35,187 nt of DNA from Pseudomonadota bacterium (GTDB taxonomy: Bacteria; Pseudomonadota; Gammaproteobacteria; Steroidobacterales; Steroidobacteraceae): contig JANXWS010000044.1 in NCBI GenBank assembly GCA_025351005.1, positions 1-35,187 of the forward strand. The letters run 5' to 3'. A program made the translations under genes and the position numbers. Numbering within the stretch: position 1 is the first letter of the stretch; each line of letters begins with the position of its first letter. The notes under the pieces are model-generated. The model searched no databases, was not told the origin of the DNA, and saw only the letters and a program-made list of their open reading frames with translations. This document shows, piece after piece, positions 1 through 35,187 of the stretch.

Positions 1-1028
<1,028 letters not shown>

Positions 1029-1040
1029 TCCAGGCCTCAC

Positions 1041-1072
1041 AAAAAACGACGCCCGGCGATGCCGGGCGCGTT
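1041..1072 (-). terminator. Intrinsic terminator after ilvE
   Basis: On the minus strand an 8-bp perfect stem, CGCCCGGC, pairs with GCCGGGCG across a 3-base loop (1050-1068). The stem extends by four more pairs past one bulged base. It is followed by TCG and a run of six T (1046-1041). It lies between the ilvE stop (1110) and the rhlE start (1028), so it should end the bkd-ilvE transcript. Confidence 0.85.
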
Positions 1073-1109
1073 GCAGGATACAGGCAACGCCAGCCTGGCG
1101 CCCGCCTCT

Positions 1110-2132
1110 TCAGACCCGCTGCAGCCAGCCGTAGCGATCCGGGCTCGTCCCCTGCTGGATCGCGACCAGCGCCGAGCGCAGCTTCTCGGTCTCAGGCCCG
1201 ACCACGCCGTTGCCGACCCTGATCTCCTCGCCGCCCTCTCGGATCAGCGTGCCGACGCCCGACAGCACCGCCGCGGTGCCGGACAGGGCCGCCTCGCCGT
1301 CCCGCACCCAGGCGAGCATCTCGTCGACCGAGAATATCCGCTCCTCGATCCGCCAGCCCCAGTCCGCCGCCATCCGCAGCAGCGAGTCGCGCGTCACGCC
1401 GTGCAGGAAGGTCGCGTCGAGGCTGCGCGTCAGGATGTGGCGCGGGCGGATCAGGAGGAAGTTCGCCGCACCGGTCTCCTGCACGTCGCCGCCCGGACAG
1501 AACAGCACCTGATCGACGTCGTGCGCGCGCCGCGCCGCGACCGTCGGCCCGAGCGCCGCGGCGTAGTTGCCGCCGGTCTTGACGATGCCGAATCTCGAGG
1601 CCGAGCGCGTCGCCTGCTCCTCGACGTAGATCCGAAGCGGCTTGGCACCACCCGCGAAATAGTCCCACACCGGACTCGCCAGCACGATCAGGCAGGCCTC
1701 GTCGGTCGGCGTCGAAGCGGCACCGATATTCGCCATCGTGCCGAACAGCAGTGGCCGCAGGTAAAGCGCGCCCGGCGCCGCCGGCACCGCGGCGCGGCCA
1801 CGGTCGACGACCGCGGCCACCATTGCTGCGACCTCGGCGGCGTCGGGTTCGGGCAGCACCAGGCTGCGGGCGCTCTGCCGCAGGCGCTCGATGTGCCGGT
1901 CCATCCGGAACACGTGCACGCTGCCGTCGGCCCACCGGTAGGCCTTGAAGCCCTCGAAGCACTCACTGCCGTAGTGCAGCGCGTGCGCCGCCGGATGAAT
2001 CTCGATCGGGCCGACCGCACGGACCTCGGCGCGACCCCAGCGTCCGTTGCGGTACCAGGCAATCGCCATGTCGTCGGTCAGGATGCTGCCGAAGGGCGCC
2101 GTCTGCGGCGTCGCGCGGGTCATCGCTCTCAT
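1110..2132 (-). CDS. ilvE: Branched-chain amino acid aminotransferase
   Basis: PLP fold-type IV transaminase interconverting Val, Leu or Ile with their 2-oxoacids, using 2-oxoglutarate/glutamate. The protein has 340 residues. It shows the BCAT signature GSECFEGFKAYR (about 55-66), the PLP lysine K185 in IVKTGGNYAAALG, QETGAANFLL near 219-228 and SGTAAVLSGVG near 284. This wording is that of the larger BCAT_beta type rather than the E. coli IlvE type. An in-frame GTG lies three codons upstream (2141), but it forms part of the GAGGTG ribosome-binding site for the ATG at 2132, so I use the ATG. It begins 10 bases after the bkdB stop, so it is the last gene of the bkd operon. The likely role is catabolic, feeding oxoacids to the dehydrogenase. 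Confidence 0.92.
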   Translation of the reverse strand: MRAMTRATPQTAPFGSILTDDMAIAWYRNGRWGRAEVRAVGPIEIHPAAHALHYGSECFEGFKAYRWADGSVHVFRMDRHIERLRQSARSLVLPEPDAAEVAAMVAAVVDRGRAAVPAAPGALYLRPLLFGTMANIGAASTPTDEACLIVLASPVWDYFAGGAKPLRIYVEEQATRSASRFGIVKTGGNYAAALGPTVAARRAHDVDQVLFCPGGDVQETGAANFLLIRPRHILTRSLDATFLHGVTRDSLLRMAADWGWRIEERIFSVDEMLAWVRDGEAALSGTAAVLSGVGTLIREGGEEIRVGNGVVGPETEKLRSALVAIQQGTSPDRYGWLQRV

Positions 2133-2142
2133 CGTCTGCACC

Positions 2143-3381
2143 TCACTGCCACTCGATGAAGATCATCGCCGGGCGCTCGAGGCGCTCCTTCAGCGCCTGG
2201 ATCATGGCCGCGGCATCGAAGCCATCGACGAAGCGGTGATCGAACGACGATGACAGGTTCATGATCCGGCGCACGGCGATCGCGCCGTCGACGACCATCG
2301 GCCGCTCGACCGCCTTGTTGACGCCGATGATCGCCACTTCCGGCGCGTTGATCACCGGCGTCGAGGCGATGCCGCCGAGCCTGCCGAGGCTCGTGACGGT
2401 GATCGTTGAACCGCCGAGCTCGGCGCGCGTCGCGCGCCCGCTCCTGGCCGCTTCGGCGACGCGGCGGATCTCGGCGGCCAGCTCCGGCAGCGCGAGGCTC
2501 TCGGCGTGCCGCACGACCGGCACTTTCAGGCCGTCGCCCGTCTGGGTCGCGATGCCGACGTGCACCGCGGCATGGCGCCGGATCACGTTGCGCTCGGCGT
2601 CATAATGGGCGTTGCACTGCGGGAAGTCCTCGAGCACGCGCACGAGCGCGGCGACGATCAGCGGCAGATACGTGAACCCCGGCACGCCTTTCGCGACCCT
2701 GGTGTTCAGGTACAGGCGCAGCCGCTCGAGCTCCGTGACGTCGATTTCCTCGACGTAAGAAAAGTGTGGAATCGTGCGCTTCGCGGCGCTCATGCGCTCG
2801 GCGATGACCCGCCGCACGCCGATCACCTTCTGCTCCTCCACCGCCGTGCGCCGGTCGCGGCCGCCGGCCGCGGCGGCTGGTGGCTCCTCCGCCGCAGCCG
2901 CGCCGGGCGCGGCGGCGAGCGCGGTCTCGAGGTCGTTGCGCTCGATGCGCCCGCCGGGGCCGCTGCCGGCAACGGCCGCGAGGTTGACGCCGGCCTCGCG
3001 CGCCCGGCGGCGCGTCGCCGGTGACGCCATGACGCGCCGCGCGACGGCGGCCGCCGGCTCCGCGGCGGCGACCGGCGCGACGGGCTTGCCGGCCGGCGCG
3101 GGCGCCGCGGGCGCAGCCACCACCGGCTCGGGCGCGGCCGCGTCGGTCTCGAACACGACCAGCTGCGACCCGACCGCGACCACGTCGCCCGGTTCGCCGG
3201 CGAGCGACACGATTCGTCCGCCGACCGGCGCCGGCACCTCGACGACGGCCTTCTCGGTCGACATCTCGACCAGCGGCTGGTCCTCCTGGACGACGTCGCC
3301 GGGCCTGACCTTCCAGGCGACGATCTCGGAGGCGACGGTGCCTTCGCCCAGGTCGGGCACCTTGAAAATGTAACGGCTCAT
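2143..3381 (-). CDS. bkdB: Branched-chain 2-oxoacid dehydrogenase E2 (dihydrolipoyl acyltransferase)
   Basis: Core acyltransferase of the branched-chain 2-oxoacid dehydrogenase complex, carrying the acyl group on lipoyl-lysine to CoA. The protein has 412 residues. It has one N-terminal lipoyl domain with the lipoylated K44 in MSTEKAVVEV and an Ala/Pro-rich linker. A peripheral-subunit-binding domain follows (about 119-155, SPATRRRAREAGVNL ... GPGGRIERND), then a catalytic domain ending with DHRFVDG (H382, D386 catalytic). The ATG at 3381 follows GGAGGGACG and overlaps the E1 beta stop as ATGA, so the longer in-frame extension upstream is not used. A pyruvate or 2-oxoglutarate E2 is possible from domains alone. 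The E1 partners, the adjacent ilvE and the divergent Lrp regulator favour the branched-chain complex. No E3 (lpd) gene is present nearby. Confidence 0.9.
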   Translation of the reverse strand: MSRYIFKVPDLGEGTVASEIVAWKVRPGDVVQEDQPLVEMSTEKAVVEVPAPVGGRIVSLAGEPGDVVAVGSQLVVFETDAAAPEPVVAAPAAPAPAGKPVAPVAAAEPAAAVARRVMASPATRRRAREAGVNLAAVAGSGPGGRIERNDLETALAAAPGAAAAEEPPAAAAGGRDRRTAVEEQKVIGVRRVIAERMSAAKRTIPHFSYVEEIDVTELERLRLYLNTRVAKGVPGFTYLPLIVAALVRVLEDFPQCNAHYDAERNVIRRHAAVHVGIATQTGDGLKVPVVRHAESLALPELAAEIRRVAEAARSGRATRAELGGSTITVTSLGRLGGIASTPVINAPEVAIIGVNKAVERPMVVDGAIAVRRIMNLSSSFDHRFVDGFDAAAMIQALKERLERPAMIFIEWQ

Positions 3382-4394
3382 CGTCCCTCCAGCACGCGTT
3401 TCAGCGCGGCGACCACCCGTGCCTGACCGGGGAAGTATTCCCACTCAAAGGCATGCGGATAGGGCGTGTCCCAGCCGGCGACGCGCTCGATCGGCGCCTC
3501 GAGGTTGAAGAAGCAGCGCTCCTGGATCGTCGCGATCAGCTCGGCGCCGAAGCCGGCGAAGCGCGTCGCCTCGTGCGCGATCAGGCAGCGGCCGGTCTTC
3601 GCGACCGAGGCGGCCAGCGTCTCCACGTCGAGCGGCACGATCGAGCGCACGTCGATGATCTCGGCGTCGACGCCGAGGCTCCGCGCCGCGGCCTCGGCGA
3701 CGTGCACCATCGTGCCGTAGCTGACGATCGTGACCGCGGCACCCGGCCGCACGATCTCGGCGCGGCCGATCGGCACCGTGTAGTAGCCGTCCGGGACCTC
3801 GCCGCCCGGATGCGTGCTCCACGGCACGGCCGGCTTGTTCGGGTCGCCGTCGAACGGTCCGTTGTAGAGGCGCTTCGGCTCGAGGAAGATGACGGGGTCG
3901 TCGTCCTCGATCGCCGCGATCAGCAGCCCCTTGGCGTCGTACGGCGTCGCGGGCATCACGACCTTGATGCCGCAGACGTGGGCGAAGATCGCCTCGGGAC
4001 TTTGCGAGTGGGTCTGGCCGCCGCGGATGCCGCCGCCGCACGGCGTGCGGATGGTCACCGGCGCGGCGAAAGCGCCGGCACTGCGGTAGCGCAGGCGCGC
4101 CAACTCGCTCACGATCTGGTCGTAGGCGGGGTAGATGTAGTCGGCGAACTGGATCTCGGCGACGGGCCTCAGACCGTTGACCGCCATGCCGATCGCGGCG
4201 GCGACGATGCCGCCCTCGGAGATCGGCGTGTCGAGTACGCGGTGCTGTCCGTGCTTGCGCTGCAGGCCGTCGGTGACGCGGAACACGCCGCCAAAATAGC
4301 CGACGTCCTGGCCGAGCACGACCACCGCCGGGTCGCGCCCGAGCATCAGGTCCATGGCGGCGTTCAGCGCCTGGATCATGTTCATGTGCGCCAT
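3378..4394 (-). CDS. bkdA2: Branched-chain 2-oxoacid dehydrogenase E1 beta
   Basis: Beta subunit of the thiamine-diphosphate-dependent E1 component that decarboxylates branched-chain 2-oxoacids. The protein has 338 residues, normal for this subunit. It begins NMIQALNAAMDLMLGRDPAV, followed by LGQDVGYFGGVFRVTDGL and DTPISEGGIVAAAIGMAVNGLRPVAEIQFADY, all standard for E1 beta. The transketolase C-terminal domain (GRAEIVRPGAAVTIVSYGTM) follows. It starts 4 bases after the E1 alpha stop, and its own stop overlaps the E2 start as ATGA, so the three subunits are translationally linked. A pyruvate dehydrogenase E1 beta is the main alternative, judged less likely from context. Confidence 0.92.
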   Translation of the reverse strand: MAHMNMIQALNAAMDLMLGRDPAVVVLGQDVGYFGGVFRVTDGLQRKHGQHRVLDTPISEGGIVAAAIGMAVNGLRPVAEIQFADYIYPAYDQIVSELARLRYRSAGAFAAPVTIRTPCGGGIRGGQTHSQSPEAIFAHVCGIKVVMPATPYDAKGLLIAAIEDDDPVIFLEPKRLYNGPFDGDPNKPAVPWSTHPGGEVPDGYYTVPIGRAEIVRPGAAVTIVSYGTMVHVAEAAARSLGVDAEIIDVRSIVPLDVETLAASVAKTGRCLIAHEATRFAGFGAELIATIQERCFFNLEAPIERVAGWDTPYPHAFEWEYFPGQARVVAALKRVLEGR

Positions 4395-4398
4395 GGCC

Positions 4399-5634
4399 TC
4401 AGCCCCGTTCCCGGCGCAGCTGCTCGCGCTGCTCGGCCAGATGGCCGGGCAGCTCCTTGAACACGTCCTCGAACATCAGGTCGCGATCGAGCCTCGGCCC
4501 CTCGGTCAGCGTGCCGTAGGAGGCCGCCTCGGTCCAGGCCGCCGCGACCTGCTGTTCCAGCTCGGTGCTGAGCGCGGCGTGACGTTGCTCGGACCACTCG
4601 CCCTGCGCGATCAGGTGCTGTTTCAGCCGCTCGACCGGGTCGCCGAGCGGCCAGCGCTCGTAGTCCTCCTTCGGCCGGTAGCGCGTCGGGTCGTCGCTGG
4701 TCGAATGGGCCGCCGCGCGGTAAGTGACGAGCTCGATCAGCGTCGCACCCGCGCCCTTGCGGGCGCGCTCCGCCGCCCACGCGGTCGCCGCGTAGACCGC
4801 TAGGAAGTCGTTGCCGTCGACCCGCAGCCCCGGCATGCCATAGGCGGGGCCGCGCGCGGCGAAGGAGCGCTGCTCACCGCCGGCGTAGCCCTGGAAGGTG
4901 GAAATCGCCCACTGGTTGTTGACGACGTTGAGGATCACCGGCGCACCGTAGACCGAGGCAAACAGCAGCGCGTGGTGGAAGTCGGCCTCGGCGCTCGAGC
5001 CCTCGCCGATCCAGCTGGCGGCCAAGTCGTCCTCGCCCTTGATCGCCGCGGCCATCGCCCAGCCGACCGCCTGCGGGAACTGCGTCGCCAAATTGCCGGA
5101 GATCGAGAACAGCCGGCCGGGCACCGAGTGGTACATCACCGGCAGCTGGCGGCCCTTGCACATGTCGTGGGTGTTCGACAGGAGCTGGCACATCAGGTCG
5201 ACCAGCCTGGCGCCGCGCACGAACTGCAGCCCCTGCTGGCGGTACGACGGGAACAGCATGTCGTTGGGCCGCAGCGCGAGGCCGGCTGCGACCGCGACCG
5301 CCTCCTCGCCCGTCGACTTCATATAGAACGAGATCTTGCCCTGCCGCTGGGTGCGCACCATGCGATCGTCGAACACGCGGGTGAGCAACATGTGCCGCAG
5401 GCCCACCTGCAGCGTGTCGACGTCGAGGTGCGGGTTCCACGCACCGACCGCGCGGTGCTGGTCGTCCAGCACGCGGATGAGTTCGACCGAGAGGTTCTCG
5501 ATGTCGGCGGCCGGCGAGCCGACGTCGGGGCGCGCGACCGCGCCCGCCGCCGACAGGCGCACATAGCTGAAGTCCGGCGCCTCGCCCGGGCGCGCCGGCG
5601 CGCGGGGCACGTGCAGTCGGGAGCGACGGGGCAT
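4399..5634 (-). CDS. bkdA1: Branched-chain 2-oxoacid dehydrogenase E1 alpha
   Basis: Alpha subunit of E1, binding thiamine diphosphate. The protein has 411 residues. The ThDP/Mg motif runs from IGEGSSAEADFHHA (G210-E211-G212) to VVNNQWAIST (about 237-246). The loop AHSTSDDPTRYR is the segment that is phosphorylated in animal homologues. FPSYRQQG near 128 is typical of the branched-chain enzyme. The ATG at 5634 has a strong GGAGGA site 9 bases upstream (5649-5644), which fixes the start. It is the first gene of the bkdA1-bkdA2-bkdB-ilvE operon and diverges from the Lrp-family gene across 134 bp, the layout seen for bkdR and bkdA1 in pseudomonads. Confidence 0.93.
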   Translation of the reverse strand: MPRRSRLHVPRAPARPGEAPDFSYVRLSAAGAVARPDVGSPAADIENLSVELIRVLDDQHRAVGAWNPHLDVDTLQVGLRHMLLTRVFDDRMVRTQRQGKISFYMKSTGEEAVAVAAGLALRPNDMLFPSYRQQGLQFVRGARLVDLMCQLLSNTHDMCKGRQLPVMYHSVPGRLFSISGNLATQFPQAVGWAMAAAIKGEDDLAASWIGEGSSAEADFHHALLFASVYGAPVILNVVNNQWAISTFQGYAGGEQRSFAARGPAYGMPGLRVDGNDFLAVYAATAWAAERARKGAGATLIELVTYRAAAHSTSDDPTRYRPKEDYERWPLGDPVERLKQHLIAQGEWSEQRHAALSTELEQQVAAAWTEAASYGTLTEGPRLDRDLMFEDVFKELPGHLAEQREQLRRERG

Positions 5635-5704
5635 TGGGGGGGGTCCTCCGGGAGCGCGACGCCAAGCGTAACGCCGGCGCGCGGGAGAATTCAGCCAATC
5701 GGGC

Positions 5705-5733
5705 TTGCCAGCGCGGCATCAGTTGGATATTTT
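5705..5733 (+). promoter_or_regulatory. Candidate sigma-70 promoter of the Lrp-family gene
   Basis: A -35 box TTGCCA (5705-5710; 5 of 6 to consensus) is followed by a 17-base spacer and TATTTT (5728-5733; 4 of 6). The -10 box is inside the first GGAT-N5-ATCC repeat, so a bound regulator would block it. The site is inferred from sequence only. Confidence 0.5.
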
Positions 5734-5738
5734 ATCCA
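5724..5738. promoter_or_regulatory. Candidate Lrp-family operator 1
   Basis: A 15-base inverted repeat, TGGATA-TTT-TATCCA, has the size and AT-rich centre of Lrp/AsnC sites. It covers the proposed -10 box of the regulator gene and lies in the bkd/regulator intergenic region. Its core GGAT-N5-ATCC (5725-5737) recurs 31 bases downstream. Confidence 0.6.
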
Positions 5739-5755
5739 TTATTATGGAGTTTATG

Positions 5756-5768
5756 GGATGTGCTATCC
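5756..5768. promoter_or_regulatory. Candidate Lrp-family operator 2
   Basis: GGAT-GTGCT-ATCC repeats the core arms of operator 1 with the same 5-base spacing. Its centre is 31 bp, about three helical turns, from the centre of operator 1. It ends directly against the ATG at 5769, so occupancy would also interfere with transcription or initiation of the regulator. Confidence 0.5.
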
Positions 5769-6269
5769 ATGGACGTCGACAGAACGGACTTGCGCATCCT
5801 GAGTGCGCTGCAAAAGGACGCTTCCCTATCGACAGCCGACATCGCCCAGCGCGTCGGGCTGTCGCAGTCGCCGTGCTGGCGCCGCATCAGCGTCCTCGAG
5901 GCCAACGGCGTGATCCGCAAGCGCGTCGCACTGCTGGCGCGCGCTCAGGTGGGGCTCGACGTGCTGGTGTTCACGCACGTCAAGCTCGCGAGCCACGGCT
6001 GGCAGTCGCTGCCGAAGTTCAAACAGAAAGTCGTCAGCTTCCCGGAGGTCATGCAGTGCTTCATGGTGATCGGCGACTTCGACTTCATTCTGCTGGTCGC
6101 GACCCGCACGATCGACGACTACAACGAATTCATCCAGAAGCGGCTGTCGCAGGTCCCGGGCGTGCAGGCGATCGAATCGCGGATCGTGCTTGAGGAGACC
6201 AAGAATACGACCGAGCTGCCGCTCGAGCTCGTCTCGCAGCGAGCCGAGCGGCCGGCACCGGCCGGCTGA
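5769..6269 (+). CDS. bkdR: Lrp/AsnC-family regulator, probable BkdR
   Basis: DNA-binding regulator of 166 residues. An N-terminal HTH (about 8-60, including TADIAQRVGLSQSPCWRRISVLE) precedes a RAM/AsnC effector-binding domain (about 70-150, including FPEVMQCFMVIGDFDFILLVATRTIDDYNEF). The reading frame is open upstream to 5634. The ATG at 5769 gives the canonical Lrp N-terminus MDVDRTDLRILSALQKD, so the extension is rejected. It is divergent from bkdA1, as in Pseudomonas putida, where the Lrp-family BkdR activates bkd in response to branched-chain amino acids. Two matching inverted repeats over its promoter and start suggest autorepression. Regulation of bkd is inferred from position; the family call is secure. 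Confidence 0.85.
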   Translation: MDVDRTDLRILSALQKDASLSTADIAQRVGLSQSPCWRRISVLEANGVIRKRVALLARAQVGLDVLVFTHVKLASHGWQSLPKFKQKVVSFPEVMQCFMVIGDFDFILLVATRTIDDYNEFIQKRLSQVPGVQAIESRIVLEETKNTTELPLELVSQRAERPAPAG

Positions 6270-6273
6270 GGCG

Positions 6274-7890
6274 TCAGCGGCCGGCCGCCCCGCCGTGGGT
6301 GCGGCGGATGAAGTCCCGGACGTTGGCGGCGAGCTCGCCGAGCGCGGGCTCGTGGACGTAGATCATGTGGCCGGACGCGTAGAGCCTGATCTCGACGTTG
6401 GCGGCGATCGCCGGCGGCACCGGCAGCTGCCGCTGTTCGTAGACCGCCTGGAAATACGGTGTCGCGAGGTCGTAGTAACCGCCGTGTACCTGAACCCGCA
6501 ACGTCGGGTTTTTCTTCATCGCGGCGGCGAGGTCGGGCATGGCATTCAGCGTTTGCGGCACCCTGAACGTCGCGCCGGGCGGCTGGTGCTCGAAGTTCCA
6601 GCTGCGCTCGACGTCGATACCCGACTTGTAGCTGCGGCCGGCGCCGAAGTGGAGCTCGGCGCGCACGTAATCGTTGAACACCGAGACATAGGCCGAGGTG
6701 ATCGCCGCCGCCAGCGGGTCGTATTCGGCCGCCCGGCTGAGGGCGTCGATCGCCGGGCCCGCGAAGCGCGCATCGACGCGGCCGGTCGTCCGCAGCTCGC
6801 CGAGCACGTGCTTCTCGAACACGTCGCTGGCGATCCGCAGGTTGGCGCGCTCGATGAAGTCGGGCGCGAGCCCGGTGTAGGCGTGCAGCCGGGCTACGAT
6901 CGCGGCGCGCCTCTCCGGGGCGAGCCGGCTGCCGGCGGCGAGCGCCGTCAGGTATTCGCCGAGCGCGAAGTCCTCGACCTCGGCGAGCAGCGGCTCGAGT
7001 CTCGCCGGCGCCGCCGGCAGACGGTGGTGGTACCACGCGGTCGCCGCGAAGGTCGGCAGCCCGAGTGCATAGGTCAGGTTGCTGCCCGGATTGTACTGCG
7101 GCCAGTCGCTGTAGACCTCGTAGCTCAGGGTCTGCCCCAGCATCATGACGCCGTTCAGGTCGACGCCGTATTCCGACTGCAGCAGGTTGGCGAGCACCGC
7201 GGCCCGCACCGTGCCGTAGCTCTCGCCGAAGAGGTACTTCGGCGAGTTCCAGCGGTCGTGGCGCGACAGGAAGTCGACGATGAACGTTGCGAACGCGCGC
7301 GCGTCCGGGTCGACGCCGAAGAACGCGTGCTCGCGATCCTCGCCGCGCAGCAGCCCGAAGCCCGTGCCTGGTGCGTCGACGAACACGAGGTCGGAGTCCG
7401 GCAGCAGCGTGTAGGCATTGTCGACCAGGCGGTACTGCGCCGGCGGCGTCGGCACGGCATCTTGCGTCACGACGCGCTTCGGCCCGAAGCTGCCGAGGTG
7501 CAGCCAGATCGTCGCCGAGCCGGGGCCGCCGTTGAACAGGAACGTGATCGGCCGGTGCGGGTCGGCGTCGGCGCCCAGGAAGTAAGCGACGTAGGAGAGC
7601 GTCGCCTGCGCCGCCGGCGACCCAGAGGCGTCGGGTCCGTCGGCTCCGGCCGGCGGCTCGTCGAGCGGATCGCGGCCGTTTACCACCTGTACGCCCGCTT
7701 CGGCGACGTAGGAGAGCGTGCGACCTCCGACGACGATCGAGTGCGTGCTGCGTTCGGCCTCGTCGCGGAGCGGCTGCTGGCGGGTCGCGGCGCTGCGGTC
7801 CCCGGCGCCGTCCGGACCGGCACCGCTCGCGAGCGGTGCCGCGAGCAGCAGCAGGAGCGCGGCGGCGTAGTGGCGGGGCGTGGCAGCCAT
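6274..7890 (-). CDS. Secreted S10-family serine carboxypeptidase-like protein
   Basis: Alpha/beta-hydrolase peptidase of the S10 family, 538 residues. A hydrophobic signal peptide (about 8-24) implies export. Family marks are FNGGPGS (119-125, oxyanion region), catalytic Ser224 in GESYGT, Asp474 in GYYDLATP and His508 in ASGHMIYVH, so the triad is complete. S10 enzymes release C-terminal amino acids at acidic pH. Bacterial members are little studied, so the substrate is not known. The open frame extends 95 codons upstream without good features; I chose the ATG at 7890 because it begins the signal peptide. The gene follows the propeller/PHP gene by 26 bases. It ends 4 bases from the convergent Lrp-family gene. 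Confidence 0.85.
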   Translation of the reverse strand: MAATPRHYAAALLLLLAAPLASGAGPDGAGDRSAATRQQPLRDEAERSTHSIVVGGRTLSYVAEAGVQVVNGRDPLDEPPAGADGPDASGSPAAQATLSYVAYFLGADADPHRPITFLFNGGPGSATIWLHLGSFGPKRVVTQDAVPTPPAQYRLVDNAYTLLPDSDLVFVDAPGTGFGLLRGEDREHAFFGVDPDARAFATFIVDFLSRHDRWNSPKYLFGESYGTVRAAVLANLLQSEYGVDLNGVMMLGQTLSYEVYSDWPQYNPGSNLTYALGLPTFAATAWYHHRLPAAPARLEPLLAEVEDFALGEYLTALAAGSRLAPERRAAIVARLHAYTGLAPDFIERANLRIASDVFEKHVLGELRTTGRVDARFAGPAIDALSRAAEYDPLAAAITSAYVSVFNDYVRAELHFGAGRSYKSGIDVERSWNFEHQPPGATFRVPQTLNAMPDLAAAMKKNPTLRVQVHGGYYDLATPYFQAVYEQRQLPVPPAIAANVEIRLYASGHMIYVHEPALGELAANVRDFIRRTHGGAAGR

Positions 7891-7916
7891 GGTGGGCTCG
7901 GGCCGCGGGCGCGGCG

Positions 7917-10451
7917 CTAGCGCAACCGCTCGAAGCGCGCGCGCGCCGCAGCGATCTGCGCGAGCACCCGGGCCTTTTCGGCCGGCGAGTTCCAGTCCGG
8001 GTAACGCTCGGTCGCCTCGCGCACGCGATCCACCCACGCGACGAACCACGCGGCATCGGCCGCGGAGCGCGGCGCGCGGCCGCCGATCGTCACGTACACC
8101 GGGCTCGTGGTCGCATAAACGTAGTCGTCGAGCACCGGATAGCGTGCCTCGTCGCTCGAGGCGCGCAACAGGCACCAGCCGCTGTCCTTCACGGCGAGAG
8201 TACCGCGCGCATCGACAGTCGTGCGGGTCGCGTCCAACGGCACCGTGCGCGCGACCTTGCCGTTGCAGACGATCTCCAGGTGGTCGACCGGTGCGATCGA
8301 GCGCAGGTGGGCGCGCCAGGCGACGGTGCGAACCCGCGGCAGCGCGAGCTCATCCCCGATCGCGCTGTCCCCGAGCGTGAAGTCGAGCAGCGGCCCGTTG
8401 CTCGCGAAACTGCGCCCCGCCTTCAGGCTCGCGAGCCACTCGCCGGGGTCGAGGCCCGGCTGCTCGACCGCGACAAACACGCGGTTCATGCCGACCGGCC
8501 CGCGCAGCGAGGCGAAGTTGGTCATCGCGTCGGTGCCACCCGCCGCCGGCAGCCGGAAGCCCAGGTTGAGGAGCCGGTACCATACCGCGGCCGTCGTGCG
8601 GTGGTCGCTGAAGCCGAGCACTTCGATGTAGTCGACCTTGCCGAGCGCGACGTCGACCGGCAGTTCGTTGGTCTGCGGCTCGGCCGGATCGAAGGGGTTC
8701 GGCAGCGGCGCATCGAAGGGATGGACGTAGCCGACCAGCGCGCCGGCGGCGTGCGCCATGTCGGCGACGTCGGCGTTCGTCGGTGCGAGGCTCGCAGCCG
8801 CGGTGTTCGGGTAGCCGACGTAGCCCGGTAGCAGCGTGCCGCGCCCGAGCCCGAGCAGGCCCAGGTGGCCCCAGTAGCTCGTGTGGAACTCCTGGCCGTA
8901 GAGCACGGCGTGCGCGCCGTCCGCCGACCGGTCCAGTGCATGCCCGCTCGAGGCGATGTCCGGCACGCGCCGCTCCTTGTTGACGATCAGCTCGTTGACG
9001 AGGGCAAGGTCCTCGGCAGCCGCCTGCTCCAGCAGCTCCGCCGCGGTGGTGCGGTACAGGCCGCCGTAGTTCATGTGCACGTGCACGTCGCCGCCGACCC
9101 AGCGACCGCGCGCGGTGGTGAGCGGGAATGCGGCGCCTGCCGTGCTCGCGACGACTGCGGTGGCACCCGCCGCGACGCTGAGATGACGGACCTCGAGCGG
9201 CCGGCCGAAGCCGTGCAGCAGCTCGACCGTCACCTCGCCGGCTGGCAGCTCGATGACATCATCGCCGGCACTGTGGAAGTAGTGGGCCTCCCAGCGCCGC
9301 TCGGCCCGGTCGTAGCCGTCGTCGGCATGGATACGGGCGCCGGTCGGTGCGTGAAACAGGCCGCGCGCATCGGTCACCGCGACCCGCGCCGGCAGCGGCT
9401 GGCCGGCGCCGTCGCGGAGCCTGAGCTCCAGCTTGCCGGTGGGCGCGAGCCAGCGCCGCTCGCGCACCTCGAGTCGCTGCTGCGCGCCGCCGACGACGTC
9501 CTGCAGCCACAACTCGAGCCCGCCCGAACGGTTCGACAGGAACGCGAACTGGCGGCCATCCGGCGACCAGCGCGCACCGACCTCGTCCCAGTCCCCGTAC
9601 GAGACCGGCAGCGCGTCGCCGCCGGAGGCCGGCAGCAGCCACAGCTGGTGGCCGTTGCGGCCGAGGTAGGAGCTGAACACGAGCCGGCTGCCGTCCGGGG
9701 AGTAGTCCGGGCGTGCGCGCCAGTTCGTCTCCTCGTAGTGGATCTCGCGGGCGGCGGCGCCGGGGCGCGCTTCCTGCTGCCAGAAGCCGCCCGTACCGTA
9801 GATGTGGCCGCGGTTCGACACGTACAGCACCGAGCGTCCGTCCCGGCTCCAGACCGGACTGATCTCCTGATCGTAGGGACTGTAGTAGTAGCGCGGCAGT
9901 GGGCTACGCTGCTCGCCGGTCAGCCGCGTCACGTTCGCGAGTGCGCCGGCGGCGACCTCCGCGCTGAAGACGTGCAAGTGCCCGTTGAACGCGGTCGATG
10001 CGTAGGCGACGCGGCTGCCGTCCGGCGACCAGCGGGGCTCGACGTTGACGGCGTGGTCCTGCGTCAGCAGGTGTGAGCTACCGCTCGCGAGGTCGAGCAG
10101 CGCGAGCTCGAGCGCGTCGTCGCGGTAGGTCACGTAGACGATGCTGCGCCCGTCCGGCGACCAGTCCGGCTGGTAGTCGTAGCCCGGGCCGTCGGTCAGC
10201 TGCACGGCCACACCGGAGTCGAGCCGCTGCCGCCACAGCGATCCTGCCATCGAGTAGACGACCTCGCGCGAATCGGGCGCGAAGGCGACCGCGGACGGAC
10301 CGCCGGTCAGCTGCGGCAGGTACATCTCGCGGTAATACCACGGGTGCGGCAGGTCGATCTGCGCGAGCACCGGCCGGCGGCCCCCCGCCGCGGCGCCGGC
10401 CGCGAGCAGGGCCAGCACGACCCAGAGAATCCTTCGGCATGTCGTCTGCAT
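7917..10451 (-). CDS. Secreted beta-propeller plus PHP-type (CehA/McbA-like) metallohydrolase
   Basis: Exported protein of 844 residues. A signal peptide (about 1-30) is followed by a TolB-like beta-propeller (about 45-330). Its blades carry repeated WSPDGR/SPDGS motifs (near 97, 141, 201, 250 and 296). Next is a beta-sandwich linker (about 338-430) resembling carboxypeptidase regulatory domains. The catalytic domain (about 450-700) has PHP-type metal ligands: H457 and H459 in GDVHVHMNYGG, E521 and H523 in YGQEFHT, H577 in GYVHPFD and D641 in GGTDAM. CehA/McbA-type members hydrolyse carbamate or phosphate-type esters, but this homologue's substrate is unknown. It lies between the MttB-family gene (30-base gap) and the S10 gene (26-base gap), so co-transcription is likely. 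Domain calls are solid, function is open. Confidence 0.8.
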   Translation of the reverse strand: MQTTCRRILWVVLALLAAGAAAGGRRPVLAQIDLPHPWYYREMYLPQLTGGPSAVAFAPDSREVVYSMAGSLWRQRLDSGVAVQLTDGPGYDYQPDWSPDGRSIVYVTYRDDALELALLDLASGSSHLLTQDHAVNVEPRWSPDGSRVAYASTAFNGHLHVFSAEVAAGALANVTRLTGEQRSPLPRYYYSPYDQEISPVWSRDGRSVLYVSNRGHIYGTGGFWQQEARPGAAAREIHYEETNWRARPDYSPDGSRLVFSSYLGRNGHQLWLLPASGGDALPVSYGDWDEVGARWSPDGRQFAFLSNRSGGLELWLQDVVGGAQQRLEVRERRWLAPTGKLELRLRDGAGQPLPARVAVTDARGLFHAPTGARIHADDGYDRAERRWEAHYFHSAGDDVIELPAGEVTVELLHGFGRPLEVRHLSVAAGATAVVASTAGAAFPLTTARGRWVGGDVHVHMNYGGLYRTTAAELLEQAAAEDLALVNELIVNKERRVPDIASSGHALDRSADGAHAVLYGQEFHTSYWGHLGLLGLGRGTLLPGYVGYPNTAAASLAPTNADVADMAHAAGALVGYVHPFDAPLPNPFDPAEPQTNELPVDVALGKVDYIEVLGFSDHRTTAAVWYRLLNLGFRLPAAGGTDAMTNFASLRGPVGMNRVFVAVEQPGLDPGEWLASLKAGRSFASNGPLLDFTLGDSAIGDELALPRVRTVAWRAHLRSIAPVDHLEIVCNGKVARTVPLDATRTTVDARGTLAVKDSGWCLLRASSDEARYPVLDDYVYATTSPVYVTIGGRAPRSAADAAWFVAWVDRVREATERYPDWNSPAEKARVLAQIAAARARFERLR

Positions 10452-10481
10452 CTCGCCCCTTCGCCTTGCGGCGCGCCGCTA

Positions 10482-12020
10482 CTACTCGTCCTCGATGGAG
10501 TCGGTCAGCTGCGCACGGCGACGCGCCATGAACTCGAGCATCGCCTCGTCGCGCGCCGGCTCGAGACCGGGATCCTGGTAGTCCGCGAGCATTTTCTTCC
10601 AGACGCGGTTCGCGCGCTGCTCCGCCGTCAGGCTGCCCTCGAGCGCCCACTGCTCGTAGGACGAGTAGTCGGCGATGGTCGAGGTATAGAACGCGGTCTC
10701 GAAGTTCGTCTGCGTATGCGCGCAGCCGAGGAAGTGGCTGCCCGGCCCGACCTCCCGGATCGCGTCGAGCGCCTGGCCACGCACCGACAGGTCCATGCCC
10801 TGCGCGAGCACCTGCATCATCGCGCACTGGTCGGCGTCCATGACGAACTTCTCGTAGCTTGCGACCAGCCCGCCTTCCAGCCAGCCGGCCGCGTGCGTCA
10901 CAAGGTTGACGCCGGCGAGCAGCGTCGGCAGCAGCGTGTGCGCGCTCTCGTAGGCCGCCTGCGCATCGGCGGTTTTGGACGAGCACAACGAGCCGCCGCT
11001 TCGGCACGGCACGGCGAGCCGCCGCGCCAGCTGCGCGGTGGCGAAGATCATCTGGGTCGCTTCCGGCGTACCGAAGGTCGGCGCCCCGGTGCGCATCGAG
11101 ATCGCGCCGACGAACGAGCCCATGATGACCGGCGCGCCCGGCCGCACCAGCTGCGTCAGCGCCATGCCGGCGAGCGTCTCGGCCAGGATCTCCGCCATGC
11201 AGCCTGCCGTGGTGACGGGGCCCATCGCGCCTGCGAGCACCGCCGGCACGATGATCGTCCCCTGGTTGCGGGCCGCGAACTGCCGCAGCGCGCCGAGCAT
11301 GCGGCCGTCGTAGACGAGCGGCGAGTTCGAATTGATGTTGCCGAGCACGACCGCGTGGCCGTCGAGGTAGTCGGCCCCGAACAGAGCCTCGGCGATGCCG
11401 ATCGCGTCGGCGGCATGCCCGGGCGTCTCGGGCGTCGCCTCGCAGGCCTGGTCCGAATGCCGAAAGAACGCGTACTGCACGTCGAGGTGCCGCTTGTTCG
11501 GCGCGATCTCCATCGGCTCGACCATGCAGCCGCCGGAGAAGTGAATCGCCGGCGCCATGTGCGCCAGGCGGATGAAGTTGTGGAGGTCGGCGAGCGTGCC
11601 GTAGCGCCGGCCGCGGTCCAGGTCGCTGACGAACGGCGGCCCGCCGACCGGCGAGAACACGGTTGCGTCGCCGCCGAGGCGGATGCTGCGCTCCGGATTG
11701 CGGGCGTGCAGCGTGAACTCGGCGGGCGCGGTCGCGAGCAGCCGGCGCGCCATGCCGCGCGGCATATGCACGCGCTCGCCCTGGACGTCGGCGCCCGCCT
11801 CGCGCCACAGACGCAGCGACTCGGGGTCGCGCCGGAACTCGATGCCGACTTCCTCCAGTATCGTTTCGGCATTCGCCTCGATGATCTCGACCGCCTCGCT
11901 GCTCAATAGCTCCACGGGGTGCAGCCGGCGCCGGATGTACGGGTACTTCGTCGCCAGGCTGCGCGCCCGCGCGAGGCGGCTGTCGCGGCCGCGGCGCGGC
12001 GCGGTGGTCGTCTGGGTCAC
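10482..12020 (-). CDS. Trimethylamine methyltransferase (MttB) family protein, no pyrrolysine codon
   Basis: TIM-barrel methyltransferase family protein of 512 residues, normal for MttB homologues. Recognisable stretches include HPVELLSSEAVEIIEANAE, VGGPPFVSDLDRGRRYGT, FSGGCMVEPMEIAPNKRHLD and GSHFLGCAHTQTNFE. There is no in-frame TAG, so this is the non-pyrrolysine branch. Characterised members of that branch demethylate quaternary amines such as glycine betaine, proline betaine or carnitine, handing methyl groups to a corrinoid protein. No corrinoid protein or reactivase gene is next to it. The frame is open far upstream; I chose the GTG at 12020 because a GAGGA site precedes it and the family N-terminus starts there. 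It is the first gene of a probable operon with the propeller/PHP and S10 genes. The substrate is unknown. Confidence 0.8.
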   Translation of the reverse strand: MTQTTTAPRRGRDSRLARARSLATKYPYIRRRLHPVELLSSEAVEIIEANAETILEEVGIEFRRDPESLRLWREAGADVQGERVHMPRGMARRLLATAPAEFTLHARNPERSIRLGGDATVFSPVGGPPFVSDLDRGRRYGTLADLHNFIRLAHMAPAIHFSGGCMVEPMEIAPNKRHLDVQYAFFRHSDQACEATPETPGHAADAIGIAEALFGADYLDGHAVVLGNINSNSPLVYDGRMLGALRQFAARNQGTIIVPAVLAGAMGPVTTAGCMAEILAETLAGMALTQLVRPGAPVIMGSFVGAISMRTGAPTFGTPEATQMIFATAQLARRLAVPCRSGGSLCSSKTADAQAAYESAHTLLPTLLAGVNLVTHAAGWLEGGLVASYEKFVMDADQCAMMQVLAQGMDLSVRGQALDAIREVGPGSHFLGCAHTQTNFETAFYTSTIADYSSYEQWALEGSLTAEQRANRVWKKMLADYQDPGLEPARDEAMLEFMARRRAQLTDSIEDE

Positions 12021-12031
12021 GCGGTCCTCGG

Positions 12032-12046
12032 GGGTCGGATCGACCC
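12032..12046. repeat. Short perfect inverted repeat upstream of the MttB-family gene
   Basis: GGGTCG-GAT-CGACCC has 6-bp arms and lies 12-26 bases before the GTG start at 12020, in the 144-bp gap shared with a divergent metallopeptidase. It could be an operator or an mRNA hairpin. In DNA this GC-rich it may also be chance. Confidence 0.35.
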
Positions 12047-12164
12047 GGTCACTATGCCTCGCGCCTCCGCGGCAGACAACGCCGCCGGCGGCCCGCCGCC
12101 CGACTAGAGCGCGGGACGCCGCTCCGCTAAGCTCGGCGCACATCCGGGCCGCCCAGGCGATGAC

Positions 12165-13820
12165 ATGCGCACAGCATTGCGGCGACTGGCCTGGCTGCTG
12201 CTCGCCGCTGCAGCCGGCGCCGCGGCCGTGCCGTCGAACCCGGCGCTCCGCGCCGTCGAGGCGCTGTACGCCGACTGGCTCGACGCCGAGTACGCGGCGG
12301 CCGCGCTCGAAGCCGGTCCCGACGCGGCAGAGGACGGACTCGACGCGAAGGCCTGGCGCGCGCGCGCGGCCGAGGCTGCCGCGGCGATCGCCACCCGGCT
12401 GCCGCCGCTCGCGCAGGTGCGCCTGACAGGGGAAGAGCGGCGTGTGCTGCGCGCGATCGAGGACGGGCTCGCCGCGCCGCCCGCGCCGCCGGCGGCCGTC
12501 GTGCCGGCCGCCTCCGCTGCGCGCTGCGCGACCCGCGACGACCCGGCGCTCGAGCGCGCCGCGCTCGCGGCTGCGCTCTACGCGTGCTTCGAGCAGTACG
12601 GCCGGATCGACTTCGACGGCCGGACGCTCGCCCGCACGACCGCCCTCGCGCTGCTCCAGCAGCTCGACGATCGCGCCGGGCGCGAGGCGCTGTTCCGGCG
12701 CTTCGCGCCGTTGTGGGCCGCCGTCAACGGCACCGGCGGCGCCGACAGCCCATACCGGCGCCTTACCGGACTCGCGGCGGCCGCGGCCGCGGGTGCCGGG
12801 CCCGCGCCGATCGCGGCCGCGGCGCGCACCGTCGGCGCGAGCAGGGCCACCGTCGAGGCGTGGCTGGTCGCGGCACTCGAGGCCTGGCGGCGCGCGACTG
12901 GCGGGCCCGCGGTCGAGCCGTGGGACTACTGGTACGTGCAGACCGCCGCGATCCGTGACCTCGACCGGCTGGTGCCAGCGGCACGCGTGCCGGAGCTGAG
13001 CCTTCGCTTCTATCGCGATCTGGGCGCAGACCTCGCCGCAATTGGCATCGAACACGACCTGGAGGTGCGGCCGAGCAAGCCGGCCTACGACTCGGCCGAC
13101 TTCGTCCGCATCGGCCGCTGGGTCGGCAGCCGCTGGCAACCGGCGCGCGCCCGCGTCGTCGCCAACGTCGAACAGGGCGGGCTGCTCGCGCTCAATGAGC
13201 TCGTGCACGAGGACGGCCACGCCATCCACATGGCGGCGGTGCGGGCCCGGCCCGCGTTCTTCGATCTGGGCGATGAGCTCTTCTACGAAGCGTTCGCCGA
13301 CGTGGCGTCATGGAGCGTCGCCGAGCCCGCCTGGCAGCGCCGCTACCTCGGCCGCAGCGCACCGGCAGCGGGGTCGCTGCGGGCGCTATTCGGTCTGGTC
13401 GTGCTCGACGTCGCCTGGGGGCTGTTCGAGATCCGCCTGCAGCAGGCGCCCGACACCGACCCGAACGCGCTGTGGACCGAACTCACCAGTCACTACCTGC
13501 ACGTCGTGCCGCACCCCGAGCTCGCCTGGTGGGCGCTGCGCACCCAGCTGGTCGAGGCCCCCGGATCGATGATCGACTACAGCCTGGGCGCCGTCGTGAC
13601 TGCCGACCTGCGCGGCAAGGCGCGCCACGACCTCGGCCCGTTCGACGCCGGGCGGCTGGACTGGTACCGGTGGATGTCGCGCCGCCTACTCCGCTACGGC
13701 AGCTCGATCGAGTCGGCCGAGCTGCTCAGGCGCTTTCTGGGCCGGCCGGTGTCGAATGCGGCGCTGCTCGCCGAGCTCGGCCGCATCCGCCCGGGCGTGC
13801 GTCTCAGCGCGCCGCCCTGA
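12165..13820 (+). CDS. Exported zinc metallopeptidase with HExGHxxH motif (M3-like)
   Basis: A 551-residue protein with an N-terminal signal peptide (about 1-22, including LAWLLLAAAAGAAA). The motif VHEDGHAIH gives H348-E349-x-x-H352, with H355 matching the HExGHxxH wording of the M3 (thimet/oligopeptidase F) clan. E375 in LFYEAFADVASWS is a candidate third zinc ligand. The rest of the sequence, rich in Ala and Arg, does not resemble a well-known subfamily, and the typical M3 C-terminal region is only loosely present. It is therefore a divergent member, probably periplasmic or lipid-free secreted. It is divergent from the MttB-family gene, and its last 17 bases overlap the end of the convergent aminotransferase. 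Peptidase activity is inferred from the zinc motif. Confidence 0.65.
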   Translation: MRTALRRLAWLLLAAAAGAAAVPSNPALRAVEALYADWLDAEYAAAALEAGPDAAEDGLDAKAWRARAAEAAAAIATRLPPLAQVRLTGEERRVLRAIEDGLAAPPAPPAAVVPAASAARCATRDDPALERAALAAALYACFEQYGRIDFDGRTLARTTALALLQQLDDRAGREALFRRFAPLWAAVNGTGGADSPYRRLTGLAAAAAAGAGPAPIAAAARTVGASRATVEAWLVAALEAWRRATGGPAVEPWDYWYVQTAAIRDLDRLVPAARVPELSLRFYRDLGADLAAIGIEHDLEVRPSKPAYDSADFVRIGRWVGSRWQPARARVVANVEQGGLLALNELVHEDGHAIHMAAVRARPAFFDLGDELFYEAFADVASWSVAEPAWQRRYLGRSAPAAGSLRALFGLVVLDVAWGLFEIRLQQAPDTDPNALWTELTSHYLHVVPHPELAWWALRTQLVEAPGSMIDYSLGAVVTADLRGKARHDLGPFDAGRLDWYRWMSRRLLRYGSSIESAELLRRFLGRPVSNAALLAELGRIRPGVRLSAPP

Positions 13821-15159
13821 GTCCGGCGGCCGGCCCGCCCTCCGCCGCCGCCTCGGTCAGGCTCGCCTCGATCATCTGCATCGCTTCGTCGACCTCGCCG
13901 CGGCCGATCATCAGTGGCGGCATGAAACGCACCGTGCTCTGGCCGCAGGACAGGAGCAGCAGGCCGTTGTGGTACGCGCGCGTGATCAGCCGCTCGCAGA
14001 GCGCGCGTGCCGGCTGCCGCGACGCACGGTCGGTGACGAGTTCCATGCCGATCATGAGGCCCTTGCCGCGGACCTCGCCGATGACCTCGTGGCGCAGCGC
14101 CAGCTCGCGCAGCCGGCCCTGGAAGTAGTCGCCGATGCGAGCCGCGTTCGCGACGTAGTCGCCGCTGACGAGATCGATGGTCGCGAGCGCCGCCGCGCAG
14201 CAAACCGGGTTGCCGCCAAAGGTATTGCCGTGGGCGCCGCGCGTCCACTTCGACATCACCGTCCTTTTCGCGACCACCAGGCCGATCGGCAGCCCCGAGG
14301 CGAGCCCCTTGGCGAGCGTCATGATGTCCGGCGCGACGTCCCAGTGCTGGCACGCGAACATCCTGCCGGTGCGGCCGATGCCGGACTGGACCTCGTCGAA
14401 GATCAGCAGGATGCCGTGCCGGTCGCAGAGCGAGCGCAGGCCGGCCAGGAACCCGTCCGGCGGCACCAGATAGCCGCCCTCGCCCTGGATCGGCTCGACC
14501 AGGATCGCAGCCACCTCGCCTGGCGGCACGCTGGTCGTGAACAGCACCTCCTCGATGTAACGCAGCACCGCCTGGCCCTGCTCGGCGCCGGCGAACAGCG
14601 GCCGGTAGTTGTTCGGGTACGGTACGTGCGTGACGCCGGGCATGGTCGGAAAGAACCCTTTCTGCTGCGTGTACTTGCTCGAGGTGAACGACAGCGAGCC
14701 CATCGTCCGGCCGTGGAAGCCGCCGAGGAAGCCGATGAAGCGCGGCCGGCCGGTCACGAAGCGGGCGAGCTTGAGCGCGCCCTCGACACTCTCGGTGCCG
14801 GACTGCGCGAAGAAGCTCATGACCGGCTCCTGCATAGGCGCGATCTCGTTGATGCGCTCGGCGAGGCGCACCTGGCGCTCGTGCCAGTAGTCGGACGAGA
14901 TGTGCAGGAAGCGCTCGGCCGCCTCCTGGATCGCGGCCACGACCCGCGGGTGGCTGTGGCCGGTGCTGCAGACCGCGATGCCGGCCGCGAAGTCGAGGAA
15001 GCGGTTGCCGTCGACATCCCAGGCCTCGGCGCCCCGGCCGTGCGACATCACGAACGGATAGTCGCGCGGGTAGGATGGCGCGACCACGGCCGTGTCGCGC
15101 GCGAGCAGCTCGCGCGCCCTCGGCCCGGGCAGCTCGGTCTTGATGTGCGGATTCTTCAT
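13804..15159 (-). CDS. Class III aminotransferase (ornithine/4-aminobutyrate type)
   Basis: PLP fold-type I transaminase of 451 residues acting on an omega- or alpha-amino group. Motifs are DVDGNRFLDFAAGIAV (about 48-63), QSGTESVEGALKLAR, LGGFHGRTMGSLS, IFDEVQSGIGRTG (D255 holds the PLP ring nitrogen), the PLP lysine K284 in LAKGLASGLP, and HGNTFGGNP. The wording resembles the acetylornithine/ornithine/GABA aminotransferase group of archaea and actinobacteria, so the exact substrate cannot be read from sequence. The ATG at 15159 follows an AGGGG site. It starts 9 bases after the CoA-transferase B stop and is the last gene of the extended hut operon. This suggests use of 2-oxoglutarate/glutamate with ornithine, GABA or a related amine. 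Confidence 0.82.
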   Translation of the reverse strand: MKNPHIKTELPGPRARELLARDTAVVAPSYPRDYPFVMSHGRGAEAWDVDGNRFLDFAAGIAVCSTGHSHPRVVAAIQEAAERFLHISSDYWHERQVRLAERINEIAPMQEPVMSFFAQSGTESVEGALKLARFVTGRPRFIGFLGGFHGRTMGSLSFTSSKYTQQKGFFPTMPGVTHVPYPNNYRPLFAGAEQGQAVLRYIEEVLFTTSVPPGEVAAILVEPIQGEGGYLVPPDGFLAGLRSLCDRHGILLIFDEVQSGIGRTGRMFACQHWDVAPDIMTLAKGLASGLPIGLVVAKRTVMSKWTRGAHGNTFGGNPVCCAAALATIDLVSGDYVANAARIGDYFQGRLRELALRHEVIGEVRGKGLMIGMELVTDRASRQPARALCERLITRAYHNGLLLLSCGQSTVRFMPPLMIGRGEVDEAMQMIEASLTEAAAEGGPAAGLRAAR

Positions 15160-15168
15160 GTCATTCCC

Positions 15169-15969
15169 CTACACCGGCAGTTGCACCGGTCGATTGTGCG
15201 CCTCACGCGTGCGCCGATGCAGTTCGCGAAGCACGGTCAGTTCCTCCGTGGTCGGCGGCGGCACGACGGTGACGGTCGTGGCAGTGCCGAGCGGCCAGCC
15301 CGTCGCGGCCACCGCATCGGCGACCGTGACGTGCTCGTAGCGAGCGACCAGCACGAATTCCGAAGTGTCCGGCGCCGGCCGCAGTATGCCGAAATCAGTG
15401 ATGATCGCCTGCGGACCGCGGCCCGCGGCGCCGCCGGCGCGTGGAGCGCCACCGGCGCAAAGGCCCGCGCTGCTGACGAAGTCGAGCGTCGTCACGAACG
15501 CGCGCGGCGACTGTTTCAGAACCACGAACACCTCGCGGGCGTGGCTCGCCATCTCCGGCGCACCACCGGCGCCCGGCAGGCGCGTCTTCGGCCGCGCGTA
15601 GGGCCCGATGACCGTGCTGTTGAGGTTGCCGTAGCGGTCGATCTGGGCGGCCCCGAGAAAGCCGACGTCGATGCGTCCGGCCTGCAGCCAGAACGCAAAG
15701 ATCTCCGGCAGCGACACCACCGCCGTCGCCGTCTCCGCGAGCTCGCCGTCGCCGATCGAGAGCGGCAGCACTCCGGGCCGCGTGCCAATGGTGCCGGACT
15801 CGTAGATGAGGACGATGTCCGGTGCGTGCAGCAGGCGCGCCAGGTTGGCCGCCGCCGAGGGCAGACCGATGCCGACGAAGCAGACGCAGCCGTTCCAGAG
15901 CATCCGCGCCGCGGTGACGGTCATCATCTCGTCAGGCGTCCACGGCCCGCCGTCCGCCGATGCCGTCAT
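15169..15969 (-). CDS. Family I CoA-transferase, beta subunit (CatJ/GctB-like)
   Basis: Second subunit of a heteromeric CoA-transferase, 266 residues. GIGLPSAAANLAR (about 34-46) is followed by IYESGTIG, where E57 is in the position of the catalytic glutamate that forms the acyl-CoA intermediate. FLGAAQIDRYGNLNSTVIG is also typical. Its start overlaps the alpha-subunit stop as ATGA (15969-15966), so the pair should be made in equal amounts. The closest named relatives I recognise are 3-oxoadipate CoA-transferase CatJ and glutaconate CoA-transferase GctB. The substrate here is probably a C4-C6 dicarboxylic or oxo acid formed by the neighbouring aldehyde dehydrogenase, which is inference. Confidence 0.82.
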   Translation of the reverse strand: MTASADGGPWTPDEMMTVTAARMLWNGCVCFVGIGLPSAAANLARLLHAPDIVLIYESGTIGTRPGVLPLSIGDGELAETATAVVSLPEIFAFWLQAGRIDVGFLGAAQIDRYGNLNSTVIGPYARPKTRLPGAGGAPEMASHAREVFVVLKQSPRAFVTTLDFVSSAGLCAGGAPRAGGAAGRGPQAIITDFGILRPAPDTSEFVLVARYEHVTVADAVAATGWPLGTATTVTVVPPPTTEELTVLRELHRRTREAHNRPVQLPV

Positions 15970-16820
15970 GGCGCACCCCCGGCGGCGCGCTGCGCCGCCA
16001 GGAAGTCCGCGAAATCGGCAGTGCCGAGCACGTAGCGGTCGAGCCAGGACGCAAACCGGCCGCGATCGCGCGCGACCTCGTCCCAGGCGATGTAGAAGGC
16101 GTTATCGCGGGGATAATAGCCGCGCGCGTAGGAGGGCCACGCCCCGCCCGGCACGCACGCCACGGCGGTCACCACCCAGTGCGGCAGCACGACCGCGTTC
16201 ATCGGCGCCGCCAGGTCCTCGACGATCTCTTCGACCGTCACCAGCAGCTTGCGCGCGGCAAGACCGGCCTCCTTCTGCGCTCCGAGGATGCCCGTGATCA
16301 GCACGTTGCCGGCGCGGTCGGCCTTCTGGGCATGCAGGATCGTGACGTCGGGATTGAGTGCCGGCACGGTCGCGAGCCGCTCGCCGCTGTACGGGCAGGT
16401 CACCGTGCGAATCGACGGATTGACGCGCGCAAGGTCCGTACCCAGGTAACCGCGCAGCAAGCCGAACGGCAGGCGTGCGGCGCCGGCCGTATAGGCCGCG
16501 GCCATGCCGGCGTGCGAATGCTCGTTGATCTCGAGCGGTGCCGGCCAGCCGTTCTCGATCGCGTCGCGGACGCGGTGCGCGGAGCCCACGCCCGGGTTGC
16601 CGCCCCACGAGAACGTCAGGCGGCCCGCGCAGCCGGCGCCGATCATCTGGTCGTACACCAGGTCCGGCGTCATCCGGATCAGGTGCAGACCGCGGCGCCG
16701 CTGGCGGATGAGTTCGTGGCCGGCGGCGAACGGGATCAGATGCGTGAAGCCCTCGAGCGCGACGCTGTCGCCATCCCGGACGTGCTGGCACACCGCCTGC
16801 TGCAGAGTCAGGATCGGCAC
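15966..16820 (-). CDS. Family I CoA-transferase, alpha subunit (CatI/GctA-like)
   Basis: First subunit of the CoA-transferase, 284 residues. It closely follows the wording I recall for Pseudomonas CatI: DGDSVALEGFTHLIPFAAGHE, LIRMTPDLVYDQMIGAGCA, LTFSWGGNPGVGSAHR, HAQKADRAGNVL and VTVEEIVEDLAAPMN. CatI/CatJ move CoA from succinyl-CoA to 3-oxoadipate, but no other beta-ketoadipate gene is in the window, so a different acid is likely. The frame is open upstream into the aldehyde dehydrogenase gene. The GTG at 16820 lies 2 bases after that gene's TAA and gives the expected N-terminus (PILTLQQAV). No strong ribosome-binding site is visible, consistent with translational coupling. Confidence 0.82.
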   Translation of the reverse strand: MPILTLQQAVCQHVRDGDSVALEGFTHLIPFAAGHELIRQRRRGLHLIRMTPDLVYDQMIGAGCAGRLTFSWGGNPGVGSAHRVRDAIENGWPAPLEINEHSHAGMAAAYTAGAARLPFGLLRGYLGTDLARVNPSIRTVTCPYSGERLATVPALNPDVTILHAQKADRAGNVLITGILGAQKEAGLAARKLLVTVEEIVEDLAAPMNAVVLPHWVVTAVACVPGGAWPSYARGYYPRDNAFYIAWDEVARDRGRFASWLDRYVLGTADFADFLAAQRAAGGAP

Positions 16821-16822
16821 GC

Positions 16823-18388
16823 TTACTCGACGACGGTCTGCGACTGCTCGCGCAGGTACTGCGGCAGGTAGTAGAACGAGCCGATCGCCTTGCCGGTCGT
16901 GGCCGAGCCCTTCCAGCCGCCGAAGGCCTGGTAGCCCGGCCAGGCTCCGGTGGTCGCGCCCTGCGGCCGGTTGACATAGGTCGTGCCGGCCTCGATGTGA
17001 TCGAGGAAATAGCGGACCTCGGCTTGGTCGCCGTAGCAGCCGGCCGTCAGCCCGAGCGGCGAGGCGTTGGCATGGCGGACTGCCTCCTCGACGCCGCTGA
17101 CCTCGGCCAGCATCACGATCGGCAGGAACATCTCGATGCCGAACAGCGGGTGCCCCGGCGGCGCCGTCGCGACGGTGGGTGCCACGTAGCAGCCGGACGC
17201 GAGCGCGCGGTCGCTCAAGCGCACGCCGCCCGTCAGGATGCTGGCGCCGTCGCGCCGGAGCTCGGCCGAGCAGCGCTCGTACTTCGCGACCGCGGCGGCC
17301 GAGATCACGGGCCCGAGCCAGTTCTGCCGCTCGGTCGGGTCGCCAATCGTGAGCGCGCGGGTCTGCTCGAGGATCTGCCCGCGGAGCTCGGACGCGACCT
17401 CCGCGGCGACGTAGACGCGCGAGGTCGCGGAGCATTTCTGGCCGCCGAGGCCGAACGCGGAGCGCACGATGCCGGTGGCGGCGCGGCCGAGATCGGCGCG
17501 GGCGGTGACGATCGCAGCGTTCTTGCCACCCATTTCCGCGATGCACGGCCGCGCATAGGCGCCCGCCACCATGCGCCGGCAGAGCGCCATGCCGACGTCG
17601 TAGGAGCCGGTGAAAGTCAGACCGGCGAGCAGTGGGTGGCCGACCAGTGCCTCGCCGACCAGCGGCCCGCCACCGGCGACGAGATTGAATACGCCGGGCG
17701 GGAAGCCTGCATCGCGGATGCAGTCGGCCAGCAGTCGCCCGGCCCACGGCGTGTCGGACGCGCTCTTGACCACGACCGTGTTGCCGGTAACGAGCGCGGC
17801 CGCGGTAGGCCCGCTCGCGAGCGCAAGCGGGAAATTGAACGGCGCGATCACGCCCCAGACGCCGTGCGGCTTCAGCACGCTGCGGTTGTGCGAGCGGAAT
17901 CCCCTGATCGGGTCGTCTGGCAACACCCGGTCGAATCCGCCGTTGGCCGCGAAATCGTCGGCGTAGCCCTTGAAGAAATCCGCGACCTCCTGCGCCTCGG
18001 CGAGCGCCTCGAGCCGGTTCTTGCCGACCTCGAGGCAGAGCGCGGCGGCGATCACGTAGATGCGCGACTCGACCAGCGCCGCCACCCGGTGCGCCAGCCG
18101 CACGCGCTCAGCCGGCGGCGTCGCGCGCCACGCCGGCCAGGCGCGGTGGGCAGCCTCGACCGCCGTGGCGGTGAGCGCCGCGTCGGCGGTCGCGAACTCG
18201 CCGAGCACGCGTCCGTCGATCGGGCTGCGCTTCTCGATCGTGCCCGCACCCTCGACGTCGCGGCCATCGATGTACAGGGGGTGGCGCGCACCGAGCGCGG
18301 CGCGAACGCTCGCGACCGCCGCATCGAACCGCGTGTGCAGCTCCTCCGGCGGGTCGAACATCGTCGCGTACGTCAGCTTGAAGCTCAT
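16823..18388 (-). CDS. NAD(P)-dependent aldehyde dehydrogenase, P5C/glutamate-semialdehyde dehydrogenase-like
   Basis: ALDH-superfamily enzyme of 521 residues oxidising a semialdehyde to the acid. The cofactor region includes GVIAPFNFPLALASGP and FTGSYDVG. Catalytic residues are E285 in EMGGKN and C319 in GQKCSATSR. The GQKCSA and TTGAWPG-x3-FGGWKGSATTGKA wording resembles the L-glutamate gamma-semialdehyde dehydrogenase branch more than succinate-semialdehyde or betaine aldehyde dehydrogenases. The ATG at 18388 overlaps, as ATGA, the stop of a 35-codon ORF; the longer upstream frame is Arg-rich and is rejected. It sits between hutG and the CoA-transferase genes. A plausible role is oxidising the semialdehyde made by the operon's aminotransferase. 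The substrate is not proven. Confidence 0.8.
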   Translation of the reverse strand: MSFKLTYATMFDPPEELHTRFDAAVASVRAALGARHPLYIDGRDVEGAGTIEKRSPIDGRVLGEFATADAALTATAVEAAHRAWPAWRATPPAERVRLAHRVAALVESRIYVIAAALCLEVGKNRLEALAEAQEVADFFKGYADDFAANGGFDRVLPDDPIRGFRSHNRSVLKPHGVWGVIAPFNFPLALASGPTAAALVTGNTVVVKSASDTPWAGRLLADCIRDAGFPPGVFNLVAGGGPLVGEALVGHPLLAGLTFTGSYDVGMALCRRMVAGAYARPCIAEMGGKNAAIVTARADLGRAATGIVRSAFGLGGQKCSATSRVYVAAEVASELRGQILEQTRALTIGDPTERQNWLGPVISAAAVAKYERCSAELRRDGASILTGGVRLSDRALASGCYVAPTVATAPPGHPLFGIEMFLPIVMLAEVSGVEEAVRHANASPLGLTAGCYGDQAEVRYFLDHIEAGTTYVNRPQGATTGAWPGYQAFGGWKGSATTGKAIGSFYYLPQYLREQSQTVVE

Positions 18389-18492
18389 GGCCGGGCGAGC
18401 TCCCCGAGCAGACGGTCGAGCAGCGCGAGTGCGCCCGCGCGTTCCGCGGACATCGCAAGCGCGCCGGCGGTCGCGGGCGGAGCCTGCGTCAC
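18385..18492 (-). CDS. Possible 35-residue ORF coupled to hutG and the ALDH gene
   Basis: A GTG start overlaps the hutG stop as GTGA (18492-18489), and its TGA overlaps the ALDH start as ATGA (18388-18385), exactly filling the gap between two operon genes. The product would be 35 residues. It is Ala/Leu-rich with a likely amphipathic helix (SAERAGALALLDRLLGELAR), no signal peptide and no recognised family. It may be a real small protein, a translational bridge keeping ribosomes on the message, or a remnant of a lost gene. The overlaps could arise by chance in GC-rich DNA, so confidence is low. Confidence 0.35.
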   Translation of the reverse strand: MTQAPPATAGALAMSAERAGALALLDRLLGELARP

Positions 18493-19309
18493 CGCTGTTC
18501 CCGACCGGCGCCGGTCGCGGCCGGCGACTGCGTCGCCGCTGGCCGGAACGCCTCCAGCACCGCGACCACCCTCCGCAGCACGGCCACCAGCGGCGCCGCG
18601 CGAGCGGGGTCGTAGCCGGATCCGTTCTCGTCCATGTACGCGGCCTGGGCAAGCTCGATCTGCAGCGCCTGCACGCCGCTTCCGGGATCGCCGTAGCGGC
18701 GCGTGATGTAGCCGCCCTTGAAGCGGCCGTCCAGCACGCTCGTGAAGGCCGGTGCGCCCTCGACCGCCGCCATCACGGCCGCGCGCAGCCCTGGATCGCA
18801 CGAGCGGCCATCGTTGGTGCCGACGTTGATGTCCGGCAGCCGCCCGGCGAAAAGCCGCGGTACCTCGCTGCGGATCGAGTGCGCATCGAGCAGCACCGCA
18901 AAGCCATGGCGCTCGCGGACTGCGGCGAGCAGTGTCTTGAGTCGCGCGTGATACGGCTCCCAGTACTGGGTCCGGCGCTCGGCGACCTCAGCCGCGTCGG
19001 GCGGCGAGCCCGCGTACAGCGGCTCGCCGGCGAAGCTGTAGGCCGGGCAGAGGCCGGTCGAGACCTGTCCCGGATAGAGCGGCGCGTCGTCCGGCGGCCG
19101 GTTGAGGTCGACGACGTAGCGCGACAGCCGCGGCTCGAGCCAGCCGGCGCCGGCCGCGCGTGCGAACCCGTAGAGGCGCTCGACGTGCCAGTCGGTATCC
19201 GGCACCGCCCGCGCGGCGGCCGTCAGCCGCGCGGCGAGCGCGGCCGGAATCTCGCGGCCGGCGTGCGGCAGGCTGATCACGAGCGACGATCGACCGGGCT
19301 GCGCGTCGA

Positions 19310-19313
<4 letters not shown>
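18489..19313 (-). CDS. hutG: N-formylglutamate deformylase
   Basis: Cytoplasmic zinc hydrolase converting N-formyl-L-glutamate to glutamate and formate, the last step of the five-step histidine pathway. The protein has 274 residues, the usual length. Family marks are [11 protein letters not shown] near 13-23 (H17 a likely metal ligand), [48 protein letters not shown] and GGYITRRYG. The GTG at 19313 overlaps the hutU TGA as GTGA, so translation is coupled. The C-terminal 20 residues ([13 protein letters not shown]...) are low-complexity. Together with hutF next door this shows the formylglutamate route rather than direct formiminoglutamase (formamide-releasing) cleavage. Confidence 0.93.
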
Positions 19314-20986
<1,673 letters not shown>

Positions 20987-21006
20987 AAGGCCTCTGGGCT
21001 TGCGCC

Positions 21007-21720
21007 CTACAGGTCGAAGATCCCGCGCAGCTCGAAGCGGCTGCCGGCGTGGTGCAACAGGGCGAAGGACGCGGGCTCGCCACGGCTCCAGGTGGTGCGC
21101 TCGATCAGCAGCACCGCGTCGGCGGCGGCGAGCGCGAGCAGCCTTCGGACGCGCGTCCCCGGCAACACGGCCCGCACGACGTGGTCGACGCGTTCCAGAG
21201 GTGCCACCTCCATCAGGTACTCGTGCGCGGTGACGCTCCCGAAGTCGACCGAGAGGTAGCCGGGTGCGGCAGCCGGGCTCACGTAGCGGTCCTCGAGCTG
21301 CAGCGGCGTGTCGCGGTCGTAGTGGACGATGACCGTGTGGAACACCTGGCGCGCGCGCGCCTTGAGCGCAAGCTTGGCGCGCACGTCGGCGGGCGGTGCC
21401 ACGCGCTCGGCGGAGATCAGCTCGGCACGGTAGGCGTGGCCACGTTCGCGGATCTCGGCGGCGATGCTGCGCAGCTGCAGCGGATGTCCGGCCGCGCGCA
21501 GGTCGGCGACGAAGGTGCCGCGGCCGGCGACCCGCGACAGGACGCCGGCGTGCACCAGCTCGCGGATCGCGCGATTGGCGGTCATCCGCGACACCTTGAG
21601 CTCGCGCACCAGCTCGTGCTCGGACAGTACGCGCGCACCCGGCTGCCACTCGCCGGAGCGGATCCGGCCGAGCACGTGGTCCTTGACCTGTTCGTACAGC
21701 GGCGTCACCACGGCGCTCAC
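21007..21720 (-). CDS. hutC: GntR/HutC-family repressor of the hut operon
   Basis: Repressor of 237 residues. An N-terminal winged helix (about 6-72: [52 protein letters not shown]) precedes a UTRA effector domain (about 90-235). HutC proteins are released from DNA by urocanate. The GTG at 21720 overlaps the hutF TGA as GTGA; this gives the standard N-terminus, so the longer open frame is not used. Its only obvious target in the window is the perfect palindrome at 23101-23114 between hutF and hutI. Being in the operon it controls, it should limit its own synthesis. Confidence 0.93.
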
Positions 21721-23093
21721 TGGAGCCCGGCCCGCTGAAGTCGCGCCAGGCAGGCCGCGTAACCGGCGTCGATCGCATCGCGCTCGCGGTGGCGCCCGCC
21801 GGCGACCAGCTGCTCGCCGCCGACCCAGACGCCGCTGATTGCGCCCGCTCGCGGTGCGAACACGAAGCCGTCGACGAGCGCCTCCGCCTGCAGGCCCGCG
21901 AACTCGGCGCGCCCCGTGTCGAGCAGCACGACGTCCGCCGGCGCGCCGATCGCGAGACCTTGAGTGCGATAGCCAAGCGCTTGCGCGCCGCCGGCAACGG
22001 CGTCGCTCCACAGCGAGGTGCCGGCATGCGGCACACGCTGGGAGGCGGCCAGCACTCGACGCCCGCGCCAGAGCCTGAGCGTGTATTCGGCGGTGCGCAG
22101 CTCCTCGCGCGGATCAATGGAAACGTGGCTGTCGGAGCCGACGCCGAAGCGGCCGCCGGCGGCGAGCAGCTCGTCAAGCGGGAATCGTCCGTCCCCGAGG
22201 TTGGCCTCGGTCGTCGGGCACAGCCCGACGACGGCGCCGGTCGCAGCGATCCCGGCCAGCTCCGCGGAATTGACGTGAGTCGCGTGCACCAGGCACCAGT
22301 GCGGGCCGGCGTAGCCGCCCTCCAGCAGGTACTCGACCGGTCGCCGGCCGTAGGCGGTGACACAGTCGTCGACTTCCCGCGCCTGCTCGGCGACGTGAAT
22401 GTGCACCGGACAGGCGCGCCGCCCCTGGCGGGCGTGGGCGGCGACCGCTGCGAGCGCTTCCGGCGGCACCGCGCGCAGGCTGTGGATCGCCACTCCGGTG
22501 CGCTCGCGCGGCGACTCGCGGGCGGCGAGTTCGGCGCACAGTTCGAGGAACGGCCCGGTCGCGTTGTAGAAGCGCTGCTGCGCGCGCAGCAGCGGCTCGC
22601 CGCCGAAGTTGCCCTGCTGGTAGAGACAGGGAAGCAGCAGGTGGCGGATGCCGCTGGTGCGCGCTGCCGCGCGGACCGCCTCGGCGACTGCACTGACCGT
22701 GGCGTAGTGGCGCCCATCCGTGTCGTGATGCAGGTAGTGGAACTCGGCCACCGCCGTGTAGCCGGACTCGAGCATCTCGGCGTAGCAGAACGCGCTGATC
22801 GCGGCGACGTCGACCGGCGCAAGCCGCTCGACGAAGCGGTACATGACGTCGCGCCAGCTCCAGAATGAGCCTTCGACGCCGGCCAGCACCTCGGCGCTGC
22901 CGGCCATCGCGCGCTGAAACGCGTGGCTGTGCAGGTTCGGCATGCCGGCGAGCGCGAGGCCCTGCCGGAACGGGCCGCGCTCGGGGTGGCAGTCCCGCTC
23001 CAGGCGGACGATGCGGCCGTCCGGCGCGACTTCAAAGCAGACCCGCTGCGCGAGGCCGTCCGGCAGCAGCGCGCGCTCGAATGCAAGCTCCAC
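21717..23093 (-). CDS. hutF: Formimidoylglutamate deiminase
   Basis: Amidohydrolase-superfamily zinc enzyme removing ammonia from N-formimino-L-glutamate to give N-formylglutamate. The protein has 458 residues, normal for HutF. Metal-site motifs are H55 and H57 in [28 protein letters not shown] and [23 protein letters not shown] is also characteristic. The start is a GTG at 23093 giving [15 protein letters not shown], which matches HutF N-termini. An upstream extension runs back through the intergenic operator and is rejected. An AGGGA site 5 bases before the GTG lies partly inside the HutC palindrome. It is the first gene of the leftward hut operon. Confidence 0.93.
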
Positions 23094-23100
23094 GAAGGTC

Positions 23101-23114
23101 CCTGTATATACAGG
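23101..23114. promoter_or_regulatory. HutC operator
   Basis: CCTGTATATACAGG is a perfect 14-bp palindrome with the TGTATATACA core associated with HutC-type GntR regulators. It lies in the 75-bp gap between divergent hutF and hutI, 7 bases before the hutF start and 54 before hutI. Its left arm overlaps the AGGGA ribosome-binding site of hutF. One site could control both directions. Confidence 0.8.
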
Positions 23115-23168
23115 TTGGGGGGCTGTGATATTAATCCGCCGTGTCGAGCTTGGACAGAGGTAGCGGCG

Positions 23169-24413
23169 GTGTGGGACCAGCTGTGGGTGGACGTGCGGCT
23201 CGCGACGGTGGTGCCGGGCGCCGCGGACGCGGGCCTGATCGAGGACGCAGCGCTCGGCGTTGCCGGCGGCCGCATCGTCTGGGTCGGTGCGCGCTCGGCA
23301 CTCCCTGCTGCGCCGCACCAACTTGCTCACGAGGTGCGGACGGGCGGCCAGCGGTTGCTGACACCCGGACTCGTCGACTGCCACACGCATCTCGTGTTCG
23401 GCGGCGACCGGGCCCTGGATTTCGACCTCCGTAGCCAGGGCGTCAGCTACGCCGCGATCGCGGCCGCCGGCGGCGGTATCCGGGGGACGGTGGCGCGCAC
23501 GCGCGGCCTGTCCGCGGAGGAACTGGCGGCGCTCGCGCTGCCGCGGGCGCGCGCGCTTCTGGCCGAAGGCGTCACCACGCTCGAGGTCAAGTCCGGCTAC
23601 GGACTCGACGTCGCCACCGAACTGCGCATGCTCGAGGCCGCGCGGCTCCTTGGCCGGCAGCTCGACGTCGAGGTCGTGTCGACGCTACTGGCGCTGCACG
23701 CGCTGCCGCCGGAGTTCAGCGACGATCGCGCCGGCTACCTCGACCAGGTCATCAACGAGCTGCTCCCGGCCGCCACCGGGCTCGCGAGCCAAGTCGACGT
23801 GTTCTGCGAGTCGATCGCCTTCACGCGCGCCGAGTGCGCGCGCGTGCTCGGCGCCGCGCGCGACCGCGGCCTCGCGGTCAAGGTGCATGCCGACCAGCTG
23901 TCGGACCAGGGCGGTGCGGAGCTCGCGGCCGAGTTCGGTGCGCTGTCGGCCGATCATCTCGAGTACACGTCGGCGCAGGGCGTGGCGGCGCTCGCGGCGA
24001 GCGGCACGGTCGCGGTACTGCTGCCGGGCGCGTACCTGATGCTCGGCGAGACGCGCCGCCCGCCGGTCGCTGCGCTGCGCGCCGCCGGCGTGCCGCTCGC
24101 GGTCGCGACCGACCTGAACCCCGGGACCTCGCCGTGCACGTCGCTGCCGGTCGCGCTCACGCTGGCGCGGGCGCAGTTCGGGCTGGGGGCGAGCGAAGGC
24201 GTGGCGGCCGTCACGCGCGTGGCCGCCGCCGCGCTCGGCCTCGGCGCCTCGCGCGGCACGCTCGAGACCGGCAAACGCGCGGATTTCTGCCTGTGGAATC
24301 TCGGCCACCCGCGCGAGCTCGGCTACTGGCTCGGGCCGGGCGCCTGCCACGTCGTGGTCCGCGAAGGCAGGGTCAGGCTGGTCGAAGGGGCTGTCGAGGG
24401 CAGGCCGTCCTGA
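23169..24413 (+). CDS. hutI: Imidazolonepropionase
   Basis: Amidohydrolase opening 4-imidazolone-5-propionate to N-formimino-L-glutamate, the step between HutU and HutF. The protein has 414 residues. Metal and active-site motifs are H72 and H74 in [54 protein letters not shown] and [15 protein letters not shown], all standard for HutI. The GTG at 23169 has AGAGG 8 bases upstream. The frame is open back into hutF territory, but no HutI sequence lies there. It is divergently transcribed from the rest of hut and probably shares the HutC operator. Confidence 0.95.
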
Positions 24414-24435
24414 GGCACCCCGAGCCCGCCGCCCG

Positions 24436-24502
24436 CCGGCGCCGCGACCGGCAGCCGCGGCGCGCGACGGCGGCCGCCGGACGGACGGGGTCGCGGCGCC
24501 GG
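24436..24502. repeat. Long perfect inverted repeat between hutI and the threonine aldolase gene
   Basis: Two 14-base arms, CCGGCGCCGCGACC (436-449 of this kb) and GGTCGCGGCGCCGG (489-502), are perfectly complementary with a 39-base loop that is itself GC-rich. It lies 23 bases after the hutI stop. No T run follows, so it is not a classic intrinsic terminator; it may be an mRNA 3'-end stabiliser or a Rho-linked end. The rest of the 170-bp gap (24414-24583) shows only a ribosome-binding site near 24571. Confidence 0.6.
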
Positions 24503-24583
24503 TCGCGATCGCCCGCCGGGCCGTCGCGATAACATGGCCGGCACGACGGGGACCGCCGTCGCCCGACGCCGGGAGAGCAGCGG

Positions 24584-25657
24584 ATGAGTTCCGGACCGCG
24601 ACTGGATTTCTCGAGCGACAACGTCAGCGGCGCCGCGCCCGAGGTGCTCGCCGCACTCGCCGCCGTCAACGACGGGCCGCAACAGTCCTACGGTGCCGAT
24701 CCGCACACGGCGGCGCTCGAGCGCCGCGTCGCGGAGCTGTTCGAGCGACCGGTCCGCGTCCTGCCGGTGGCGACCGGCACCGCGGCAAATGCGCTCGCGC
24801 TGTCCTTGCTGGCGCGGCCGTACGAGGGGATCTACTGCACGACGATTGCGCACGTGATGACCGACGAGTGCGGTGCGCCCGAGTTCTACAGTGGCGGCGC
24901 CAAGCTGCTCTCGTTGCCATCGGCCGATGGCCGGCTGCGGCCAGAGCAGCTCCGCGAGGCGGTCGCGTTCGCGCGCTCGATGGGGGTGCATCACGTGCAG
25001 CCGGCTGCGGTATCGATCTCGCAGGCGACGGAGTGGGGTACCGTCTACACGGCTGCCGAGCTCGGCGCGCTCACCGTGGCGGCGCACGAACTCGGGCTGC
25101 GCGTGCACATGGACGGCGCGCGTTTCGCCAATGCACTCGCCCACCTGCGCTGCTCACCGGCGGACGCGAGCTGGCGGCGCGGCATCGACGTGCTGTCGTT
25201 CGGCGCGACAAAGAATGGTGCACTGGCGGCCGAGGCCGTGGTGCTGTTCGACCTGGCGCTGGGCGCCGAGCTCGAGCTGCGGCGCAAGCGCAGCGGCCAC
25301 CTGTGGTCGAAGATGCGCTTCCTGAGCGCGCAGCTGAACGCCTATCTCGAGGACGACCTGTGGCTCCGGCACGCGCGCCATGCGAACTCGATGGCGGCGC
25401 GGCTCGCGGCCGGCCTGACGCCGCTGCCGGGCGTGCGGCTGCTGCAGCCGGCGGAGGCTAACGAGCTGTTCCTGGCGCTGCCGGCTGGGGTCGCGGCCGG
25501 GCTGCGGGCGCAGGGCTACCGGTTCTACGACTGGCCGGCGCCGGCCGGCGTCGAGGGGACGGTCGTGCGACTGCTAACCACCTTCGACATGCACGCCGCC
25601 GACGTCGACGGCTTCATCGCGGCCGCGCGCCGCAGCGGCGGAATGCTCAGGGCGTGA
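24584..25657 (+). CDS. ltaE: Low-specificity L-threonine aldolase
   Basis: PLP fold-type I enzyme splitting L-threonine (or allo-threonine) into glycine and acetaldehyde. The protein has 357 residues, normal size. It begins LDFSSDNVSGAAPEV, with PVATGTAANALALS and HMDGARFANAL (D177 pairs with PLP). The PLP lysine K210 is in SFGATKNGALAAE, followed by HLWSKMRFLSAQLNAYL. The ATG at 24584 is preceded by GGGAGAG. The order of similarity suggests the bacterial group often annotated beta-eliminating lyase-like, so other beta-hydroxy amino acids may be used. Its last 11 bases overlap the convergent P1-peptidase gene. The gene stands alone on the plus strand. Confidence 0.88.
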   Translation: MSSGPRLDFSSDNVSGAAPEVLAALAAVNDGPQQSYGADPHTAALERRVAELFERPVRVLPVATGTAANALALSLLARPYEGIYCTTIAHVMTDECGAPEFYSGGAKLLSLPSADGRLRPEQLREAVAFARSMGVHHVQPAAVSISQATEWGTVYTAAELGALTVAAHELGLRVHMDGARFANALAHLRCSPADASWRRGIDVLSFGATKNGALAAEAVVLFDLALGAELELRRKRSGHLWSKMRFLSAQLNAYLEDDLWLRHARHANSMAARLAAGLTPLPGVRLLQPAEANELFLALPAGVAAGLRAQGYRFYDWPAPAGVEGTVVRLLTTFDMHAADVDGFIAAARRSGGMLRA

Positions 25658-26807
25658 GCAGGCGGTTGTAGCGGCGCAGCAGGTCGCGCAGCGCCGCGTG
25701 CGGGATCGCCGTGGCGAGGTGGCCGTCCGGTCCCTGCATGTCGCGCGCCGCGACCAGCGCGTTGACGATCGCCTCCTCGGTCGCCTCGACGGTTGCGAGG
25801 AACAACATGTCCATGCGGCCGTTGGCAAGGAACTGCGCGGTCGCCGGCGAACGGCCGGCCGCGGATTCCCGGTTCGCGGTCGAGAACGCCAGGAAGATGT
25901 CGCCCGAGGCGTTGCCGCCGTAGCCACCGTCGCGGCCGAGCGCGAGCGGCGCGCGCCGTGCAAGGCGCTGCAGCTGGTGCGGCAGGAGCGGCGCGTCGGT
26001 CGCGACCACGATGATGATCGAGCCGCGTTCGGCGGGCTCGGGCTCGTCGCTGGGGTAGACGACACGGTGCTCCAGCAGGTGACGGCCGACCGGGACGCCC
26101 GCGATCCGCAGCGTGTCGCGCGTGCCGTGATTCGCCTGCACCAGGACGCCGACCGTATAGTCCTGGGCGCCGATCCGCACGCGGCGCGACGCGGTCCCGG
26201 TACCACACTTGAACTCGTGGCAGATGCTGCCAGCTCCACCGCCGACGTTGCCCTCGCCTACCGGCCCGCCGCGGGCCTCGTCGAGGGCCGCAAAAGCGTG
26301 CTCGGCGCGCACGTGGAAGCCGTCCATGTCGTTCAGGTACCCGTCCCAGGTCTCGGCGACCACCGGCAGCGTCCAGCTTTCGCCGTTCGGATCGACGGGG
26401 TCGTGGCGCAGCCGCCAGCGGATGACCGCGTCGCGGACGACGCCGACCTGGTTGGTGTTGGTGATCATCACCGGGCCATCGAGCAGTCCGGACTCGCCGA
26501 CCCACGCTGCGCCCGTCATCTCGCCGGCGCCGTTCAGCTGGAAGCTACCGGCAAGCACGGGCCTCGTGATGCTGTCCTGGCCGCGCGGCAGGATGGCCGT
26601 GACGCCGGTATGCACGGGGTGGCGCGGATCGGTCGAGTCGCTGAGCGTCACCTCGCCGACGGTGACGCCGGCGACGTCCGTGATCGCGTTCAGCGGCCCC
26701 GGCGTGCCATCGAAGGGCACGCCGAGGTCCCGTGCGCGCGGCTCGGCGGCGCTCACCGCGGCGGCGAGCACCAGCAGCGACCAGGCAGCGGCCGCGACCC
26801 GCCTCAT
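25647..26807 (-). CDS. Exported P1-family (DmpA/BapA-like) aminopeptidase
   Basis: Ntn-type hydrolase of 386 residues with a signal peptide (about 1-21). P1/S58 enzymes are made as one chain and cut themselves to form a new N-terminal serine nucleophile. Here the expected cut is Gly262/Ser263 in ERGSIIIVVATDAPLLPHQL. Other family marks are DVAGVTVGEVTL, HTGVTAILPRG, ITNTNQVGVVRDAV, GGGAGSICHEFKCGTGTASR, and NASGDIFLAFSTAN near 299-312. Relatives remove N-terminal D-, L- or beta-amino acids from peptides and amides; which applies here cannot be read. The ATG at 26807 overlaps the rluF stop as ATGA, an odd partner for a periplasmic peptidase. Confidence 0.87.
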   Translation of the reverse strand: MRRVAAAAWSLLVLAAAVSAAEPRARDLGVPFDGTPGPLNAITDVAGVTVGEVTLSDSTDPRHPVHTGVTAILPRGQDSITRPVLAGSFQLNGAGEMTGAAWVGESGLLDGPVMITNTNQVGVVRDAVIRWRLRHDPVDPNGESWTLPVVAETWDGYLNDMDGFHVRAEHAFAALDEARGGPVGEGNVGGGAGSICHEFKCGTGTASRRVRIGAQDYTVGVLVQANHGTRDTLRIAGVPVGRHLLEHRVVYPSDEPEPAERGSIIIVVATDAPLLPHQLQRLARRAPLALGRDGGYGGNASGDIFLAFSTANRESAAGRSPATAQFLANGRMDMLFLATVEATEEAIVNALVAARDMQGPDGHLATAIPHAALRDLLRRYNRLLTP

Positions 26808-27547
26808 GACGGGCCGCCGCCGGCCGCCTGCCGCTCGGCGCCAAATCGTTCGGGCAGCAGCCCCGCGAGCTCGGCACGGGTCAGGTTGCGCCAGCGGCCC
26901 GGCTCGATGCCCTCGAGGCGGACATTGACGAAGCGCACGCGCACGAGGCGCCTGACCGTGTAGCCGAGCGCGTCGCACATGCGTCGGATCTGGCGGTTTA
27001 GGCCCTGCGTCAGCACGATGCGAATCACGTTCTTCGACACGCGCGCGACCTCGCATGCGGCGGTCTTCGTCTCGAGAATCAAGACGCCGCCGGCCAGCGC
27101 CGCCACGAACTCGTCGGTCACCGGGCGGTCAACCGTCACCAGGTACTCCTTCTCGTGGCCGTGTTCGGCGCGCAACAGGGAGTTGACGATGTCGCCGTCG
27201 TTGGTGAGCAGAATCACGCCCTCGGAATCCTTGTCGAGGCGGCCGACCGGAAAGACGCGCTCACGGTGGGCGACGTAGTCGACGATGTTGTGCGCGACCC
27301 GCTGGTCGGTCGTGCACTCGATACCCGCGGGCTTGTGAAGCGCAATGTAGACGTGCCGCGTCGGGCCGCCGAGCGGCCCGCCATCGAGCCGCACGTCGTC
27401 GCCGGGAGCGACGCGCGTCCCCAACGTCGCCAGCCCGCCGTTGACCGTGACGCGCCCGGCCGAGATCCAGTTGTCGGCCTCGCGTCGCGAACACAGGCCG
27501 CGATCGCTCAGGTACCTGTTGATTCGCAGCCCGGCGTCGACAGTCAA
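26804..27547 (-). CDS. rluF: RluF-type 23S rRNA pseudouridine synthase
   Basis: Pseudouridine synthase of the RsuA/RluB family, 247 residues. An N-terminal S4 RNA-binding domain (about 7-52: RINRYLSDRGLCSRREAD) is followed by the catalytic domain with D105 in VGRLDKDSEGVILLTNDGD. LTQGLNRQIRRMCDALGY and EKEYLVTVDRPVTDEF match RluF, which modifies 23S rRNA position 2604 (E. coli numbering), sometimes also tRNA-Tyr. The only start near the domain boundary is TTG at 27547, overlapping the dnaB stop as TTGA with GAGGG upstream. I use it, noting TTG is rare. RluB or RsuA are less likely from the motif wording. The downstream peptidase overlaps its stop. Confidence 0.82.
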   Translation of the reverse strand: MTVDAGLRINRYLSDRGLCSRREADNWISAGRVTVNGGLATLGTRVAPGDDVRLDGGPLGGPTRHVYIALHKPAGIECTTDQRVAHNIVDYVAHRERVFPVGRLDKDSEGVILLTNDGDIVNSLLRAEHGHEKEYLVTVDRPVTDEFVAALAGGVLILETKTAACEVARVSKNVIRIVLTQGLNRQIRRMCDALGYTVRRLVRVRFVNVRLEGIEPGRWRNLTRAELAGLLPERFGAERQAAGGGPS

Positions 27548-29685
27548 CGAAACACGCCCTCGCCGTAGGACTCGGCAACAAGGTTCTCGAAGCGCGTGAA
27601 CTCGCCGAGAAAGGTCAGGTGCACTTCGCCGGTCGGGCCGTTGCGCTGCTTGGCGACGATGATGTCGGCGACGCCCTTGCGAGTCGTGTTCGGCTCGTAC
27701 ACTTCCTCGCGGTAGATCAACAGGATGACGTCCGCGTCCTGCTCAATGGCGCCCGAATTGTGGCAGACGATGCCGTCCGCGAGCCAGCTGGCGGGTCCCG
27801 GAACCGTGAGATCGAAAACCTCCTGCTCGCCCGCGGGTTCGATGGCGACGACCGGATCCCACAACAGGTCGGACTCAGACCACTCGCGGATCTCCGGATC
27901 CTCGAGCAGCTCGGCGGACGACCCCGGCGTTGCGCGACCGGGCGCGAACCGGACATGGGCGGCGCCGCCGGACGACGTGGCGCGCAGCGCCGCCGATCGG
28001 CGCTCGGAAATGCCGCGTTCGCCCACCGTGGCCCTGACCCGCCCGACTGCCTCGGTCCGAAAGGCATCAACACTTGGAATAACCAGAACGCTTTCGAGGT
28101 GCCGGCGCAACGCGGTTGCTGCGGCCAGACGCGGACCGAAGGCCCAGACCCGGTCGAGAAATCGCCGCCGAACTGGTTCGGACTCCGCCACGCGCTGCGG
28201 CTGCGCCGCCGGAGGCACGCATCGCGCAAGAGCCACGCGCGAGCCCTTTGCGATGTCGGCGAGCCGCTGCCAGCCGTGCCCCGTGTAGATCCGATGCTTG
28301 GCCGTCGCGGTGATCGCGCGGCCGCTCTCGAAACTGACCCGAAACACACGCCTGACGCCGACGCACCAGACCCGGTCCGAAATCGCCGCCACGAGCTTCT
28401 GGTGCTCGTCCATCGCCCAGACCCGCGGAGTCTGGCCGACCAGGTCGCGGATCGGCATGCGCCCACCATCCGCAAGGCAGACGCGCGTGTCACCGGTCAC
28501 GCATTCGCGCAGGTCGCTCATGACCGGCTTCTTCTCGACGCGCTGCTCGACGCTGCGGTTGAGCTGCGAGAGCGCGATCACGGGGAGCTTCAGCTCCTTG
28601 GCGAGCGCCTTCAGCGAGCGCGAGATCTCCGAGATTTCGGTCGCGCGGTTCTCCTTCGTGCCAGGCACCTGCATCAGCTGCAGGTAGTCGATGACGATCA
28701 GCCCAAGCCCCTTCTCGCGCTTGAGGCGTCGCGCCCGCGCGCGCACCTCCGTGGGCGTCAGGGAGCCAGTCTCGTCGATGAAGATCGGCGCCTGCGACAA
28801 CACCTCGGTCGCGCTCGTAATCCGCGGCCAGTCCTCCGCCGACAGCGCGCCGGTGCGCAGGTGGCTTTGGCTGACCCGGCCGAGCGACGCAATCATCCGC
28901 ATCGTCAGCTGCTCGGCCGACATCTCCATCGAGAAGATCGCCGACGGCACCTTGTGCTCGATCGCCGCGTTCTCGGCAATGTTGACGGCCAGCGTCGTCT
29001 TGCCCATCGACGGGCGGCCCGCGATGATCACGAGGTCGCCCGGCTGCAGCCCGGTCGTCATCCGGTCGAGCTCGGTGTAGCCAGTGCGGACGCCCGTGAA
29101 CTGGCCCGGGTTCTGGTGCAGCTGATCGATGCGGTCGATTGTTCGCGGCAGCACGTCGCGGATGTTCTGGAAGCCCGCGCGCGTGCGGGTGCCGCGCTCG
29201 GCAATCTCGAACACCAGCCGTTCCGCCTCCTCTACCAGCTCGGCCGGGGGTCGGCCGCCGCTGCTGAGCGCGGTCGCCGCGATCTCGCCGCCGGCGTGCA
29301 CCAGCTGCCGCAGCAGCGCGTAGTCGCGGACGATCGCTGCGTAGGCGCGGACGTTCGCCGCGCTAGGCGTGTCGCGGGTCAGGCGCGCCAGGTAGCCGAG
29401 GCCGCCGCTGTCGTCCAGCAGGCCCTTGCTGCCCAGTGCTTCGGAGACCGTGACGGCATCGCATGGACTGCGTGCATCGACCAGCCCGGCGATCGCTTCG
29501 AAGATCAGCTGATGGTCGCGACGATAGAAGTCGTGCGCAGCGATCAGATCGGCGACGCCGTCCCAGGCGGTCGCATCGAGCATCAGGCCGCCGAGCACCG
29601 CCTGCTCCGCCTCGACCGAGTGCGGCGGCAGCCGCAGACCGTCGGCCGCCTCTGGCGAGCGGCGCGGTGAACCCGCGAGCGGCAT
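27544..29685 (-). CDS. dnaB: Replicative DNA helicase DnaB containing an intein
   Basis: Hexameric 5'-3' helicase of the replication fork. The precursor has 713 residues: N-extein 1-394, intein 395-643, C-extein 644-713, giving a mature DnaB of 464 residues after splicing, the normal size. Visible marks are the N-terminal domain (LRLPPHSVEAEQAVLGGLM), linker, Walker A GRPSMGKT (223-230), Walker B region GLIVIDYLQLMQ, VIALSQLNRSVEQR and, after the intein, SGAIEQDADVILLIYREEVY. The intein interrupts the SDLRE/SGAIEQDAD motif, part of the conserved ATPase core, so splicing should be needed for function. The ATG at 29685 has GAGGT 6 bases upstream. The gene follows rplI, as in many gammaproteobacteria, and overlaps rluF by 4. 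Confidence 0.95.
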   Translation of the reverse strand: MPLAGSPRRSPEAADGLRLPPHSVEAEQAVLGGLMLDATAWDGVADLIAAHDFYRRDHQLIFEAIAGLVDARSPCDAVTVSEALGSKGLLDDSGGLGYLARLTRDTPSAANVRAYAAIVRDYALLRQLVHAGGEIAATALSSGGRPPAELVEEAERLVFEIAERGTRTRAGFQNIRDVLPRTIDRIDQLHQNPGQFTGVRTGYTELDRMTTGLQPGDLVIIAGRPSMGKTTLAVNIAENAAIEHKVPSAIFSMEMSAEQLTMRMIASLGRVSQSHLRTGALSAEDWPRITSATEVLSQAPIFIDETGSLTPTEVRARARRLKREKGLGLIVIDYLQLMQVPGTKENRATEISEISRSLKALAKELKLPVIALSQLNRSVEQRVEKKPVMSDLRECVTGDTRVCLADGGRMPIRDLVGQTPRVWAMDEHQKLVAAISDRVWCVGVRRVFRVSFESGRAITATAKHRIYTGHGWQRLADIAKGSRVALARCVPPAAQPQRVAESEPVRRRFLDRVWAFGPRLAAATALRRHLESVLVIPSVDAFRTEAVGRVRATVGERGISERRSAALRATSSGGAAHVRFAPGRATPGSSAELLEDPEIREWSESDLLWDPVVAIEPAGEQEVFDLTVPGPASWLADGIVCHNSGAIEQDADVILLIYREEVYEPNTTRKGVADIIVAKQRNGPTGEVHLTFLGEFTRFENLVAESYGEGVFR
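27757..28503 (-). mobile_element. DnaB mini-intein (249 residues, endonuclease lost)
   Basis: In-frame protein-splicing element at DnaB residues 395-643. Block A starts with Cys1 (CVTGDTRVCLADGGRMPIRDL). Block B has the TxxH motif T67-A-K-H70 (ITATAKHRIYTGHGWQRL). Block F reads DPVVAIEPAGEQEVFDLTVPG. Block G ends GIVCHN with His248-Asn249, followed by Ser as first C-extein residue. All groups needed for Cys/Ser-type splicing are present. The middle (about 96-215) contains no LAGLIDADG motif. Its segments QPQRVAESEPV and RFLDRVWAFGPR read like the two flanks of the endonuclease in full-length DnaB inteins, now joined directly. The Hint domain is intact. Autonomous homing should be lost. Confidence 0.93.
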
Positions 29686-29724
29686 CAGATACCTCGAAGT
29701 CAGTCGGCCGGAAAACGCCGGGTG

Positions 29725-29730
29725 ATTCTA
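29725..29730 (-). promoter_or_regulatory. Candidate -10 box for dnaB
   Basis: TAGAAT (5 of 6 to TATAAT) lies on the minus strand about 40 bases before the dnaB ATG, in the 109-bp gap after rplI. No convincing -35 box is present. Just upstream (29731-29785) are GC-rich self-complementary stretches, such as GGCCCCGGGCC, which may end or slow transcription from the ribosomal operon. Confidence 0.35.
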
Positions 29731-29794
29731 CCCCGGCCCGGGGCCGGCCGGCGCGCGGACGGGCGGACGCCCGCGCCGCGACCGGAATGCAGCC

Positions 29795-30244
29795 TCAGTC
29801 CTCGCCGACGACCGTGACCGTGACGTCGACGTTGACGTCGGTGTGCAGGTGCAGCGTCAGCACCTGTTCGCCGGTCATACGAATCGGTCCGGTCGGCATG
29901 CGCACTTCCGCCCGCTCGACCGGGTGGCCGGCGCGGGTCAGCGCCTCGGCGATGTCGCCGGTGCCGATCGAGCCGAACAGCTTGCCCTCGCTGCCGGCCT
30001 TGGCACTGATCGACAGCCGGAAGTCCTTGAGCGCCACGGCGCGGCCCTGGGCGTCGGTCAGGTCGGCCGCCGCCTTGGTCTCGAACTCGGCCCGCTTCGC
30101 CTCGAACCTCGCGATGTTGGTCGCGGTGGCGAGCGTGGCGCGTCCGGTCGGCAGCAGGAAGTTGCGGCCATAGCCGGACCGGACCTTCACCCGGTCACCG
30201 ATGTTGCCGAGATTGGCGACTTTCTTGAGGAGGATCACGTCCAT
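29795..30244 (-). CDS. rplI: 50S ribosomal protein L9
   Basis: Ribosomal protein binding 23S rRNA domain V region near the L1 stalk base. The protein has 149 residues, normal length. The N-terminal domain MDVILLKKVANLGNIGDRVKVRSGYGRN-FLLP contains the L9 signature, followed by the long connecting helix (about 40-75) and the C-terminal domain (FRLSISAKAGSEGKLFGSIGTGDIAEAL). The ATG at 30244 has AGGTG at good spacing. It is the last gene of rpsF-rpsR-DUF2232-rplI and precedes dnaB. Confidence 0.97.
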   Translation of the reverse strand: MDVILLKKVANLGNIGDRVKVRSGYGRNFLLPTGRATLATATNIARFEAKRAEFETKAAADLTDAQGRAVALKDFRLSISAKAGSEGKLFGSIGTGDIAEALTRAGHPVERAEVRMPTGPIRMTGEQVLTLHLHTDVNVDVTVTVVGED

Positions 30245-30297
30245 GGCAGCACCTGTCTGTCTCTGTCACTTACCTAGAAAAACCATTGCGACGCCGG

Positions 30298-31248
30298 TCA
30301 GGGGCCGCCGTTGCGCTTGCCGCCGCGGCCTGCCGGCAGCCGGTCCCGGAGCGGGATCCAGTTGTCGATGAACCCGAACACGGCGAGCGCGCCCATCACG
30401 AAAATCGTCGTGAAGGGCAGGAACAGCAGCGCGTAGGTAACGGCGAGCCACGCGCCGTTCAGGCCGAGCGCGTCGCGGGCGGCGTGCAGCACCGCGAGAC
30501 CCTGCAGCACGAACGCGCCGAGAAACACCCAGGCAGCGTCCGCCGCGACGTCGAAGCGAAACGCCGCGGCCAGCAGCATGACAACGATCGCCAGCGCCGC
30601 CAGCGTGCGCCCGGTCTTCAGCCGCCGAAAGGCCGGCCCGAGCTGCGCGACCCGCGCCAGCGCGCCGGTCGCCCACAGGCCGACGAACACGGCCACCATC
30701 GTATTGAGCAGCAACAGCCACGTCACGGCGCCCCACATGCGCGCGGGCAAAGCCTCGATCAGGTTGGCGTCCTGCGGCCGACGGCCCGAGCCTACGTTCG
30801 ACATCACGGTTGCGACCCGGTCGAGCTCGCCGGCCAGCTTTTCCACGATGGGCCGCCAGACGCCGGGCGGATCGGCGAGCACGACGTGCACGACGACGAG
30901 CGCCGCGAGCGCGGCCAGCGTCGCCACCTGGAACGCCAGATTGAGGCTTGCGCCGCGTCTCAGCATTCGGCCCAGTACGAGCGCCGGGGCCACGAGCGCC
31001 GCGCTGACGAGCAGCGAGGGTACCGGCCCCGCACCGGCGAGCAGCAGCCACCAGGCGAGCGTCACGCCTGCGACCAGTGCCGCCGCCCAGTCGGGCAGCG
31101 GAGGCGCCGGCCGCAGCGCGAGCAGCACGACCAGCGCTCCGGGCAGCCACGAGCCGAACGGCAGCAGCAACGCGAGGAACGCGAGCAGCGCCGCGCCGAC
31201 GAAGGCGCGGGACCCGGAGGCCGTCAACCACTCAGCCAGGCGGTGCAT
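30298..31248 (-). CDS. DUF2232/YybS-like integral membrane protein
   Basis: Polytopic inner-membrane protein of 316 residues. Hydrophobic segments are visible near 15-45, 55-90, 105-125, 170-195, 215-235, 237-255 and 265-292, so about seven or eight helices. It has a basic C-terminal tail (RDRLPAGRGGKRNGGP). Genes of this kind sit between rpsR and rplI in many gammaproteobacteria and are annotated DUF2232 or YybS-like. The biochemical role is unknown. The ATG at 31248 begins 45 bases after the rpsR stop. I recognise it mainly from position, membrane profile and length. Confidence 0.8.
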   Translation of the reverse strand: MHRLAEWLTASGSRAFVGAALLAFLALLLPFGSWLPGALVVLLALRPAPPLPDWAAALVAGVTLAWWLLLAGAGPVPSLLVSAALVAPALVLGRMLRRGASLNLAFQVATLAALAALVVVHVVLADPPGVWRPIVEKLAGELDRVATVMSNVGSGRRPQDANLIEALPARMWGAVTWLLLLNTMVAVFVGLWATGALARVAQLGPAFRRLKTGRTLAALAIVVMLLAAAFRFDVAADAAWVFLGAFVLQGLAVLHAARDALGLNGAWLAVTYALLFLPFTTIFVMGALAVFGFIDNWIPLRDRLPAGRGGKRNGGP

Positions 31249-31293
31249 GGGTGCCGGGGGCCCGCGCTGCGCTGGCCGCGCGGATGCCTTCCA

Positions 31294-31518
31294 TCAATGC
31301 TGGTCGGTGTACGGCAGGAGCGCGAGATAGCGCGCCCGCTTGACGGCCTGCGCCAGCTGCCGCTGGTAGAACGAGCGCGTGCCGGTAATCCGGCTTGGCA
31401 CGATCTTGCCGGTCTCGGTGACGTAGTTCTTCAGGGTCCCCAGATCCTTGTAGTCGATCTGGTCGACGCCGTCGGCGGTGAACTTGCAGAATTTCTTGCG
31501 CCGGAAATAACGGGCCAT
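31294..31518 (-). CDS. rpsR: 30S ribosomal protein S18
   Basis: Small-subunit protein of 74 residues, full length, which binds 16S rRNA as a heterodimer with S6. The sequence [36 protein letters not shown] and [20 protein letters not shown] is standard. [14 protein letters not shown] is the usual bacterial C-terminus. It follows rpsF by 18 bases. The operon is expected to be co-regulated through S6:S18 binding to the leader in many bacteria, though I could not confirm the leader motif here. Confidence 0.97.
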
Positions 31519-31536
31519 GGTGCGTGCTCCAGAGCG

Positions 31537-31986
31537 TCAGTCGCGGGGGCTGCGGTCGTCGCGGTCGCGGAACGGGCGGTCGCGGTCACCCCGGTCGCCC
31601 CGGTCGCCCCTGTCGCTGCGGTCATCGCGGTCACCGCGGTCGGCGCGCTGGTCCTCGCCCTTGTCGTCGCCGGACTTCGCCATCGGCGACGGCTCGGTGA
31701 CGGCCGCGTCCATCCGCGTCGTCAGGTGCCGAATCACGGCGTCCGAGAACCGGAACGAACCCTCGAGCTCGGCCAGCGTCTTGCCGTCGCACTCGATGTT
31801 CATCAGCACGTAGTGCGCTTTGTGCACCTTGGCGATTGGGTACGCGAGCTGCCGGCGGCCCCAGTCTTCCATCCGGTGCACGGCGCCGCCGCCGGCAGCA
31901 ATCATGCCGGTGTAGCGCTCGACCATCGCCGGGACTTGCTCGCTCTGGTCCGGATGGACCAGAAACACGATCTCATAATGTCTCAT
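31537..31986 (-). CDS. rpsF: 30S ribosomal protein S6 with long charged tail
   Basis: Small-subunit protein of 149 residues. The globular S6 domain (1 to about 100: [64 protein letters not shown]) is complete. About 42 residues follow (108-149) of nearly pure Asp/Arg/Gly repeats ([13 protein letters not shown]). S6 tails vary in length, and in E. coli the tail receives added glutamates; this one ends PRD rather than EE. The ATG at 31986 has AGGGAGC upstream. It is the first gene of the ribosomal protein operon, with a plausible promoter at 32096-32124. Confidence 0.96.
31540..31665 (-). repeat. Repeat encoding the Arg-Gly-Asp-rich tail of S6
   Basis: Imperfect tandem copies of a 9-base unit (GAC/CGG/GGC-type codons) encode DRGD/DRDD/DRSD units at the rpsF 3' end. 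Such low-complexity runs tend to change length by slippage, so the tail may vary between strains. Confidence 0.6.
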
Positions 31987-32095
31987 GGCTGCTCCCTATG
32001 GGTATGAGCCGCCCGGCTGAGACTGCCAGTGCGGCAAGGAGAATCAACAACTTGCGTAGTCCCACGCGGCCCCGAGGGCTCTCCGAGGGGCGCGT

Positions 32096-32124
32096 AGTGT
32101 AGGCGGGCCACCGGTGCGGCGCAA
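32096..32124 (-). promoter_or_regulatory. Candidate promoter of the rpsF operon
   Basis: On the minus strand TTGCGC (32124-32119) and TACACT (32101-32096; 4 of 6) are separated by exactly 17 bases, about 110 bases before the rpsF start. The 156-bp gap between rlmB and rpsF otherwise holds a leader with short hairpins and a 30-codon open frame that I do not accept as a gene. Confidence 0.4.
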
Positions 32125-32142
32125 GTTGAAATCTCAGGCCGC

Positions 32143-32892
32143 TCAGCGGCTTGGCACCGCCCGCTGCCGCAGCGCCTCGTACAGCACGATGCCAGCCGCC
32201 ACCGAGACGTTCAGGCTCTCGACCGCGCCCAGCATGGGCAGTCGTACGACGACGTCGCAGTGCTCGCGCGTCAGACGGCGCATGCCGCTGCCCTCGGCGC
32301 CTAGCACGAGCCCGAGCGGCCCCTTCAGGTCGGCCTCGTAATGAAGAGTATCCGCCTCGCCGTCGGTGCCGACGATCCAGAGGTTCTGTTCCTGCAGCGA
32401 GCGCAGGAAGCGCGCCAGGTTCGTCACCTGCACGAACGGCACCGTCTCGGCGGCGCCGGCCGCGACCTTGCGCACGACCGGGGTCAACCCGACCGCGCGG
32501 TCGCGCGGCACGACGACGGCGTCGGCACCGACCGCGTCGGCGGTTCGCAGGCACGCGCCCAGGTTGTGCGGATCCTGCACGCCGTCGAGCACCAGCACGA
32601 GCGGCGCCTGCGTCGCAGCGTCGAGGCGGACCAGCAGATCCTCCTCGGCGAGCGGTACCGCGGCGGTGACGCGCGCGACGACACCCTGGTGCACCTGCTG
32701 GCCGGCGAGCGCGTCAAGCTCGGCTGCCGGGCGCGACTCGACCGCGACCCCGTGCTGGCGCGCGAGCTCAACCAGCTCCTGGGTGCGGCGGTCGGAGCGG
32801 CCGGCCTGCAGCTGGATGAGTCGCACCGCGGCCGGGCGGCGCTCGAGCAGTGCGCGCACCGCGTGGATTCCGTAGACGGTCTCCTCGCTCAC
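32143..32892 (-). CDS. rlmB: 23S rRNA 2'-O-methyltransferase (Gm2251)
   Basis: SpoU/TrmH-family (SPOUT) enzyme methylating the ribose of G2251 in the 23S rRNA P loop. The protein has 249 residues. An N-terminal substrate-binding domain (VYGIHAVRALLERRP) is followed by the SPOUT motifs: DPHNLGACLRTADAVGAD (motif 1), LVLGAEGSGMRRL (motif 2) and LPMLGAVESLNVSVAAGI (motif 3). These form the knotted SAM site. The start is GTG at 32892, overlapping the rnr stop as GTGA. The rnr-rlmB pairing is conserved in proteobacteria, supporting the specific name. Confidence 0.93.
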   Translation of the reverse strand: MSEETVYGIHAVRALLERRPAAVRLIQLQAGRSDRRTQELVELARQHGVAVESRPAAELDALAGQQVHQGVVARVTAAVPLAEEDLLVRLDAATQAPLVLVLDGVQDPHNLGACLRTADAVGADAVVVPRDRAVGLTPVVRKVAAGAAETVPFVQVTNLARFLRSLQEQNLWIVGTDGEADTLHYEADLKGPLGLVLGAEGSGMRRLTREHCDVVVRLPMLGAVESLNVSVAAGIVLYEALRQRAVPSR

Positions 32893-35187
32893 CGCTTGCG
32901 GCCTTTGCCGCCCCCGCCCGGCGCACGCGGGCGGCTACCTCCGGCCTTGGGCGTCGTGGACTTCGCGGGCGTTGACCGCCTCGCGCCGGGCGTCGCCACC
33001 GCGGCTTTCGCCTGCCGCCTGGGGTGGAACGCGCCGCCGGTCCGCGACACGAGCTCGAAGTCGATCTTGCGCTCGGACGGATCGACGCGCGCCACCCGCA
33101 CGACGAGCCGGTCGCCGAGCGTGTAGCGCTCGCCGCTGCGCTCGGCCACCAGCGCGCGGCGGTCTTCCTCGAAGCGGAAGTAATCGCGCCCGAGCGACGA
33201 AACGTGCAGCAGGCCGTCCACCTGCAGGCCCTCGAGCTGCACAAAGAGGCCGAAGTCGGTGACGCCAGTGACGACGCCCGGGAACGTCGCGCCGAGCCGG
33301 TCGCGCATGAACTCGCATTTCAGAAACGCGACCACGTCGCGCGCGGCCTCGTCGGCGCGGCGCTCGCGCAGCGAGCACTCCTGGCCGAGCTGCTCCATCT
33401 CGCGCGCCGGGTGCTCGAAAGCCTCAGGCGGGCGTTCCGCCAGCACGTGACGGATCGCGCGATGCACCAGCAGGTCGGGGTAGCGCCGGATCGGCGAGGT
33501 GAAATGCGCGTAGGCCTCGAGCGCGAGGCCGAAGTGGCCGATATTCTCCGGCTGGTACACGGCCTGCGCGAGCGAGCGGATGATCATGCTCTCGAGCAAC
33601 GCGGCATCCGGGCGGCCGACGACCTGGCGCAGCAATCGCGCCAGCTTCATCGGGTTGACGTCGCCGTCGGTCTCGAGCAGCAGGCCGCGGGTCGCGAGGA
33701 AGCGCTTCAGCTCGAGCACGCGGTCCTCGTCCGGCTGGGCGTGGACGCGGTACAGCGCCGGCATTTTGTGCTTCTTCAGGAAGCGCGCCGCCTCGACGTT
33801 GGCGGCGATCATGCATTCCTCGATCAGCCGGTGCGCGTCGTTGCGTGGATAGCTCTTGAGATCGGCGACCCGGCCGTCGGCACCGACGATCACCTTGACC
33901 TCCGCCGAGTCGAAATCCAGCGCGCCGCGCGTCTCGCGCCAGTGCCGCAGCGCGCGGTAGACGTCGTGGAGCGACTCGAGCGAGGCGAGCACCGGCCCCG
34001 ACAGCTCGTGGCGCACCTCGGCGGAGCGGTCGATCAGCGCGGCGGCGGCGCGGGTGTACGTCAGGCGCGCCGCCGAACGCATCACCGCGGCGTAGAAGTG
34101 CGTGCGCGTGACGCGCCCGTCGCGGCTGATTGCGAGCTCGGCCACCATGCAGGCGCGATCGACGTTTGGCATCAGCGAGCAGAGGTGGTTCGACAGCTGT
34201 TCCGGCAGCATCGGCAGCACGCGGTTCGGGAAGTAGACGCTGGTCGCGCGCTCGCGCGCTGCCCGGTCCAGCTCGCTGCCCGGCCGTACGTAGTGACTGA
34301 CGTCGGCAATCGCGACCAGTAGCCGCCAGCCGCCGCGAGTCGGCTCGGCGAACACGGCGTCGTCGAAGTCGCGCGCGTCCTCGCCGTCGATTGTGACGAG
34401 CGCCACGGCGCGCAGGTCGATGCGCGTTCCGAGCGTGGCCGGGTCGAGCGTCTTGCCGAACTGGCGAGCCTCGCGAAGCACCGGCGCCGGGAACTCGTTC
34501 GGCAGCTGGTGCGACTCGATGGCCAGCTCGACCGCGGTCTGCGCGACGCCTTCCTCCGCCAGCACCCGCACGATGCGACCGACCGCCTCGGCATGACGGC
34601 TCGGCGGCTCGACGACCTCGGCAACGACCAGGCTGCCGTCGCCGGCGGCGCCCTGCTCGCGAGCCGGGATCACGACCCGCTGGCTGATGCGCCGATTGTC
34701 GGGCTCGACGAAGCCGACTCCGTGTTCGACGTGGAAGCGGCCGGCGACGCGCCGCGTCCGCCGCTCCAGCACCTCGACGACCTCGCCCTGCTTGCGATTG
34801 CGGGCGTTGGCACCGACGATCCGCACGGCGACGCGGTCGCCGTGCATCACGGCGCGCATCTGATTGGGCGCCAGGAACGCGTCGTCGGAGCCGTCGTCTG
34901 GCACGAAGAAGCCGAAGCCGTCGCGATGGCCGACGACCTGGCCGGTGCGCACCGCGACGCGGTCGAGCAGCAGGTACTCGCCGCGCCGGTTGCGCAGCAG
35001 CTGACCGTCGCGGACCATCGCGCCAAGGCGCTTGACCAACGCTTCGAGCAGCCCCTGCTCGCTCAGCTTGAGCGCGGTGCCGAAGCCCTCGGCGGTGAGC
35101 GGTGCGCCGGCCGCGCGCAGCACCTCGAGCAGGTACTCGCGGCTCGGAATCGGGCGCTCGTAGCGCTCCGCTTCGGCGGACTGCCGT
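32889..35187 (-). CDS. rnr: Ribonuclease R (5' end cut by window)
   Basis: Processive 3'-5' exoribonuclease digesting structured RNA, important in rRNA and mRNA decay. About 765 codons are visible; the reading frame enters at 35186 with RQSAEAERYERPIPSREYLL, so only the first residues are missing. Order: N-terminal HTH/cold-shock region (RDGFGFFVPDDGSDDAFL), the RNB catalytic domain with its metal-binding aspartates in IDGEDARDFDDAVF, HFTSPIRRYPDLLVHRAI, the S1 domain (VVTGVTDFGLFVQLEGLQVDG) and a basic tail (SRPRAPGGGGKGRKR). RNase II is excluded by the tail and domain layout. It is translationally coupled to rlmB. Confidence 0.95.
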   Translation of the reverse strand, partial: RQSAEAERYERPIPSREYLLEVLRAAGAPLTAEGFGTALKLSEQGLLEALVKRLGAMVRDGQLLRNRRGEYLLLDRVAVRTGQVVGHRDGFGFFVPDDGSDDAFLAPNQMRAVMHGDRVAVRIVGANARNRKQGEVVEVLERRTRRVAGRFHVEHGVGFVEPDNRRISQRVVIPAREQGAAGDGSLVVAEVVEPPSRHAEAVGRIVRVLAEEGVAQTAVELAIESHQLPNEFPAPVLREARQFGKTLDPATLGTRIDLRAVALVTIDGEDARDFDDAVFAEPTRGGWRLLVAIADVSHYVRPGSELDRAARERATSVYFPNRVLPMLPEQLSNHLCSLMPNVDRACMVAELAISRDGRVTRTHFYAAVMRSAARLTYTRAAAALIDRSAEVRHELSGPVLASLESLHDVYRALRHWRETRGALDFDSAEVKVIVGADGRVADLKSYPRNDAHRLIEECMIAANVEAARFLKKHKMPALYRVHAQPDEDRVLELKRFLATRGLLLETDGDVNPMKLARLLRQVVGRPDAALLESMIIRSLAQAVYQPENIGHFGLALEAYAHFTSPIRRYPDLLVHRAIRHVLAERPPEAFEHPAREMEQLGQECSLRERRADEAARDVVAFLKCEFMRDRLGATFPGVVTGVTDFGLFVQLEGLQVDGLLHVSSLGRDYFRFEEDRRALVAERSGERYTLGDRLVVRVARVDPSERKIDFELVSRTGGAFHPRRQAKAAVATPGARRSTPAKSTTPKAGGSRPRAPGGGGKGRKR

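Follow-up and report, generated by a model that had tools for sequence, protein, structure and literature searches.

The homing-cycle model of inteins and the occurrence of natural mini-inteins have both been well described (PMC1508164, PMC4071816 and PMC8966425, in the sections drawn on here). The model predicts invasion, fixation, decay and loss, steps that single examples seldom show. For the fungal PRP8 inteins, the relevant part of the report of Butler et al. 2006 states that intermediate lengths and endonuclease remnants were not seen (PMC1508164); such intermediate inteins are not unheard of, as parts of two other papers indicate, since halobacterial inteins vary in size (PMC4071816) and PhoVMA has a partly truncated endonuclease (PMC8966425). 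Among DnaB inteins, the excerpts cited place the Ssp intein after Gly(-1) (PMC6333167) and Msm DnaBi2 in DnaB motif H4, with a G-1V variant named (PMC6195587). Here we describe a DnaB intein that follows Glu, two codons upstream of the Ssp position, together with the alleles found at the same site in its relatives.

The window, by which we mean the whole stretch of 35,187 nucleotides analysed, belongs to a 2.7 Mb draft genome (G000; 90 contigs, 86% complete). Its dnaB frame (27544-29685, on the (-) strand like all features given below) encodes a precursor of 713 residues and is open throughout. An N-extein of 394 residues ending in SDLRE (28504..29685; PF00772 and PF03796 matches) and a C-extein of 70 residues starting at Ser+1 with SGAIEQDAD (27547..27756; stop codon at 27544-27546) flank an in-frame insert of 249 residues (27757..28503; DnaB residues 395-643). 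The ribosomal protein L9 gene lies upstream of dnaB, and a frame for a pseudouridine synthase, taken to start at TTG, has a 4-base overlap with the dnaB stop. Elsewhere in the window, a 1321-codon frame (19310-23275) has urocanase domains that begin only at residue 776; its first 775 codons may be open through GC-rich composition or may be part of something else.

The insert begins with a Cys1 codon (28501..28503), which we take, from general knowledge of class 1 inteins, to encode the N-terminal splice nucleophile. Alignment with other inteins places the block B TxxH, here TAKH, at intein residues 67-70 (28294..28305); the C-terminal splicing blocks EVFDLTVPGPASWLADGIVCHN (27757..27822; TIGR01443 and alignment) end in the penultimate His and terminal Asn codons (27757..27762). 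Cys1, TxxH, His-Asn and Ser+1 together make this a class 1 intein. Class 3 inteins, such as DnaBi1, are without a nucleophile at intein position 1, and the Cys1 sets the window intein apart from them. Pfam Intein_splicing (PF14890) matches the insert at E 7e-16 (58.8 bits against a cut-off of 35.8) and the NCBIfam cut-offs of TIGR01445 and TIGR01443 are exceeded, scores not expected by chance; in both databases DnaB domains lie on either side of the splicing domain. In these respects the sequence carries what the earlier note had read from it. A sub-threshold EFL1 match (Pfam, 20.3 bits, cut-off 30.9) was taken as chance. No LAGLIDADG family, and no nuclease family of any kind, was listed for the insert by Pfam at E<=1, in agreement with the claim that its middle lacks such a motif, and three full-length relatives do match LAGLIDADG_3, at E 7e-22 to 8e-18. 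Since the two motifs with their catalytic Asp are absent, the insert falls outside the definition of a LAGLIDADG homing intein; with no endonuclease domain between its splicing blocks, and derived by deletion from a full-length intein, it is a mini-intein. Its 249 residues exceed the 130-200 usual for mini-inteins in the account of PMC1508164 because a remnant is kept, and that range is customary rather than a strict definition.

We put at roughly nine in ten the probability that the insert is a class 1 mini-intein in dnaB whose precursor splices itself and which, through one 172-codon deletion, has lost homing and kept a decaying linker. Aligned without gaps, the window intein equals residues 1-111 plus 284-421 of its 421-residue relatives, with 172 codons (516 bases) absent and no other change in length. 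In the protein fit (ungapped comparison with a profile of 26 inteins), residue 111 gives the best break and 107-111 come close to it. When the DNA was compared with that of 12 relatives, each of exactly 421 codons, the break fell at codons 110-114 in eight, tied in one (G100, at about codon 107 or 111) and lay elsewhere in three (G016, G234 and G021). Protein and DNA comparison together locate the junction at intein residues 107-114 (28162..28185), best at 111/112, which upholds the earlier proposal of a single in-frame deletion near residues 108-114. Two MAFFT runs that placed residues 108-111 or 101-111 differently were set aside, as they need extra gaps and the ungapped fit covers the whole length. 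In the three full-length relatives with LAGLIDADG_3 the domain ends at residue 291-293, so that the deletion removed nearly all of it; both endonuclease aspartates are absent from the window intein. The model of one of these three relatives resembles the structures of the TliVMA intein, PI-PfuI and I-DmoI.

The ancestor would thus have been a 421-residue LAGLIDADG intein, of a kind still present in sister species, from which a single in-frame deletion of 172 codons took both motifs. With these missing, the window intein should be unable to home by itself, as the earlier note held; it would no longer cut empty alleles and would be inherited vertically or with the host gene. In a search of its own genome, LAGLIDADG_3 turned up solely in a second intein, and, the genome being 86% complete, an endonuclease elsewhere in it could be missed. 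That second intein, of 411 residues, interrupts Dcd, the dCTP deaminase (G000:C24:34863-36095, (-) strand; L002/L003; PF22769, TIGR02274). Its first LAGLIDADG motif reads LLGLMLASG, and with LASG in that motif it is possibly catalytically dead. The same place in Dcd (HN/STYARCG, a slash marking a splice junction here and below) holds inteins in the family (L081, L089 and L090) and in a record titled Betaproteobacteria (L069).

The loss was not as clean as had been claimed: the junction is clean, and yet about 92 residues beyond the endonuclease core survive, making this a partly trimmed mini-intein. The vestigial segment (intein residues 112-203; 27895..28170), recognised from alignment, conserved positions and low pLDDT, is the counterpart of what comes after the LAGLIDADG core in full-length relatives. 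As near-invariant we counted positions conserved in 90% or more of a reference set of 25 inteins (at least 417 residues, both aspartates), of which 22 belong to the family and the others are G146, L065 and L066. The remnant keeps 11 of 21 such positions, against 45 of 52 in the splicing halves (32/37, or 0.86, in the N-terminal and 13/15 in the C-terminal part), and each reference, left out in turn, keeps 0.80-1.00 of the same stretch, which points to relaxed constraint in the remnant. The N-terminal splicing half of the window intein, at 0.86, is itself slightly below all 25 references (0.90-1.00).

It is nonetheless conceivable, if unlikely, that the segment has been retained for a purpose, as an aid to folding or splicing or for conditional splicing. 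It is collinear with its counterparts and still alignable at the DNA level (score 56 against a shuffle maximum of 30, with five long relatives), while the linkers of the other three short inteins of the genus score near or below the shuffle maximum (G001 32/31, G011 25/32, G007 26/31). Its ratio of amino-acid change, tail to Hint, is 1.72, not outside the 1.31-1.86 of 12 full-length inteins, with synonymous sites near saturation, and splicing was impaired in several inteins after removal of the endonuclease domain, according to a part of PMC8966425. Against a retained function, 10 of the 21 near-invariant residues are lost, the remnant is modelled at a pLDDT of only 29-50 (AF2 model, ten-residue blocks), and six mini-inteins of the family make do with 140-145 residues. 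In the model of one full-length relative the post-core stretch is helical, at low confidence. We favour the reading in which the leftover endonuclease-side residues would act as a linker that is decaying.

By phmmer, the window intein is closest among PDB sequences to the DnaB inteins of Ssp (6frg, E 2e-27) and Npu (4o1r, E 4e-22). Its AF2 model reaches a pLDDT of 74-92 (ten-residue blocks) over residues 1-90 and 211-249, and the top structural matches of that model in the PDB are again the Ssp and Npu DnaB inteins (1mi8 and 4o1r), with a TM by target of 0.88, so that a Hint fold is predicted. TxxH and His-Asn are intact in all 47 aligned inteins; the conservation of Cys1 and Ser+1 is no independent test, because both were in the pattern by which the 47 were chosen. 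From the intact recognised catalytic residues and the predicted Hint fold we infer that the precursor most likely splices itself by the standard class 1 route. Cys1 would form a thioester followed by transfer to Ser+1, Asn cyclisation would be helped by His248, and the products would be a 464-residue DnaB and a free intein of 249 residues. A few near-invariant positions of the splicing domain have other residues in the window intein (for example T for R65 and L for F386, reference numbering), which would suit an intein that splices poorly or no longer, this dnaB then being in the course of inactivation or a second copy. We regard this as improbable, given that the catalytic residues are unchanged, no stop codon interrupts the 713 codons of the frame, the window genome yielded a single dnaB match at E<=1e-60 and dnaB is described as essential for replication (PMC7360933, in the part cited).

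Two further alternatives to self-splicing after a genuine deletion fare worse. That the deletion is an assembly artefact is very improbable: the genome is a draft in 90 contigs, but the break preserves the reading frame exactly, conserved positions of the remnant are altered and other genomes have other short forms. That the middle region is an intact but divergent endonuclease is extremely improbable, as no nuclease family matched the intein at E<=1, residues 112-203 fall in alignments on the region beyond the LAGLIDADG core, and 92 residues are few for a LAGLIDADG pair, which takes about 170 in relatives.

The full-length and empty alleles that the earlier note had proposed to seek in related genomes were both found. 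Among 15 genomes of the genus, the window's included, four carry short inteins (G000 249, G001 208, G007 204 and G011 189 residues), three (G004, G008, G010) have 421 residues with both LAGLIDADG aspartates, G005 has 405 residues with the second aspartate lost, and G009 has an intein broken over two contigs with its first motif altered. The site is empty in four (G002, G003, G013, G014), reading uninterrupted DLRESGAIEQ or DLRESGALEQ; no dnaB match was obtained from G006, and G012 yielded just a fragment.

We then searched 217 genomes of the family with a full-length intein and 212 of them (G000-G036 and G060-G234) with an empty-allele DnaB, counting the alleles twice by hand from the ranges of the matches. 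DnaB was matched at E<=1e-60 in 189 of the 212. The site is empty in 137 (42, 52 and 43 by batch) and occupied in 50, comprising 46 interrupted DnaB matches (28, 13 and 5 by batch) and four in which the intein-bearing part of DnaB is on a separate contig (G062, G071, G116 and G166); the other 25 either did not show the site or have the intein in a diverged paralogue (G146; L063, a DLRE/SG intein in a DnaB of 38% identity). Complete inserts could be read in 44 of the 50, those of G009, G061, G071, G116, G166 and G167 being cut or broken. Twelve of the 44 have 140-249 residues, two have 345 and 348, and 30 have at least 396. Both aspartates are kept in 25 of these 30, among them three shortened to 396-413 residues (G026, G062, G089). 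The other five lack one or both (G005, G016, G077, G208 and G217; loci L007, L014, L057, L082 and L046, respectively): near full length, with the LAGLIDADG aspartate or aspartates replaced, they apparently became inactive ahead of deletion. The inteins of 345 and 348 residues (L078 in G119 and L079 in G132) have deletions inside the endonuclease, and in G119 both aspartates are retained.

On a quick tree of DnaB exteins, the short alleles (249 residues or fewer) need at least eight changes, and empty versus occupied at least fifteen, these being parsimony counts without direction on a tree with SH-aLRT support only. The tree holds 124 genes, 80 from genomes with an empty site (of 137) and 44 from those with an occupied one (of 50), and covers all 12 mini-inteins; G112 was excluded for its shortness, and G062, G071, G116, G166 and G208 were not entered. 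A short intein should rarely regain its endonuclease. Three mini-inteins are paired with long sisters, namely G219 (140 residues) with G217 (434, first aspartate lost), G110 (194) with G100 (421) and G023 (145) with G164 (423), which suggests recent loss. Within the genus, G007 groups with G011 as its sister (100/100) and G000, more weakly, with G001 (67/77), and two to four deletion events are possible. A shared ancestral deletion for the genus mini-inteins was considered and rejected, the linker pairs G007/G011, G000/G001, G001/G011, G001/G007 and G000/G011 not scoring above the shuffle maximum.

The window intein and its relatives read DLRE/C...HN/SG(A/S)(I/L)EQ, with Glu as the residue before the intein. 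The pattern of the classical DnaB-a site, DLRESG followed by S(I/L/T)EQ, is found in L180, L181 and L187 and not in the window; the Nocardia and phage PaV-LD DnaB inteins read DLRESG/C...HN/S(L/T)EQ. The insertion point is thus two residues upstream of the Ssp-type site, in agreement with the earlier note. Two records titled Beta- and Gammaproteobacteria, L065 and L066, likewise have the upstream site. A scan of the class gave matches at E<=1e-25 in 17 of 369 genomes, the window's own included; of the 16 others, L182-L186, L191 and L192 show the upstream site at both ends, a matching C-terminal end is all that L190 shows, L187 is at the canonical site, and the remainder are at other sites, in other genes or not resolved. 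A scan of 398 genomes of the phylum at the same threshold gave no match outside the window's own genome. L184 and L191 have two inteins in DnaB, one at DLRE/SG and another followed by TTFAMN or TSWALN, presumably the P-loop site. When 42 long inteins were placed in a quick tree, two Dcd inteins serving as the far group, the 38 upstream-site inteins fall together (branch SH-aLRT 100), apart from the two canonical ones, a result to be taken with caution given the long branches. The idea that a host Ala after SG forces the shift was rejected as a strict rule: 69 of 74 upstream-site loci have Ala and five have Ser, some genomes being counted repeatedly. A text search for SDLRE with intein, which does not reach into figures, found no paper, and none on the DLRE/SG site was named among the matches listed (best 15 of 19; best 10 of 162).

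We think it likely that DLRE/SG is a distinct class of DnaB insertion spread through Gammaproteobacteria, that one family displays the homing cycle in all its stages at once, with alleles that are empty, intact, point-dead, part-deleted, remnant-bearing or minimal, and that endonuclease loss there has been frequent and stepwise, with a directly readable route to the minimal intein such as the PRP8 series did not offer. At a single site within one bacterial family, related alleles can be compared that are empty, active-looking, dead or truncated, intermediate lengths among them, and the series allows direct tests of whether catalytic death precedes deletion, how often deletion recurs and how long a linker the splicing domain requires. 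The short natural inteins could also serve as splicing tools.

Among known systems, the Ssp and Npu DnaB inteins (1mi8, 6frg, 4o1r) are like the window intein in Hint fold, DnaB host, class 1 residues and sequence, and are its nearest folds. The mycobacterial and nocardial DnaB-a inteins (Msm DnaBi2, Mtu DnaBi and Nocardia L181) share class 1 and motif H4 with it, on the evidence of part of PMC6195587, but are full length with an endonuclease; L181, a full-length homologue, sits at DLRESG/S rather than DLRE/SG. The Planktothrix phage PaV-LD intein (L180; HQ683709.1 4787-5209), whose record gives only 'replicative DNA helicase' as product, is likewise a natural DnaB mini-intein, but at the canonical site, in a phage gene and of a minimal 141 residues. 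The mycobacterial DnaBi1 mini-intein is another endonuclease-free DnaB intein; it differs in its P-loop site b and class 3 mechanism, as the cited part of PMC6195587 has it. The fungal PRP8 inteins, finally, present full, mini and empty alleles at one site, as does DLRE/SG, but the intermediate lengths and endonuclease remnants of the DLRE/SG series are absent from the PRP8 series as reported in the part of that work cited above. The window insert is a natural mini-intein, of a kind already known, and its relatives form an unusually complete series of the homing cycle.
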